From NCBI GenBank assembly GCA_018715045.1, contig DVMH01000015.1:1-58307 (forward strand): a stretch of DNA of 58,307 nucleotides. The letters run 5' to 3'. This DNA is from Candidatus Avidehalobacter gallistercoris. Its GTDB lineage: Bacteria; Bacillota; Dehalobacteriia; UBA4068; UBA4997. The notes under the pieces are model-generated. The model did no database searches, was not told where the DNA came from, and worked only from the letters and a program-made list of their open reading frames with translations. A program made the translations under genes and the position numbers. Shown in pieces: positions 1-58,307 of the stretch. Position 1 is the stretch's first letter, and each line of letters opens with the position of its first letter.

Positions 1-61
1 CTTCGGCACCAAAATAAAAGAACCGCCCTTTTTGGACGGTTCTTTTATTTTGGTGCCGAAG
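1..61. terminator. Long inverted repeat / bidirectional terminator at the window edge
   Basis: Positions 1-25 and 37-61 are exact reverse complements. Inner bases extend the stem around a T-rich loop, with one G/A difference (27 versus 35 side). The core AAAGAACCGCCC...GGACGGTTCTTT with flanking A/T runs looks like a rho-independent terminator usable from both sides. The outer arm carries CTTCGGCACCA, the exact 3' end of the adjacent minus-strand tRNA-Leu, so a second, convergent tRNA with the same 3' end probably lies just outside the window. A duplicated attachment-like tRNA end is the alternative. Confidence 0.7.
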
Positions 62-137
62 GTGGGACTTGAACCCACACGATGTCGCCATCACCGGATT
101 TTGAGTCCGGCGCGTCTGCCAATTCCACCACTTCGGC
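51..137 (-). tRNA. tRNA-Leu, anticodon CAA
   Basis: Read on the minus strand, the acceptor GCCGAAG (137-131) pairs with CTTCGGC (61-55), followed by discriminator A and an encoded CCA (53-51). The anticodon stem CCGGA/TCCGG encloses the loop CTCAAAA, giving anticodon CAA, which reads UUG. The 87-nt length and long variable arm fit class II tRNA-Leu. The encoded CCA abuts the terminator hairpin directly. Confidence 0.95.
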
Positions 138-152
138 ATATGTGCAAAAATC

Positions 153-181
153 ATTATATCAGAGGCAGACGAAAATTGCAA
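153..181 (-). promoter_or_regulatory. Sigma-A promoter for tRNA-Leu(CAA)
   Basis: On the minus strand a -35 TTGCAA (181-176) is followed by a 17-bp spacer and a -10 TATAAT (158-153). Transcription would start about 10 nt before the tRNA 5' end at 137. Position and spacing fit a stable-RNA promoter. Confidence 0.75.
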
Positions 182-198
182 GAGCTTTTCCAAAAAAA

Positions 199-690
199 TT
201 ATTTGGCAACGGATTGGTGTTTCTGCCTTTCCGTCTGTACAACGCGTTCTATGCGCCGGGCTGACATTCCTCCTGCCACGCCCAGCAGCAGGGAGGCCAG
301 CAGCGAAACGAATGCCTTTTGCCAAACCGGTACTCCGAAGGAAGCCAGCCACAGAGAGAACCCCAGCAGCCAGAGCCAGAAAGCCGCGATCGCTCCGGCA
401 GTGACGGAGGCGGCGGGATGCCAGCGGCAATGCGCAAATCCGGCCATAAACGGTGCGGCCACCAGACAAAGCGTGGTGAACCAGCGGACGTCGGCGGAAA
501 AATCAAACGGCAGCTCCCACCATAGCAGGCTTAAAAGCAGCCACAGCAGAAGAGGCAAAAGTCCCACCAGAACAGCCGCAGGTAGCATAAGCAGACGTAT
601 CAGCCGCCGAAAGAAGCGTATAGCAAACGGTGGTGGGGCAAAATGCAGTTTGGTTTTAAGCCGAAAGCAGGGTTTGGGCACGGCAGTCAC
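199..690 (-). CDS. Small multi-pass membrane protein of unknown function
   Basis: A 163-residue protein of roughly four to five hydrophobic segments: a Leu-rich pair near residues 30-60, then about 70-90, 95-115 and 125-145. It has a basic N-terminus and a short hydrophilic tail. I do not recognise a family. It lies about 53 nt downstream of the AI-2E type transporter on the same strand, so the two may be cotranscribed. The start is a GTG with a modest AAAGG upstream and is uncertain. Transport or accessory membrane function is only a guess from the neighbour. Confidence 0.6.
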   Translation of the reverse strand: MTAVPKPCFRLKTKLHFAPPPFAIRFFRRLIRLLMLPAAVLVGLLPLLLWLLLSLLWWELPFDFSADVRWFTTLCLVAAPFMAGFAHCRWHPAASVTAGAIAAFWLWLLGFSLWLASFGVPVWQKAFVSLLASLLLGVAGGMSARRIERVVQTERQKHQSVAK

Positions 691-743
691 CGCCTTTAAG
701 GGGCTTTGCGGTGCATTTTATGCCGGAAGCTTTGCGGATATGC

Positions 744-2009
744 CTATTTGTAGCTTTGGGTATCCACGGGCAGTTTTTTCTTGCGGAGGCGCTTTTCCAC
801 CACGTTTTTGGTTACCATATAAATTGTGGCGAAGATGGGCACGCCGATGAACATGCCCACCAGTCCGAGAGAGCCGCCCATAATTATGACGGCAAAGATG
901 ACCCAGAACGAGGTAAGGCCAGTCGCTCCGCCGAGGATCTTCGGGTCGAGAATATTGCCGTCAAACTGCTGCAATGCCAGAACCATAACGGCGAAGATCA
1001 TCGCCTGCTTGGGCGAGATGATCAGCAGCAGCAGAATACTGGGTATCGCGCCGATAAACGGGCCGAAAAAAGGAATAACATTGGTGACGCCGATGATCAG
1101 ACTGATCAGCATGGCGTAATCCAGACGTAGAATGTTCATCAAAATGAAACAGAGGATACCGATTATCAGCGAATCCAGCAGTTTGCCGGAGATGAAGCCG
1201 CTGAAAATCCGGTTGGTGCGATTGCAGAAATCAAGGAAATGTTCGGCATGTTTCGTTTCAGCGCAGGCATAGACGATTTTCCGGCTTTGGGCCAGAAATG
1301 TTTCCTTGCCGATCATCAGATAAATTGAGACAATGATGGCTACCAGAATGTTTTTCAGGCTCATGCCGGCAGTGACGAAAAAGTGTTGGATATAATGCAG
1401 CATCCCGGCCAGATATTCCCCCGGGTTTTCCAGATATTCGCTGATCTGGCCAGGAATATCCTCCATAGTGGCGTCGGTTATACCCAGCTCGGAGAGCTTA
1501 TCCAGAATATTGCCCAGATATTCGCGCAACCAGTCATATGAGGTAGAGTTGGTCAGTGTGTTGAACAGGGTGATGACGCTGCTGACGATTTCCGGTATTA
1601 CCATGCTGAAAAAAACGCCCAACCCCAGCGATACGATTCCCAGCGTAATAATAATGCCGATGGCGCGACGGGTGTTGAAATGCCGCATCAGAAACTTGCT
1701 TTTGCATAAGCTGCGCTCGATCATTTTTAGCAGCGGCGTCAGCACGTAAGCTATACATATGCCCCAGATAAACGGCTGTGCCAGTGTGACCAGGTTCTGC
1801 CAGCCATTTATGACGGAAGCCAGATTCTGCACGATGAAAAAAGCGATGATCAGCAATAGGCCTGTCATGAACAGGTAAAATGATTTGATCAGCTGCCGGG
1901 AATTAAACAGATCATCCACTCGCTTGGGTAGGCGGCGGTTGTCGCCAGATTTGTACTGCGGCGTTTTATCCGCCGGCTTAGAAGCTGAATTGTCGGGGGT
2001 TTGCTGCAT
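744..2009 (-). CDS. AI-2E family transporter (YtvI/PerM-like permease)
   Basis: A 421-residue integral membrane protein with the AI-2E family arrangement. A hydrophilic N-terminus is followed by a two-helix hairpin (about residues 45-95), a long amphipathic middle region with repeated short helices, and a C-terminal bundle including the conserved GVTNVIPFFGPFIGAIP segment near residue 310 and a GxxxG-rich last helix. The family exports small solutes or exchanges Na+/H+; specificity cannot be predicted here, and quorum-signal export should not be assumed from the name. A strong Shine-Dalgarno site (AGGAGGG) precedes the ATG. The upstream promoter is at 2061-2089. Confidence 0.85.
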   Translation of the reverse strand: MQQTPDNSASKPADKTPQYKSGDNRRLPKRVDDLFNSRQLIKSFYLFMTGLLLIIAFFIVQNLASVINGWQNLVTLAQPFIWGICIAYVLTPLLKMIERSLCKSKFLMRHFNTRRAIGIIITLGIVSLGLGVFFSMVIPEIVSSVITLFNTLTNSTSYDWLREYLGNILDKLSELGITDATMEDIPGQISEYLENPGEYLAGMLHYIQHFFVTAGMSLKNILVAIIVSIYLMIGKETFLAQSRKIVYACAETKHAEHFLDFCNRTNRIFSGFISGKLLDSLIIGILCFILMNILRLDYAMLISLIIGVTNVIPFFGPFIGAIPSILLLLIISPKQAMIFAVMVLALQQFDGNILDPKILGGATGLTSFWVIFAVIIMGGSLGLVGMFIGVPIFATIYMVTKNVVEKRLRKKKLPVDTQSYK

Positions 2010-2060
2010 AAGAAATGATTCCCTCCTGCCAAAAAATTAAAAACACAACTATATTATATA

Positions 2061-2089
2061 ATTATACAATAGTTCAGGTGTGAATACAA
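2061..2089 (-). promoter_or_regulatory. Promoter of the AI-2E transporter gene
   Basis: On the minus strand TTGTAT (2089-2084), a 17-bp spacer and a consensus -10 TATAAT (2066-2061) lie about 52 nt upstream of the start codon at 2009. The area is very A+T rich. Confidence 0.6.
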
Positions 2090-2210
2090 GCGGACGGCGG
2101 CGTTTGCGCAATTTTTTTACCATATCCGCCAAAATCAGTGTAAAAACTCTACAAATCTGCTGCGTTTTAGTGTATAATATCTATCAGCAGGTTAAAGAGG
2201 GGGCAAAACA

Positions 2211-2888
2211 ATGCGTTTACAAGCGGGCAGGTTATTGTGTGACGACACGGTGTTGGCGCTGCTCGCGGGGCAGCCTCCCAAAAGCGAACTGCTGCTTCAG
2301 GCGGTGTCCGGCTCGTCATATTTGGCGGCGGCGGACGGCGGTGCGGCTATAGCGCTTTCGGTGGGGCGCCGGCCCGATTTGCTGATTGGCGATTTTGATT
2401 CGCTTTCGGCGGCACGTCTGGCTGAGTGTCGAGAGGCCGGGTGTGAAATTCTGACCCTGCCTGCGGCCAAGGATCTGACCGACGGTGAATTCCTGCTGCA
2501 AACACTTTATGAACGCGGCTGGCGGCGCTTTCTGATACTGGGGGCGTTGGGCGGCAGGATTGATCAAATGCTGGCTAATATCTCCTGCGCGGAGAAACTG
2601 GCGCGTGAAGAGGCGGAAGTTTTGCTGATCCATGACGACGTGTTGCTTTGCCCGCTTTATGCCGAAAATGAGCCGCGGGAGCTTACATTGTATGGCTTTG
2701 GGGGTAAAACGCTTTCATTGCTGTCGCTCAGCGAGGTTTGCGATAAGATAGAGCTTTCCGGTTTCGAGTATTCGCTTAACGGAACGCTTGCGAGGCGGCA
2801 GACGCTGGGTATCAGCAACGTAGTACGGTCGGAGGCGGCGACGATTCGCCTGACAGGCGGCAGCCTGCTGGTTTGTCTTAATTTATAA
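2211..2888 (+). CDS. thiN: Thiamine pyrophosphokinase
   Basis: A 225-residue enzyme that transfers pyrophosphate from ATP to thiamine to make thiamine diphosphate in the cytosol. The N-terminal catalytic part shows the family signatures AADGGA (about 44-49), PDLLIGDFDS (about 59-68) and KDLTDGE (about 90-96), then LGGRIDQMLAN. The C-terminal beta-sandwich that binds thiamine carries the expected hydrophobic strands and a TLGISN motif. AGAGGGG precedes the ATG, and a -10-like TATAAT lies at 2173-2178. In Firmicutes this gene often follows rpe/rsgA; here it starts a short plus-strand group. No TPP riboswitch is visible upstream. Confidence 0.9.
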   Translation: MRLQAGRLLCDDTVLALLAGQPPKSELLLQAVSGSSYLAAADGGAAIALSVGRRPDLLIGDFDSLSAARLAECREAGCEILTLPAAKDLTDGEFLLQTLYERGWRRFLILGALGGRIDQMLANISCAEKLAREEAEVLLIHDDVLLCPLYAENEPRELTLYGFGGKTLSLLSLSEVCDKIELSGFEYSLNGTLARRQTLGISNVVRSEAATIRLTGGSLLVCLNL

Positions 2889-2913
2889 GCAAGTTTTGGG
2901 GGAGGTTATTAAT

Positions 2914-3525
2914 TTGGCTGACATCAACAGCGATTTGGTTGGCGCCGAGCAAGCGCGGCAGGATGCTATCAAGAGCCATAAGCTGGAGAATAAGGAGTTC
3001 AAGATCAAGCTGACCATCAGCGACGCGCAGTATCAGCGGGCGCATTTCGAGGAGTTCTTTCGTCGCGGCTGGTCGCAGCTGATCATACTGCTGGCAGTGG
3101 CATTGCTGGTGCAGACGCTGCTCACCGGCAGCTTCACCAACCCGGATGTTCCGTGGACGACCAAGGCCGGCGTGGTGCTGGTGGTGTTGTTTTCGTTTCT
3201 CGGTATGCCGATTTATGTGAAAAAGCGTTGGAAGTTTATGCGTGACAATAATGATTTTTGGGTGAATGACCAGCGCATAGTGCTGAATTTTAAAGGTGTT
3301 TCCGTGTGCAGTCATCATGGCGACCGCCGTCTGCATTGGCGAGAGTTCAGCCGGATATTTGAAACGGACGAGTCGATCGTTTTTGTGCTGTTGAAATTCC
3401 ACATGGTGGTGCTGCCTTTGGCCGGGCTTCCGGAGGACGAAAAAGAGCAGATACGCGGGATGATACGCAAGAACACCGCCAACCAGCGCGCCAGGGTGAA
3501 GCTGAAACGGCGCAAACGTAGCTGA
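2914..3525 (+). CDS. YcxB-like membrane protein
   Basis: About 203 residues. A soluble N-terminus is followed by two adjacent transmembrane helices near residues 55-75 and 85-105, then a soluble domain with the WVNDQRIVL...GDRRLHWREFSRIFETDESIVFVL pattern typical of the YcxB-like C-terminal domain, and a very basic tail (KLKRRKRS). Function is unknown for the family. I place the start at a TTG (2914) because GGGGGAGG sits 6-10 nt before it; an upstream in-frame TTG at 2896 lacks a site. It follows thiN by 25 nt and is probably in the same transcript. Confidence 0.7.
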   Translation: MADINSDLVGAEQARQDAIKSHKLENKEFKIKLTISDAQYQRAHFEEFFRRGWSQLIILLAVALLVQTLLTGSFTNPDVPWTTKAGVVLVVLFSFLGMPIYVKKRWKFMRDNNDFWVNDQRIVLNFKGVSVCSHHGDRRLHWREFSRIFETDESIVFVLLKFHMVVLPLAGLPEDEKEQIRGMIRKNTANQRARVKLKRRKRS

Positions 3526-3566
3526 CCCCAATCGCTTTAATGGTGGGGCTGATAAGGAGGTTTACC

Positions 3567-3896
3567 GTGGTTAAGCAGAAAGATGACTGGGGCGAGACGC
3601 ACGAAGCAGAGGTCTGGGAACTGCTGAAAAGCTATCTTGCCGGAGGGAGCGACCCGGCGGGGCTGGCGCAGGAATTGCTGCAACTGCTGGCGCAGGAGGA
3701 TAACGCTGTGGCGCCAGCGTCAAAACCCGCTGCAGCAGAGCCGCTTCCCAAAACCAAACTAAAAGAACCTGCCGTGCCGCCGCTGCCGGATGGGCTTAGT
3801 ATGAGAGATTTGGTGCATCGTCTGATCGATAACACGGCAGACGACGGCGAGATGGCGGCAAGGCTTAAGGATTTCCTGCATAAATATATCGAATAA
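3567..3896 (+). CDS. Hypothetical protein with Pro/Ala linker
   Basis: About 109 residues, not recognised. An acidic helical N-terminus (roughly 1-45, Leu/Glu rich) is followed by an Ala/Pro/Lys linker (46-75) and a second helical segment ending KDFLHKYIE. There is no signal peptide or membrane helix. I chose the GTG at 3567 because a full AAGGAGG lies 6 nt upstream; an earlier ATG at 3540 has none. It lies 41 nt after the YcxB-like gene and 70 nt before pduL, which has its own promoter. Confidence 0.5.
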   Translation: MVKQKDDWGETHEAEVWELLKSYLAGGSDPAGLAQELLQLLAQEDNAVAPASKPAAAEPLPKTKLKEPAVPPLPDGLSMRDLVHRLIDNTADDGEMAARLKDFLHKYIE

Positions 3897-3903
3897 ATAT
3901 TGC

Positions 3904-3932
3904 TTGAGTGTAGGCGCAGTGTGTGTTAAAAT
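3904..3932 (+). promoter_or_regulatory. Promoter of pduL
   Basis: TTGAGT (3904-3909), a 17-bp spacer and TAAAAT (3927-3932) lie just after the preceding stop codon, 34 nt before the preferred pduL start. The location suggests independent transcription of the phosphotransacylase. Confidence 0.55.
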
Positions 3933-3965
3933 AGCATTAAATTTGAGATGGCTGGAGGACTGACG

Positions 3966-4607
3966 ATGATTCGTAAATTCACGATAGACGAGGACATTTT
4001 GTTGGATGACGCTAACCCGGCAGTGACCACGGTGGGTGTATCCAACCACCATGTGCATTTGTGTCAGGCCGATATGGATAAGCTTTTTGGCCCGGGTTAC
4101 TCGCTGCATCCCAAAAAGAAGCTGACACAGCCGGGGCAGTTTGCCGCCGAAGAGACACTGACAGTCATTGGCTCTAAGGGCATGATCGAAAACGTGCGGA
4201 TACTGGGGCCGCTTCGTGCGGAAACCCAGGTGGAGCTGGCTGAGACGGAGGCGCGTCTGGCGGGTATCAAAGCCCTGTTGCGGGATTCGGGGGATTTAGA
4301 GGGAACGTATGGCTGTATTCTCCTTGGACCGAATGGGTATATAACTATTGACCATGGCGTTATCTGTGCCGTAACGCATCTGCACCTTTCCGATGAGGAG
4401 GCCGCGCCGTTGGGCATCAAAGATCATCAGCGGGTTGATATCTTCATTAAAACCGGCGATAAAGCTGGCTGTCTGTTCAATATACCAGCGCGTGTGGGCA
4501 AAATGCACGCCAAGGATCTGCATATCGACACTGACGCCGCTAATGCATTCAAAATCACGGCAGAATCACGGGCGATTGTGCTGCTGAACGAATGTAAGAC
4601 GGAGTAA
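3966..4607 (+). CDS. pduL: Phosphate propanoyltransferase / phosphotransacylase (PduL family)
   Basis: A 213-residue enzyme interconverting acyl-CoA and acyl phosphate (acetyl- or propanoyl-). The PduL fold is indicated by the N-terminal VSNHHVHL motif (about residues 24-31), the central CAVTHLHLS histidine pair (about 138-146) and the late MHAKDLHID segment, which together supply metal-ligand histidines. There is no microcompartment encapsulation peptide or shell gene nearby, so this is more likely a housekeeping PtaC-type enzyme for acetate or propionate energy metabolism than a bacterial-microcompartment enzyme. The start at 3966 is preferred over the in-frame ATG at 3948 because GGAGG lies in the right place only for the former. 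Confidence 0.88.
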   Translation: MIRKFTIDEDILLDDANPAVTTVGVSNHHVHLCQADMDKLFGPGYSLHPKKKLTQPGQFAAEETLTVIGSKGMIENVRILGPLRAETQVELAETEARLAGIKALLRDSGDLEGTYGCILLGPNGYITIDHGVICAVTHLHLSDEEAAPLGIKDHQRVDIFIKTGDKAGCLFNIPARVGKMHAKDLHIDTDAANAFKITAESRAIVLLNECKTE

Positions 4608-4624
4608 TAAAAACCAAGTTTAGC

Positions 4625-4661
4625 AAAAAAAAGCCGCCTGCCTGGCAGACGGCTTTTTTTT
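4625..4661. terminator. Bidirectional terminator between pduL and DUF378 gene
   Basis: Stem AAGCCG-CTGCC / GGCAG-CGGCTT with A8 on the left and T8 on the right. It sits between two convergent genes and can end both transcripts. Confidence 0.85.
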
Positions 4662-4680
4662 GCATTGATTCCGGCGTTTT

Positions 4681-4896
4681 TCAGGCGGTCAGTCTGTCGC
4701 GCCGGAAGAAGAAACTGATGACGTACAGGCCGGCCAGCCCCACCAGCGCAAATATGCAGCGGCTGATGACCGAAGCTGCTCCGCCGAACAGCGCGCCCAC
4801 CAGGTCATAGTTGAAAAAGCCGACCAGACCCCAGTTCACCGCGCCTACAACCACCAGAATATGCGCGATGTAGTCGATGGCGTTTAATTTCAGCAT
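4681..4896 (-). CDS. DUF378 family small membrane protein (YuzA-like)
   Basis: 71 residues, two hydrophobic helices (about 8-30 and 40-62) joined by a short loop, ending in a basic tail FFRRDRL. The pattern AIDYIAHILVVVGAVNWGLVGFF is characteristic of DUF378. Function is unknown. AGGAGG precedes the ATG. The protein is integral to the inner membrane by prediction. Confidence 0.85.
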   Translation of the reverse strand: MLKLNAIDYIAHILVVVGAVNWGLVGFFNYDLVGALFGGAASVISRCIFALVGLAGLYVISFFFRRDRLTA

Positions 4897-5038
4897 GAAA
4901 AAAGCCTCCTTTTTGGTTACGCCCGCCGATTGCTGCTGCAGCCTTTGGGCAATAATTAAATTTGCTATTTATCTTTGCAGTGATAGTATGGTATAATCAA
5001 TTATTAAATATGCACAAAATTGCGGAGAGGAGTTTAAT

Positions 5039-5347
5039 ATGGGCATTGGGGAAACGCTTGCCGTGGCGGCGGCGCGTCTGCCGCTGGTATATTATCTGGC
5101 TCTGAATGTGCTGCTTTTTGCCATCATGGGGTGGGATAAGTTCTGTGCCGTGAAGTATTTGCGCCGTGTGCCGGAAAAGACGCTGCTGATACTGGGCGCA
5201 ATTTCCGGCGGTTTGGGCGGCCTGGCCGGTATGCAGTTTTTTCATCATAAAACCAGAAAGCCCGTTTTTTGGGCGGTGTTCCTGGCGGCCTTTTTCGGCC
5301 ACATCGCGCTGTGGTTTCTTCTCTGCCGCTGGCTGGTTTTAGATTAA
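5039..5347 (+). CDS. DUF1294 family membrane protein
   Basis: 102 residues with three hydrophobic segments (about 15-32, 48-66, 78-98). The family pattern DKFCAVKYLRRVPEKTLLILGAISGGLGGLAGM followed by HHKTRKPVFW is clear, so assignment to DUF1294 (YsdA-like) is firm. No function is established. GGAGAGGAG lies upstream of the ATG. The phosphoesterase gene follows 18 nt later. Confidence 0.85.
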   Translation: MGIGETLAVAAARLPLVYYLALNVLLFAIMGWDKFCAVKYLRRVPEKTLLILGAISGGLGGLAGMQFFHHKTRKPVFWAVFLAAFFGHIALWFLLCRWLVLD

Positions 5348-5365
5348 AATTTTGCGGAGGATAGT

Positions 5366-6100
5366 ATGTCCGTTTGGGTCATTTCTGATTTTCATTTGTC
5401 GCTTTCGGCGCCGTTTCAGCCTGGCGAGGCGCCGAAGCTCTATAAACCGATGGATGTGTTTGGCTGTGGTTGGACACGTCATGTCGAGCGTCTTTACCAA
5501 AATTTTCAGGCGGAGGTCGCGCCTGCGGATGCTGTTTTTTTGCCCGGCGATTTAAGCTGGGCCATGACTCTTGCTGAGGGGGCGCATGATTTTGCCTTCC
5601 TCGGCGGACTTCCGGGGCAATTATTGCTCAGCAAGGGCAACCACGATTATTGGTGGGAGACAAAAGCCAAGTCGCAGCAGGCAATGCCCGGGAACGTCAC
5701 ACTGCTGCAAAACGAGGCGTTTTTAACTGAGGGGCTTGCAGTGGCTGCCACCCGAGGCTGGTATTGTCCGGGCAGCGCAGATTTTGATGCCGACGCCGCC
5801 AAAATTTACCGCCGTGAGCTGCTGCGGCTGGAAATGGCGCTCAACGACGCGGTGAAAAAGGAACAGACGGCAGGCGGCACTTATGAACGTGTGGTCATGC
5901 TGCATTTTCCCCCGGTGAATGACAAGCGTGATTATAACGAAATGATCGAACTGATGCAAAATTATCACGTTTCCCGCTGTTATTTTGGTCATCTGCACGG
6001 CGTGAAAACCGATTTCGCGCTGACTGGAGAGCACTGGGGGATTGAGTTTGCTTTAATCAGCAGCGATTATCTGGGGCATAAGCCATTGAAGATTAAATAA
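5366..6100 (+). CDS. Calcineurin-like metallophosphoesterase
   Basis: 244 residues with the metallophosphoesterase motifs in order: DFHLS (about 8-12, D-x-H), GDLSW (about 61-65), GNHDYWW (about 91-97), a histidine in the LHFPP segment (about 180) and GHLHG (about 211-215). These supply the two-metal site. It belongs to a cytosolic subgroup with a long insert between blocks; the substrate is unknown. Between DUF1294 and YgiQ-like genes, spaced 18 and 12 nt, it is probably in one transcript with them. Confidence 0.85.
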   Translation: MSVWVISDFHLSLSAPFQPGEAPKLYKPMDVFGCGWTRHVERLYQNFQAEVAPADAVFLPGDLSWAMTLAEGAHDFAFLGGLPGQLLLSKGNHDYWWETKAKSQQAMPGNVTLLQNEAFLTEGLAVAATRGWYCPGSADFDADAAKIYRRELLRLEMALNDAVKKEQTAGGTYERVVMLHFPPVNDKRDYNEMIELMQNYHVSRCYFGHLHGVKTDFALTGEHWGIEFALISSDYLGHKPLKIK

Positions 6101-6112
6101 GAGGATGTATTT

Positions 6113-7999
6113 ATGTTTTTACCAATGACGCGCGAGGATATGAATCTGCGCGACTGGCATTATCTGGATTTTTTGATTATCACGGGCGACGCGGTGCTTG
6201 ACCATTACTCGTTTGGCTCGCCGCTGATCGCGCGCTGGCTGGAGCATTTGGGCTATCGCGTGGGTATTATTGCTCAGCCGGACTGGCGCGATGCCGGTAG
6301 TCTTAAGGTGATGGGCAGGCCGCGCTACGGTGTGCTAATCAGCTCCGGAAACATGGATTCGATGGTCAACCATTACACGGCGGCTAAAAAGCGACGCCAT
6401 CAGGATGCTTATTCGCCTGGCGGACGGATCGGACTTAGGCCTGACTATGCGGCGGCGGTTTATTCCCGGCTGGCGCGTCAGGCGTTCGGTAAGCAAACGC
6501 CGCTTATCCTGGGCGGGGTAGAGGCCAGTATGCGCCGCTTTGCTCATTACGATTTTTGGAGCAATAGCGTCAAGCCTTCCTGGTTGATGGAGGGAGACGC
6601 TGATCTGCTGATCTATGGCATGGCTGAGCTGACGCTTAAAGCTGTGGCCGAGGTGCTTGCCGCGGGCGGTGTGCCGGGAGATTGCCGTCATATACCGGGG
6701 CTGGCGTACAGGGTGCCGGCAGGCGGAGCCATGCCCCGCCGCCGGGTGCTGGAGCTGCCGGGCTTCAAACAGGTGGCGGCCAGTAAGCAGGCGTTTGCCA
6801 AAGCGTTTCATAGTATTGATTTGGAGCAGAATTTCTACAACGGAAAAATTCTGGTGCAGCGGCATGGGGCAGAGTATCTGGTGGTGAATCCGCCGCAGCG
6901 CCCCTTGACTACGCCTGAAATGGACGAGATATACGAGCTGCCGTTTGAAAACCGCTGGCATCCAACGTATGAAGCGGCGGGCGGCGTGCCGGCGTTTGCT
7001 GAGGTGGAGTTTTCACTGCTTTCGCATCGGGGTTGCTTTGGCGGCTGTTCGTTCTGTTCGATCGGCCATCATCAGGGGGCGATTATCCAAAACCGCAGTG
7101 CTGCAAGTATCCTCGCTGAGGCCAGGCGGCTGACCGAGAAGCCTGATTTTAAAGGTTATATCCACGATTTGGGCGGCCCTACGGCAAACTTCCGCGGGCA
7201 GGGATGCGCCAAGGCAAAAAAATACGGACCCTGTCGTGGCAAGCACTGTCTGTATCCTGTACCCTGTGCTAACCTTAAGCCGGATATGAGCGAATATATC
7301 ATCCTGCTGAAGCGTGTGGCAGCGCTGCCCGGCGTGAAAAAAGTGTTTATCCGTTCCGGTATCCGTTACGATTATATCATGCTGGATAGAAAAACCGATT
7401 TTTTGCGCCAGCTGGTGGCTAACCATGTCAGCGGTCATTTGAAAGTGGCGCCGGAGCATTGCCAGCCGCGGGTGCTGGCGGTTATGGGCAAGCCTGATTA
7501 CAGCGTCTACCGGCGGTTTGCGGCGCGTTTCGCCAAGATGACGGAGCAGGTGGGAAAGCCCCAGTATCTGCTGCCGTATTTCATTGCGGCGCATCCCGGC
7601 TGCACTTTGCAGGACGCGCTGGGGCTGGCTCTGGAGATGAAAAAGGGCGGCTATCAACCGGAGCAGGTACAGCTTTTTTTGCCCTCGCCCGGCAGCAAAA
7701 GCACTTGTATGTATTATACAGGGTTGAATCCCGACGATATGCGCCCGGTCTATGTGGCCAGGAGCCGCGAGGAGCGCGATATGCAGCGGGCGCTGCTGCA
7801 CTTTGCTAAGCCGGAGAATTTTCCGCTGGTGCGGGCGGCGCTTACCAGGCTGGGCCGCGAGGATCTAATAGGCTGGGGATGGCAGTATCTGGTGCCGCCC
7901 CCAGGCGAGCCGCCGAAACGGCGTTCCAATAACCGTCGTTCTGGCGGCAAAACCCCTGTTAAAGGAGGTAATCGCCATGGTTCTGGGTATCGGCGTTGA
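6113..7999 (+). CDS. YgiQ family radical SAM protein
   Basis: 628 residues, the usual length for YgiQ-type proteins. An N-terminal domain starts FLPMTREDMNLRDWHYLDFLIITGDAVLDHYSF in family style. The radical SAM cluster motif is C-x3-C-x2-C in RGCFGGCSFCSIG near residue 308, and extra cysteines follow in GPCRGKHCLYPVPC. The C-terminus is basic and low-complexity (PKRRSNNRRSGGKTP). The family binds 4Fe-4S and SAM, but its substrate is not established. Its 3' end overlaps the next gene by 23 nt and contains that gene's AAAGGAGG, so translation of the two is probably coupled. Confidence 0.9.
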   Translation: MFLPMTREDMNLRDWHYLDFLIITGDAVLDHYSFGSPLIARWLEHLGYRVGIIAQPDWRDAGSLKVMGRPRYGVLISSGNMDSMVNHYTAAKKRRHQDAYSPGGRIGLRPDYAAAVYSRLARQAFGKQTPLILGGVEASMRRFAHYDFWSNSVKPSWLMEGDADLLIYGMAELTLKAVAEVLAAGGVPGDCRHIPGLAYRVPAGGAMPRRRVLELPGFKQVAASKQAFAKAFHSIDLEQNFYNGKILVQRHGAEYLVVNPPQRPLTTPEMDEIYELPFENRWHPTYEAAGGVPAFAEVEFSLLSHRGCFGGCSFCSIGHHQGAIIQNRSAASILAEARRLTEKPDFKGYIHDLGGPTANFRGQGCAKAKKYGPCRGKHCLYPVPCANLKPDMSEYIILLKRVAALPGVKKVFIRSGIRYDYIMLDRKTDFLRQLVANHVSGHLKVAPEHCQPRVLAVMGKPDYSVYRRFAARFAKMTEQVGKPQYLLPYFIAAHPGCTLQDALGLALEMKKGGYQPEQVQLFLPSPGSKSTCMYYTGLNPDDMRPVYVARSREERDMQRALLHFAKPENFPLVRAALTRLGREDLIGWGWQYLVPPPGEPPKRRSNNRRSGGKTPVKGGNRHGSGYRR

Positions 8000-9386
8000 T
8001 TTGATTGAAAAAGCACGGTTTGCGGACTGGCTTTCAAAACCCGGCGTGCAGAGCCGTTTTGCAGCGGCGGAGCTGACGTTTGCTGAAAAATCTGGGCGGG
8101 CGGAAGAAGCTCTGGCCGCTGCCTTTGCGGCTAAAGAGGCGTTTTATAAGGCTGCCGCCCATCTTTTGGACGACAGCCGGGGCATATTCTGGCAGGCGGA
8201 ACTTTGGCGCGACGCGTCAGGCCGTCCGGAAATACATTTGCCGGAATCTTTGCGGGCAGAACTGTCGGCGCGTGGTGTAAACGATGTGCTGGTTAGCCTG
8301 ACGCATGACCGGGAACAGGTTTGCTGTGTCATACTGCTGGTGTGTGATAATCAGGCAAGCGGGGCGAGGCGCACGCTGACGGAACTGACGCCGCCGGGCT
8401 TTACGCCGCTTCATCTTGGTGCAGACGATTTGGTTGAGATCACGGCGGAGCTGGCGGCGTGTTGGCTGCCGCCGCGTTTGCGCTGTGCATATAAAGGCAC
8501 GTTTGGTCATGTTCTGGTGGTAGGCGGCTCGTCCAACTACCCCGGCGCGCCGCAGATGACGGCATTGGCCGCGTTAAAAGCGGGCGCGGGACTGGTGACG
8601 TTGGCGGTTCCAGAGAGTATAGCGCCGCCCGTTGCCGAGGTTATAAGCCAGCAGCTTGCCGCCCGGAACGGTTATCTGGATATGGGGTCGTTTCCGGTGT
8701 TGCAGGCGCTTTTCCCTGGCAAAATACCGGTCATTGGTATGGGGCTTTCGCGCGCGGCGGAAACGGTGGAACTGGCGGCGGGGCTGGCTGTTCTGCCCGG
8801 CGCCAAGGTGATTGATGCGGACGGGCTATATGCGTTGGCCGCGGCAGGTATTATGCCCACACAGGCGGTGCTGACCCCGCACAGCGGCGAGATGGCGCGC
8901 CTCTTGGGCATTACTCCGGCGGAGGTGGAGAATGACCGTTTAATTGCCGTGCGGCAGGCGGCGGCAAGGTTTAACGCAGTTGTGGTGCTGAAAGGCCATC
9001 GCACTTTAGTGGCTGCGCCGGACGGACGGTGTTATGTGAATAGCAGCGGCAACCCTGGTATGGCGACAGGAGGCAGCGGCGACGTTTTGGCAGGTATCAT
9101 TGGCGCGTGGCTGGCGCAGGGCATAGATTTGTTTCGGGCGGCGGCGTTTGGTGTGTATCTGCATGGGCTGGCAGGTGATTTGGCGGCTCAGGAACTAACG
9201 GAATACGCGATGAGCGCAACGGATATTATCAGCTTTCTGCCTGCGGCCTATAAACAGCTGCTGGTGGTGAGAAATAGCATTTTTAGCGCGGGAAACGTGG
9301 CAAAAGAGGGGAATGGACGTGCAGAAAATAAAAAACGTTTGGAAAATGACAGAGTGTGCTGTGCAGGGTCGACCAGCTTGGATTGA
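7977..9386 (+). CDS. Fusion of holo-ACP synthase (AcpS) and ADP-dependent NAD(P)HX dehydratase (NnrD)
   Basis: 469 residues with two enzymes. Residues 1-125 are AcpS: GIGVDLIE with metal-ligand Asp8, and AAKEAFYKA with Glu54, the enzyme that moves 4'-phosphopantetheine from CoA to acyl carrier protein. From about 150 to 430 is the ribokinase-like NnrD domain: KGTFGHVLVVGGS, the HSGEMARLLG segment and NPGMATGGSGDVLAG (about 357-371), which dehydrates damaged NADHX/NADPHX. No NnrE epimerase domain is present. The last 40 residues run past the usual NnrD end and overlap alr by 74 nt. AAAGGAGG precedes the ATG. In many Firmicutes acpS and nnr genes are neighbours; here they are one frame. Confidence 0.88.
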   Translation: MVLGIGVDLIEKARFADWLSKPGVQSRFAAAELTFAEKSGRAEEALAAAFAAKEAFYKAAAHLLDDSRGIFWQAELWRDASGRPEIHLPESLRAELSARGVNDVLVSLTHDREQVCCVILLVCDNQASGARRTLTELTPPGFTPLHLGADDLVEITAELAACWLPPRLRCAYKGTFGHVLVVGGSSNYPGAPQMTALAALKAGAGLVTLAVPESIAPPVAEVISQQLAARNGYLDMGSFPVLQALFPGKIPVIGMGLSRAAETVELAAGLAVLPGAKVIDADGLYALAAAGIMPTQAVLTPHSGEMARLLGITPAEVENDRLIAVRQAAARFNAVVVLKGHRTLVAAPDGRCYVNSSGNPGMATGGSGDVLAGIIGAWLAQGIDLFRAAAFGVYLHGLAGDLAAQELTEYAMSATDIISFLPAAYKQLLVVRNSIFSAGNVAKEGNGRAENKKRLENDRVCCAGSTSLD

Positions 9387-10500
9387 GATAGATATGGCAG
9401 CGCTTAAGGCCAATTTTGCCGAGATACGCCGGGCGGCGGGGGATTGTCTGGTGACGGCGGTGGTGAAGGCCGACGCTTACGGGCATGGCGCGGTTAAGGT
9501 GGCGGAGTGTCTGCTGGCAGAGGGTGCGGCAGGTCTGGCAGTGGCGACGCTGGGCGAAGCCATGCAGCTGCGTGCTGCTGGTATAGAGGCTCCAATAATG
9601 CTGCTTTCGCCGCTGGCGCTTGCTGACGCGAACGTGGTATTAGCGCTGCAAAATCATATTATAGTGCCCGTTTTTTCGTATGAAACGGCGGAATTGCTTG
9701 ACCATTTGGTGGCTTCCTTTACCGATAAACTCGATGAGCCGCTCTCAGTGCAGCTGGTGTTGGATACCGGTATGGGAAGGATTGGTCTTGCCATGCATGA
9801 CGCAGCGGTTGCCGAGGCGGTGAAGATCGCCAATATGCCGCATATCAAGCTGGTGGGAATGTTCTCGCACTTTGCCACGGCGGACGAGTCTGATAAGACA
9901 TATGCTGAGCAACAGCTGGCTGCGTTTGATGCGTTTGCGGCAAAGCTGGCTGCGGCGGGGCTGAAAGTGCCCTGTCTGCACATTGCCAACAGCGCGGCGT
10001 TGATGGAAATGCCCCAGGCGCGGCATGACATGGTGCGGGCTGGCATTATTCTCTACGGTTATTATCCTTCTGCGGAGGTTGACAAGAGTATTCTTCGCCT
10101 GACCCCGGTTATGAGCATTAAGGCGCAGCTGACGCACGTAAAGCGGGTGCCAGCGGGAACGGCGATAAGCTATGGCCGCACGTATATAACTGACGCACCG
10201 GCAGATATTGCTACCATTCCGGTTGGCTATGCCGATGGTTGGCGGCGGCTGATGAGCAACAATGGCTGCGTGCTGGTGCATGGGCAGCGTGCACCGATCG
10301 TGGGGCGTGTCTGCATGGATCAGTTTATGGTGGACGTGACGGGGCTTGGCGCCAAAGTTGGCGATATGGCGGTAATGCTGGGGCGGCAGGGCGACGAGAT
10401 GATTGACGCGGAGGAAATCGCGGCTCGCTGTGGCACTATCAGTTATGAAATTTTGAGTGCGCTGTTGCCTCGTCTGCCAAGGAAGTATATAAACGAATAG
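9313..10500 (+). CDS. alr: Alanine racemase
   Basis: About 395 residues, PLP-dependent interconversion of L- and D-alanine for peptidoglycan. The PLP lysine lies in AVVKADAYGHG (about residues 50-60). The catalytic tyrosine region is present as SYGRTYIT, followed by PVGYADGW and VGRVCMDQFMVDV. The start is uncertain: ATG 9313, GTG 9319 (better spaced from GAGGGG) and ATG 9346 are all in frame. Every choice overlaps the end of the AcpS-NnrD frame, implying translational coupling. alr beside acpS is a common Firmicute arrangement. Confidence 0.92.
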   Translation: MDVQKIKNVWKMTECAVQGRPAWIEIDMAALKANFAEIRRAAGDCLVTAVVKADAYGHGAVKVAECLLAEGAAGLAVATLGEAMQLRAAGIEAPIMLLSPLALADANVVLALQNHIIVPVFSYETAELLDHLVASFTDKLDEPLSVQLVLDTGMGRIGLAMHDAAVAEAVKIANMPHIKLVGMFSHFATADESDKTYAEQQLAAFDAFAAKLAAAGLKVPCLHIANSAALMEMPQARHDMVRAGIILYGYYPSAEVDKSILRLTPVMSIKAQLTHVKRVPAGTAISYGRTYITDAPADIATIPVGYADGWRRLMSNNGCVLVHGQRAPIVGRVCMDQFMVDVTGLGAKVGDMAVMLGRQGDEMIDAEEIAARCGTISYEILSALLPRLPRKYINE

Positions 10501-10828
10501 ATATAAACGCTATGGCGGCATATCTGCTTTGTTGTCAGGTGATAAGCTTTATCCATATACTTTGGCGCTTTTATAAAGTATTATTATATTATAAAATAAG
10601 TTCCAATTCGATGATGTGTTCTTGGTCTTAAGTCTTGAATATCAGAGTGAATACAGCGAATAAATACCCAAAACTGTCCAGATATGGGTATTACTTTTGG
10701 TTATATAACAAAGACCAATTTCCGCAGGCAGTTTAAGGGCACTGGGAAAGCGTCGGTAGCAATCCAGGCTATCCTGAAGATTTTGCCTCTATATCAATAT
10801 AACCATATTTTAGTTTGGAGGATTTCAT
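10501..10828. other. Gene-free junction between core DNA and accessory island
   Basis: About 330 bases, visibly richer in A+T than the alr side. I see a possible promoter (TTGGCG 10562-10567, 17-bp spacer, TATATT 10585-10590) and a weak hairpin with AATACCCA/TGGGTATT arms (10663-10670, 10685-10692). No credible gene; the short frame crossing into the lipoprotein gene is a shadow. Confidence 0.4.
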
Positions 10829-11431
10829 ATGAGAAAGTTTGCTCTTGCTTTGGGCTTGGCATTGGCAGTGGCTTTAGCATTTGCTGGGTGCCAATCTGAA
10901 ACCGGCGGGGAGGCTGTCCTGTTTCTGACAGAACCGGGGGTATCTCCAAACGGGAATGAAACTGAAACTACCCAATCTGCAACGAAAGAACTTGAATATG
11001 ATAAAATCCCTATGGTAATGGTGGCTGGTAAGCTCTACTATGATACCGGAAAAGAAAGCAGTATTGATGCTCGTTGCGGGGTGATGGATGGGGAAATCAC
11101 TTCGACCGTTGATGGCTCCGAAACGCCGACAGCGGATGATCAGTCTAATTTTGGAACTGGCTTTGGATATCAATACGGCGCTGATGATACCATAGAGATT
11201 TTTATGAATGAGAAGTGGATGGTCTTTGAACACAGGGCAGGAAGTGGAAGTCAGGTTCGGTTTGGAAGCAGATGGATAGATCAAGACAATCTTTCTGAAG
11301 AAACACTGGAATGGATTGCTTGGTATAACAGTTTGTCCGAGGAGGAGCAGCTGGCTGTCAGCGATATCCCTGCTGAGCTGCTGGATGCAAGTGGGATTTC
11401 CGCAGTAGATGACGCAGATGCTTCGGCATAG
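10829..11431 (+). CDS. Secreted lipoprotein of unknown function
   Basis: 200 residues. The N-terminus MRKFALALGLALAVALAFAGC has a basic start, hydrophobic core and FAGC lipobox, so Cys21 should be lipidated and the protein anchored outside the cytoplasmic membrane. A Thr/Glu/Asn-rich linker follows. The middle holds a small beta-rich region, and the end carries an acidic WYNSLSEEEQLAVSDIPAEL segment that I associate with assorted clostridial lipoproteins. TTGGAGG precedes the ATG. It stands alone between alr and the PadR unit. Function is not inferable. Confidence 0.75.
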   Translation: MRKFALALGLALAVALAFAGCQSETGGEAVLFLTEPGVSPNGNETETTQSATKELEYDKIPMVMVAGKLYYDTGKESSIDARCGVMDGEITSTVDGSETPTADDQSNFGTGFGYQYGADDTIEIFMNEKWMVFEHRAGSGSQVRFGSRWIDQDNLSEETLEWIAWYNSLSEEEQLAVSDIPAELLDASGISAVDDADASA

Positions 11432-11608
11432 AAAGATGAATTGTGTATCTTTCCCCTTACGCCAGAAGCGGCAGAGTAACAGTATAAGCGGCAACGGATT
11501 GATAGAATTCGAACAGAATGATACGGCTAATAGTAATGCTCATGTTACATCGAGAAGCAGAAATAAATAAGACAAGAATAGGCTGCACCATGCTATTGCG
11601 AAAATATA

Positions 11609-11646
11609 AAAGCCATTGTATCAATCAATACAGATACAATGGCTTT
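11609..11646. repeat. Perfect 14-bp inverted repeat, possible terminator
   Basis: AAAGCCATTGTATC (11609-11622) and its exact complement (11633-11646) are separated by 10 bases. There is no strong T-run after it on either strand, so terminator function is plausible but weak. It separates the lipoprotein gene from the PadR unit. Confidence 0.5.
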
Positions 11647-11674
11647 AGTAATTGTTACTTTTCTTTGAAATTCA

Positions 11675-11723
11675 TTGACAGCTATTACGGTTAGTGATAT
11701 ATTTATTACAGTAAACGTAATAA
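11675..11723 (+). promoter_or_regulatory. Consensus promoter and PadR operator
   Basis: TTGACA (11675-11680), exactly 17 bp, TATATT (11698-11703). Overlapping the -10 end is the perfect dyad TTATTAC-N7-GTAATAA (11703-11723), ending right at the ribosome-binding site. A second, imperfect TATTAC...GTGATA dyad lies in the spacer (11683-11699). Binding there would block transcription, so autorepression by the downstream PadR protein is likely. Confidence 0.7.
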
Positions 11724-11734
11724 GGAGAGGCGAT

Positions 11735-12058
11735 ATGCGAGATAATGTGAAAGGCGGTGCGCTTACAGAAGTGACATTTTATGTTTTGCTTTCTCTCTAT
11801 CGACCCAAACATGGCTATGCTGTTATGCAGTTTATTGAAGAAAAAACAGGCGGTCGCCTGTCTTTGGGTGCAGGCACTTTATATGGTGCGTTAAACTCTT
11901 TACAGGAAAAAGGTTGGATTATGCTCTGCGGAGATCGTGAGGATAGAAAAAAAGAATATCTCATTACCTCACAGGGAAAAGAAGTTGCTGAAAAAGAGCT
12001 GAACAGGCTACATGAGCTTGTGAGTGTTGCTACGGAAATAGTTGGAGGCACAGTATGA
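11735..12058 (+). CDS. PadR family transcriptional regulator
   Basis: 107 residues. The winged-helix PadR domain is clear: GALTEVTFYVLLSLYRPKHGYAVMQFIEEKTGGRLSLGAGTLYGALNSLQEKGWI, with the recognition helix around residues 45-57 and a wing with the EDRKKEYLIT pattern. A short C-terminal helix provides dimerisation. The start at 11735 is chosen for its AAGGAGAGG site. Its stop overlaps the start of the DUF2812 gene (ATGA). PadR/DUF2812 pairs are common in Firmicutes; the ligand is unknown. Confidence 0.85.
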   Translation: MRDNVKGGALTEVTFYVLLSLYRPKHGYAVMQFIEEKTGGRLSLGAGTLYGALNSLQEKGWIMLCGDREDRKKEYLITSQGKEVAEKELNRLHELVSVATEIVGGTV

Positions 12059-12642
12059 ACAAAAAATGTTATCGTTTCTTTGGTGGGCTGTTGACCTCAC
12101 AAGCAAACTGGCTAAATAAAATGTCTGAAAAAGGTTATCGTCTTGTTCAGGCAGGAAAAATGTTATATGAATTTGAAGAATGTAAACCTAATCAAGTACA
12201 ATATTGTGTGGAGTTTATCGGGCAGAAATCAAAAGCAAAGGCACAGGACTATCGTGATTTCCTTGAGGATATGGGCTATAAGGTATTCTATAAAAATATC
12301 AATCTCAATTACTCTGTTGGTAAAGCGCGTTGGCGGCCGTGGGCTGAAAAAGGCGGGCGTATTGCAACAAATTCTACAACCTTTAATCGAGAACTATTGA
12401 TTGTAGAAAAGGAGAATGACGGAAAACCGTTTGAACTGCACACTTCTTTGGAAGATAAAGAAAGTTACTATTGCGGATTGCGTAATCCGTGGTTATTCCT
12501 GCTGTTTATGTTTGCTATACTGGGGGTAGTTAATCATTCCCTCGTTTCTCTTGTTGCATCCGTGATATTTGTTATTCCTGTTATTATATATCAAATGCAG
12601 ATTATGAAAGTTAGGCGTGAAGCAAAGACCAGGGAATGGTAA
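12055..12642 (+). CDS. DUF2812 domain membrane protein
   Basis: 195 residues. The soluble N-terminal DUF2812 region (about 1-130) includes ANWLNKMSEKGYRLV and YCVEFIGQKSKAKAQDYRDFLEDMGYKVFYKN. It is followed by two hydrophobic helices near 145-165 and 168-187 and a basic C-terminal tail. It is translationally coupled to padR by a 4-nt overlap. The family is unassigned; the pairing suggests a membrane-associated partner whose level is set by the PadR protein. Confidence 0.8.
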   Translation: MNKKCYRFFGGLLTSQANWLNKMSEKGYRLVQAGKMLYEFEECKPNQVQYCVEFIGQKSKAKAQDYRDFLEDMGYKVFYKNINLNYSVGKARWRPWAEKGGRIATNSTTFNRELLIVEKENDGKPFELHTSLEDKESYYCGLRNPWLFLLFMFAILGVVNHSLVSLVASVIFVIPVIIYQMQIMKVRREAKTREW

Positions 12643-12648
12643 TGCCTT

Positions 12649-12711
12649 ATGGAAGTGGCCGCATCATATGAAAAATGGGTGAAATGCCCTATTTGCAAAA
12701 ACACAAAATGA
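12649..12711 (+). pseudogene. Remnant of Cys-rich KTR domain protein
   Basis: A 20-codon frame reads EKWVKCPICKNTK and stops. This matches the first zinc knuckle (W-V-x-C-P-x-C-x-N-K-T-R) of the Cys-rich KTR proteins carried by Firmicute transposons; the second knuckle is absent. It lacks a convincing ribosome-binding site. Truncated debris. Confidence 0.5.
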
Positions 12712-12803
12712 ACTGAGGCAGGAAAAAGACCTACGCTGTGACCAGCAGCTTGCAAAGGAGTTGTGAAAAAACACCTTGCCGTTGAAGAGCTTACACTATC
12801 CTC

Positions 12804-12926
12804 TTGCGGGAAATGATGGAGAAAATCGTGGCGCATGAGTGCAGCTATGACGAGAACGGCACCAGCAGACAGAACATAGAGATTTATTACAGCTTTGTCG
12901 GCAAGATAGACTTGCCGGAAGCCTAA
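12804..12926 (+). pseudogene. C-terminal fragment of a large serine recombinase (DUF4368-like)
   Basis: The open frame reads LREMMEKIVAHECSYDEN...RQNIEIYYSFVGKIDLPEA and stops. This has the shape of the last 40 residues of TnpX/DUF4368 recombinases: helix, then a beta strand ending YYxFVGKI. All catalytic parts are missing. It is distinct from the nearly full-length recombinase at 18.9-20.6 kb, so it marks an older element. Confidence 0.6.
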
Positions 12927-13287
12927 ACTGCCCGACCTATCCGATGTAATCGCGAAAAGACGGATAGGAACGGCAAATTTTTTTACACTTCTATTACTTC
13001 TTTATCGCAAATCAGCAAAGAGGCGGGGTTTATCACAGTTCCTGCCTCTTATTCTGTCTTCAAATGAATAAATCTACATTCGTTTGGGTTAACTCCGCTC
13101 CTGGAACACAAAAGGGAATTGGGCGTAAAATAAAAATGCCTCTGCCATTTGGTAAATGCCGATAAGGAAGTTTTAGAAGCAAACTAAATTAACGGCTGAC
13201 AAACAGGGAGCAAAAAGGCGGCATTGCACTATTTTTAGTGCGATACCGCCTTTTGACATCGTACAACTTCCTGTAACAAATTACTAC
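12927..13287. other. Gene-free stretch with hairpins
   Basis: CCTATCCG/CGGATAGG (12936-12943, 12961-12968) followed by a T-run could terminate leftover rightward transcription. A second imperfect hairpin with AAGAGGC/GCCTCTT arms lies near 13016-13050, and the strong terminator is at 13212-13254. I see no coding potential. Confidence 0.4.
13212..13254. terminator. Bidirectional terminator downstream of the 41-residue protein gene
   Basis: Stem AAAAGGCGG...GCACTA / TAGTGC...CCGCCTTTT with two internal mismatches and a T-rich loop. The A-run on one side and T-run on the other make it usable in both directions. It ends the minus-strand 13288-13707 gene pair. Confidence 0.75.
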
Positions 13288-13413
13288 TTAGTGCTTTTCA
13301 TATTTATGATTAGCTAAAGTTTTTCCCGCTTTACTTTTAGCACTTTTACTTGAAGATTTTGTTGCTAAGGTTTTTCCAGCAGCCCCAACTTTTCCGCCGT
13401 GATGAACAGCCAT
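13288..13413 (-). CDS. 41-residue basic protein, unknown function
   Basis: A short gene with a strong GAAAGGAG site before its ATG. The product starts MAVHHGGKVGAAGKT and is composed mostly of Lys, Ser, Ala, Gly and His, ending ANHKYEKH. The composition is that of a nucleic-acid-binding or disordered small protein. It contains an imperfect internal repeat, AGKTLA, once near residue 12 and once near 32. It is 15 nt downstream of the DUF3892 gene and followed by a strong terminator, so the two form one minus-strand unit. Confidence 0.65.
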   Translation of the reverse strand: MAVHHGGKVGAAGKTLATKSSSKSAKSKAGKTLANHKYEKH

Positions 13414-13428
13414 ACTCTTTCACTCCTT

Positions 13429-13707
13429 TCATACTCTTGGTAATTTAAGTAAATTGTCTCGTTCTGTATCATTAGGTTCTGAACGAACATATTTTTCACC
13501 GCGGGAGCTTAATGCAGGCAATACATCAGGATAAGGAGAAATATAGACTTTGATACTTCCGGGATTCTTTTTTAAATAATCATAAAGAACAGACTTTTTA
13601 AAGTATCCCGGATTATTGCAACCGTCAATGTAAATTTCTTCAATCTCCTGAACATTGTTTGAGTTACTACACCCGTATTTCATTTTGATTTTTTTTGCGT
13701 ACATCAT
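13429..13707 (-). CDS. DUF3892 domain protein
   Basis: 92 residues. The segment MKYGCSNSNNVQEIEEIYIDGCNNPGYFKKSVLYDYLKKNPGSIKVYI fits the short DUF3892 domain. The rest includes a polar tail ending in LLKLPRV. There is no signal peptide or membrane helix. AAGGAGG precedes two adjacent ATG codons; either may be used. Function is unknown. It is divergent from the XRE/ImmA pair and cotranscribed with the 41-residue protein gene. Confidence 0.65.
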   Translation of the reverse strand: MMYAKKIKMKYGCSNSNNVQEIEEIYIDGCNNPGYFKKSVLYDYLKKNPGSIKVYISPYPDVLPALSSRGEKYVRSEPNDTERDNLLKLPRV

Positions 13708-13917
13708 AATGTGTACCTCCTTTTAAAAATCTCCAGATAGATTGGTATCTTGTATAGGAAGGCACGACACATACAAGATATAGCGATTGTTTTTTCGGTG
13801 CTAAAATGTTAAAATAAGTACAGGAAGTTGGTGCTAAATTCTTATGAAAGTGCCGTTAGAGAGGGCAACAGAGAGTGAGTGCGAATCATAATCTGTTGTC
13901 TTTTTTATACAACTACC

Positions 13918-14003
13918 GTTCCATCTGTGCAACAATAGTATATCACATTTGTTCCTTAAATGCAACACCTTTTGTTGCTTTTGTGGAACGGTCATGTTAT
14001 ACT
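13918..14003 (+). promoter_or_regulatory. XRE promoter with three operator copies
   Basis: Promoter TTGCTT (13975-13980), 17-bp spacer, TATACT (13998-14003). Three copies of GTTCC-N5-WGCAACA lie over and upstream of it: plus strand 13918-13934 and 13951-13967 (33 bp apart), and minus strand 13989-13973. The inverted third copy covers the -35, and copies two and three together make a GCAACA-N5-TGTTGC dyad. This looks like a cooperative autorepression site for the XRE regulator. Confidence 0.7.
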
Positions 14004-14024
14004 CTTTTTGAAAGGAGTGTTCGT

Positions 14025-14372
14025 ATGGAAAATTCATTTGGAAAATATCTTGTCCATTTAAGAGAACAGAAATCAATTAGTCAAAGAAAACTAGCTGAAT
14101 TAGCTGGCGTAACTAATTCAACAATCAGCCGGCTTGAAGCTGATTTGGTAACACCTGACTTAAAAACTCTTGAAAAACTTGCTAATGCTTTAAAGATTGA
14201 CAAAGCATTATTGCTAACAAAATGTGGATATAGTGAAATACCTGAGGAGTTTGTTATAATAGCACGTAAAACAGGAGAATTATCAGAGGAGAAACGAGCA
14301 GAAGCATATAAAATATTTAATGATACCATTGATAGATTTCTTCTTGATGATGACGACGATGAGGAGGATTGA
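14025..14372 (+). CDS. XRE family repressor (ImmR-like)
   Basis: 115 residues. A Cro/C1 helix-turn-helix occupies residues 5-65 (FGKYLVHLREQKSISQRKLAELAGVTNSTISRLE). A helical C-terminal part ends in an acidic run DDDDDEED. AAAGGAG lies upstream of ATG 14025. It is followed 2 nt later by an ImmA-type peptidase gene, the pair that controls excision genes in ICEBs1-like elements: the peptidase cleaves the repressor on DNA damage or signalling. Likely represses its own promoter and element genes. Confidence 0.85.
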   Translation: MENSFGKYLVHLREQKSISQRKLAELAGVTNSTISRLEADLVTPDLKTLEKLANALKIDKALLLTKCGYSEIPEEFVIIARKTGELSEEKRAEAYKIFNDTIDRFLLDDDDDEED

Positions 14373-14374
14373 TT

Positions 14375-15010
14375 ATGCGTTACGACTGGGCGAAAATTAC
14401 CTCCTTAGCGTATTTAACATTATTAGAACTTGATATACATGAATTTCCTATACCTGCTAAAAAAATCAGATGTAAAGATGTTATAATTTGTAGCTATCAA
14501 AAGTATGCTAAAAAAACCGGGCTACCTATTGAAAAAATAACACTTGGACATGAATTAGAAGATGCTTTTCTTCTTAAAGGGTTACGTCCCCATGTTACAC
14601 TAATTTTATATAACAAAGAAAAATATGGTCCTCGAATGAAACATACTTTGTGGCATGAAATTGGACATATTAAATGTGGACATAAAAAGCATAGTGAACA
14701 AGAAGAAATTGAAGCACATTTCTTTGCCGCACAAGCGAATGCCCCCAATATTTTAATTAAAGCCATATCCCAACGAGGATATTCTATCAATGTTCCATTT
14801 TTAGTAGAATGTTTTGGACTAAGCAAAGAAGCGGCGGAGAAAAAAATGGAGTATCTGCAAAAATATAGTTTCAATCATAGTAATGAATATGATGACCTTG
14901 TACAGTTACAATTTGCTCAATATTTGAACCAAAAATATCCCACCAAAACTAACCACTATTATGATGATTACTTTGAGGATATGGAAAAAGAACGTCAAGG
15001 GTGGTATTGA
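14375..15010 (+). CDS. ImmA/IrrE family metallopeptidase
   Basis: 211 residues. The zinc-peptidase motif HEIGHIKCGH lies near residues 93-102, with a downstream Glu in the EEIEAHFFAA segment as expected for the third ligand. The C-terminal region is helical and ends in a Tyr/Asp-rich tail. GAGGAGG precedes ATG 14375. By family precedent it cleaves the adjacent XRE repressor and so derepresses the element. Confidence 0.88.
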   Translation: MRYDWAKITSLAYLTLLELDIHEFPIPAKKIRCKDVIICSYQKYAKKTGLPIEKITLGHELEDAFLLKGLRPHVTLILYNKEKYGPRMKHTLWHEIGHIKCGHKKHSEQEEIEAHFFAAQANAPNILIKAISQRGYSINVPFLVECFGLSKEAAEKKMEYLQKYSFNHSNEYDDLVQLQFAQYLNQKYPTKTNHYYDDYFEDMEKERQGWY

Positions 15011-15224
15011 AAAAATATAATTTTAAAGATAGGTATTTTGTTACGCAGTAAAAAACGCTATTTTGAGGATATGAATATAAAACTCTTGCCTTACTTTGTA
15101 CACTCTCGGTAAGCCGCATAAATCAAAGACTTTTTTCCTTCTACTCCGTAACATATCATACTGAATTGAGAGCGTAAGCGGTCTATCCGATTGCGCTCTC
15201 TTGATTGCCCGACAGCAAAGACGG

Positions 15225-15275
15225 AAACAGTCGTCAAGGACGCTTGTGCGAAGTTTATCCTTGACGACTGTTTTT
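15225..15275. terminator. Long perfect hairpin downstream of the HTH/sigma pair
   Basis: AAACAGTCGTCAAGGA (15225-15240) and its exact complement (15258-15273), 17-base loop, T5 on the plus-strand side (15271-15275). It lies between convergent units (ImmA gene and the minus-strand HTH gene) and can end both. Another hairpin, GAGAGCG/CGCTCTC, lies just upstream near 15168-15200. Confidence 0.7.
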
Positions 15276-15289
15276 GGCTTTGCTATCTG

Positions 15290-15493
15290 TTACATGTCAA
15301 ATCGGAACTGCAAGATAGCTTTGATAAGCTGTGCTTTTAAGCGGTCTTGAATATCGGCGTTGATATGTCCACGATAAGTAGACAGATATCTTATGCGCGC
15401 TGTATAATGCCGCAATACTGTGTCTATCGCTTCCGGCTCTCCGGCAACAGCTTTTTCAATGGTTTCAAAGGGTATCAGCTTCTTATTCCTCAT
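15290..15493 (-). CDS. Helix-turn-helix domain protein of conjugative transposons (Tn916 Orf8-like)
   Basis: 67 residues: IPFETIEKAVAGEPEAIDTVLRHYTARIRYLST followed by a basic helix and ending AILQFRFDM. This is the HTH_16 pattern of small proteins that accompany the Tn916-type sigma factor. It overlaps the sigma-factor gene by 11 nt and lies downstream of it. In Tn916 relatives these gene products influence transposon gene expression. Confidence 0.75.
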   Translation of the reverse strand: MRNKKLIPFETIEKAVAGEPEAIDTVLRHYTARIRYLSTYRGHINADIQDRLKAQLIKAILQFRFDM

Positions 15494-15932
15494 GTTTCGT
15501 TTTCTCCAATTCTTTTCTTAACTGCTTCAATGCCGCCAATTTCCAGTAGTTGGCTGTGCTTCTGCTTCGTCTGTATTCATTTCCGATTTTCGTATCGGTG
15601 TAACCGAAAAAGAAATACATAAGCAGAACAGTACGCCTTTGCTCTGACAGATTGGTTAATGCGTGGGCTAACCGTTCACTCTCAACAATAACTTCTTTTC
15701 CTTTCACGACAAAAACAGTCGGCTTCTCGTAGACATACTGCTCAAAGTAGTTATCGGTTGAAAATGGCTCAAAAGGTGTTTCTGACATCAGATAATCAAG
15801 GGATACTTCATGTTTATGCTTCCTTCCGAAATCGCGGTATGCGTTGATTGCCGCATTACGGAGAACAACATTACAGAACGCGGCAAAGGTGTACTCGGTA
15901 TGCTCCATGAATTGTTCAGAATACTTCATCAT
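15483..15932 (-). CDS. Sigma-70 family factor of conjugative transposons (Tn916 Orf7-like)
   Basis: 149 residues. Region 2-like helices occur near the N-terminus (FAAFCNVVLRNAAINAYRDFGRKHKHEVSLDYL), and a region 4 helix-turn-helix lies near 95-140 (LAHALTNLSEQRRTVLLMYFFFGYTDTKIGNEYRRSRSTANYWKLAALKQLR). Length and pattern match the transposon sigma factor. GGGGGTGAG precedes two adjacent ATG codons. The integrase and conjugation genes it would serve are not here, so it may be a stranded module. Confidence 0.8.
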   Translation of the reverse strand: MMKYSEQFMEHTEYTFAAFCNVVLRNAAINAYRDFGRKHKHEVSLDYLMSETPFEPFSTDNYFEQYVYEKPTVFVVKGKEVIVESERLAHALTNLSEQRRTVLLMYFFFGYTDTKIGNEYRRSRSTANYWKLAALKQLRKELEKTKHEE

Positions 15933-16258
15933 AACTCACCCCCTTTCTTCCCAGTAGGGGGCTATCGCAACAAATGCCCATGAAGCATAAAGCCACATGA
16001 GCGTTTGGGTAATACATGATTATTGGATTCGCGGAGCGGTTCCAATAATATGAGTTATTAAGACATACTAAATGATTTGACAGTTCATACTTATAAGCGG
16101 AATATCCTGTTTCTGTGAACAGGATTTTTTTGACCTATCAAATGGTTGTAATGTGAAGAAAAAAGGTATAGCGACACCCTCCATAATGCTGTCCCCTAAA
16201 AACATGAAACTATTTTGAACCTTATCTAAACGGAAAATGGCGGCTGACTGTGTAAAAA
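15933..16258. other. Intergenic stretch between MATE pump and sigma factor
   Basis: No convincing gene. A short minus-strand frame at 16068-16262 lacks a ribosome-binding site and homology. The main feature is the plus-strand terminator at 16104-16130. The right part is A+T rich and could hold the sigma-gene promoter on the minus strand, but I cannot pin it. Confidence 0.35.
16104..16130 (+). terminator. Rho-independent terminator with no plus-strand gene before it
   Basis: ATCCTGTT (16104-16111) / AACAGGAT (16118-16125), 6-base loop, then a T-run to 16130. Both flanking genes are on the minus strand, so this terminator points the wrong way for them and suggests a short plus-strand RNA or a scar. 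Confidence 0.6.
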
Positions 16259-17575
16259 TCATTTTTTACCTTTTATCTGTAACAGCGATACAAGCATTGA
16301 AGCCACCGCCGCGCAGATGTGGCTAACAAGTACAGCTATCCATATTCCGTTTAGTCCGAAGCCTAATGATGAAAGCAGATATGCTAAAGGCATACGGACA
16401 ACGATATAATAGAAAATCATTAAGAACATACTTTTGTCAGGTTTACCCAGACCATTTAATACGCCAAGAAAGCAATTTGTAACTGTGTTCAGAACATAGC
16501 CAATACTTACAGTTAAAAAATACACACTAACAATCGTTGCTACGTCTGCGCTACTTACAAAAAAGCCAGAGAGTTGTCTTGAAAATATCACTATGACACC
16601 GGAAAGAACGAGAAGCAGTACACACCCATATTTCAAAGCACATTTTAAGTAATCTTTTGCGCGGTCAATTCGCTGTCCGCCGATACATTGCCCTACGATA
16701 ACAGTCAAAACCATATTCAGAGCCATAGCCGGATAAAAAAGAATCGTTTCCAGTTTTCCCGTAATTCCATACGCCGCAATCGCAGTAATGCTATATGTAC
16801 TTACCAGTGCAGTTAAAAATGTTGTGCTTACCGCCGGAATACTATGCTGAACGATAGACGGTATTGCTTTTCCAATAATCGGGAAAATGTCCGCTTTATC
16901 AAACCAAGTAATGTGCATGGAAAAGAATTTTTTCCTTTTCAGATATATAACCATAAAAATCAAGCAAATGCCCTGTGAAAGTAAAGTTGCAATCGCCGCC
17001 CCATGAAAACCGACAAAATGAATAAAAATAGGGTCAAGGATTGCGTTTAATACAGTTGACACAAGCATAGCAATCGCTTGAAACATAGAATTTCCGAAGC
17101 TCCGTAAAACCGCAGTAAAATACAGATACAGATAAACTGCAAAATATCCCAGTACATAAATAGAAAGATAGCTGTATGCCATATCATACGTTTCCGCCGG
17201 AGTATTCAAAGCGGTTAAAATATGCGGCAGAAATATTTCAAGTACCAAAGTAATCATCAAAGAAAAGACAATCGCAATGATAAATGAAGTGGCAATCAAA
17301 CTCTCTACTCGTTTTTGATTTTTTGAGCCGATTGCCTGTGAGAGTAAAATAGAAATACCATTTGTCGCTCCCATTGCAACTGATGTTAAAATTAAGATAA
17401 TCGGTGTAGAGTTTGTTAAAGCGGCATAGGCAGTTTCGCCTAAAAGATTTCCAATCCATAAGCTATCCACAAGGTTATAAGCCATGTTTAAGAACATAGC
17501 CACAATCATGGGTAATGCCATAGCCATTAAGCAGCGTTTTGTATTTCCCCCAATAAAATCAATTTTTGTTTGCAT
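16259..17575 (-). CDS. MATE family efflux transporter
   Basis: 438 residues with about 12 transmembrane helices in two six-helix halves. The N-terminal MALPMIVAMFLNMAYNLVDSLWIGNLLGETAYAALTNSTPI and the matching block in the second half (residues about 230-300) are MATE signatures. It should export cationic drugs or dyes using Na+ or H+. Start: ATG at 17575 with GGAAG at the right distance; longer in-frame starts have no site. A TetR gene lies upstream on the same strand, with operator-like sites between. Together with tnpW/tnpX this looks like element cargo. Confidence 0.88.
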   Translation of the reverse strand: MQTKIDFIGGNTKRCLMAMALPMIVAMFLNMAYNLVDSLWIGNLLGETAYAALTNSTPIILILTSVAMGATNGISILLSQAIGSKNQKRVESLIATSFIIAIVFSLMITLVLEIFLPHILTALNTPAETYDMAYSYLSIYVLGYFAVYLYLYFTAVLRSFGNSMFQAIAMLVSTVLNAILDPIFIHFVGFHGAAIATLLSQGICLIFMVIYLKRKKFFSMHITWFDKADIFPIIGKAIPSIVQHSIPAVSTTFLTALVSTYSITAIAAYGITGKLETILFYPAMALNMVLTVIVGQCIGGQRIDRAKDYLKCALKYGCVLLLVLSGVIVIFSRQLSGFFVSSADVATIVSVYFLTVSIGYVLNTVTNCFLGVLNGLGKPDKSMFLMIFYYIVVRMPLAYLLSSLGFGLNGIWIAVLVSHICAAVASMLVSLLQIKGKK

Positions 17576-17599
17576 GTAAATCTTCCTTTCTTTAAGTGA

Positions 17600-17695
17600 A
17601 TGAATAACACTCATATTTTTCAATTTATGATAGCTTCCACAAATGGAAGCTCCAATGTTATAATTTAATCAGTACATTGAATGAATACCATTCAT
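17600..17695 (-). promoter_or_regulatory. TetR operator sites upstream of the MATE gene
   Basis: Perfect dyad ATGAA-N5-TTCAT at 17681-17695 and a one-mismatch copy ATGAA-N5-CTCAT at 17600-17614, matching the site in front of the TetR gene. Between them is a hairpin, AGCTTCC/GGAAGCT (17632-17651), in the presumed leader. The arrangement suggests TetR repression of the pump. Confidence 0.65.
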
Positions 17696-17742
17696 CTATA
17701 CACTATAAGATTGCCCCCTACCACCAGAGCAGGGAGCTACAA

Positions 17743-18303
17743 TTATAACCGTAGCGCATAAATCAAAAGGCTACGAATATACTTTTCTTTTTCTTCTGCG
17801 GTATATTCCTTGTTAAGTAAAATACCGATTTGACCGTAAACGCAAAATAAAGCCGTCGCTCTCGTGTCGTCTATGCTGATTTCGCCTTTTTCCTTTGCGT
17901 GTTCCAGTAATTTAGCAACTACCTTTGAAAGTTTCTCGCAGACTTTTAACATCAGTTGGTCGTGAAATTTTTTATTTTCCACAACATGAAGCGTTTTATA
18001 ATAACTGCTATCTTCTGTTTCCACCATGATAGGCATTGTTTCAATAAGTTCTTTCAATGTCATTTTATCATGGCTCGACGGAACAGAAAAGCGGCTTACA
18101 AGCTCATCTGCATATTGCTCGATTGCGCTGTCAAAAAGAGCTTCTTTTGACGGAAAATATCGGTAACACAATCCCTGTGCAACGCCTATGGTTTTTGCAA
18201 TGTCAGCAATAGAGGTTTTTTCATAGCCCTTTTCATAGAAAAGCCGCATAGCAGTATCTAATATTTCCTGTTTACGTTCCTCTGGTTCTTTCGTAATACG
18301 CAT
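17743..18303 (-). CDS. TetR family transcriptional repressor
   Basis: 186 residues. The N-terminal DNA-binding domain (about 10-55) reads RKQEILDTAMRLFYEKGYEKTSIADIAKTIGVAQGLCYRYFPSKEALF, a textbook TetR HTH. The C-terminal helical ligand-binding and dimer domain is unassigned. AAAGGAGG precedes ATG 18303; an upstream in-frame start at 18324 lacks a site. It is the likely repressor of the adjacent MATE gene and of itself, since the same ATGAA-N5-TTCAT dyad occurs in front of both. Confidence 0.85.
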   Translation of the reverse strand: MRITKEPEERKQEILDTAMRLFYEKGYEKTSIADIAKTIGVAQGLCYRYFPSKEALFDSAIEQYADELVSRFSVPSSHDKMTLKELIETMPIMVETEDSSYYKTLHVVENKKFHDQLMLKVCEKLSKVVAKLLEHAKEKGEISIDDTRATALFCVYGQIGILLNKEYTAEEKEKYIRSLLIYALRL

Positions 18304-18353
18304 ACCGCACCTCCTTTCTAACAAACATCATAGCACGTCCTTTTTCAAAAGTC

Positions 18354-18370
18354 AATGAATAATGTTCATT
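18354..18370 (-). promoter_or_regulatory. TetR autoregulatory operator
   Basis: AATGAA-N5-TTCATT at 18354-18370, a perfect dyad about 50 nt upstream of the TetR start codon, identical in half-site and spacing to the pump operator. Confidence 0.65.
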
Positions 18371-18514
18371 CAAATATTCTTTAGAAATAAGATTGGCATT
18401 TCCGGCGCGTCCTCCGTAGTAGGGAGTAAGGAAAGTTTTTTCTTAAATTTTTATGAAATTTTCGGCAAAATCACCCTGTGCGGTGTTGTAGGTAGTGAGA
18501 GGAAAATCAGAGGG

Positions 18515-18598
18515 TTTGGGAATCTTCCCAACAAGCAAAAATCGCCCGCTGTCGACAGACAGAAAACGGACGATTTTACGGAAAGGGTACCCCTTTCC
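18515..18598. repeat. Three consecutive hairpins upstream of tnpW
   Basis: TTGGGAA/TTCCCAA (18516-18531); a nested stem with AAAATCG...CGATTTT outside and CTGTC/GACAG inside (18537-18578); and GGAAAGGG/CCCTTTCC with a 3-base loop (18580-18598). They lie in the leader between the TetR and tnpW genes. Terminator, attenuator or recombinase-site roles are possible. Confidence 0.55.
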
Positions 18599-18651
18599 TA
18601 TGCTTGCTATTCAGCTTTCACTTCAACAAACTACGAAAGGACGGGAAAGGA

Positions 18652-18909
18652 ATGGAAAGGAAACAAGATATTGAAAACAGTGGATTTATACCACAAAAGG
18701 GCAATCCGCTACATGAAACTGTCACTTACAAAATCGGCGGCACAATTTTTGAAGTGTCAACGATTTGCGGCGGCTCCGAACCTCTTTATAGCAAAATGGA
18801 GCGGCTCATAAAAGCGGAATCCGGCAAAACGCCTACTGACAAAGAAAAAGAAGTCCGCTATAATGAGGATAGCAACCTGTTTGTCGGGCGTTCATTACAG
18901 GAGGAATGA
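18652..18909 (+). CDS. tnpW: Transposon-encoded TnpW-like protein
   Basis: 85 residues. The core GNPLHETVTYKIGGTIFEVSTICGGSEPLYSKMERLIK fits the TnpW pattern, a small protein encoded just before TnpX-type recombinases. The remainder is charged and probably disordered. ATG 18652 has GGGAAAGG upstream; an earlier in-frame start has none. The gene ends 4 nt before the recombinase ATG. Role is unknown, presumably regulatory or accessory in the element. Confidence 0.7.
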   Translation: MERKQDIENSGFIPQKGNPLHETVTYKIGGTIFEVSTICGGSEPLYSKMERLIKAESGKTPTDKEKEVRYNEDSNLFVGRSLQEE

Positions 18910-18913
18910 ACAC

Positions 18914-20563
18914 ATGACAGCAAAAAATTATCCCGACAACATTACCGCTTTATATGCCCGTTTAAGTCAAGAGGACGCTTTAGACGGAGAGAGCAACAGC
19001 ATTGCCAATCAAAGGAAAATCCTGCTCAAATACGCAACGGACAATCATTTTCCCAATCCTACATTTTTCATTGACGACGGCGTATCGGGCGTTACGTTTG
19101 ACAGACCTGGTTGGAATGAGATGATAGGACTTTCGGAAGCCGGGAAGGTCAAGACCGTTATCGTAAAGGATATGTCCCGTATGGGGCGTGATTATCTGAA
19201 AGTCGGCTATTACACCGAGAGTTTCTTTGCCGAGCGTGATATTCGCTATATCGCAATCAATGACGGCGTAGACAGCGACAAAGGCGAGAATGATTTTACC
19301 CCTTTCAGAAACTTGTTCAACGACTTTTATGCACGAGATACAAGCAAAAAAATTCGCGCGGTCATGCGGTCAAAGGGTAATGCAGGGGAACACCTCTGTA
19401 CCAATCCGCCCTATGGGTACAGGAAAGACCCGGCAGACAAAAAGAAATGGATTGTGGACGAAGAAGCCGCCGAGGTGGTAAAGAGGATTTTTGACTTGTG
19501 CATTGCAGGAAAAGGACCAATGCAGATAGCAAAAATGCTGACGGCAGATAAGGTTTTAACGGTCAAAGCCCACTATGCAAAGCAGAATGGAAGAACTATG
19601 CCTGACAATCCTTATCGTTGGTCTGTGGAGAGCATACGGGGGATATTGGAACGCCCGGAATATACGGGCTGTACGGTCAATTTCAAGACCTATTCCAAAT
19701 CCCACAAACTGAAAAAGCGTCTGCAAAATGCGCCCGAAAATCAACGGATTTTCCTCAATACCCAACCTGCCATTATCGAGGAACAAGTATTTGAGAGGGT
19801 GCAAGAATTAAGAGCAAACAAACGCCGCCCCGCAAAGCAGGCTGAACGTTAAGGTCTGTTTTCTGGCTTGTTGTATTGTGCCGATTGCGGAAGCAAACTT
19901 CACTTTGCAACGGGTAAGAACATGACGCCAGAACAAGACTGTTACCGTTGCTCAAAGTACAAAAGTAATACCGGCGATTGTACTATGCACTATATCCGTG
20001 AAGAAACGCTAAAGCTTTTCGTCCTGCAAAGGATATTTGATGTAACAGCTATGTTCTTTGACGATATACAGAGCTTTCAAAACATGGTTTATCAGCAGAG
20101 GTTTGAGGAAGCGGAAAAAGCAGTAAAGCGGCAAAAGAAAGAATTAGAACAGGCAAGGAAACGGATTGCCGAACTTGACCGTATTTTCAAGCGAATTTAC
20201 GAGGACGATATTAACGGCACAATCAGTCACGAGCGATTTTTGAAACTGTCCGCCGAGTATGAAGCGGAACAAAAGGAACTGACAGAATTTGTCAAGGTAG
20301 AGCAAGCCGCCGTTGATACCTACGAACAGGACAGGACGGATTTTGACAGCTTCGCCGCCGTTATCCGCAAATATGTGGGAATACGAGAATTAACGCCTAC
20401 TATCGTCAATGAGTTTGTAAAGAAAATCATTGTCCACGCGCCGGACAAATCCAGCGGACACCGCAGACAAAAGATTGAAATTGTCTGGAACTTTATCGGG
20501 GAACTGGAACAGGACGAGAACAAGCAGACCATTGAACGGCAAAGAAAAGGCAGAACGTCATAG
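18914..20563 (+). pseudogene. tnpX: TnpX-like large serine recombinase split by one in-frame stop
   Basis: The full frame is about 549 codons. The N-terminal resolvase domain is intact, with catalytic Ser in ALYARLSQED and later RMGRDYLKVG. The recombinase domain, the zinc ribbon (LLYCADCGSKL ... CYRCS) and the coiled-coil plus DUF4368-type tail (IVHAPDKSSGHRRQKIEIVWNFIGELE) follow. At 19850-19852 a TAA interrupts AER-stop-GLFSGLLYC, in the same frame on both sides. A C-to-T change in CAA would explain it. The first half (312 residues) lacks the zinc ribbon and tail and should be inactive. AGGAGG precedes ATG 18914. Confidence 0.85.
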
Positions 20564-20688
20564 CCTTTTGACTATGCCGCCCTGCGGTAATACAATTACT
20601 TCCTTGTGGGCGTGTGCCTTTTGGCAGGGGCATTTTTATTTTAATTTAAGTTAATCTGTATTAGCATTATGACGTACATGTGAACTTG

Positions 20689-21483
20689 TTATCCAAGCAA
20701 CATTCTGTCATTATCCAAATCTTCACCTGCGACACTGGCAAACTTTGCCAGCAAATCTTCCACCGTCAAATGCTTTTTTTCTTCGCCGGCAATATCCAGA
20801 ATAATCTTGCCATCTTTCAGCATGATCAGACGGTTGCCGTGAGCTATAGCGTCGCGCATATTGTGCGTCACCATCAACGCGGTTAGCTTTTCCTCCGCAA
20901 TAATACGGTCGGAAATATCCAGGACCTTAGCGGCAGTTTTCGGGTCAAGTGCGGCCGTGTGCTCGTCCAGCAACAGCAAATCTGGTTTGGTGAGCGTTGC
21001 CATCAACAGCGTCAGCGCCTGACGTTGGCCGCCGGAAAGCAGCCCCACCTTGGTGGTTAGCCTGTTTTCCAGACCCAAATCCAGCGTTTTTAACAGTTCG
21101 TGATATTTTTCACGCTCCTCGCCGGTGATACCCCAGCGCAGGGTGCGCTTTTTGCCGCGTCGCAGTGCCAGCGCCAGATTTTCCTGAATTTCCATATAAG
21201 CGGCGGTGCCCAGCATCGGATCCTGGAACACGCGGCCAAGGTAGGCAGCCCGCTTGTATTCTGGCAGAGCTGTTACATCAGTGCCGTTGATGACGATAGA
21301 GCCGGAATCGATCGGCCAAACGCCGGAAATGGCGTTCAGCATGGTGGATTTGCCCGCGCCATTGCCGCCGATAACGGTCGTGAAATCGCCGGGATTCAGG
21401 TGCAGATTCAGCCCGTTCAGGGCGTGCTTCTCGTTGATAGTGCCGATATTGAACGTTTTGTAGACGTTGTTTAATTGCAGCAT
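20689..21483 (-). CDS. ABC transporter ATP-binding protein
   Basis: 264 residues. Walker A GGNGAGKST (about 38-46), Q-loop region, signature LLSGGQRQ (about 148-155), Walker B LLLLDEHTAALD (about 168-179) and the H-loop TH are all present. It is the ATPase of the importer formed with the two upstream genes, 1 nt after the permease gene. This type pairs with PF04392 solute-binding proteins, several of which bind aromatic amino acids. Confidence 0.92.
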   Translation of the reverse strand: MLQLNNVYKTFNIGTINEKHALNGLNLHLNPGDFTTVIGGNGAGKSTMLNAISGVWPIDSGSIVINGTDVTALPEYKRAAYLGRVFQDPMLGTAAYMEIQENLALALRRGKKRTLRWGITGEEREKYHELLKTLDLGLENRLTTKVGLLSGGQRQALTLLMATLTKPDLLLLDEHTAALDPKTAAKVLDISDRIIAEEKLTALMVTHNMRDAIAHGNRLIMLKDGKIILDIAGEEKKHLTVEDLLAKFASVAGEDLDNDRMLLG

Positions 21484-21484
21484 A

Positions 21485-22399
21485 TCACTTTTTGCCCCCT
21501 TTCAGCTTGTTCCACCAGGCTTTGATCTGCGGCAACGCCAAGCATATAGCCACCGTGATGGCGGTGAATAGCTTTAAGTCGTTTGCGGGCATACCTGCTT
21601 TCAGCACCAGTGCGATAATTACGCGGTAGGTGATAGCGCCTAAAGTCAGCGAAAGCAGGGTGCGTTTGAACGATTTGGTGCCGAACAGCACTTCGCCGAT
21701 GATGACCGAAGCCAGACCGATGACGATAGCGCCAGTGCCCATCTGCACGTCGGCATACGACTGGTTCTGGGCGATCAGCGCGCCGGACATGGCCACCAGA
21801 CCGTTAGAGAGCATCAGACCCAGCAAAATCATGGTGTCGGTGTTCACACCCTGTGCCCTTACCATCTGTGGGTTGTTGCCGGTAGCGCGTATGGCCGAGC
21901 CAAGCTCGGTACCGAAAAACCAATAAAGAATGGCCGAAACCACCAGGCAGATCAGCAGCCCGCAGATAAGAATGGCCACATTCTTGGTCATAATGCCATG
22001 CTCGGCCAGCAAAGGCATAAACGGCAGCCCTTCCAACGGCGTAAATACGTTGGTCGTGTTTAACAGGGCTATGTTGGCGCGCCCCATAATGCGCAGGTTG
22101 ACGGAATAGAGCGCGATCATGGTCAGAATACCAGCCAGCAGCGCGGGGATTTTCAGTTTGGTGTGCAGCAGCCCGGTCACTGCGCCGCAGATAAGACCCA
22201 CCAGCAGCGCCAACAGCGTGCCCGCCCAGGGATTCATGCCTCCGGTGATGCAGACCGCGCCCACGGCAGCGCCCGTAACCAGCGTACCTTCAACCGAAAG
22301 GTCGGCGATATCCAGCAGACGGAAAGTGATATACACTCCCATCGTCATCACTGCCCACAGCGAGCCCAGCGCAATAGCGCCCAGAATGATGTTTAACAT
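21485..22399 (-). CDS. ABC transporter permease (PF04392-type system)
   Basis: 304 residues with about eight to nine transmembrane helices in the branched-chain-like permease fold. The segment TFRLLDIADLSVEGTLVTGAAVGAV near the N-terminus and RATGNNPQMVRAQGVNTDTMILLGLMLSNGLVAMSGAL in the middle are typical of permeases paired with PF04392 binding proteins. Only one permease gene is present, so the channel is presumably a homodimer. The substrate is undetermined; tryptophan or tyrosine uptake is known for some relatives. Confidence 0.88.
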   Translation of the reverse strand: MLNIILGAIALGSLWAVMTMGVYITFRLLDIADLSVEGTLVTGAAVGAVCITGGMNPWAGTLLALLVGLICGAVTGLLHTKLKIPALLAGILTMIALYSVNLRIMGRANIALLNTTNVFTPLEGLPFMPLLAEHGIMTKNVAILICGLLICLVVSAILYWFFGTELGSAIRATGNNPQMVRAQGVNTDTMILLGLMLSNGLVAMSGALIAQNQSYADVQMGTGAIVIGLASVIIGEVLFGTKSFKRTLLSLTLGAITYRVIIALVLKAGMPANDLKLFTAITVAICLALPQIKAWWNKLKGGKK

Positions 22400-22485
22400 A
22401 AGAGACCTCTTGTTGCGTTAAAGATATACAGCAAGGAGCGGCAGACTGCTGCTCCTTGCTGCTGTTTAGCGTTAAAACTTTCTGC

Positions 22486-23496
22486 TTATTCGGCTTCGGC
22501 AGAGGGATAGACAACGTATTCAGCCAGATCTTCCGGCACAGTTACGCCTAAAGCTTCCAGCGAGTCGCCGTTCAGGCAGTATTCAAAATCAGAAGAACCC
22601 TGGATCGGCATGGTGGCCGGATCAGCGCCGTTGGCCAGGATGTCGATTGCCATTAAACCAGCCTGATAGCCGATGCCATAGTAGGTGAGGCCAACGGTGG
22701 CGGTGCCGCCGCTACGAACCATGTTGGATTCGCCGCAGATGGTCGGAATGCCGGCAGCCTGCGTAACTTCGTTTACAGTCGGCATCGCGGATGCAAAGTT
22801 ATTATCAGTCGGGATGTAAATTGCGTCGCACTCGCTGACGATTGCCTGAGTTGCCTGCTGAATATCATTGGTGTTGGTGATGGTGCGTTCAACTGTGGCG
22901 ATTCCTTTGGTTGCCAGGTAATCCTTGGCAATCTGGCACTGCAGCACGGAATTATCCTCAGAGGAGGTATAAAGGAATCCGACAGTCTGAATGTCGGGGA
23001 ACAGCTGGAGCATCAGGTCGATCTGGTCGGATATGGGGTTCATATCCGAAGTGCCGGTGATGTTGCCGCCGGGTTCTTCATCGGAGGCAACCAGACCCGC
23101 CTTGGTGAAGCTGGTGACGGCGGTGGCCACAATCGGGATCTCGGTGGTTTTGCCAGCCATAGCCTGCGTGGAGTGAGTGGCAATGCAGAAAGCCAGGTCA
23201 ACGTTTTCCGATACGAACTTGTCCGCGATGGTGGACAGGTTGTTGGTATCGCCCTGGCCGTTTTCCAGCAGCAGGGTGATGTTTTCACCATCAACGTAAC
23301 CGTTTTCGGCCAGCGCTGCAATAAAGCCTTCCTGCGCCAGGTTTAGCGCTTCATGATCCATCATCTGCATAATGCCGATTTTGTAGTTGGCGGTTTGATT
23401 GCCGCCGTCGTTTGAGGGCTGATTGTCGCTGCCGCAGCCCGTCAGAGCCAGACACAGGGCAAACAGCACGGCCAGCATTTTTGTTAATTTCTTCAT
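22486..23496 (-). CDS. ABC transporter substrate-binding lipoprotein (PF04392)
   Basis: 336 residues. The N-terminus MKKLTKMLAVLFALCLALTGC is a lipoprotein signal with lipobox LTGC, so the protein is tethered outside the membrane by Cys21. The mature part has the two-lobe periplasmic-binding fold: NYKIGIMQMMDHEALN, then an ENVDLAFCIATHSTQAMAG segment, then TFTKAGLV-like hinge blocks and GGTATVGLTYYGIGYQAG. This is the TrpX/PF04392 type. It is first in a three-gene operon read from the strong promoter at 23571-23599; an 86-nt gap separates it from the permease gene. Confidence 0.9.
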   Translation of the reverse strand: MKKLTKMLAVLFALCLALTGCGSDNQPSNDGGNQTANYKIGIMQMMDHEALNLAQEGFIAALAENGYVDGENITLLLENGQGDTNNLSTIADKFVSENVDLAFCIATHSTQAMAGKTTEIPIVATAVTSFTKAGLVASDEEPGGNITGTSDMNPISDQIDLMLQLFPDIQTVGFLYTSSEDNSVLQCQIAKDYLATKGIATVERTITNTNDIQQATQAIVSECDAIYIPTDNNFASAMPTVNEVTQAAGIPTICGESNMVRSGGTATVGLTYYGIGYQAGLMAIDILANGADPATMPIQGSSDFEYCLNGDSLEALGVTVPEDLAEYVVYPSAEAE

Positions 23497-23570
23497 CTTT
23501 TATACAACCTCCTGAAAAGTTTGATTTTGGTTGAGCCGGGTATATGTCACATCGGCTGCATACTGAAAAA

Positions 23571-23599
23571 ATTATAGCCAAACAGGGTGAATTTGTCAA
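23571..23599 (-). promoter_or_regulatory. Perfect consensus promoter of the ABC importer operon
   Basis: Minus strand TTGACA (23599-23594), 17-bp spacer, TATAAT (23576-23571). Both hexamers match consensus. It is about 75 nt upstream of the binding-protein start; AGGAGG precedes that ATG. Confidence 0.85.
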
Positions 23600-23632
23600 T
23601 AACTGTGCACTTTATATATAAAATAAAAAATA

Positions 23633-23661
23633 TTTGCAATGTGCTTTACCTGTGTTATAAT
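23633..23661 (+). promoter_or_regulatory. Promoter of the phoH operon
   Basis: TTTGCA (23633-23638), 17-bp spacer, TATAAT (23656-23661), divergent from the importer promoter, 48 nt before the preferred phoH start. Confidence 0.6.
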
Positions 23662-23708
23662 AACATTGGTATAGTATGGAATACTGCGCTGATATGGGAG
23701 GACGTAAT

Positions 23709-24752
23709 TTGACAAAAAATGGTTTTGATAATACGCATAGTTTAAGCGCCCGGCCGCTGCGGGAGCCTGCGGCTGAGGCGACCCGCGCCGTGCCGGCTGG
23801 CCACAAGCTGCAGGAACAGCTTTTGGAACGTGGCGAGACGCTGCTGAAGCTGCTGGAAGAAGGGCTTTCTGTTCGCCTGGTGCCGCGCGGGGAGGAACTG
23901 TTGGTGTTCGGGCAGGCCGGCGAGGTCGAACGGGCGGCGGCGGTGTTGAAGCAGCTATTAGATCTGGTGGCGGCTGGCGGCGAACTGGATCAGGTGGCGC
24001 TGAACTATCAGATGGCGCTTTACGACCAGCGGCTGGCTGGCGGCGCCCCTGGTGGCGTGGCGGAGCTTTCCCGTACCATATATGTGACTCCCAAGGGGCG
24101 GGAGATTCGCGCCAAATCCTACGGTCAGCATGCCTATCTCACTGCGATAGATAACCATGACATCACGTTCGGCATTGGTCCGGCGGGAACTGGCAAAACC
24201 TATCTGGCAGTGATCAAGGCGGCGGACGCGCTGAAAAAGCGTCGGGTGAAGAAGTTGGTGCTGGTGCGCCCAGCGGTGGAGGCAGGCGAAAAGCTGGGCT
24301 TTCTGCCGGGCGATATGCAGGAAAAGGTCAATCCCTATCTCCGACCCATTTATGATGCGCTGGACGATGCTTTGGGCGCAGAGACATCGGCCAAATATAT
24401 GGAGCGTGGGTTGATCGAAGTGGTGCCGCTGGCGTATATGCGTGGGCGCACGCTGGACGCGTCTTTCATTATTCTGGACGAGGCGCAGAACACTACTCCG
24501 CCTCAGATGAAGATGTTTCTTACCCGTATGGGTCAGAACAGCAAAGCCGTGGTGACGGGCGATATCACGCAGATAGATCTGCCCGGCGGCGTATATTCCG
24601 GGCTTAAGGACGCGCAGCGGGTGCTCTCAGGTATTAACGGCATTGCGTTCTGCTATCTGACTGATCTGGACGTGGTGCGCCACCCTCTGGTTCAGAAAAT
24701 AATTGAGGCGTATGCGCGGCAGGAGGCTGAGCACGCCAAGAAAGAGATGTGA
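23709..24752 (+). CDS. phoH: PhoH family ATPase
   Basis: About 347 residues. An N-terminal KH-like domain (roughly 30-105) is followed by the PhoH nucleotide-binding domain with Walker A GPAGTGKT (about 157-164) and Walker B FIILDEAQNTTPPQMKMFLTRMG (about 252-274), then VVTGDITQIDLP. PhoH proteins are cytosolic RNA-linked ATPases or helicases. The TTG at 23709 is chosen because GGGAGG lies 7 nt upstream; an in-frame ATG at 23676 has no site. First gene of the pgpH-ybeY-era-recO block. Confidence 0.9.
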   Translation: MTKNGFDNTHSLSARPLREPAAEATRAVPAGHKLQEQLLERGETLLKLLEEGLSVRLVPRGEELLVFGQAGEVERAAAVLKQLLDLVAAGGELDQVALNYQMALYDQRLAGGAPGGVAELSRTIYVTPKGREIRAKSYGQHAYLTAIDNHDITFGIGPAGTGKTYLAVIKAADALKKRRVKKLVLVRPAVEAGEKLGFLPGDMQEKVNPYLRPIYDALDDALGAETSAKYMERGLIEVVPLAYMRGRTLDASFIILDEAQNTTPPQMKMFLTRMGQNSKAVVTGDITQIDLPGGVYSGLKDAQRVLSGINGIAFCYLTDLDVVRHPLVQKIIEAYARQEAEHAKKEM

Positions 24753-24758
24753 CGATTT

Positions 24759-27023
24759 TTGAGCAGCACAAAGATCAATCTGGCTGATGGCAATCAGAAG
24801 CAGGGGTTCACCCGGCTGGGCTGGCTGTGGTTTTTTGTGATGATCGCGCTGACCTTTGCGATATTGGCCAGCAGTTTTCTTGCGGACAGAGTTTCTTTGG
24901 CCGAGGGTGATATTGCGCCAAGTAATGTTTATTATTTCGGCAATGCCACCACGTTTACCAGTCAGATCTACACCGAGCAGGCGCAGCAACTGGCGGCAGG
25001 AGAGGTTGAGCAGATCTATAAATATGATGAAAAAGTTGCGGTGGATATGCAGGTGCAGGTGGATACGCTGTTCGATTCTCTGCACGCCGTTCGGGTTTCT
25101 GACGCGGTGGACGAGGCGAAACTGCTGGAGCTGAACCGCCTGCTGACGCCGCCCGCGGCGGAGGGCGAGGAGGTTCAGCCGCCGAGCCAGGCAATATTGG
25201 AATATTTTCTCGGGTTGGACGATGCGGGCGAAACCCTGCTGCGGAACAGTCTGAAAAACGCGGTCAGTGCAGCCTATGGCCTGGGAGAGTTTGACGAGGA
25301 GGCTCTGCCCGAGGTGGAGGAGCAGTGCCGTGTCAACATCGATGCCATTGCGCAAAGCGGCCGGGCGGCTAATTTTATGCGGCAGGCCATGCTGTTGCTG
25401 GAGTTTAAGCCTACCCATGTGTTTGACCAGGTGGCGACGATGGACGCTATCTCGCAGGCGATCAGCAGCGTGCAGCCCATATCCATTACGGTCTATCCAG
25501 GGCAATTGCTGATAACGCGCGGCGCGGTGGTTACTGCCGCTAACGTGGAAACGCTGGAAGCTGTTGGCCTGCAACAGCCGGGCAGCGGTTTGCAGGCGTA
25601 TCTCGGTCTGCTGCTGTTGGTTGTCATCTGCTATGCGCTGCTGCAAATGTACTGCACCAAAATGAGCGGCGATAATAACCTCGGCGTTGGCAACATTAAT
25701 CTGATAGCGATACTGTTTATCATCATGCTGTTGATCGCTCGAGTTATCACCTTGATTAAATTTGATTCTACCCTGGCGACGGACTGGATGCTGGGGCTGG
25801 CTATCCCCGTGCCTGCTTTTGCCATGCTGCTGGCGGCGCTGGTTAACAAGCGGACGGCCATCTTCGCCACGCTGATCATCAGTGTTTTCATCGGCATTAT
25901 GTGCGGTGCGCATATGCTATATGTGTTCGCGGCGCTGGTCGGCGGCCTGATGGGTATATTGCAGGTGGGGCGCATGAACTCGCGCAGCTATTACGCGCTG
26001 GCTGTGGTGAATATTTCCATGGCATATATGCTGGTCAGCGTTTCGTGGTGCTTCATGTGGAATTATGACCGGGCGGCGCTTTATATCGCTTTGCTTATGT
26101 CGCTGATTAATGGCGTGGTTTCTGTTATTTTAATGGTGGGAACACTGCCGTTGCTGGAGAGCGCGTTTGCCATTACCACCGATATCCGTCTGATGGAGCT
26201 TTCCAATATCAACCATCCTCTGCTGAAGAGACTGATGGTGGAGGCTCCCGGCACGTATAATCACAGTATTCTGGTGGGAAACCTGGCTGAGGCGGCGGCA
26301 GACAGAATTGGTGCGGACGGCCTGCTGGTACGCGTTGCATCCTATTTCCATGACATTGGTAAAATGAAGCGCCCCAATTTCTTTGTGGAGAACCAGAAGC
26401 CTGGCGAAAACCCGCACGATAAATTGCAGCCCAGTTTAAGCACATTCATTATTACCTCTCACACCAAAGAGGGCGCAGATATTGCGCGGAGCTATAAGCT
26501 GCCGAAAGAAATCATTGATATTATTGAACAGCATCACGGTACCAGTCTGGTGAAAGGCTTTTATAACAAGGCGGTGGAGGCTGCCAAGGCGCAGGATATC
26601 GAGACCGCTCAGCTGCGCGAAGAGGATTACCGCTATCCCGGGCCGATTCCGCAGACGCGGGAAGCCGCGCTGGTGATGCTGGCGGATAGCTGCCAGGCCG
26701 CGGTGCAGTCGATGACCGCGCCTACACCGGGGCAGATTGAAGGCATGGTGCGCGACATTATCAAAGGCAAGCTGAACGACGGGCAACTGAACCAGTGCGC
26801 GCTGACTTTCCGCGATCTGGACGTGATCGCGTCGGCATTTGCCACAATTCTGGTCGGGGCGAAACATTACCGCCTGCCTTATCCCGAGCAGCTGGCCAAA
26901 GAGTTGGCTGTCAAGACTAAAAAGGCGGAAAAAGAAGCTGAAAAGGCTTTGGATAAAACTGTCGAGAAAGCTGCTGAAAAAACTGCTGATGAAAAGCCGG
27001 CGAAGGAAAGTGAAGACGCATGA
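24759..27023 (+). CDS. pgpH: 7TM-HD family c-di-AMP phosphodiesterase (PgpH/YqfF)
   Basis: 754 residues. One transmembrane helix (about 20-40) is followed by a large extracytoplasmic 7TMR-HDED domain (about 45-290), seven membrane helices (about 300-480) and a cytosolic HD domain with HNHSILVGNLAEAAADRIG, YFHDIGK (about 527-533), SHTKEGADIA and EQHHGT. The HD residues that bind the metal pair are intact. The family hydrolyses c-di-AMP to pApA. The C-terminus is an unusual Lys/Glu/Ala-rich tail of about 45 residues. The start is a TTG 6 nt after phoH; it overlaps ybeY by 4 nt. Confidence 0.92.
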   Translation: MSSTKINLADGNQKQGFTRLGWLWFFVMIALTFAILASSFLADRVSLAEGDIAPSNVYYFGNATTFTSQIYTEQAQQLAAGEVEQIYKYDEKVAVDMQVQVDTLFDSLHAVRVSDAVDEAKLLELNRLLTPPAAEGEEVQPPSQAILEYFLGLDDAGETLLRNSLKNAVSAAYGLGEFDEEALPEVEEQCRVNIDAIAQSGRAANFMRQAMLLLEFKPTHVFDQVATMDAISQAISSVQPISITVYPGQLLITRGAVVTAANVETLEAVGLQQPGSGLQAYLGLLLLVVICYALLQMYCTKMSGDNNLGVGNINLIAILFIIMLLIARVITLIKFDSTLATDWMLGLAIPVPAFAMLLAALVNKRTAIFATLIISVFIGIMCGAHMLYVFAALVGGLMGILQVGRMNSRSYYALAVVNISMAYMLVSVSWCFMWNYDRAALYIALLMSLINGVVSVILMVGTLPLLESAFAITTDIRLMELSNINHPLLKRLMVEAPGTYNHSILVGNLAEAAADRIGADGLLVRVASYFHDIGKMKRPNFFVENQKPGENPHDKLQPSLSTFIITSHTKEGADIARSYKLPKEIIDIIEQHHGTSLVKGFYNKAVEAAKAQDIETAQLREEDYRYPGPIPQTREAALVMLADSCQAAVQSMTAPTPGQIEGMVRDIIKGKLNDGQLNQCALTFRDLDVIASAFATILVGAKHYRLPYPEQLAKELAVKTKKAEKEAEKALDKTVEKAAEKTADEKPAKESEDA

Positions 27024-27502
27024 AGCTGATTTTGAGCAATGAGACGCCAACAGCGCTGCCGAAAAACTGGGCGGCAGCGCTGCTGGCCGTGGGGGCGGAG
27101 ACGTTGCGCACCGAAAACAGCGGCGCAGGCTTGCGCCCGGCAGGGAGTATTCCGCGAGGGTTGGAGATTTCGCTGACATTGACTGATAACCCCGGTATAT
27201 ATAAATTAAACCGGGAATTCCGTGGGGTTGACAGGCCGACCGACGTGCTTTCTTTTCCGCAGTTTGCGGCGGAAGAAATGATACCGGCTGGCGCGACACT
27301 GGGCGATATTGTGATATCATTGCCGCAGATGGCGGCGCAGGCATTGGAATATGGTCACAGCCAAAAGCGGGAATTCTGCTTTTTGTTCGTGCATGGGCTG
27401 CTGCATCTGCTGGGTTATGACCATGAGATTTCCGCTGCGGCGGAGGAACAGCAGTTTGACCGCCAACGTGAAGTGTTGGCGGCGCTGGGCATTATGCGAT
27501 AG
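27020..27502 (+). CDS. ybeY: Endoribonuclease YbeY (rRNA maturation)
   Basis: 160 residues. The zinc site H-x3-H-x5-H is present as HGLLHLLGYDH (about 124-134), with the conserved FRGVDRPTDVLSFP segment near 70-85. YbeY acts in 16S rRNA 3' end maturation and ribosome quality control. The N-terminus has an extra loop of about 20 residues compared with short homologs. ATGA overlap with pgpH implies translational coupling. In many Firmicutes dgkA and cdd follow ybeY; here era follows directly. Confidence 0.93.
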   Translation: MKLILSNETPTALPKNWAAALLAVGAETLRTENSGAGLRPAGSIPRGLEISLTLTDNPGIYKLNREFRGVDRPTDVLSFPQFAAEEMIPAGATLGDIVISLPQMAAQALEYGHSQKREFCFLFVHGLLHLLGYDHEISAAAEEQQFDRQREVLAALGIMR

Positions 27503-27515
27503 GCAGGGATAAATT

Positions 27516-28457
27516 ATGGATCTTGACGCATATTTTGGACATAAGGCGGAACCGGCGGGCTATAAATCGGGTTTTGTGGCGCTGGTGGGGCGGCCTAACG
27601 CTGGCAAAAGCACTCTGCTGAACCGGGTGTTGGGGCAGAAAGTGGCGATCGTTTCGGACAAGCCTCAGACAACTCGCACTAAAATTCAGGGGATTTACAC
27701 TGATGAGCGTATGCAGGCGGTGTTTTTTGACACGCCAGGTATTCATAAGGCTGGAAATAAGCTGGGTAAATATATGAATCAAGCGGCAGAGATGACGTTC
27801 GGCGACGTAGATATTATTTGCTATCTGGTGGATGCGTCCGTGCCGTTTGGCGGCGGCGAGGCTCATATCTGCCGGGAGCTTTCGGCGCAGAAAACGCCGG
27901 TTTTTCTGCTGCTGAACAAACTTGATTTGCTGGACGAAGCGGCGCTTAACGCGGTGCGGGCGGTATATATGGAAAAGCTGCCCGGTGCGAGAATTCTGGC
28001 TATTTCCGCCCGGAATGGCGACGGCGTTGAGGCATTGCTGTATGCACTCTATGCGGCGCTGCCGGAGGGGCCGCGCTATTATGACCCTGAGCAGGTGACT
28101 GATCAGCCGGAGCGTCAAATCATGGCCGAAATTATCCGGGAGAAGATATTTCTGCAAACGCGTGAGGAGATACCTCATGCCGTGGCAGTGACACTTAACC
28201 AATATCAGCGGCGCGGGAACGGTATGCTTTATCTGGAGGCGTTCATTTACGTGGAGCGCGACAGCCAGAAAGGCATCATCATTGGTAAGGGGGGCTCAAT
28301 GCTGCGGGAGATTGGCCGGGCAGCGCGGGCGGAAATCGAGAGTCTGTTTGACGAGCAGATTTATCTGGAACTGCGCGTTAAGGTGAAAAAGGATTGGCGC
28401 GACGACCCGCTGCTGCTGAAAAGCCTGGGTTATGATATAAAGAAACTGCGGGGATGA
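27516..28457 (+). CDS. era: GTPase Era
   Basis: 313 residues. G1 GRPNAGKST (25-33), G2 threonine in TTRTKIQGI, G3 DTPGIH, G4 NKLD, then the C-terminal KH domain with GKGGSMLREIGRAAR. Era binds the 3' end of 16S rRNA during 30S assembly. The N-terminus is about 15 residues longer than E. coli Era. Follows ybeY by 13 nt and precedes recO by 3 nt. Confidence 0.95.
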   Translation: MDLDAYFGHKAEPAGYKSGFVALVGRPNAGKSTLLNRVLGQKVAIVSDKPQTTRTKIQGIYTDERMQAVFFDTPGIHKAGNKLGKYMNQAAEMTFGDVDIICYLVDASVPFGGGEAHICRELSAQKTPVFLLLNKLDLLDEAALNAVRAVYMEKLPGARILAISARNGDGVEALLYALYAALPEGPRYYDPEQVTDQPERQIMAEIIREKIFLQTREEIPHAVAVTLNQYQRRGNGMLYLEAFIYVERDSQKGIIIGKGGSMLREIGRAARAEIESLFDEQIYLELRVKVKKDWRDDPLLLKSLGYDIKKLRG

Positions 28458-28460
28458 ATC

Positions 28461-29240
28461 ATGGATACGCGGGCAAAAACGGATGAATGTTTGATACTGC
28501 GTGGGCGCGACTATAAAGAAAGCGACCGGCTGCTGATCGTGTTCAGCCGGCGTTATGGTAAGTTTTCCTGTTTGGCGAAAGGGGTGCGGCGCGCTAACAG
28601 CAAGCTGAAAGCCGGAACACAGCTTTTCTCTTATTCCCGGCTGACGTTTACGGCGGGAAAAAGTCTGCCGCTGGTGACGCAGGGCGAGGCGGTGGAGGCC
28701 AGAGCTGAGCTGCGTGAGGATCTGACAAAAATTGCCTGTGCTTCTTATATCGGCGAAGTGCTGGACGCTGTGCTGCCGGAAAATAAGCCGCAGGAGGGTG
28801 TTTTTGTGCTGGCGGCGGCAGCGTTGACGCTGTTGGGTTCGCTGGACGAGCCTTTTTTGCTGCTTTCGTGCTTTGACTTACGCCTGCTGGCCGCGCTGGG
28901 ATACCGCTTGAATTTTGACGTCTGCGCGGCCTGCGGCAGAAGTACGCAGGGTAAAACATTTTATGCCAGCCCGGAAAGAGGCGGCGTTATCTGCGCAGGC
29001 TGCCAGGGGCGGCTGACAGATGTTTACGGGGAACATTTTCAGCCTCCCAGGCTTTCGGCCGGAGCCTGCCGCCTGCTGACCGGTCTTCTGAACTGGGAGC
29101 TGCGCCGGGTGTTCAAAGTCAAAGCCGCGCCCGCCATGCGGCAGGAAATTGACACGGCGCTTGCGTTTTATCTGGCCTATTATCTTGGCGCGCCGGCGGT
29201 CAGAGCCAGAAAGAATCTAAGCGTATATTATAAGGTATAA
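28461..29240 (+). CDS. recO: DNA repair protein RecO
   Basis: 259 residues. The N-terminal OB fold (about 1-80) includes ILRGRDYKESDRLLIVFSRRYGKFSCLAKGVRR. The helical C-terminal domain has a zinc-binding CAAC...CAGC motif (about residues 154 and 178). RecO loads RecA with RecF/RecR on SSB-coated gaps. ATG start, 3 nt after era. Confidence 0.92.
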   Translation: MDTRAKTDECLILRGRDYKESDRLLIVFSRRYGKFSCLAKGVRRANSKLKAGTQLFSYSRLTFTAGKSLPLVTQGEAVEARAELREDLTKIACASYIGEVLDAVLPENKPQEGVFVLAAAALTLLGSLDEPFLLLSCFDLRLLAALGYRLNFDVCAACGRSTQGKTFYASPERGGVICAGCQGRLTDVYGEHFQPPRLSAGACRLLTGLLNWELRRVFKVKAAPAMRQEIDTALAFYLAYYLGAPAVRARKNLSVYYKV

Positions 29241-29253
29241 ACGGCGGGCAATA

Positions 29254-29282
29254 TTGACAAGCCAACCGTAAATTGCTACAAT
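29254..29282 (+). promoter_or_regulatory. Promoter of glyQS
   Basis: TTGACA (29254-29259), 17-bp spacer, TACAAT (29277-29282), just after recO. There is no room for a T-box leader between it and the glyQ start (about 35 nt of leader), so glyQS is not under T-box control here. Confidence 0.75.
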
Positions 29283-29325
29283 AATATTTTAGGAGTTTAT
29301 ACCCCAAAAAGGAGTGAATAACAGC

Positions 29326-30252
29326 ATGAATTTTCAGCAGCTAATACTGAATCTGCAAAAATACTGGGGCGAGCAGGGTTGCATTATTTTGCAGCCCTAT
29401 GACATCGAAAAGGGCGCGGGAACTATGAATCCCGCTACTTTCCTGCGCGCGCTGGGGCCGGAACCCTGGCACGTTGCCTATGTGGAGCCGTCTCGCCGTC
29501 CGACGGACGGGCGCTATGGCGAAAACCCCAACCGCCTGCAGCATTATTTCCAGTTTCAGGTGATATTGAAGCCTTCTCCGGATAACGTGCAGGAGCTTTA
29601 TCTGGATAGTCTGAGGGCTCTCGGGATCGATCCTCTGGAGCATGATATCCGCTTTGTGGAGGATAACTGGGAAAGCCCGACTCTGGGAGCATGGGGGCTT
29701 GGCTGGGAGGTCTGGCTGGACGGCATGGAGGTCACCCAGTTTACCTACTTCCAGCAGTGCGGCGGTATTGACTGCAAGCCTGTCTGCGCCGAGATAACCT
29801 ATGGCATTGAGCGGCTGGCCATGTTTATCCAAAATGTGGACAGCGTTTACGATATTAACTGGGTGGGCGATATCAGCTATGGCGATGTTTACCACCAGAA
29901 TGAGGTCGATTATTCCACCTATAACTTCCAGGTTTCCGACGCGGATATGCTGTTTCGCTTGTTCGATATGTATGAGGCTGAAACGCACAAGGTCATTGAG
30001 GCCGGGCTGGTGCAGCCTGCCTATGATTATGCGCTGAAATGTTCGCATACTTTTAACCTGTTGGATGCGCGGGGCGCTATCAGCGTGACCGAGCGCCAGA
30101 GTTTTATTGGACGCGTCAGGGCGCTGGCGCGTATGTGCGCTGAGGCTTATGTTGCACAGCGCGAGCGTTTGGGCTATCCCATGCTGAAAGACGAAAAAAT
30201 TCGCGCCGGGCTGGGGCTTGTTCCGGCGGAGCAGAAGGAGGCGGCGGAATAA
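29326..30252 (+). CDS. glyQ: Glycyl-tRNA synthetase alpha subunit
   Basis: 308 residues, class II core of the heterotetrameric enzyme. It begins [48 protein letters not shown] and includes [26 protein letters not shown] and YGIERLAMF, all typical. It activates glycine with ATP; the beta subunit binds tRNA. ATG 29326 with AAGGAG upstream; a GTG 12 nt earlier is too close to the site. Its stop overlaps the glyS start by 1 nt. Confidence 0.95.
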
Positions 30253-32327
30253 TGGCGAAGGATCTGCTGTTTGAGATCGGTATTGAGGAAATTCCCGCGC
30301 GGTTTATGGAACCGGCGCTGAATCAGCTGGCGCAACTAATGCGTGACGCGCTTGCCGAGGCCGGGCTGAAATATGAGAATTTGCAAACCTATGGCACGCC
30401 GCGCCGCATTGCTCTGGTGATCGATCAGTTGGACGAGGTGCAGCCTGACCGTGAAACCGAAAGTAAAGGTCCGGCGGTCAAAGCGGCCTACGACACGGAC
30501 GGCCAGCCGACCAGGGCTCTCTTGGGCTTCTGCCGGAGTCAGGGAATTGAACCCCAAGACGTGTTGACCAAGGAGATCAAGGGCGTGGAATATGTCTACG
30601 CTTTGAAGAAGATCAAGGGCGGCCATACGGCGGAAATGCTGCCTCAGATGCTGGCCAGCGCCGTGCATAAAATTTACTTTCCCAAGCCGATGCGCTGGGG
30701 CTATAACGAGATGCGCTTTGCCCGGCCGATTCGCTGGCTGGTGTTGCTGTTTGGGCAAGACGTGCTGCCGCTTGAGCTGGCGGGTGTCCAGGCCGGCCGC
30801 TTTAGCCGGGGACACCGTTTCCTGGGCAGCGATCATGTGGAGATAAAAGAACCGACGCTATATTTCGATACGCTGCAAAAACAGTATGTTATCGTCGATC
30901 AGTCTGTGCGTCGCGAAAAGATATGGCAGCAGATTCAGGCGGTGGCAAAAATTGCGGGCGGCACGGTGAAGCCGGACGAGGAATTGCTTTCTGAGCTGGT
31001 TTATATTCTGGAATATCCCACGGCGTTGCTTGGCCGTTTTGATAATAAGTATCTGGAGATACCGCAGGAGCTTGTTGTTACACCAATGCGCGAGCATCAG
31101 CGCTATTTCCCGGTTTATGACGCGGCGGGCGAGATGCTGCTGCCGAATTTTATTACCGTGCGTAACGGCAACAGCGATCATTTGGACGTGGTGGCGGCGG
31201 GCAATGAAAAGGTGCTGGCCGCACGTTTGGCTGACGCGGCGTTTTTCTGGAACGAGGACTGCCGTCATAAGCTTGCTGATAATGCACCGCGATTAGCTCA
31301 TATCGTGTTTCATGAAAAGCTGGGCACACTGGAAGCCAAGGTGCAGCGGATAGCTAAAATTGCGGCGGCGATTGCCGAAAAACTCGGTTTCTCCACGGCT
31401 GACAAGCAGGACACCCAGCGGGCGGCGGAGTTGGCCAAATGCGATCTGGTTTCCAACGCTGTGTATGAATTTACAGAACTGCAGGGCATTATGGGCGAGT
31501 ATTATGCCAAAAACGACGGCGAGACAGTGCAGGTGGCGGCGGCTATTCGTGAGCATTATCTGCCGCGTTTTGCAGGAGACGGGCTGCCGAAAACCAATGC
31601 CGGTATTGCACTGGCGCTGGCCGACCGTATTGACAGCTTGGCCGGGTTCTTTTCGCAGCGCATGATTCCCACCGGATCTCAGGATCCTTACGCTCTGCGG
31701 CGCGCGGCCATCGGCGTCTGTCAGATTATTATACAGTATAAATTGCCCTTGGATTTGGCGGAGCTGTCGAAGTTGGCGCTTTCGCTCTATGACGTGCCGC
31801 AGGAAGCAGCGCAGGATGAGACATTGCAGGCTCTTGCAGCTTTCTTCCGTCAGAGGGTGGATAATATGCTTTCCGATGAGGGCGTCAGTTACGACGTTAT
31901 TAACGCGGCGGCGGCACTGCCTTTTGCCGTGCCGCTGACCAATTACCGAAAGGCGCATGCTTTGGCTGACTTCAAGCATGACGCGGCATTTGCCCAGTTG
32001 ATGGCGGGATATAACCGGGCGTTTAACCTGCTGAAAAATGTCAGGGAGTTATATGATGTGGATGCAGCATTGTTTGAGACCCCGGCGGAGCATGATCTGT
32101 TCGCGGCAGAAAATGCAGCGGCGGACGCAGTACGGCAGGCTTTGGCTGCGGAGGATTATCCGGCGGCGCTCAGAGCTCTGGCGGCCATTCGTCCGCAGAT
32201 CGATGCGTTCTTTGAGGCCGTGCTGATCATGGCGGAGGACGCAAAGGTGCGCAGCAACCGTCTGGGGCTGCTGCAAAAGCTGGTGGCGCTCTCGGCCGGC
32301 CTCGGCGATTTGGCGAAACTGGCGTAA
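30252..32327 (+). CDS. glyS: Glycyl-tRNA synthetase beta subunit
   Basis: 691 residues, usual length. Begins DLLFEIGIEEIPARFMEPAL. The middle shows PMREHQRYFPVYD and RLADAAFFWNED motifs, then an HD-like helical region (about 350-450) and a C-terminal DALR-type anticodon-binding domain ending VMAEDAKVRSNRLGLL-like, here VLIMAEDAKVRSNRLGLLQKL. It binds tRNA-Gly and completes the alpha2beta2 enzyme. It is followed 18 nt later by addB. Confidence 0.95.
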   Translation: MAKDLLFEIGIEEIPARFMEPALNQLAQLMRDALAEAGLKYENLQTYGTPRRIALVIDQLDEVQPDRETESKGPAVKAAYDTDGQPTRALLGFCRSQGIEPQDVLTKEIKGVEYVYALKKIKGGHTAEMLPQMLASAVHKIYFPKPMRWGYNEMRFARPIRWLVLLFGQDVLPLELAGVQAGRFSRGHRFLGSDHVEIKEPTLYFDTLQKQYVIVDQSVRREKIWQQIQAVAKIAGGTVKPDEELLSELVYILEYPTALLGRFDNKYLEIPQELVVTPMREHQRYFPVYDAAGEMLLPNFITVRNGNSDHLDVVAAGNEKVLAARLADAAFFWNEDCRHKLADNAPRLAHIVFHEKLGTLEAKVQRIAKIAAAIAEKLGFSTADKQDTQRAAELAKCDLVSNAVYEFTELQGIMGEYYAKNDGETVQVAAAIREHYLPRFAGDGLPKTNAGIALALADRIDSLAGFFSQRMIPTGSQDPYALRRAAIGVCQIIIQYKLPLDLAELSKLALSLYDVPQEAAQDETLQALAAFFRQRVDNMLSDEGVSYDVINAAAALPFAVPLTNYRKAHALADFKHDAAFAQLMAGYNRAFNLLKNVRELYDVDAALFETPAEHDLFAAENAAADAVRQALAAEDYPAALRALAAIRPQIDAFFEAVLIMAEDAKVRSNRLGLLQKLVALSAGLGDLAKLA

Positions 32328-32345
32328 ATTTACGGTTATAGTATA

Positions 32346-35300
32346 ATGAAACTGAGATTGATTGAGGGCGGCGCCGGCAGCGGCAAAAGCCGCCTGTGTC
32401 TAACAGAAATAGCGGAGCGTCTGCGGGAAAACCCGATGGGCGCCCCGCTAATTTTGCTTACACCGGAGCAGGCGACGTTTCAGGCCGAGCGTCGGTTGGT
32501 ACAGTTTCCGGGCGTGGGGGCGAGCCTTTCCGCTCAGGTTATGGGTTTTTCCGTCCTTTACCGATGGTTGGCCGCGGACGAGCGTCTGCCGGATTTGCCT
32601 TGGCTGGATGAGCAGGGACGAGCTATGCTGCTGGCCAGTGTGGTGCAGCAGAAGCTGCCGGAATTAAATTTGCTGAAACCTGCGGCCAAAAACGCCAGCT
32701 TTGTCGACCAGCTGGCGCGGACGCTGGTGGAATTTGAGCAATGCGGCGTTTTGCCGGAGACTCTGTTTGAGACGGTAAAATTGCTTCCTGCCAACGATTT
32801 ACTGGCTGCTAAGCTCTCGGAGCTGACGTTGATCTATCAGACGTATTTGCAGCGAATTGAGGGTGGTTTTCGCGACCAGGGCGTGATGATGCGGGAACTG
32901 GCGGCGATGGTTGAAAGATCAGATAAGCTTTCCGGCGCGGAATTGTGGTTGGATGGCTTTATGGACTTGAATCCATCGCAGCTGTCTGTGTTGCGGGGAA
33001 TCATGTGCAAAGCCAAGGCTGTGAATGTGGCGTTGTGCCTGCCCGATTTGGGGGCGGCGCGGGTGTTTACCGGGCAGCGGCAGCTGAGGAGCCAGTTTGT
33101 GAGGCTGGCAGCTGAGCTTGGCGCGGAAGTGGAGGTTACCCGTCTGACAGCTAACTACCGGCAGGCCGGAGGGAGCGAGCTTGCCGCGGTTGAGGTGAGT
33201 TTTGCGGCGGGCCAATTCGCCAGGGTTCATGCTGATATACCGCAGCAGGTGCAGCTGCTGGCAGCGTCTGACCCGCGCGAAGAGGCAGAATGTGCTGCAC
33301 GGCTTATCGTCATGCTGTGCCGGGAGCGTGGATATAAATTCCGTGATATTGCGGTGATAACGCGTGATATTGCGCCTTACCGGCGCTACTTGACGGCGGC
33401 GTTCCGCGATTTTGGCGTGCCGTATTTCCTTGATATGGGGCAGGATGTTTCGCATCACCCGCTGGTTCGCCTGATTGCCGAGGCGCTGCGCGTGGTGGCG
33501 GATAACTGGGCGACCCCGTCGGTGCTGACATATCTGAAATCCGGTCTGGCGCCGGTAACGGCTGCGGAGGCTGATGTTCTCGAGAATTATGCCCTGCGTG
33601 TAGGGCTGCGTGGCGCGATGTGGCGGCAGGCGGGAAACTTCCGGCGCGGCAAACCTGAGGAACTGTCTGAAATCAACGCGGTGGCGGCGCGGGCGATCGC
33701 GCCTCTGCTGCATTTGCAGGAAAACCTTAACGAGGCGGCCGACGTGGCAGCTTATGCCTGTGCGCTGCTGGGATTTCTGGACGATCTGGACGCGGAGGCG
33801 GTGCTTGCAGCGTGGTGTGCGCGGGCGCAGGCGGCCGGTGAGCTAACGTTGGCCGAGGCGCACCGGCAAATACCTGCCAAGGTGCGTTTGCTGCTCTCTG
33901 AGCTGATGGATTTTCTCGGCGACCTGCCGACAGACGCACGGCTTTTCGGCGAGCTGTGGCAGGAGGGTGTGGCGCGTCTGACTCTGAGTTCTATTCCGCC
34001 TGCGGCTAATCAGGTGAACGTAGCGGAGATCAGCCGTAGCCGTCTGCCGGAGGTGAAAGCGGCCATTGTGTTGGGCCTGAACGAGGGAATGCTCCCCGCG
34101 GCGGCGGAGGAATCAAGTCTGCTCGGCAGCCTGGATAAGACGCGTCTGGCCGCTCTGGGGCTGGAACTCCCCGGCGGCGGGCGGGAACGCCAGTTTTTGG
34201 AGGAATACCTGCTTTATACGGCGTTCACTCGTTCCTCAGAGATATTATATCTGTTGTACCACGAGCATGGCGCCGACGGCGCGGCGGCTAATCCTTCCTC
34301 GGTGGCGGCTGATTTCAAGCAGCTGTTTCCAGGGCTTATAACCCAACCGGCGGCTGATGCCGCTGCACCTTATGCGCTGGGGGGCGACCGTGCTCTGCTG
34401 GACGCTTTGTCGCGGTATCTGGCGGGGCTTAAGTCCGGTGAAAATCTTGATCCGGCGGCGGACGCTTTCTGGCGCGGTGTGTGTCGCAAGCTTGCAGCGG
34501 CGGGCAAACTTTCGGCGGAAGTTGCGGCGCTGGGGCGGGGGCTTTCTTATCAGGCCGACCAAACGAAGCTCAAGCCCCAGCAGGTGGCAGCGCTTTATCC
34601 TGAGCGCAACTATACCAGCGTTTCACGGCTTGAGCGCTTTAACTCCTGCCCCTGCCGCTATTACGCGGGTTATGGGCTGAATTTGCGGCCCCGGGCGGAG
34701 TTTAAATTGCAGACGTCGGACGTGGGCAGCCTGTATCATTACGTTCTGGCAGAGGTATTGAGCCGTCTGACGGAGGCAAACTGCGATTGGGCGCAGCTTT
34801 CGGAGGCAGATGTGCTGCCGCTGGTTGAGAAGGCCATGCAGGATTTTGCGGCGGGAGGTCTCTCTGATATTTTCCGTGACAGCGGTAAAAACAGTTATGC
34901 GGCGGAGAAGATCCGCCGGGTAGCCTGCCGTGCTCTGCTTGATACGGCAGCAAATCTGGCGGCGGGCTCGTTCCGCCCGCTGGCGCTGGAGTTATCTTTT
35001 GGCAGATGGGGTAAAAATGTGCTTGCCCCTCTGGTGATTGAGCTTTCTGACGGTGCGCGGGTTAAGCTGCGCGGCCAGATTGACAGGGTGGATATCGCGG
35101 CTGGTTCCGGCGCGGATTATCTGCGCGTTATCGACTATAAAATGCAGAACAAGACGCTTACCGCGGCGGATATTTACTACGGCCTTAATTGGCAGCTGCC
35201 GCTTTATCTGGCAGCCCTATTGCAGGACGCTGGGGCGCGGGGGCAAAACGTTCGTCCAGCCGGTATGTTCTACGTACCGGTGCAGGAAATCATCAAAAGC

Positions 35301-35768
35301 GTGAGATCCGACGATGAAGAGGGCGCGGCGGTACGCCTGCAAGGCCTGGCAATACTTGATGCGGAAGCGCTGACGCTGGCTGAGCGCGATCTGGAGCCGG
35401 GGCATAACGCCAAGACAATGACGGTGCGGCTAAATAAGGATATGACTTATGGCAAGGGTACCCTGGGGTTAAGCCCTGCGGAGTATAAATTCGTGCAGGC
35501 GTGTTTGCAGGAGGAGGCTGCGGAGAAACTGGCGGCCATCAACCGTGGCGAGGTTGGCCAGCTGCCAGTGGCCCCGTCGGGGCGGCCTGTCTGCGAATAC
35601 TGTGATTATTATGCGCTGTGCGCGGTGGATCTGGCGGTATCTGCTCGGTTCTGCCCGATCGATAAGCTGGAAAAGACGGAAGTTATCAGACGCTTTGCCG
35701 CCAAATATCCGGCCAAGGCGCGGCAAATGCTGACAGTGGCAGAGGAGGTGCCTCATGGCGTGGACTGA
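32346..35768 (+). CDS. addB: ATP-dependent nuclease subunit B (AddB)
   Basis: 1140 residues. N-terminal Walker A GGAGSGKS (8-15). A large inactivated helicase region follows, which in the family recognises the Chi equivalent. The C-terminal nuclease domain has VIDYKMQNKTL (about 930). The 4Fe-4S ligands are recognisable: a Cys in FNSCPCRYYAGYG (about 765) and C-x2-C-x5-C in CEYCDYYALC (about 1083-1092). The enzyme resects double-strand ends with AddA. No strong Shine-Dalgarno precedes the ATG. Overlaps addA by 14 nt. Confidence 0.93.
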   Translation: MKLRLIEGGAGSGKSRLCLTEIAERLRENPMGAPLILLTPEQATFQAERRLVQFPGVGASLSAQVMGFSVLYRWLAADERLPDLPWLDEQGRAMLLASVVQQKLPELNLLKPAAKNASFVDQLARTLVEFEQCGVLPETLFETVKLLPANDLLAAKLSELTLIYQTYLQRIEGGFRDQGVMMRELAAMVERSDKLSGAELWLDGFMDLNPSQLSVLRGIMCKAKAVNVALCLPDLGAARVFTGQRQLRSQFVRLAAELGAEVEVTRLTANYRQAGGSELAAVEVSFAAGQFARVHADIPQQVQLLAASDPREEAECAARLIVMLCRERGYKFRDIAVITRDIAPYRRYLTAAFRDFGVPYFLDMGQDVSHHPLVRLIAEALRVVADNWATPSVLTYLKSGLAPVTAAEADVLENYALRVGLRGAMWRQAGNFRRGKPEELSEINAVAARAIAPLLHLQENLNEAADVAAYACALLGFLDDLDAEAVLAAWCARAQAAGELTLAEAHRQIPAKVRLLLSELMDFLGDLPTDARLFGELWQEGVARLTLSSIPPAANQVNVAEISRSRLPEVKAAIVLGLNEGMLPAAAEESSLLGSLDKTRLAALGLELPGGGRERQFLEEYLLYTAFTRSSEILYLLYHEHGADGAAANPSSVAADFKQLFPGLITQPAADAAAPYALGGDRALLDALSRYLAGLKSGENLDPAADAFWRGVCRKLAAAGKLSAEVAALGRGLSYQADQTKLKPQQVAALYPERNYTSVSRLERFNSCPCRYYAGYGLNLRPRAEFKLQTSDVGSLYHYVLAEVLSRLTEANCDWAQLSEADVLPLVEKAMQDFAAGGLSDIFRDSGKNSYAAEKIRRVACRALLDTAANLAAGSFRPLALELSFGRWGKNVLAPLVIELSDGARVKLRGQIDRVDIAAGSGADYLRVIDYKMQNKTLTAADIYYGLNWQLPLYLAALLQDAGARGQNVRPAGMFYVPVQEIIKSVRSDDEEGAAVRLQGLAILDAEALTLAERDLEPGHNAKTMTVRLNKDMTYGKGTLGLSPAEYKFVQACLQEEAAEKLAAINRGEVGQLPVAPSGRPVCEYCDYYALCAVDLAVSARFCPIDKLEKTEVIRRFAAKYPAKARQMLTVAEEVPHGVD

Positions 35769-38700
35769 CGAGCAACTGGCGGCCATGCAGAAAGGCGGCG
35801 GCAATCTGCTGGTGTCGGCAGGTGCTGGCAGCGGCAAAACCGCTGTGCTGATTGAGCGTGTGTTGGGTATCATTACTGACGAAAACGAACCGGTTGATGT
35901 GGACGATCTGTTGATTTTGACGTATACCAACGCGGCAGCGTCGGAAATGCGGGCGCGTTTGGCGCAGGCTCTGGCCAGGCGTCTGGCTGAGCAGCCGGGG
36001 AATGTTTATTTGAACCGGCAGCTGGTGCTGCTGCCGCGGGCGCGTATTATGACGATCCACGCTTTCTGCCGTGATTTACTTAAAGAAAACGGCTATATGC
36101 TGGGGCTGGATACGAAAAGCCATATAGGCAGCGAAGGAGAGCTGGCGCTGCTTCGTGAAAGAACGCTGGACGATGTGTTTGAGGCGGCTTATGCCGATGA
36201 AAATTCCGGACTGAAGGAGCTGCTACGCCATTATTGCCGTGGTATAGGCGATGAGAATCTGCGGGCGCTGGTGCTGCGGCTGATCGAGTTTGGTCAGAGT
36301 ATGCCGGATGTATTGGCATGGCTGGATTCTCTGGGCACGGTTTATGCTGAGGGCAGAGCGGATACATGGGTTGGCTATTTTGCCGAGTGTCTCTCTGAAG
36401 GGCTGGCGGAACACGCAGCGCGGCTTTTTACGGCGCAGCGGCTGGCAGAGACGGCGGGGCTTACGAAGCATGTTGTTCTGCTGGCTGCGGAGGCGGGCAG
36501 CCTTGCAGAGCTGGCTGAACGGTCTAAGGATCAGGGAAGTTTGCAAGAGGTACTTTCCGCTCTTGCGGCCATAAAATTTAAAAACGCTCCCCCGGTGCGC
36601 GCAAAAGAAGACATTGATATAGCGGCCAAGGACAGGGTGCTGGCTCTCAGGAAGCGCGCCAGGGAGGGCGTTTCCGTACTGCTGCGCGAAGGGCGCGTGC
36701 TGCTTTCCGGCGGACTGGAGGCGGAACTGGCGGAGTTAAAGCCGCTGGCCCTGGCGCTGATAAATTTGGCCAGACAGTATTATCAGGCCTGGCAGCAGGC
36801 TAAGCGGCGGGCAAAACTGTTGGAATTTGCCGACCTTGAGCATTACGCGCTGGCGTTGTTGCAGAAGGAAGAATTTGGCTTGGCGGCAGACTTGCGGCGG
36901 TGCTTCTACGAGATTTTGGTGGACGAATATCAGGACATAAATGAGGTTCAGGAGCAGCTGCTTTCACTGCTTTCCAACGGCCAGAACCGTTTTATGGTGG
37001 GCGACATCAAGCAGAGCATTTACCGTTTCCGATTGGCTGAGCCAGGGCTTTTTATGGCCAAATTTGCAGCTTATGGAGAGGGCGATGGCGGCCGCCGTAT
37101 TGATTTGAACCGAAATTTTCGCAGTCAGAGCGGCGTTTTGGCCGGGGTGAATTTTATTTTTGCACAGCTTTTAACAGGCGGACATCTGGAGATAACTTAC
37201 GACGCGGCGGCACAGCTTTACTGCGGGCGGCCGGAACTGACGGCTGCTCCCTGCGAATTGCTGATAATTGACCGCGAGGCGGTGCGGGGCGAAGCGGCGG
37301 AAGATGACGAAAACCCGCTGGTCGAAATGCAGAACGCCGAGCTGGAGGCCAGTTTGCTGGCGGAGAGGATTCTGGCCGAACACGCGGCCGGGCGCGACTG
37401 GGGCGATATGGTGGTGTTGCTGCGGGCTGTGAAAAGCTGGGCTCCTGTGATGGCGCGCGTCCTTTCGGCGCAGGGTATACCATGCCGGACGGATGGTCAG
37501 GAGGATTTTCTGCGGTTGCCGGAGGTACAGGTAGTGCTGACGCTGCTTACGGTTTTGGACAATCCGCGTCAGGATATTCCGTTGGCGGCGCTGCTGCATT
37601 CTCCGCTGGTGGGTCTTAAACTGGCCGATCTGGCAGATTTGCGGCGGCTGGTGGATATACCGGCAGGCGAATGTCTCTACGACGGACTTTGCCAATCGCA
37701 TGAACCGCGTCTGTTGGAATTTGCGCTGAAGCTGGACGTTTGGCGGCAGCAAAGCCGTGAGCTGAGTGTGTTCGACCTGCTGGATTACCTATACAATGAA
37801 ACGGCGCTGCCTGAGCTGATGGGGAGTCTTTCCGGCGGCGATTTGCGGCGGCAAAACCTCGCGGAGTTGATGCGGCTGGCGGCAGAATACGATGAGAACG
37901 GCGGCCTTGGCCTGTCGCGCTTTCTGCGCTATCTGACAGCGGACAAACGCCAGACGCAGACAGTGGAACAGGCGGATGCGGTGCGCATTATGAGTATCCA
38001 CAAAAGCAAGGGACTGGAATTTCCCGTGGTGTTTGTGGCGGGGATCTCGGGCAAATTCAACGAGGACGACTTCAAGCAGGACATTCTGCTGCATCGGGCG
38101 CTGGGGTTGGGTATGCGCCGGGTGGAGCTGGATAAACGGCGCAAATATCCCACTTTCGGTTTCAATATGATCATGCGCAAAGCACGCTGGGAAAACCTGG
38201 CCGAGGCGCTGCGCATTTTGTACGTGGCAATGACGCGGGCGGAACAGAAGCTGGTGTTAGTAGGAACGGTTCCCTCGCTCAGTATGCTGGCCAAACAGCT
38301 GGCGGCTATGCCGGAGAATAGTATCTCCGCCGGATTTTTGGCCGAGCGTCCGTCCTATCTTTCCTGGCTGGCGGCGGCGCTGCTCTCGCATAAGGACGGC
38401 GGCGAGCTGCGTGAATTGGCAGGTTTTGGTGTGGCAGGTAAGGCAGCGGCGGCAATTCCTGGGGCGGACGGTGACTGGCGGATAGAAATTGTCGATCACA
38501 TTGCCCGGCCTGAAGTGCCGGCGGAGCAAGACGTGTTCAGCTATAATGACTGGCTGGCGATGGGCGAGACGGCGGATGAAGCGGAAATCAATGCTTTGCT
38601 GGCTCGCAATTATCCAGCGGCAGAGCTGTCGCGTTTGCCGGTGAAGTGGAGCGCCACTGCCTTTGCCCGCCTGGAACCTCAGCCTCTGGACGAGGGAATC

Positions 38701-39354
38701 CCGCTTGATCCGCTGGACGAGGCGGTGCAAAAATTAGCATATGAAGCGGCGGAAGAGACGGCTCATCCGTCGGCGTGGTATGCCGAAACCGGTGTGCTGA
38801 CGCATAAACTGCTGGAAAAGGCTGATTTATCGTTGCTTTCCCAAGGCGAGAACGCGGCGGCGCATTTAGAGGATCTCTGGCGGGAGTATGCTCCGGATTT
38901 CGCGCCAGATGTGGCGCAGGCGGTAAGTCCGGGAAAATTGGCGCAGTTTTTTGCTTCTGGACTGGGCAAGCGGCTGCTGGCGGCGGCAGCCGCCAATCAG
39001 ACAGTGCTGCGGGAGCAGCGTTTCACCGCCAACCTGACTTTGGCTGAGCTGGCGGCATTGGACGGTATGGCGTATCAAAACCTGTTGCATATGTCTGGAA
39101 TAGAACATGGCGCTTACCCGGAGGAAGGGCTGTTTTTGCAAGGTGTTATCGACCTGGCGTTTGCTGAGACGGACGGCTGGGTGCTGGTGGACTATAAATC
39201 CGGTGGCGGCGGTAAGTCGGATGACGCCGTGCGGGAAAAATACGGCTTGCAGTTAGCGCTTTACCGCAAGGCTCTCACCACCGCGCTTAAAACCCCGGTT
39301 AAAGCGGGGTATATTTACTTTACATCGACGGGGCGCGTGGTCAAAATCTTCTGA
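35755..39354 (+). CDS. addA: ATP-dependent helicase/nuclease subunit A (AddA)
   Basis: 1199 residues. UvrD-type helicase motifs: SAGAGSGKT (about 22-30), TYTNAAASEMRAR, DEYQDIN (about 389-395), NFRSQ, HKSKGLEFPVVFV (about 748), YVAMTRAEQKL. The C-terminal RecB-like nuclease ends with GVIDLAF and VLVDYKSGG (about 1143-1151). It is the active helicase and one of two nucleases of AddAB. Its AGGAGG start site lies inside the end of addB. Confidence 0.95.
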   Translation: MAWTDEQLAAMQKGGGNLLVSAGAGSGKTAVLIERVLGIITDENEPVDVDDLLILTYTNAAASEMRARLAQALARRLAEQPGNVYLNRQLVLLPRARIMTIHAFCRDLLKENGYMLGLDTKSHIGSEGELALLRERTLDDVFEAAYADENSGLKELLRHYCRGIGDENLRALVLRLIEFGQSMPDVLAWLDSLGTVYAEGRADTWVGYFAECLSEGLAEHAARLFTAQRLAETAGLTKHVVLLAAEAGSLAELAERSKDQGSLQEVLSALAAIKFKNAPPVRAKEDIDIAAKDRVLALRKRAREGVSVLLREGRVLLSGGLEAELAELKPLALALINLARQYYQAWQQAKRRAKLLEFADLEHYALALLQKEEFGLAADLRRCFYEILVDEYQDINEVQEQLLSLLSNGQNRFMVGDIKQSIYRFRLAEPGLFMAKFAAYGEGDGGRRIDLNRNFRSQSGVLAGVNFIFAQLLTGGHLEITYDAAAQLYCGRPELTAAPCELLIIDREAVRGEAAEDDENPLVEMQNAELEASLLAERILAEHAAGRDWGDMVVLLRAVKSWAPVMARVLSAQGIPCRTDGQEDFLRLPEVQVVLTLLTVLDNPRQDIPLAALLHSPLVGLKLADLADLRRLVDIPAGECLYDGLCQSHEPRLLEFALKLDVWRQQSRELSVFDLLDYLYNETALPELMGSLSGGDLRRQNLAELMRLAAEYDENGGLGLSRFLRYLTADKRQTQTVEQADAVRIMSIHKSKGLEFPVVFVAGISGKFNEDDFKQDILLHRALGLGMRRVELDKRRKYPTFGFNMIMRKARWENLAEALRILYVAMTRAEQKLVLVGTVPSLSMLAKQLAAMPENSISAGFLAERPSYLSWLAAALLSHKDGGELRELAGFGVAGKAAAAIPGADGDWRIEIVDHIARPEVPAEQDVFSYNDWLAMGETADEAEINALLARNYPAAELSRLPVKWSATAFARLEPQPLDEGIPLDPLDEAVQKLAYEAAEETAHPSAWYAETGVLTHKLLEKADLSLLSQGENAAAHLEDLWREYAPDFAPDVAQAVSPGKLAQFFASGLGKRLLAAAAANQTVLREQRFTANLTLAELAALDGMAYQNLLHMSGIEHGAYPEEGLFLQGVIDLAFAETDGWVLVDYKSGGGGKSDDAVREKYGLQLALYRKALTTALKTPVKAGYIYFTSTGRVVKIF

Positions 39355-39391
39355 TTGAACAGGCACAACGCGGCCGGGATTGCATAGGCTT

Positions 39392-39673
39392 ATGACAGAA
39401 TTGTTTTGCCGGGCGGTGCTGGCCATGCTGAAAAAATTTTCCTCCAACTTTTCCTGTAAAAAGCCGGATTGCGGTAACTGTGGCGGCCTGAAACGGCCGG
39501 GTCTGTGGGCGCGGCTGTGTTTCCGTTGCAGCCGTTCCCTGTGGCAGCTGTTCGGCCTTTCCACGCTGCTGTTGTTCGGTTATGTGATGTGGCAGCCGTG
39601 CGCTTATCTGCTGGCGGTGCTGTTTTTGCAGGTGTTGGGGCTAATGGTCTGGCTGCAAAGCAGCCGAATTTAG
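39392..39673 (+). CDS. Small Cys-rich membrane protein, unknown
   Basis: About 93 residues. A Cys-rich N-terminus (FSCKKPDCGNCGGL) is followed by two hydrophobic helices (roughly 45-65 and 67-88). The cysteine cluster suggests metal binding, but I recognise no family. The start is uncertain: ATG 39392 has a weak AGG upstream, and ATG 39425 in the same frame is possible. It sits between addA and the UPF0173 hydrolase gene, on the same strand. Confidence 0.45.
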   Translation: MTELFCRAVLAMLKKFSSNFSCKKPDCGNCGGLKRPGLWARLCFRCSRSLWQLFGLSTLLLFGYVMWQPCAYLLAVLFLQVLGLMVWLQSSRI

Positions 39674-39752
39674 GTGCGCGGCCGCTTGCTTACCCGCGCA
39701 AAATATGCTAAAATTTAAGCATAAAACGTATTGTTGCGGGGAGGTATTTGCG

Positions 39753-40430
39753 ATGCGCATTAAATTCTTGGGTCATGCCTGCGTTCAGGTAATTGGTAGC
39801 AAGACGATTTTATTTGACCCTTATCTGACAGGTAACCCGGTGGCTGCGGCTAAGGCGGCTGACGTGCAGGCGGATTATATACTGCTGACGCATGGCCATG
39901 GCGATCATCTGGGCGACACGGTAGCAATCGCCAAACGTACCGGCGCTAAGGTGGTGGCGATGGTGGAGCTTGCGAATTGGCTCTCGCAGCAGGGTGTGGA
40001 CGCGATGGGCATGAATATCGGTGGCTCGTATCAGTTTGAGGATGGCCTCAAGGTGAAGCTGGTGCCCGCCTGGCACAGTTCGCAACTGCCGGATGGCGCG
40101 CCGTGCGGGCTGGCGGCTGGATTTATTTTCTGGCTTGACGGTAAATGCCTGTATCACGCGGGAGATACCGGGCTTTTCGGCGATATGCGCGAGGTTATCG
40201 CGCCCCATGACCTTGATTGGGCGTTTATTCCAATTGGCGATTATTATACCATGGGGCCGGCGGACGCGCTGTGCGCCGCCAGATGGCTGAACGCTAAAAA
40301 TTATCTGCCCATTCATTATAATACATTTCCGCTGTTAAAGCAGGATGCGGCAGCGTTTAAGGCGGCGGTTGAGCAGAATACGCCTGCTAAATGTGCGGTG
40401 CTTCAGCCCGGCGGGGAGTGCGAGGCATGA
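39753..40430 (+). CDS. UPF0173 metal-dependent hydrolase
   Basis: 225 residues, metallo-beta-lactamase fold. HGHGDH (about 48-53) provides the metal site, with His in AWHSSQ, Asp in YHAGDTGLFGDM and a late PIHYNTFPLL histidine. This matches the UPF0173 (YtkL) group, whose substrate is unknown. ATG 39753 has GGGGAGG upstream. Its last codons overlap nth (ATGA). Confidence 0.9.
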   Translation: MRIKFLGHACVQVIGSKTILFDPYLTGNPVAAAKAADVQADYILLTHGHGDHLGDTVAIAKRTGAKVVAMVELANWLSQQGVDAMGMNIGGSYQFEDGLKVKLVPAWHSSQLPDGAPCGLAAGFIFWLDGKCLYHAGDTGLFGDMREVIAPHDLDWAFIPIGDYYTMGPADALCAARWLNAKNYLPIHYNTFPLLKQDAAAFKAAVEQNTPAKCAVLQPGGECEA

Positions 40431-41059
40431 GTGTCAAAAAACCTGAAAATTATCAGGCAATTCTGGCGCGGCTGGCCGAAGTGTACGCCGATACCGAGTC
40501 AGCACTGCACTTTGGCTCGACATATCAGTTGCTGGTTGCTGTAATGCTTTCCGCTCAGACCAATGATAATCAGGTGAATAAAATTACCGCCAGCCTTTTC
40601 CCGGACTACGGCACGCCGGAGCAAATGATTACCCTGTCTCTGCCGGAGTTGGAGGAGAAGATACAAACCTGCGGCTTGTATAAGAATAAGGCGAAAAATA
40701 TCCTGGCCGCTACACATATTCTGCTAACGCAATATGGGGGCGAGGTGCCGCATACGCGTGAGGAGCTGGTCGCGCTGCCCGGCGTGGGGCGCAAGACTGC
40801 TAACGTAGTGTTGAGTGTGGGCTTTGGTCTGCCTGCCCTTGCCGTGGATACGCATATCTATCGTGTGGCGCATAGACTGGGGTTGTCATCCGGCAAAACG
40901 CCTGATGCAGTGGAGGCGGATCTGTGCGCGCTGATTCCTGAGGCTGATTGGGCAAAGGCGCATCATTGGTTTATTTGGCACGGGCGCAGGGTGTGTGATG
41001 CGCGACGCCCAAAATGCGCGGATTGCCCGGTGGGGGATATATGTCCGCAGCTCATTTGA
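40427..41059 (+). CDS. nth: Endonuclease III (bifunctional DNA glycosylase/AP lyase)
   Basis: 210 residues. Helix-hairpin-helix LPGVGRKTANVVLSVGFG (about 117-135) with catalytic Lys123 region, catalytic Asp in AVDTHIYRVAHRLG, and the C-terminal 4Fe-4S motif C-x6-C-x2-C-x5-C in CDARRPKCADCPVGDIC. Removes oxidised pyrimidines and cleaves the abasic site. Translationally coupled to the UPF0173 gene by a 4-nt overlap; followed by a terminator that ends the core block. Confidence 0.95.
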   Translation: MSVKKPENYQAILARLAEVYADTESALHFGSTYQLLVAVMLSAQTNDNQVNKITASLFPDYGTPEQMITLSLPELEEKIQTCGLYKNKAKNILAATHILLTQYGGEVPHTREELVALPGVGRKTANVVLSVGFGLPALAVDTHIYRVAHRLGLSSGKTPDAVEADLCALIPEADWAKAHHWFIWHGRRVCDARRPKCADCPVGDICPQLI

Positions 41060-41101
41060 TTATTGATACAAAAGTTCGCAAATTTTGTAAAAATGAAATC
41101 T

Positions 41102-41142
41102 AATAGCAGAGAAAAATATAAATGTTTTCTCTGCTATTTTTA
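41102..41142 (+). terminator. Terminator after nth
   Basis: AATAGCAGAGAAAA (41102-41115) / TTTTCTCTGCTATT (41125-41138), 9-base loop, then T-rich bases. Marks the left edge of the second accessory island. Confidence 0.8.
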
Positions 41143-41290
41143 TGTAATTTTTTCTCTGATATTGATAATAGTCGCCTGCCTGTATTTTGGGCAGTACCAG
41201 GGAAAGTTCTCTATTTCTGTATTTTTGCTGATTTTATTGTGCTTTTTCAAGACAAACATGACAAAGCAGTCGCTCTGTTTTAGTTCCCAT
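41140..41290 (-). pseudogene. Decayed Cys-rich KTR domain gene
   Basis: On the minus strand one frame ends NTEIENFPWYCPKYRQATIINIREKIT, which matches the second half of transposon Cys-rich KTR proteins except that the last knuckle cysteine is Tyr (CPKY for CPKC). The first knuckle CHVC is found a few bases upstream but in another frame. So a frameshift and a ligand substitution have disabled it. It lies directly after the methyltransferase gene. Confidence 0.55.
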
Positions 41291-42068
41291 TGTTGTTCTT
41301 TTCTCCAATTATCATGATCCAACGCTGATTAAAATAGATTTCCCCATTTTGTTGGTATGGCTTAAAGCCTGTTAATCCATGGCCATTTATTTCATCAGTA
41401 AGGCGTTTCGATATATCGGCGGATAGTTTCGCAGGAGTATTTGTAAGCGCAAGCCAGGCAGATAATGAAACGGGAAGTTCTGTGTGGTCTATTGTCATAA
41501 TAGGCAAGCGATTCTCTAGGAACATTTCTGTAAATTCTTCCTCGTTCAAATTACGCATATGCGAGGGATCGCGCAGGTTTTCTATTTCATCTTCTGTATT
41601 ACGCAATGTTTCTTCGGCTGCTTCCATGTCAATGATAACCAGCCTGCCGCCTGTTTGCAAGACCCTTGCCATTTCTGAAAAACAGCGTTTCGGATTGGCG
41701 AAATGATGAAAAGCAAGGCGGGAGATTACAATGTTAAAGCTGTTATCTGAAAATGGCAATTCCCCGGCGTCACCTTGCACAAAGTCCATATTCTCCAATC
41801 CTTGTTTTCCGGCCTTCTTTTTTCCCACAGCAAGCATAGCTGTTGTCATATCAAGGCAAGTCACGCTTTTCACAAACGGGGCAAGAGAACGCCCGCAGAT
41901 ACAAGTTCCTGCCGCCACCTCTAAAACGGTATCCGATTTTTGAGGATTGACACACGAAACAATATGATTCAAGTATTCTTGCTTTGTAAAATTCATTGAG
42001 TCTGTTTCAAAGTTCTTTGCCTGCTCAGTAAAGGATTTTTGTATTGTTTTTGCATTTGATGAAATCAT
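41280..42068 (-). CDS. Class I SAM-dependent methyltransferase
   Basis: 262 residues. SAM-binding motif I is VLEVAAGTCICGRSLA (about 48-63), with the acidic motif II in VTCLDMTTAML, then VQGDAGELPFSDNSFNIVISRLAFHHF, in the UbiE/type-11 style. The substrate is unknown; small-molecule methylation is likely. Its ATG overlaps the stop codon that ogt would have if its reading frame were restored (ATGA), showing an original operon. Plausible AAAGGAAC upstream. Confidence 0.85.
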   Translation of the reverse strand: MISSNAKTIQKSFTEQAKNFETDSMNFTKQEYLNHIVSCVNPQKSDTVLEVAAGTCICGRSLAPFVKSVTCLDMTTAMLAVGKKKAGKQGLENMDFVQGDAGELPFSDNSFNIVISRLAFHHFANPKRCFSEMARVLQTGGRLVIIDMEAAEETLRNTEDEIENLRDPSHMRNLNEEEFTEMFLENRLPIMTIDHTELPVSLSAWLALTNTPAKLSADISKRLTDEINGHGLTGFKPYQQNGEIYFNQRWIMIIGEKNNNGN

Positions 42069-42578
42069 AAGGCTGTTCCTTTCTTTGGTCCGAAAAATGA
42101 GGACATATCAGCTTTTTCCAATATAAGTAACTGTACTTTTTTCAATGCCGCCGGCATACCCTGTTAGGCTTCCGTCCGCACCGGCAACACGATGACAAGG
42201 AATAATGAGGTAAATGGAATTATGGCTCACAGCGCCGCTGGCAGCCTGTACAGATATTTTAAGAAGCCCTTTTGGCTTTGCTATTCTTTTGGTAATTTCA
42301 CCGCAGGTCATTGTTTTTCCAAACGGAATGATCAGCATAATTTCCCATACGGATTTACGAAATGGCGTTATCTGCATATATAGCGGCGGTGTGAAATCAG
42401 CTGCTTTACCGCTCAAATAAATATCCAGCCAACAGGCAGGCAGCTCAAATATTGGCCAAGACTTCTCTTCATGTTTTTTTCGGAAGTGTATTGCCAAAGT
42501 ATTTTTATCTGTCAAACCAAATCCCTGTAAGTTCTGTTCCGTTACTGGAAAGTGTGATACCTCACAAAGGCGAATCAT
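42065..42578 (-). pseudogene. ogt: Frameshifted methylated-DNA-protein cysteine methyltransferase (Ogt type)
   Basis: The frame as it stands gives 156 residues with the active-site PCHRV (about 127-131) and HTH helices, ending abnormally GYAGGIEKSTVTYIGKS at 42108. In another frame directly after the A6 tract (42142-42137) the expected family tail VQLLILEKADMSSFFGPKKGTAL continues to a TGA at 42067-42065 that overlaps the next gene. Thus the A-tract has lost or gained bases. The catalytic cysteine is upstream of the lesion, so residual activity is possible but the tail is altered. The normal role is direct removal of O6-alkylguanine. Confidence 0.8.
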
Positions 42579-42601
42579 AGTGATATGTATAGGCCATAAG
42601 T

Positions 42602-42955
42602 TTATACTTCCAAATATTCATCAGAGTCAGCAGGCGCTTCTGTTCTGTCAGTCATTGTATAGGTGCGGACAGGCGTTGCAACTGTGATTTTGTAGTCTGC
42701 AAAATCGTTCATTCTCCCGTGCTTTTGTGCCATACGGTGTGCGGCAAAATTACGCCATTTTGAAACACATGCCTCATTTTCCCATACGGACATACTTAGC
42801 AGTTTCCCCTCGGTAGCAAGGGAAGAAAAACGCTCTGAGCGAATGAATCCTTCCGCTTTCACAAGGCTGTCTTTCAGGAAACCTGCCATTTTCAAATAGT
42901 CATCCATTTTACCGCTTTTAACGGTCACTTCAAATAATACGATAATGTTACTCAT
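42602..42955 (-). CDS. ABM-fold putative quinol monooxygenase
   Basis: 117 residues. The dimeric alpha/beta barrel ABM pattern is visible: IIVLFEVTVKSGKMDDYLKM, EGFIRSERFSSLATEGKLLSMSVWENEACVSKWRNFAAHR. Family members oxidise quinols or polyketide-like compounds without cofactors, and some degrade haem; the role here is unknown. AGGAGG precedes the ATG. It lies between two disabled alkylation-repair genes and looks intact. Confidence 0.75.
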   Translation of the reverse strand: MSNIIVLFEVTVKSGKMDDYLKMAGFLKDSLVKAEGFIRSERFSSLATEGKLLSMSVWENEACVSKWRNFAAHRMAQKHGRMNDFADYKITVATPVRTYTMTDRTEAPADSDEYLEV

Positions 42956-43031
42956 TTATTTTTCCTCCTGTGATTGATTGATAAATTCTGGCTGATAGCC
43001 CGGCCAGCATATCATATGATTTTCTTTGTTT

Positions 43032-43590
43032 TCACGCCAAATGGAAATCTACCGTCAGCCAAGCTATCCCTGTTTGGGATTGCCTGCAATTTTTTGCCTG
43101 TTCATTTTTTGTTCTTCTTTTCAGAGGGGGATATTGCATTTCAGGTATTGCGCTGTATGTTGCCACCCCAAAGTGCAGGCTTGCCACACTGGAATATGGG
43201 CTTAATCATTTGCGGTATTTTTCAAACAATTTACAGGCGATTTTTCGATGATGATATACCATACGCATATCATGCAAAATGGCTAAATCTATGATACAGT
43301 CTGCCTTTTTCAAAATCATCCCCAAAGACTGTAAGCGGTTTGTTCCGGCAGAAAGAATGGTATCAGCATTTACTTCATCAAGATTATCCTGCATTTTCTG
43401 CCAGATTGTTGCTTGGGTCTTTGTAGAAATCTGTTGACCGATAATGTGATGAACAACCGAAAAAATCGCTGTCAATCTCACGCTCGATTTTGCCAATTCT
43501 ATCAATCGCTTCGCCAAATCGCATGTACTTTTTCTTTAAAGATTCGGTTGCGTTTTCATCATGCTTAAAGGATGTCCTTGTTTTGGCGCA
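43032..43590 (-). pseudogene. Shattered DNA-3-methyladenine glycosylase (AlkA/HhH-GPD family)
   Basis: Segments of one protein appear in order on the minus strand: YMRFGEAIDRIGKIEREIDSDFF, then after a frameshift at an A6/T6 run (43460-43465) VVHHIIGQQISTKTQATIWQKM, then a deletion near 43290-43295, then DLAILHDMRMVYHHRKI and KLFEKYRK, a TGA at 43208-43206, and LSPYSSVASLHF...AIPEM. The missing internal piece should contain the helix-hairpin-helix LKGIGVWTAE. At least three lesions; non-functional. The normal role is excision of alkylated bases. Confidence 0.75.
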
Positions 43591-43842
43591 TGCACTGACT
43601 GGGAAATCGCTTTATAATATAATGTTATCATAATTTTAGATGGCATAATATTAAAATATCGTCTAATACTATTACAATATATCCAAACAAGGCTGAATCG
43701 AAATGAAAAACACACAAAACGTTTACATAAATTATGTCAACCTTAATGCAGATGCAGACTTTTCATATCTTGTGCTTGATGTTATCCTTAATAATTTTAC
43801 GGCCGCATCTTTCATATTCACGCCTTATTGTAATAGTACTAT
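43591..43842. other. Intergenic, A+T rich
   Basis: A 49-codon plus-strand frame at 43703-43852 (contains NADADFSYLVLDVILNN) has only a weak ribosome site and runs into the MATE 3' end. I do not recognise it. No hairpins of note. Confidence 0.3.
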
Positions 43843-45189
43843 TCATATATAGTCTTCCTGGATTTTACTATCTGAGTCTCTTTTTTGCTTTTTCATGAGA
43901 ACAAGTAATGTGACGGCTGTGATTGCTGTAAGAACTTCACTGGCGGAATGGCAAACCCACACTGCCTCACTACCGAAAATCAATGGCAAAATAGCAATCA
44001 TAATTGGCGGCCAAATTACACTACGCGATAGAGATATTGTCAGTGCCTTGCTTGTTCGTTCATTTGCCTGCCAGTACGAAATCATTAAAATATTAAATCC
44101 GGCAAGGAAGAAACCAGAAAAGTAAGGCAGGCTTTTGCTTTCCATAAAATTGATTAGCTCCGCATCGCCCGGGTTAAAAATGGAGAAGAAATCACGGGAG
44201 AAGAAAATAAGCAATATATAGCATAAAATTCCCAGTGACAGAAATATTTTGATGGAGAAGTTAAGCAAATCGTTACTTCGTTTTTCTTCACCGGTTCCCA
44301 TAAAGTAACTGAATACTGGTTGTAATCCCTGCGCCATGCCAAGGAATAGCGTCAAGATAATTAACATCAAATAACCAATTACAAGGTAAGCTGCAAGTCC
44401 GATTTCTCCAAAGCCATAATGCACGATGGCAAAATTATATACGAATGTAATAATGCCAATCGTAAATTCCATAATAAAGGAGGGAAAGCCAAATACATAA
44501 ATCGAACACAGATTGCGCCATTTGAATTTGAATTTTGTCAGGTATAAATCTCCTCGTTTAAAAAGAAAATGAGGGAGCATGATCATGGTGCTAAAAATGG
44601 GACCAAGAGCTGTTGCCAATGCTGCACCGGCGATCCCCATATTCATAGGATACATAAAAACATAATCCAAAATAATATTTGATACTGAGCCAAACATCAG
44701 GGCAAACATAGCCAGTTTCGGACGGTTATCGTTACGCACCAGACCGCTTAACAAGAAACTGAAAAGCAGGAATGGCGAAAAGGTAACAATGTACCACATA
44801 TAGCTGATTGCCTCGTCATGGATTGCTGGCGTTGACCCAAGCAGTTCAGCCAAAGGGTGAAGACATATATTTCCTAACACACAGATCAGCACACCCATCA
44901 CAGCAGTACATAGAACAGACAGGCTAAAAATATTACGGGCCTTATCCTTTTCTCTTTGCCCAAGATGAGAAGAAATCATAACGCCCGCGCCTGTGGCAAC
45001 CGCCATGGATAAGGCAATTAGTATTTCTACCAAAGGAACAGAAACGGCTGCCGCCGCCATTGCATCACGACCGAGCCGATTGCCAATGAATACGCCGTCA
45101 ACAATCATATAAACCGAGTTGAACAATAGCCCGATCATTTGTGGCACGGCATATTTGGCAAATAAAGCATATGATTTGCCTTCGTACAT
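43843..45189 (-). CDS. MATE family efflux transporter
   Basis: 448 residues with about 12 transmembrane helices. N-terminal YAVPQMIGLLFNSVYMIVDGVFIGNRLGRDAMAAAAVSVP and the repeat block GFGEIGLAAYLVIGYLMLIILTLFLGMAQGLQPVFSYFMGTG are MATE signatures. Distinct from the pump at 16.3-17.6 kb and closer to the VmrA/DinF-like branch in its spacing, though I am unsure of the subclass. AAGGAGG precedes ATG 45189. The gene has an unusual 250-nt leader with two intrinsic terminators and a small frame, suggesting control by premature termination. No regulator gene is adjacent on that side. Confidence 0.88.
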   Translation of the reverse strand: MYEGKSYALFAKYAVPQMIGLLFNSVYMIVDGVFIGNRLGRDAMAAAAVSVPLVEILIALSMAVATGAGVMISSHLGQREKDKARNIFSLSVLCTAVMGVLICVLGNICLHPLAELLGSTPAIHDEAISYMWYIVTFSPFLLFSFLLSGLVRNDNRPKLAMFALMFGSVSNIILDYVFMYPMNMGIAGAALATALGPIFSTMIMLPHFLFKRGDLYLTKFKFKWRNLCSIYVFGFPSFIMEFTIGIITFVYNFAIVHYGFGEIGLAAYLVIGYLMLIILTLFLGMAQGLQPVFSYFMGTGEEKRSNDLLNFSIKIFLSLGILCYILLIFFSRDFFSIFNPGDAELINFMESKSLPYFSGFFLAGFNILMISYWQANERTSKALTISLSRSVIWPPIMIAILPLIFGSEAVWVCHSASEVLTAITAVTLLVLMKKQKRDSDSKIQEDYI

Positions 45190-45212
45190 GATACCCAAAC
45201 CTCCTTGCAAAT

Positions 45213-45242
45213 AAAAAAGCCTGCGTCATGTGTAACGCAGGC
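45213..45242 (-). terminator. Leader terminator 2, just before the MATE start
   Basis: Minus strand GCCTGCGT/ACGCAGGC (45242-45235 and 45226-45219), 8-base loop, then T6 (45218-45213). It ends 24 nt before the start codon, so full expression of the pump requires read-through. Confidence 0.85.
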
Positions 45243-45301
45243 CTACTACACAATAGAATGAAACCCCGGCGGGTTGATTTTATTTTACCATTCTATTCTA
45301 T

Positions 45302-45343
45302 TCAAATTTTAATGTTCACAGTTTCTTTTTTTACGAGTTCCAT
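45302..45343 (-). CDS. Candidate 13-residue leader peptide
   Basis: ATG at 45343, stop TGA at 45302; encodes MELVKKETVNIKI. GCGAGGG lies about 12 nt upstream. It lies between the two leader terminators. Translation of this frame could couple ribosome stalling by an antibiotic to read-through of the second hairpin. This is inference; no homolog is known to me. Confidence 0.4.
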   Translation of the reverse strand: MELVKKETVNIKI

Positions 45344-45364
45344 AGCTTCTTTTCCCTCGCCTAT

Positions 45365-45424
45365 AAAAAATAAAGCGCCTTATCTGCCATTCCTTTTTAA
45401 GCCTAACGGAATGGGATAAGACGC
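45365..45424 (-). terminator. Leader terminator 1, close to the transcription start
   Basis: Minus strand stem GCG-CTTATC-CATTCC / GGAATG-GATAAG-CGC (45424-45408 and 45393-45375) with small bulges, then TTTATTTTTT (45374-45365). It begins about 16 nt after the predicted start site. Confidence 0.8.
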
Positions 45425-45446
45425 GACCCGGCGGTCAATCATACTG

Positions 45447-45475
45447 AGTATAATGTATTTCAGGGCAAAAGTCAA
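45447..45475 (-). promoter_or_regulatory. Promoter of the MATE leader
   Basis: Minus strand TTGACT (45475-45470), 17-bp spacer, TATACT (45452-45447). A perfect ATACT-g-AGTAT dyad (45441-45451) overlaps the -10 and could bind a regulator. Confidence 0.75.
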
Positions 45476-45552
45476 GGGTAAAATGAAGGTGTTTTAACAA
45501 CTAAAAACAGCCCATACCACTGGTACCGGCAGTTTGCCTATTTCGCGGCAAA

Positions 45553-46815
45553 TCACACGCAGCTGTGATCTTTCGTCAGTTTTGCGGAAGCAAGGTACAG
45601 TGGAATCGCCGCAAGCTGGGCGATCACGGAAACGGCAATCATGGCGGGGATGCTGATGTCGTAGAGAACACCCAGCAGCCAGCTTCCCAGGAACCAGAAC
45701 ACACCGAAAGCGCACTCGAAAATACCATATCCCGTGGCGCGGCTGGCCTTGGGTACCATGGTGGTGACAGCGGCTTTCAAAATGGATCCCTGCGCGCCCA
45801 TGCCCACGCCCCACAGGGCGATACCCACAAGCAGGACGGGAACAGTGTTGCTGCCGAACACCAGAATGGCAAAGGGTGTGGAGATCAGAGTAGACAAAAC
45901 CAACACTTTGACCCCATTTTTGTCATAAAGCAGTCCGAAAATCAGCGCCGCCACCGCGTCCACCAGCATGGCTCCGGCATAGAGCAGGGGCAGCGTACCG
46001 GTGGTGACCAGGGAACTGGTCTCTGCCAGCCCGGCGGAAAGGAACGTGAAGGTATTGGAGACGTGCATGATGATGAGGGAGTAGTCGATAAAGCCAAAGG
46101 CAAAGAGGCTGATTCCCGCGATGTAGAGAATAAACTCCCTTTTCATTTTGAAGGGAACATATTCCTTGGGCTCCGGTTCAAACTGTTCCGGGTTGGGGAA
46201 TTCATGCTTGGTCACCAGCAGCAGAATCAGGGTGATGGCACCGGGAATGGCCAGCACTGCAAAGCAGGTGGAGTACACCTGAAAGGTGCTGCCCTCGGTC
46301 CGAAACAGCATCACCAGATACAGCAGCACCGGCCCCAGAAACGCGCCGATCTGATCCAGCACCTCCTGAATACCAAAGCTTTTTCCCACGCCCTCCTGGG
46401 TGGCGGCAAAGGACATGACTGTATCTTTGGCGGGCTTTTTGATGGCTTTGCCCATGCGTTGAATGATAAGCAGACCGCAGGCGGCGACCCAGCCATGCTC
46501 GCCCACCAGCGCCAGCGCCGGAACAGCCACGATATCCAGCACATAACCCAGGATCACCATGAGCCAGTATTGTTTGGTCTTGTCCGTCAGCTTGCCAAAG
46601 ACATAGCGCATGGAGTAGCCAATCATTTCCCCCAGACCGGATACAAAGCCGATGGCACCGGCGGAAGCACCCAGCAAAGACAGGTAAGCGCCCCGGATGC
46701 TGCTGCCCCCTTCGTGGGTCATGTCCGAGAACAGACTGACAATGCCAAACAGCAGAATAAACGCCATGGCCTGGGAGAGTTTCTTTTCTTTATTCTTTGT
46801 TTTCATCTTCTCCAC
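45553..46815 (-). CDS. MFS family transporter
   Basis: 420 residues with about 12 transmembrane helices and an extended cytoplasmic loop at roughly 200-225 (EFPNPEQFEPEPKEYVPFKMKRE). The A-like motif GKLTDKTKQYW lies after the second helix and RATGYGIFECAFGVFWFLGSWLLG in the second half. The substrate is unknown; drug or metabolite export is likely with a MarR partner. The start is GTG 46815 or ATG 46806; either overlaps the MarR gene. Confidence 0.85.
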   Translation of the reverse strand: MEKMKTKNKEKKLSQAMAFILLFGIVSLFSDMTHEGGSSIRGAYLSLLGASAGAIGFVSGLGEMIGYSMRYVFGKLTDKTKQYWLMVILGYVLDIVAVPALALVGEHGWVAACGLLIIQRMGKAIKKPAKDTVMSFAATQEGVGKSFGIQEVLDQIGAFLGPVLLYLVMLFRTEGSTFQVYSTCFAVLAIPGAITLILLLVTKHEFPNPEQFEPEPKEYVPFKMKREFILYIAGISLFAFGFIDYSLIIMHVSNTFTFLSAGLAETSSLVTTGTLPLLYAGAMLVDAVAALIFGLLYDKNGVKVLVLSTLISTPFAILVFGSNTVPVLLVGIALWGVGMGAQGSILKAAVTTMVPKASRATGYGIFECAFGVFWFLGSWLLGVLYDISIPAMIAVSVIAQLAAIPLYLASAKLTKDHSCV

Positions 46816-47272
46816 TGTCTTTCAGTATTCTTGTCATTTCCGGGAATCCGGCTTTGCTCTCTGCTTTGCACCGCTGATAGAGAATGTCCAGTATCCGTGC
46901 AAATTCCTGCCGCTCTTCTTCGGCCAACGGTTCCAGCAGCCATTCATAGAACGCTGTTTCTACCGATGCCTTGGAGTTTTTCAATTCGTTGGCTTTTTCC
47001 GTAGGGTAGAGCAGACGGCTTCTCCCATCCTTTGGATTATCCTCCCGAATGAGATAGCCTTTTTCCTCCAGGTTTGCCGTCTGGCGGGCTACGGCGCCCT
47101 TGTCCAGTCCGGTGATAGCGCAGATGTCCGCCTGGGTTATACCAGGATTCTTGCGCACGGCATGGATCACGTCAAACTCCCCTGTGCCAACACCGTCCGC
47201 CCGCAGAGTGCGAACTGTAAATTTGCCCGTCTCCCTTGCGATTTTCGTGATCTTTCTTTTTGTTATATCCAT
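46790..47272 (-). CDS. MarR family transcriptional regulator
   Basis: 160 residues. Winged helix-turn-helix: FDVIHAVRKNPGITQADICAITGLDKGAVARQTANLEEKGYLIREDNPKDGRSRLLYPTEKA, with the D-x-R-S wing intact. Helical ends form the dimer. AGGAGG lies before ATG 47272. It is first in a two-gene unit with the MFS pump, overlapping it by up to 26 nt. An operator-like dyad covers its promoter, so it most likely represses its own operon and is released by an effector. Confidence 0.88.
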   Translation of the reverse strand: MDITKRKITKIARETGKFTVRTLRADGVGTGEFDVIHAVRKNPGITQADICAITGLDKGAVARQTANLEEKGYLIREDNPKDGRSRLLYPTEKANELKNSKASVETAFYEWLLEPLAEEERQEFARILDILYQRCKAESKAGFPEMTRILKDSGEDENKE

Positions 47273-47285
47273 CTGAACCTCCTGA

Positions 47286-47325
47286 ATAGATGTAGCATCA
47301 ACCAATTATATGATACTACATCTAT
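47286..47325 (-). promoter_or_regulatory. MarR operator enclosing the -10
   Basis: Two 15-bp arms, ATAGATGTAGCATCA (47286-47300) and TGATACTACATCTAT (47311-47325), complementary with one mismatch and separated by 10 bp. The minus-strand -10 TATAAT (47310-47305) lies inside that spacer, so repressor binding would block RNA polymerase. Confidence 0.8.
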
Positions 47326-47924
47326 CCCAAAAGTCAATCCAGGCTTTTTCTGTGGAACGCTGTCTGAAAATATTTTAGCTCCAGTTTATCTTTTGGCAAA
47401 TAGGTGTTTAACATCCGTCGGTATGATAGGAGCATCCAAATTTAAGGAGGTAAACTTCCTTGTGACATAAAATCCAAGTCAAAATCACTCGGTCAGATTT
47501 TCCAAAGCTGCTGAAGCGTTGGTTGATCCTTGCTATCGGCGTTGTCCTGTTGGGGGGAACTGCATCTGAGGTGATGCTCAGACCGCAGATTGGCGAAGGT
47601 GTTCATGCTATACCCAAAAGAAAATCCGCTTGTATGGCAGTTTGCAGACCTTGAAAGCGGAGGTACAGGAAACTGCAACGGTCAAGAAGTGCGTGGAACA
47701 GGCGGTATAGCCGGAGCAGACCAGCGCCAAGACACAGAGCAAACGGCGTTATGTGGAATTGTGATTGCGCCGGATAAGTGGTATAATGGCGGTATTGGAG
47801 GAATTTTTATTAAGATAAAAAAACCTTTTGCTGGTTAAGAGGATATAGAGACTGATACTTGGCAATCTATTTCCATGCTTGTTTTAGGAAAGATAAGTGA
47901 ATTTGAATATAATAAGGTGATAAA
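47326..47924. other. Degenerate region
   Basis: About 600 bases between the MarR operator and a conserved hypothetical. A broken membrane-helix-like frame (KRWLILAIGVVLLGGTA, near 47510-47560) and another short Gly-rich frame (47590-47838) are visible, but none has a full gene structure. It looks like gene debris of unknown origin. Confidence 0.35.
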
Positions 47925-48254
47925 ATGACAAAACACGAATTTGGAATTATGCCTAATGCACCACAAAAAGGGAAAAGATATGATGAATATGAACCAGAGA
48001 AATACGGCTGTATCTCAGTTGATGATGGTTATATAGGAGATATTGTTGCGAACTTCAAAGCTATAGATTTCTATTGGCATACACTTGATGTTAAACGTAA
48101 AGGCATTGCATATTGTGGCATAACACTTATTCCACCAGATTCAATTAAGTCCTTTATCAATGTGATAGAAAACAATGCTAATTTATTAGAACTTATAGAA
48201 TTGGCAGAAAAAGCAAGCAGAGAAAGCAAATGGATGATTCATTTCGGATTATAA
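47925..48254 (+). CDS. Conserved hypothetical protein, 109 residues
   Basis: The product begins MTKHEFGIMPNAPQKGKRYDEYEPEKYGCISVDD and ends KWMIHFGL. I recall similar short proteins in many Firmicutes, but no function. Hydrophilic with alternating beta and helix: HTLDVKRKGIAYCGITLIPPDSIKSFINVIE. AAGGTG precedes the ATG and a strong terminator follows, so it is a complete single-gene unit. Confidence 0.7.
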   Translation: MTKHEFGIMPNAPQKGKRYDEYEPEKYGCISVDDGYIGDIVANFKAIDFYWHTLDVKRKGIAYCGITLIPPDSIKSFINVIENNANLLELIELAEKASRESKWMIHFGL

Positions 48255-48291
48255 CAGTTCTGCAAATCCCACAGTTCGTCACTTTGAAAAT

Positions 48292-48345
48292 GCCTTGTAT
48301 GTTACGCAGTAGGCGGCTTGAAACGCCTATTCTACAAGGCTTTTT
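48292..48345 (+). terminator. Terminator after the 109-residue protein gene
   Basis: GCCTTGTA (48292-48299) / TACAAGGC (48333-48340) with an inner AGTAGGCG/CGCCTATT stem, then T5. Confidence 0.8.
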
Positions 48346-48683
48346 AAGCGTCACAATCGCAAAGGCGATATTTTATACCTATACCCTTAAAACTGGGCTG
48401 CTATTACGGAACACAGCTATCGAAAACTGAATAACCGCCAGCCTCACAGCAGCACTACTGAGCAGGAAATCTTAAAAAGGACTTTCCTGCTTTTTCTTTT
48501 GCCAAAAGCAGAAAGAAGAGCCTATGCAGGAAACCATACAAACAGCTACTAAGCCCCCTATGAATTGGCGCTTCATTTCAACTAGACAAGTACAGAGCGC
48601 ATTAGTGATAAAGTCATACGGCTAGTGGAAAAATGACCTGTCCGCAAAGAAATGAGGAAAACTTTTTCCTGGTTCCTTATTGA
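48346..48683. other. Gene-free stretch
   Basis: I see no gene. One hairpin, AGCAGGAAA...TTTCCTGCT (near 48459-48501), is followed by T-rich sequence and could be a terminator. Base composition resembles the flanking debris. Confidence 0.35.
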
Positions 48684-49145
48684 CAAAACCCGAATGGCAT
48701 CATCTTACAGGAGGCAGGCCGCCTGTTAGACCGCAAGGGGTATCGCATCAAGGGCCTGAACCTCATCAACTTCAAGAAATCCATGCGGTATCACTTCCTG
48801 GCGTACATCTGCAGCGAGAAAGATATCTTGAAGCTGGTGAAATTTCTCATCCTCAACACCAAGGAGGAGGGCGAGAAGGAGGATAATCGTAAATACGCTA
48901 AAAATCAGTTTTTGAAAGCTGCGCGTAAGTTGGAAAAGCTAACGCCGGTAATTTTGCAAGAATTGGTTGAGCCGATTGATGTTTACCACATCCAAGGCGC
49001 AGGTAAGAAGCAAAATCAGCGGATTGTTATTCACTGCAACTTTATCGGGGTATTGGATGTGATGGTAATGGATGAATATTCGGAAAACATTGTTTTAGAC
49101 ACCTGCAAGGGCGCTGCCGTCAAATATATCACCAAGTCCGCCTAA
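48684..49145 (+). pseudogene. Chimeric remnant ending in a serine-recombinase tail
   Basis: One open frame without an obvious start (first ATG 48783). The first part, GIILQEAGRLLDRKGYRIKGLN then MRYHFLAYICSEKDILKLVKFLI, is not recognised. From about 48890 the frame continues LEKLTPVILQELVEPIDVYHIQGAGKKQNQRIVIHCNFIGVLDV, which has the helix-strand form of the DUF4368 tail of TnpX-like recombinases. G+C use shifts between the two parts. Likely a fusion of two decayed genes at the right edge of the island. Confidence 0.5.
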
Positions 49146-49208
49146 AACAAAGGAGCAGGCAAAAACCTGCTCCGTACATATATGAGGAAACCGATTGACA
49201 CAAAAAAC

Positions 49209-49242
49209 GAGTGTCCATAACTCAAATTCGTTATGGACACTC
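49209..49242 (-). terminator. Terminator for the tRNA-Cys/tRNA-Leu transcript
   Basis: GAGTGTCCATAAC (49209-49221) and its exact complement (49230-49242), 8-base loop, followed on the minus strand by GTTTTTT. Another hairpin, GGAGCAGG/CCTGCTCC (about 49151-49172), lies downstream as a backup. Confidence 0.85.
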
Positions 49243-49246
49243 AATA

Positions 49247-49333
49247 TGGTGCCGAAGACCGGACTTGAACCGGTACGAAGTTACCCTCGACGGATTTTAA
49301 GTCCGTTGCGTCTGCCAATTCCGCCACTCCGGC
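49247..49333 (-). tRNA. tRNA-Leu, anticodon UAA
   Basis: Acceptor GCCGGAG (49333-49327) pairs with CTTCGGC (49257-49251), with one G-U pair. The anticodon loop CTTAAAA gives UAA. Long variable arm, encoded CCA (49249-49247). Its last 11 bases equal those of the tRNA-Leu at the left window edge. Confidence 0.95.
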
Positions 49334-49343
49334 ACATAAAAAA

Positions 49344-49418
49344 TGGAGGCGCCATCCAGATTTGAACTGGAGAATGAAGGCTTTGCAGGCCTCTGCCTTA
49401 CCTCTTGGCTATGGCGCC
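49344..49418 (-). tRNA. tRNA-Cys, anticodon GCA
   Basis: Acceptor GGCGCCA (49418-49412) / TGGCGCC, discriminator U as usual for Cys, encoded CCA (49346-49344). Anticodon loop CTGCAAA gives GCA. Upstream of tRNA-Leu(UAA) in the same transcript, 10 nt apart. Confidence 0.95.
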
Positions 49419-49430
49419 CCGACACGAAAT

Positions 49431-49459
49431 ATTTTAACATATATTTGCCCGTATTGCAA
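49431..49459 (-). promoter_or_regulatory. Promoter of the tRNA-Cys/tRNA-Leu pair
   Basis: Minus strand TTGCAA (49459-49454), 17-bp spacer, TAAAAT (49436-49431), about 12 nt before the tRNA-Cys 5' end. Same -35 as the tRNA-Leu(CAA) promoter. Confidence 0.7.
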
Positions 49460-49552
49460 GGAAAAAATTTGCCTAATTTTCTCATATTGGCTAATGTCCG
49501 CATAGTTTGCCGCACGGTTTCGCATAATAAACAAAAAACCGGGGCGGTGCAT

Positions 49553-51055
49553 ATGGCGAAAGAGAAGCGTCCGACGCTTTATTTTACAGCCGATTTGGCA
49601 AAAAATATCCAACTGGTGCAGGATTACGTCGGTGAGTATGCTGATCTGGTGGTACGGCGGATTGAGGTGGCGGGCAAGCTGGCCGCCGCCACAATCTGTT
49701 TCGACGGCATGACGGATAAGGACGCAGTGGCCGAGTTTATCATCAAACCATTGTTGCAGAATAGAGAAGCGTTCAGTCTTCCGCCGCAACGCATCGCCGC
49801 CGAAGTTCTGTTTGTTGCGGACTGGGCGATAGCCGACAACGTGCAGGCCTTTATGGACAGGATTTTCTCCGGTGATTGCGGCGTATTGTTTGAGAGCTCG
49901 CCATGCGGCATAATCAGTGATTTGAAAGGCTTTGAACGGCGCGGTATCAGCGAACCGCAGACGGAGATTGTGGTGCGAGGCTCCCGCGAGGGCTTTATTG
50001 AGAACCTGAAAACTAACATGTCAATGCTGCGGCGGCGCATTAAAACGCCAGATCTCTGCTTTGAGACGTTAAAACTGGGTACCGAGACCAACACCAACGC
50101 CTGTTTGGCGTATATACGCGGGCTGGCAGATCCCGACGTCGTAGCCGAGGCGAAGCGGCGGTTGGCGGGGGTGGAGATCGACAGCATTCTGGAAAGCGGC
50201 TACATCGAGCAGCTGATCGAGGATGCGCCGTTTTCGCCTTTCCCGACGCTGGCTAACAGCGAAAAGCCGGACAAAGTGACGGCCAAACTATTGGAGGGGC
50301 GCGTTGCAGTTATGGTGGATGGCACGCCTTTCGTGCTGACCGCGCCAATGTTGTTTGTGGAGAGCTTTCAGAGTGCAGAGGATTATTACGCGCGTCCGTT
50401 TATGGCCAGTCTGGTGAGGTTTCTGCGTTTTCTGGCGTTTGCGTTTGCGATATACGGCCCAGCGCTTTATATCGCGGTTTGCAGCTTCCACACCGAGCTG
50501 ATACCCTCCAATCTTATGCTGAATATGTGGCAGGCCGCAGGTGATACGCCGCTTTCAGCGGGTTGGTCTGTTTTATTCTATTCACTGGTGTATGAAGTTG
50601 TGCGTGAAGCAGGCATAAGATTACCGCGGGCGGTGGGCGCGGCAATCAGCATTGTGGGCGGCCTGGTCATCGGCGATATGGCGGTTACGGCTGGACTGAT
50701 CTCCGCACCGGTGGTGATCATCGTAGCGTTTACGGCCATTGCTATGTTCGTTGTGGACGCGCTTACCGACGCGGCCACTGTTCTGCGTTTTATATTTATC
50801 TTTCTTGCGTGGTGGCTGGGTTTTTGGGGGCTGATGCTGGGCACTGTGCTGTTGCTGCTGCATTTGGCTTCGCTTTCCTCTTTTGGCGTGTCGTATCTGG
50901 CGCCGTTTGCTCCGCTTTTGCCTTACCAGCTGCGTGATACCGTTATCCGGGCGCCGCTGTGGTTGCAGGGCAGAAGACCTGAGAATTTGACTGCCGGCGG
51001 CATGTGGCGGCAGAATCCGCAGGTGCCTCCGGCCGGCGGAAGGGAGGAGCTGTGA
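49553..51055 (+). CDS. Spore germination receptor A-type subunit (GerA family)
   Basis: 500 residues. A large cytosolic N-terminal domain (about 1-285; begins FTADLAKNIQLVQDYVGEYADLVVRRIEV) is followed by five to six membrane helices (from about 290: FLRFLAFAFAIYGPALYIAV). The segments LTDAATVLRFIFIFLAWWLGFWG and SYLAPFAPLLPYQLRDTVIR are typical GerA landmarks. The A subunit with B and C forms the nutrient receptor in the spore inner membrane. ATG 49553 is chosen over earlier in-frame starts that would run through the tRNA region. The gene's GTGA overlaps the C-subunit start. Confidence 0.9.
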   Translation: MAKEKRPTLYFTADLAKNIQLVQDYVGEYADLVVRRIEVAGKLAAATICFDGMTDKDAVAEFIIKPLLQNREAFSLPPQRIAAEVLFVADWAIADNVQAFMDRIFSGDCGVLFESSPCGIISDLKGFERRGISEPQTEIVVRGSREGFIENLKTNMSMLRRRIKTPDLCFETLKLGTETNTNACLAYIRGLADPDVVAEAKRRLAGVEIDSILESGYIEQLIEDAPFSPFPTLANSEKPDKVTAKLLEGRVAVMVDGTPFVLTAPMLFVESFQSAEDYYARPFMASLVRFLRFLAFAFAIYGPALYIAVCSFHTELIPSNLMLNMWQAAGDTPLSAGWSVLFYSLVYEVVREAGIRLPRAVGAAISIVGGLVIGDMAVTAGLISAPVVIIVAFTAIAMFVVDALTDAATVLRFIFIFLAWWLGFWGLMLGTVLLLLHLASLSSFGVSYLAPFAPLLPYQLRDTVIRAPLWLQGRRPENLTAGGMWRQNPQVPPAGGREEL

Positions 51056-52128
51056 AGAAAATTCTACTGATATTGACGCTGGTGTTAGTGTTGCTTTATA
51101 CCGCAGGCTGCGAACTTCTCAGTGAAAAAGCAGGCGGCGATTTGAAAGACGTGGAGCTGGCCGCAGCGCTTTCACTGGATAAAAACGAATCTGGCAAAAT
51201 AGAAGCCGGCGTTCAGTTGCTGCATCGTGACAAGGCGCTGGAGCAACAATACGCCGAAAGCTATTACAGTTTGGCGGCAGATGGCGCAAGCCCGGCTGAG
51301 GCGGTGGCGGAGCTTTATGACCAGGGGGCCCGGCAGCTTAATTTCTCTCATGCGGCCCTGCTGGTGCTGGGCGAAGAGGCTGCCGGGCTGGATAATTGGC
51401 TGGATTACGCTGTGCGTTCGCCGCAGCTTCGTCCTACGTTATACCCCGTGATATGCCGGGGCAGCGCGGCGGATCTGCTGGACGCGGGCGAAGAGACAAT
51501 GAGCCCCGTTTATCTGTTGGAAAATGCGCTGGAACCGCATGGCAGCGGCTATCCCGGTGCGTCGGCAGTCACATTGCAGGATTTTCTTGAGACGCTGTAC
51601 GATGATGGAATTGCGCCTGTTCTGCCGCTGGCTGAGAAGACTGCGGACGGTATAAAACTTGCCGGGATGGCTATATACGATGGGGTAGAGTGGCAGTTTT
51701 TGCCGGAAAGTGACGCTGCTTTCTGTTGGCGGTTATTGCAGCGTCCACAGCATTTGGCTGGTGAGGTGCTGACATTGCAGGAAGATTTTTCTCTTAACAT
51801 CATTGCTGCTAAGGTATTTTATCGCCTGAATCGGGCAGAACCGCCAGCCCAGCCCACCCTCCAGGTGGAATTAACGCTTAAGGCCGAGGTTGTGCATAAC
51901 CCGGCCGGCCTGAGTCAGATGGAAATTGAACGACAGGCCAGGGAACGGTTGCAGTATATTTTCGCTGAGTCTTTAGATGAAAGCCGTCGTTTGCAGCTTG
52001 ACTTTTTAGGCATTGGGCGGGAGATCAAACGCAAGTTGCCAGAGCTTTGGGCAGATTGGCAGCACACGGATTATCTGAACGAGATTGCAGCGGCGCTTAA
52101 CGTGGATATGACTATTGAAATGAACTGA
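51052..52128 (+). CDS. Spore germination receptor C-type lipoprotein (GerC family)
   Basis: 358 residues. GTG start with GGGAGGAG upstream; MKKILLILTLVLVLLYTAGC is a lipoprotein signal with lipobox YTAGC. The C-terminal domain has the expected long helix and beta sheet with ending NEIAAALNVDMTIEMN. GerC proteins are anchored in the spore inner membrane and support the A/B subunits. The order here is A-C-B. Confidence 0.88.
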   Translation: MKKILLILTLVLVLLYTAGCELLSEKAGGDLKDVELAAALSLDKNESGKIEAGVQLLHRDKALEQQYAESYYSLAADGASPAEAVAELYDQGARQLNFSHAALLVLGEEAAGLDNWLDYAVRSPQLRPTLYPVICRGSAADLLDAGEETMSPVYLLENALEPHGSGYPGASAVTLQDFLETLYDDGIAPVLPLAEKTADGIKLAGMAIYDGVEWQFLPESDAAFCWRLLQRPQHLAGEVLTLQEDFSLNIIAAKVFYRLNRAEPPAQPTLQVELTLKAEVVHNPAGLSQMEIERQARERLQYIFAESLDESRRLQLDFLGIGREIKRKLPELWADWQHTDYLNEIAAALNVDMTIEMN

Positions 52129-52146
52129 AAGAGAGGAGCAGGCGCA

Positions 52147-53280
52147 ATGACGACAAGGCAGCAGGGTAAAATCGGCCGGGCGGAATTGTTTTCGCTGGCG
52201 TTGGCTATCTGCCTAAGCGGCTTTATCCTGTTTGGCTGGGCGGAGAAGCAGTATCAGCAGCAGGCGTGGCTTTATTGGGGGGTAGCCTGCTGCTTTGGGC
52301 TGGTTTTCTGGCTGGTGTTGTGGGGGTGGGCGCATATTTTTGCTGGTCAGAGCTTTGCCGAAGCGCTTTGTTATGCGTTTGGCCGGGGCGGCGGACGGGT
52401 GTTACTGCTGTTATACGCTGTGTTCTGGTTGTTGCTGCCGGCAGGCTCTACGGTGTGCGCCGTGTTATTCTGGCAACGCTTGGGTGGCGAGACGGCGTCA
52501 TTCGCGCTTTACGCGGCGCTTTTTTTGCTGTCGTCCGCCTGTTTTGCTGCCACAGGCGCGATAGCGCTGGCGCGAACAGCGCTGCTGGTAGTGGCGCCGG
52601 CGCTGATGTTGACGCTGGCAAACTTGGGGTTGACGGTAAGCGGGGCGGATATCGGGAATCTGCTGCCGCTGACCCTGCCGCAGTGGGATATTCTGCCCAA
52701 GGCGGCTCTGGGCGGGGTGCTGGTGTTTGGCAATCTGGGGGTGCTGCTGCCTTATCTTACACACACGGCAGAAGTCAAAAACCGCGTGGGTACACTATTT
52801 GACGCGGGGGTGGCGGCGGCGCTGCTGTGGCTGGCATATATTTTAGGCTCGCTGGCAGTACTGGGCGCATCGCTCCCTTTGTATCGTTTTCCGATTTTAC
52901 AGGTGTTTCGGCTAGCCGAGGTGGGACATTGGCTCAGCCGTTTTGAGGTTATTGGAGCAACGCTGCTGTTGGTGGTATTGCTTCTGCGGGCAGCGGCATA
53001 TTTTACGGCGGCAGCAGAGGTGCTCCGTTATCTTATTCCCCGTGGCGTTAAATACCAGCCGTGGCTTTTGGCTGGTGGCCTTTGGCTGATATTGCTGGAA
53101 CTTAGCCGCCTTTTGGCCGGAGCGGAGCAAATATTACCGTTGTGGAGCAGCATTTTGCCGTGGGCAATGCTTGTGGGTTCGCTGTTGATTCCTGCGGCAG
53201 CGCTGGCATCAGCAGTTATCCGGCTGAAAATTAAGAGTCGTACAGTCCTGGTGCACCGACCGGAGATGAGAACGGAGTAA
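52147..53280 (+). CDS. Spore germination receptor B-type permease (GerB, APC-like)
   Basis: 377 residues, ten predicted membrane helices in an APC-superfamily layout. Contains DIGNLLPLTLPQWDILPKAAL, HTAEVKNRVG in the middle and a hydrophobic GASLPLYRFPILQVFRLAEVGHWLSRFEVI block, which fit GerB. The B subunit is thought to bind the germinant amino acid or sugar. AGAGGAG precedes ATG; 18 nt after the C gene. Confidence 0.88.
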   Translation: MTTRQQGKIGRAELFSLALAICLSGFILFGWAEKQYQQQAWLYWGVACCFGLVFWLVLWGWAHIFAGQSFAEALCYAFGRGGGRVLLLLYAVFWLLLPAGSTVCAVLFWQRLGGETASFALYAALFLLSSACFAATGAIALARTALLVVAPALMLTLANLGLTVSGADIGNLLPLTLPQWDILPKAALGGVLVFGNLGVLLPYLTHTAEVKNRVGTLFDAGVAAALLWLAYILGSLAVLGASLPLYRFPILQVFRLAEVGHWLSRFEVIGATLLLVVLLLRAAAYFTAAAEVLRYLIPRGVKYQPWLLAGGLWLILLELSRLLAGAEQILPLWSSILPWAMLVGSLLIPAAALASAVIRLKIKSRTVLVHRPEMRTE

Positions 53281-53413
53281 TTTTAATTTATACTTTAATG
53301 TATTAGCAGGAAAAAGACAGTTTTTGTAGAATAAATTATAATATGTAAAACTGATGCTCTGCCGCCACGGCTTTTTTAAGTGCGGCAGGCGCTTTATTTT
53401 ATGGGAGGCTTAT

Positions 53414-53719
53414 ATGGCATACAAAAGCCGAATGGCTGGGGCGGAGGCTGATTTGCTTTGCGACGCGGTGTTGCAGTTGAAAGACCGCGAGGACTGCTAT
53501 CGCTTTTTTGAAGATTTGTTGACCACCGGCGAGTTCAGCGCGATGGCGCAGCGGATCGCAGTGGCGCAGATGTTGCTGGCCGAGGAAAAATACAACGATA
53601 TCGCGGCGCGTACAGGCGCATCAACCGCCACTATAAGCCGGGTGAAGCGCTGTGTGTCATATGGGGCGGACGGTTATGTACGGGTGTTGGCGCGTTTGGA
53701 TAAGCAGCGGCAGGGTTAA
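53414..53719 (+). CDS. YerC/YecD family TrpR-like regulator
   Basis: 101 residues. The TrpR-type fold is visible: LCDAVLQLKDREDCYRFFEDLLTTGEFSAMAQRIAVAQMLLAEEKYNDIAARTGASTATISRVKRCVSYGADGY, with HTH around residues 55-80. In Firmicutes this small DNA-binding protein commonly precedes pcrA, as here (21 nt). Targets are not known. GGGAGG precedes the ATG. Confidence 0.88.
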   Translation: MAYKSRMAGAEADLLCDAVLQLKDREDCYRFFEDLLTTGEFSAMAQRIAVAQMLLAEEKYNDIAARTGASTATISRVKRCVSYGADGYVRVLARLDKQRQG

Positions 53720-53740
53720 AGATGCCTGAAGGGTGAGGAA

Positions 53741-55990
53741 ATGAACATATTGGAGAATTTAAATGAAATGCAGCGCCGTGCGGTGGAGACCACCGAAGGT
53801 CCTGTGCTGGTTCTGGCCGGTGCGGGCAGCGGCAAAACAAAGGCGTTAGTCACCCGTGCAGCTTATCTGTTGCAGCAGGTGGGAATACGCCCTGGCGAGC
53901 TTTTGGCGTTTACGTTTACAAACAAGGCCGCCCAGGAAATGTGCGAGCGTATGGAGAAGTTGACCGGCTTTTCGGTGCGTAATATGTGGGTGGGAACTTT
54001 CCACAGCATTTGCCTGCGTATTTTGCGGCGCGAGGCGAAATATCTGCCTTTTGATGCGTCGTTCGTCATCTATGACGATTCTGACCAGCAGACTATGCTG
54101 AAGCGAATACTCAAGGAAATGGGCCTGAAAGATAAGGAGTTTCATCCCCGCGCCGTGGCCGCCCAAATCAGCAAATGCAAGAACCAGCTGATGACGCCGG
54201 AGGAATATTATAATGATGTGGGAACGGACTGGGACAGCACCGTTGCCAAGATTTACGCGGCCTATCAGCAGCAGCTTCTGGCCGCCAATGCGTTGGATTT
54301 TGACGATCTCATCATGTATACGTTGCGCCTGTTTGAGCAGCATCCAGAGGTTTTGGCTAAATATCAGCAGCGTTTCCGCTACATCATGGTGGATGAGTAT
54401 CAGGACACCAACTATTCGCAGTATTCCCTTATTCAGCAGCTGGCCGCCAAAAGCCGTAATATCTGCGCGGTAGGCGACCCCGACCAGAGCATTTATGGCT
54501 GGAGAGGGGCGGATATTGGCAATATTCTGAACTTTGAGAAAGATTATAAGGACTGCTGCCTGATTAAATTGGAGCAGAATTACCGCAGCACCAAGAACAT
54601 TCTGGATGCAGCCAACAGCGTTATTGAGCATAATGCCCAGCGTAAGCCAAAGGCGCTGTGGACAGACGCGCCGGAGGGCGAGCTGATAGATTATCAGGAG
54701 CTGCCGGACGACCGTTCAGAGGGTATGTTTGTGGTGGAGACGATCGCCATGATGCGGGAGCAGGGCTATGACTATAAGGATTTTGCCGTGGTCTACCGTA
54801 CCCATCCGCAGTCACGTGTGCTGGAGGATGCTCTCTTAAAATACGGCTTTCCGTATCACGTTTACGGCGGTATGAAGTTCTATGAGCGGAAGGAGATCAA
54901 AGATACTCTGGCGTATCTGCGTCTGCTGGTGAACCCGGACGATAACCTCTCATTGGCGCGCATTATCAACGAACCGAAGCGCAGTATCGGCGCTGGTAGT
55001 TATCAAAAGCTGGAAGCAGGCGCGACTGCGTTAGGTCTCCCGGTATACCGAGCGCTGACCCGCCCGGAAGTGTTGGATACATTATCGCCAACGGCGCAGA
55101 AAAGCGTCAGGAATTTTGTTGATCTGATCGAACGGCTGACCAAGCTGGCGCATGAGGTTGATATACCGGAATTGTTGGAAAACCTGTGGACGCAGACAGG
55201 CTATTATTCTGCGCTGGAGCAGCAGGATCCCACCACGGCGGAAAGCCGTCTGGAGAATTTGCGCGAGTTTTCGGCCAGCGCAGTAGAGTTCACTGACACG
55301 ATGACAGAGGCGCAGGCCTACGCCGAAACCAATCCGGACGAATACGGCGACGCGATGGATAACGCTCCTACGCTGGAAAACTTTCTTGCCCGAATCGCGT
55401 TGATCACCGATACCGACAGCTATAACAGCGAAGATGGCAGCATTACGCTTTTGACCATGCACGCTGCCAAGGGATTGGAGTTCCCGGTGGTGTTCATGGT
55501 GGGTATGGAGGAGAAAATGTTCCCGCATGGTCGCTCGCTGCTGGACGAAATGGAGTTGGAGGAGGAGCGCCGTCTATGCTATGTGGCGATGACCCGTGCT
55601 GAAAAGCGTCTGATCATGACCCGCGCCATGCGCCGTAATCTGTTCGGTCAGTATGTGACGCTGCCGCCCAGCCGCTTTATCGGCGAGATACCGGCGGAAC
55701 TGATGAACGCCCATACATTGAGTTATCGGCGGCCGGAAATTAAACACGAAGCGCCGCCTAAGCCGACTTCGCTGTTTGTCAGCCGTCCAAAGCGCAGCTT
55801 TGAACCCCAGCTTGACGCTGGCAAGCAGCTTATCAACATCGGTGATAAAGTGCAGCATACCAAGTTTGGCCAGGGCGTGGTGGTTAAAATTGAGGGCAAG
55901 GGCGAGGATGCCGCGCTCTCCATCGCTTTCCCCGGGCAAGGTATTAAGGTACTGATTCAGAAATACGCGCCGCTTAAATTAGTTAAATAA
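53741..55990 (+). CDS. pcrA: ATP-dependent DNA helicase PcrA/UvrD
   Basis: 749 residues. SF1 motifs in order: GAGSGKTKAL (about 27-36), FTNKAAQEMCERM, TFHSICLRIL, DEYQDTN (about 217-223), VGDPDQSIYGWRGAD, QNYRSTKNIL, TMHAAKGLEFPVVFMVGMEE (about 570-589) and CYVAMTRAEKRL. C-terminal tail with the Tudor-like GDKVQHTKFGQGVVVKIEGKG segment that contacts RNA polymerase in PcrA. Acts in repair, replication fork clearance and plasmid replication. A good terminator follows. Confidence 0.95.
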   Translation: MNILENLNEMQRRAVETTEGPVLVLAGAGSGKTKALVTRAAYLLQQVGIRPGELLAFTFTNKAAQEMCERMEKLTGFSVRNMWVGTFHSICLRILRREAKYLPFDASFVIYDDSDQQTMLKRILKEMGLKDKEFHPRAVAAQISKCKNQLMTPEEYYNDVGTDWDSTVAKIYAAYQQQLLAANALDFDDLIMYTLRLFEQHPEVLAKYQQRFRYIMVDEYQDTNYSQYSLIQQLAAKSRNICAVGDPDQSIYGWRGADIGNILNFEKDYKDCCLIKLEQNYRSTKNILDAANSVIEHNAQRKPKALWTDAPEGELIDYQELPDDRSEGMFVVETIAMMREQGYDYKDFAVVYRTHPQSRVLEDALLKYGFPYHVYGGMKFYERKEIKDTLAYLRLLVNPDDNLSLARIINEPKRSIGAGSYQKLEAGATALGLPVYRALTRPEVLDTLSPTAQKSVRNFVDLIERLTKLAHEVDIPELLENLWTQTGYYSALEQQDPTTAESRLENLREFSASAVEFTDTMTEAQAYAETNPDEYGDAMDNAPTLENFLARIALITDTDSYNSEDGSITLLTMHAAKGLEFPVVFMVGMEEKMFPHGRSLLDEMELEEERRLCYVAMTRAEKRLIMTRAMRRNLFGQYVTLPPSRFIGEIPAELMNAHTLSYRRPEIKHEAPPKPTSLFVSRPKRSFEPQLDAGKQLINIGDKVQHTKFGQGVVVKIEGKGEDAALSIAFPGQGIKVLIQKYAPLKLVK

Positions 55991-55995
55991 ACGCT

Positions 55996-56034
55996 AAAAG
56001 ACCGACGGGCTTAGTAGCCAGCCGGTCTTTTTTC
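55996..56034. terminator. Terminator after pcrA
   Basis: AAAGACCG...GGC / GCC...CGGTCTTT hairpin with two mismatches and T6. The next gene is convergent, so it may serve both. Confidence 0.85.
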
Positions 56035-56039
56035 TGCTG

Positions 56040-56381
56040 TCAGTTGTCAATACCTGCTTTCGGTACGGTCAGGCTGAAATGTACATAAACATCGTCTCGC
56101 CCGGAGACAGGAAGCCAGCCACGAATAGATGTGCCGTCCGGGTTATCAGCCATGCCTTTGCCTTCGGCAAGCGTTTGCATAGCCAGGCAGCCCCGGTGAT
56201 TGGTGGCAGAGGGGAGCGTTGCACAGCAAACGCCGGGCTTATAGCCTCTTGCTATGGCATTTTGGTTGGCGGCGATGATAATATGGTCGCGGCCAATCAG
56301 GCGTGCTATACCGGGAAAATTATCCCACATTTGATGAAACGAGGCAATTTCCTCTGATGTAACAGTGATTTTATTTGTCAT
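56040..56381 (-). CDS. Hypothetical protein, possibly PAS-like
   Basis: 113 residues. The segment FHQMWDNFPGIARLIGRDHIIIAANQNAIARGYKPGVCCATLPSATNHRGCLAMQTLAEGKGMAD resembles a small PAS-type sensor core with a Cys pair (CC) and another Cys, but assignment is weak. AAGGAGG precedes the ATG. Single gene, convergent with pcrA. Confidence 0.6.
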   Translation of the reverse strand: MTNKITVTSEEIASFHQMWDNFPGIARLIGRDHIIIAANQNAIARGYKPGVCCATLPSATNHRGCLAMQTLAEGKGMADNPDGTSIRGWLPVSGRDDVYVHFSLTVPKAGIDN

Positions 56382-56429
56382 TCCAGAAGCCTCCTTGGCA
56401 ATTTTTTATGATAAAATTTGCAAAACTGC

Positions 56430-56458
56430 TTGCATTAAACGTCTTGATGTGCTATTAT
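56430..56458 (+). promoter_or_regulatory. Promoter of tRNA-Ser/tRNA-Val
   Basis: TTGCAT (56430-56435), 17-bp spacer, TATTAT (56453-56458), about 35 nt before tRNA-Ser. Confidence 0.65.
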
Positions 56459-56493
56459 TTTTTAAGCGGCACTTGCGCTCGCTGTTTGGTTGG

Positions 56494-56582
56494 GGAGCGG
56501 TATCGAAGTGGTCATAACGAGCCTGACTCGAAATCAGGTAGTCCGCGAGGGCTCGTGGGTTCGAATCCCACCCGCTCCGCCA
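56494..56582 (+). tRNA. tRNA-Ser, anticodon CGA
   Basis: Acceptor GGAGCGG (56494-56500) / CCGCTCC (56572-56578), discriminator G, encoded CCA. Anticodon loop CTCGAAA gives CGA, reading UCG. Long variable arm as expected for tRNA-Ser. Confidence 0.95.
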
Positions 56583-56591
56583 TTTTTATTT

Positions 56592-56668
56592 GGAGGTATA
56601 GCTCAGTTGGTTAGAGCGCTCGCCTCACATGCGAGAGGTCACAGGTTCGAATCCTGTTATCTCCACCA
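56592..56668 (+). tRNA. tRNA-Val, anticodon CAC
   Basis: Acceptor GGAGGTA (56592-56598) / TATCTCC (56658-56664), discriminator A, encoded CCA. Anticodon stem CTCGC/GCGAG with loop CTCACAT gives CAC, reading GUG. 9 nt after tRNA-Ser, same transcript. Confidence 0.95.
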
Positions 56669-56679
56669 AAAATCAGTGA

Positions 56680-56716
56680 AATGCCCTGATACTTCGGTAT
56701 CTGGGCATTTTGTTTT
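56680..56716 (+). terminator. Terminator of the tRNA-Ser/tRNA-Val transcript
   Basis: AATGCCC-tg-ATAC-TTCG-GTAT-ct-GGGCATT with a TTCG tetraloop, followed by TTGTTTTG. Confidence 0.85.
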
Positions 56717-57087
56717 GCTCTTACACGATTTTTATACGATTTAGCAAACACTTTTATAGTACGCTTATCTTCATGATGGTATAAAGCGCTGCTATTTTTT
56801 TTCTGAGGTGTAGATTTTGGATGTTGGCTCTTTGGCTTCGGGTTGAACCTCTGAGGCTGTTTTCCCTGTCGCTTAACCATATCGCTCATTATTTTTATTC
56901 ATTCCTGACAAGGCAATTATAAACAATTTTGCTTTGGGTATTCAGCTTTCTTTATTTTCATTATCCGGACAGTTGGGCTATCTGAATTTTTGTTGCCATA
57001 GTGTTGCCACGTCGCTGAGGATATTATGACGGTTGCGCTTTTCAGAGCAAGCTGTACAGCCCTGCAAATGGGAAGTTGACAAAGTGA
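56717..57087. other. Stretch downstream of tRNA-Val with possible element debris
   Basis: No intact gene. On the minus strand a short frame reads WQHYGNKNSDSPTVRIMKIKKAEYPKQNCL and stops (about 56935-57025), and another reads MSDMVKRQGKQPQRFNPKPKSQHPKS (56889 leftwards) before running through the tRNA. Both could be remains of integrase or element genes next to the tRNA, but neither is secure. Confidence 0.35.
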
Positions 57088-57717
57088 TCAAAGTGATATG
57101 ATTTTTGATACGTCTCCGATAGTTAAGGTTTCGAGATTAGCAAAAATCTTTTCCGGAGGCCAATCCCACCATTTCAACTTTAAAAGGTAGTCAATCACCC
57201 CTTTGTCAAAACGCAGTTTAACTACATGGCACGGATTACCCACCGCAATGCTGTATGGGGGAATATCTTTGGCAACAGTGGAGTTCGTTCCGATGATTGC
57301 GCCATCACCAATATGGACCCCAGGCAAAACAGTAACATTTTGACCGAACCATACATCGTTTCCAATAACGGTGTCGCCTTTCAGCGGAAGTTCATCCAGA
57401 GAAGGTACTGATTTTTCCCAGCCTCCGCCCATAATATTGAACGGATAGGTTGATACGCCGCACATTCGATGGTTAGCTCCATTCATGATGAACTCCACGC
57501 CTTTGCCGATAGCACAAAATTTACCGATGATCAGTTTATCTCCAATGAAATCGTAGTGGTGAGTTACGTGGCTTTCAAAATTCTCCGAGTCTATAGGATC
57601 ATCATAATAGGTGTAGTCACCTACGATAATCGTAGGGCGGGTAATGACATTTTTGATATAGCAAATACTTGGAAGCGCCGCATTTGGATGTATTGCATCC
57701 GGATTTGGACCTAACAT
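57088..57717 (-). CDS. Vat/CatB-type xenobiotic O-acetyltransferase
   Basis: 209 residues of left-handed beta-helix acyltransferase. MLGPNPDAIHPN, SICYIKNVITRPTIIVGDYTYYDDP, GANHRMCGVSTYPFNIMGG, GNDVWFGQNVTVLPGVHIGDGAIIG and YSIAVGNPCHVVKLRF are all Vat/CatB landmarks, with the catalytic His in GANHR (about residue 82). Relatives acetylate streptogramin A or chloramphenicol with acetyl-CoA. Whether this protein confers resistance cannot be told from sequence. GGAGG precedes the ATG; strong own promoter. Confidence 0.88.
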   Translation of the reverse strand: MLGPNPDAIHPNAALPSICYIKNVITRPTIIVGDYTYYDDPIDSENFESHVTHHYDFIGDKLIIGKFCAIGKGVEFIMNGANHRMCGVSTYPFNIMGGGWEKSVPSLDELPLKGDTVIGNDVWFGQNVTVLPGVHIGDGAIIGTNSTVAKDIPPYSIAVGNPCHVVKLRFDKGVIDYLLKLKWWDWPPEKIFANLETLTIGDVSKIISL

Positions 57718-57751
57718 ATTTTACCTCCATAACTCTTGATGTATCGCTCTC

Positions 57752-57780
57752 ATTGTACCACAGGCCAGGCTTCCTGACAA
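57752..57780 (-). promoter_or_regulatory. Promoter of the acetyltransferase gene
   Basis: Minus strand TTGTCA (57780-57775), 17-bp spacer, TACAAT (57757-57752), 35 nt upstream of the start codon. Confidence 0.75.
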
Positions 57781-58229
57781 TAGAGGAAGCAGGGCGGATA
57801 CTCCAAAAATAATTGCTGTTATTTGCGTACTTGGCGAGATTTCCCCATAGTCGGTAACTGCCTCTATGGCGACGATCGGGTATGCTGGCAGTTACACGTC
57901 CAAGCACAGGCAGTTTAACGCCGTTGCCAGAAAGGTTGGTTTTCCTTTATGCCAACGGGGCGTCTGACAAATCTATCTTGCCTGCAAATCAGTCTTGCCG
58001 CAGTGAGGATTAACGCAAAAAGCCATTGCAAAATCTCTGAAAATTGGTAAACAGACGATTGTCAGGCGGGAAAAGGCTGTGTCTGAGCTGAATATTTCTC
58101 AGATAAGGGCGTTAAGCAGTTTATAGAAAACCCCAATGAATAATATTTTTTTCGATGGAAGGCTAAAAAGAGAATTGATTATATGTAAGCTGCAACCATC
58201 AAGTTTTGATTAAAGAGGTGGTATAGATT
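57781..58229. other. Gene-free or degenerate stretch
   Basis: A 40-codon fragment, TQKAIAKSLKIGKQTIVRREKAVSELNISQIRALSSL (about 58011-58127, plus strand), resembles part of a helix-turn-helix domain but lacks a start and stops early. No full gene seen. Confidence 0.35.
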
Positions 58230-58307
58230 ATGGAGCGGCGGATGAGAGAATACGGCCGCGCTGGTTTTGAAGCGGAAAATGGCTTGCAATACAACGGTGG
58301 GGGAGCG
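58230..58307 (+). CDS. Partial CDS running off the window
   Basis: ATG at 58230 preceded by AAAGAGGTGG; the 26 visible codons start MERRMREYGRAGFEAENGLQ and stay open to the end. Too short to identify. Confidence 0.4.
   Translation, partial: MERRMREYGRAGFEAENGLQYNGGGA

Follow-up and report, generated by a model that had tools for sequence, protein, structure and literature searches.

Two guanidine-IV-type riboswitch candidates in tandem ahead of a MATE exporter gene in a gut Dehalobacteriia genome

In the window analysed in this study, namely the whole stretch of 58,307 nucleotides from Candidatus Avidehalobacter gallistercoris, a MATE family efflux gene is preceded by 286 nt of the minus strand (from a sigma-70-type promoter to the gene) holding two intrinsic terminators, and the question raised is what allows transcription to reach the pump gene. 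The first-pass annotation had reported the promoter, both terminators and a repeated motif, CCGCCGGG, ahead of the MATE gene, all of which are present in the sequence. With reference to the comparisons given below, it is quite probable that this leader consists of tandem guanidine-IV-type transcription-termination riboswitches controlling the exporter. The minus-strand order is promoter, element 1, 13-codon ORF, element 2, AAGGAGG and MATE start, with the following features.

45447..45475, minus strand: sigma-70-type promoter TTGACT-17-TATACT, with a matching site ahead of element 1 in most homologues
45365..45441, minus strand: element 1, candidate guanidine-IV-type aptamer and terminator in the canonical layout
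45424..45437, minus strand: P1 hairpin of element 1, loop GCCG, kissing nucleotides GCC at 45432-45430, with compensatory changes
about 45375..45424, minus strand: P2 of element 1, doubling as terminator stem, with GGC at 45403-45401 in its loop
45374-45365, minus strand: T-rich tail after the terminator stem of element 1
45302..45343, minus strand: 13-codon ORF MELVKKETVNIKI, read from the alignment with L006 and the intact gene in L036, L027 and others
45207..45287, minus strand: element 2, candidate guanidine-IV-like aptamer with an overlapping antiterminator/terminator platform
45262..45275, minus strand: P1 hairpin of element 2, loop GCCG, kissing nucleotides GCC at 45270-45268
45229..45252, minus strand: P2 of element 2 (UGUGUA/UACACA), loop GGC at 45243-45241, G77 equivalent at 45236
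45213..45244, minus strand: terminator of element 2 (45244-45217, with T6), mutually exclusive with P2
45200..45206, minus strand: ribosome-binding site AAGGAGG of the MATE gene
43843..45189, start at 45189, minus strand: MATE family efflux gene, 448 aa (PF01554)

The AAGGAGG stands directly after element 2, and its distance from the T6, given earlier as 14 nt, is in fact 6 nt. The encoded protein is FepA/MepA-like, with a score below the curated cut-offs. The two copies of CCGCCGGG (45434-45427 and 45272-45265) each form the P1 hairpin (loop GCCG) of an RNA in which two hairpins kiss through their loops, the second loop being UAGGC. The folding energy of the leader lies 4.1 sd below that of shuffles, and in 15 of 20 homologues a promoter-like site of at least 10/12 occupies the corresponding position ahead of element 1, the figure for shuffles being 1.2%; a single-sequence terminator scan, which found 6 where 4.5 were expected, is unconvincing by itself. 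A protein search with the MATE sequence gave 33 loci, 58-93% identical with one exception at 31%, mostly from gut Clostridia MAGs and isolates. The upstream DNA of these relatives repeatedly carries the two elements, usually in the order promoter, element 1, NimA-like flavin gene, element 2 and MATE, and some of the loci (L028, L031, L034) have element 1 alone before MATE. When the window and L006, its near twin, were left out of the profiles, these still recovered element 1 (E=1.7e-15) and element 2 (E=6.1e-23) in the 58-kb window.

Among the 20 element-1 sequences of alignment A1, two-sided changes were found in 14 of 20 pairs, covering P1, P2 and the kissing pairs, and the kissing pairs are 100% complementary. 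The covariation score was 0.393, compared with 0.219 when shuffled and at most 0.141 in slid controls. The outer kissing pair itself covaries (GC 17, AU 3), and a hand-curated list drawn from the analysis outputs, comprising 49 element-1 and 22 element-2 copies, gave GC 36, AU 12 and GU 1 for element 1. For element 2, alignment A3 of 24 sequences showed a terminator that is 96% paired, with two-sided changes present, and a P2 that is 98% paired and changes on both sides at a single pair. All 22 curated copies have GC as the outer kissing pair, and since the kissing pairs are invariant, covariation gives no support for kissing in this element. A comparison with homologous MATE leaders, put forward as a check in the first-pass annotation and made here with about 30 relatives, bears out the structure, which is conserved and covaries, and fails to bear out the ORF, which is not conserved.

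Guanidine-IV riboswitches are described as two hairpins joined by a kissing loop (A29-U72 and C30-G71 in Clostridium botulinum), the G that lies six nt beyond G71 (Cbo G77, Lla G72) being critical. They act as ON switches by antitermination in which the ligand disrupts the terminator, and their partners include SugE, MATE and PnuC (PMC7736828, PMC11611296). Both elements of the leader most likely carry the core of this published class (mepA/GGAM-1), an assignment based on architecture, the spacing of key positions and the partner genes. The likeness extends to hairpin order, the three-pair kissing loop, the conserved loop and G positions, the U-rich terminator, the MATE, SugE and PnuC partners and the presumed ON-switch logic. 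The loops of P1 and P2 are complementary, as a kissing-loop pseudoknot requires, in every copy aligned for element 1 and for element 2, and the spacing fits in both (loop 1 [A/G]CC, loop 2 GG[U/C], position 77), as does the position before guanidine-associated genes (SugE, MATE, PnuC). A model built from element-1 copies only, R1, detects element 2 in the window (E=3.2e-5), and further matches were found before sugE (L074, L076, L113, L115), before PnuC (L119, L122, L142), and before NimA-like genes, MATE genes of a second family and a DUF1989 gene.

Four differences from the published class were noticed. A single gene is served by two copies in series; G-C takes the place of the A-U that forms the outer kissing pair in the C. 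botulinum example; the position of the critical G is A in element 1 (45396) and G in element 2 (45236); and P2 is extended into the terminator in element 1, as in the canonical layout, whereas the terminator of element 2 is a separate overlapping hairpin, for which reason element 2 is filed as a variant and not as a standard member. Given the A of element 1 and the platform of element 2, the leader as a whole is likewise classed as a variant. The use of GGC in place of GGU in loop 2 was considered as the mark of a new class and dropped, as GGC/GCC also occurs before sugE.

The first-pass annotation had recognised no described riboswitch class here; the published guanidine-IV core identified in both elements supersedes that statement, and the class is apparently missing from Rfam 15. 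A search of the leader with Rfam 15, at gathering and permissive thresholds, returned chance-level matches only; a guanidine-I control in L152 was found. Canonical copies are missed by it as well, so Rfam 15 seems to be without a model of the class, and leaders of this type are overlooked as a result. The guanidine-II riboswitch likewise has small paired hairpins with loop-loop contacts and senses guanidine, acting on translation, but the elements of the window are without its ACG loops. A regex motif scan ahead of sugE genes gave mostly noise, and among plasmid SugE genes the Paraclostridium one is preceded by guanidine-I and the Enterococcus one lacks a guanidine-IV-type element.

The 2020 guanidine-IV paper (of PMC7736828, PMC11611296) states that the class does not use the typical overlapping-terminator arrangement, and it is exactly this arrangement that element 2 appears to display. 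Its P2 and its terminator both need AGGCCUGCGU, so only one of them can form; the estimated hairpin energies in the window are -4.6 kcal/mol for P2 and -18.0 kcal/mol for the terminator, and in stepwise folding P2 forms ahead of the terminator. P2 sits outside the terminator or in its loop, hence its conservation is not explained by termination. No published description of such wiring was found in the incompletely searchable literature. Across 398 genomes of the phylum, an element-2 model gave the window as the only convincing match, the others resembling plain terminators, and a viral pattern scan for element 2 found none.

We propose that ligand binding, with guanidine or a small cation resembling it as the likeliest ligand, would stabilise the kissing-loop aptamer before the terminator is completed and so permit read-through. 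In element 1 the terminator would be the extended P2, as published for guanidine-IV, and element 2 would follow the conventional antiterminator arrangement, with AGGCCUGCGU held in the P2 loop giving the aptamer and the ON state, and the same nucleotides in the 5' arm of the terminator giving the OFF state. The ancestral two-gene operon most likely was element 1, NimA-like gene, element 2 and MATE, and deletion of the NimA-like first gene left the two elements in tandem, after which the polymerase would have to pass both before the pump gene. Judged from sequence, both switches should block the pump gene without ligand. From the earlier proposal, the comparisons favour a default OFF state of the pump, imposed by premature termination under RNA control and relieved when ligand permits read-through; what falls away is ribosome stalling on a leader peptide.

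The strongest competing explanation, which we regard as possible though clearly the less probable one, takes element 1 as a decaying relic and lets element 2 alone regulate, reached by leaky read-through or from another promoter. A G at position 77 is conserved in 46 of the 49 curated element-1 copies and in 22/22 of element 2; the A of the window is shared by element 1 of L006, and L013, with a shifted loop, is ambiguous there, all three being without the first gene. In two published guanidine-IV switches a G-to-C change at this site abolished the response (PMC7736828, PMC11611296), the base in the window's element 1 being A. A weak promoter-like site (9/12) also lies immediately upstream of element 2. 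Against decay, element 1 has kept its promoter, its P1, the complementarity of its kissing loops and a strong terminator intact, and tandem pairs with intact G77 occur in L020 and L023. Under the preferred reading, the G77A change probably gives element 1 a poor guanidine response or an altered specificity, which makes element 2 the more likely working sensor of the two.

Less probable still is that both elements are of the Gd4v kind and sense a ligand other than guanidine. Gd4v is an orphan variant of guanidine-IV, enriched in the gut, that occurs ahead of MATE genes as well but never before sugE, and its D1 is never G (PMC9788692). The overall architecture, the gut bacteria and the MATE partner are shared with the window, and element 1 resembles Gd4v in being without the conserved G if D1 corresponds to position 77; at this presumed D1 position, deduced from the text description, the bases are A in element 1 and G in element 2. 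Element 2 and nearly all curated element-1 copies nevertheless keep the G expected of guanidine-IV, and related elements precede sugE. The system of the window also has no transaminase partner, and the added hairpin of Gd4v, compared by its published description, does not appear in the leader folds. Gd4v is thus the less likely home for this leader. It is similarly doubtful that the tandem guanidine-IV-type switches would yield the pump only with both elements bound.

Two ordinary intrinsic terminators without any sensing, insulating the pump from upstream transcription, are very unlikely: both hairpins are good terminators, yet P1, the loop sequences and the P2 of element 2 are conserved though unneeded for termination, and similar elements stand before guanidine-related genes.

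The weakest explanation, leader-peptide attenuation, in which antibiotic-stalled ribosomes on the 13-codon ORF would alter folding and prevent termination, draws on an ORF with an upstream purine-rich site between the two terminators, and can practically be set aside by what this ORF turns out to be. It is present as a string, as the first-pass annotation had said, and by alignment it is the decayed, frameshifted 3' end left over from a deleted gene of NimA-like type (pyridoxamine-oxidase fold). L006 and the window share 90% identity in the pump region; relative to L006, about 120 nt that followed GAG and preceded GGA are missing from the window. The ORF falls in the former NimA-like 3' end (...KEAIELVKK...), in a frame displaced by one A. 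At the position of the window's ATG, L006 reads ATT, so the start codon is absent in the closest relative, whose NimA-like gene is internally deleted too. The site is occupied in most relatives by a full-length or differently deleted gene, the full-length one lying between both elements in many (L036, L027, others); L020 lost it independently, and a gap of about 20 nt between the elements of L023 leaves no room for the ORF. No conserved translated ORF was found in the homologous leaders, and as the ORF is a deletion scar, ribosome stalling on it is without support. The NimA-like gene belongs to PF12900 and scores about 200 bits with the NimABCDEF and NimIJ models, below cut-off.

Tandem pairs on one gene were found in the window, in L006 (with the gene remnant), in L020, in L023 and in G030:C199, thus in at least four loci besides the window. 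Two complete switches of the same class in series before one gene are familiar from the TPP, glycine and c-di-GMP riboswitches, but a 2022 review gives guanidine-IV among the classes not found in tandem and reports no guanidine riboswitch class in tandem with others (PMC9481103); no later report of guanidine-IV tandem pairs was found, the searchable literature being incomplete. If the proposed reading is true, the locus offers guanidine-IV switches in tandem, unseen in that 2022 survey (PMC9481103), together with an aptamer naturally rewired onto a different terminator and hence a clean pair for testing guanidine-IV antitermination. It would also connect guanidine-type chemistry with a MATE pump and with a flavin protein of NimA-like type, and would mean that a guanidine-riboswitch pump cassette has spread among distant gut bacteria.

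The GC content of the cassette is about 0.35-0.46, against 0.55 in its surroundings; eight genomes of the same genus gave no match to the leader, and the best matches lie in Lachnospiraceae-type genomes. Taken together, these observations indicate horizontal transfer, and the cassette was probably acquired in this way; a plasmid search for it found none. The AT-rich cassette spans window positions 41280-45475 and comprises MATE, ABM, MGMT-like and methyltransferase genes, and a short ORF at 43206-43517 with a sub-threshold HhH-GPD match is perhaps a gene fragment.

Several further arrangements were observed. In the window's own genome a DUF1989 gene, adjoined by a nitroreductase-like gene, is preceded by a guanidine-IV-type element of the canonical form (ACC/GGU, G77; L109, G000:C23:70377-70443, minus strand). 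The pair in G030:C199 (L155, about 4390-4697) consists of two element-1 copies about 150 nt apart, the gene beyond being cut by the contig end. L034 displays divergent guanidine-IV-type elements about 110 nt apart (2213-2293, minus strand, and 2407-2481, plus strand), one before MATE and the other before a deaminase-like gene, with azaaromatic (yjdF) and FMN riboswitches nearby. An element-2-type leader at L027:1634-1719 (minus strand) precedes a small SfLAP/LysE-like membrane protein in place of MATE, and a cytidylate kinase-like gene (PF13189) follows MATE in L006 (3844-4452) and L036 and lies nearby in L027.
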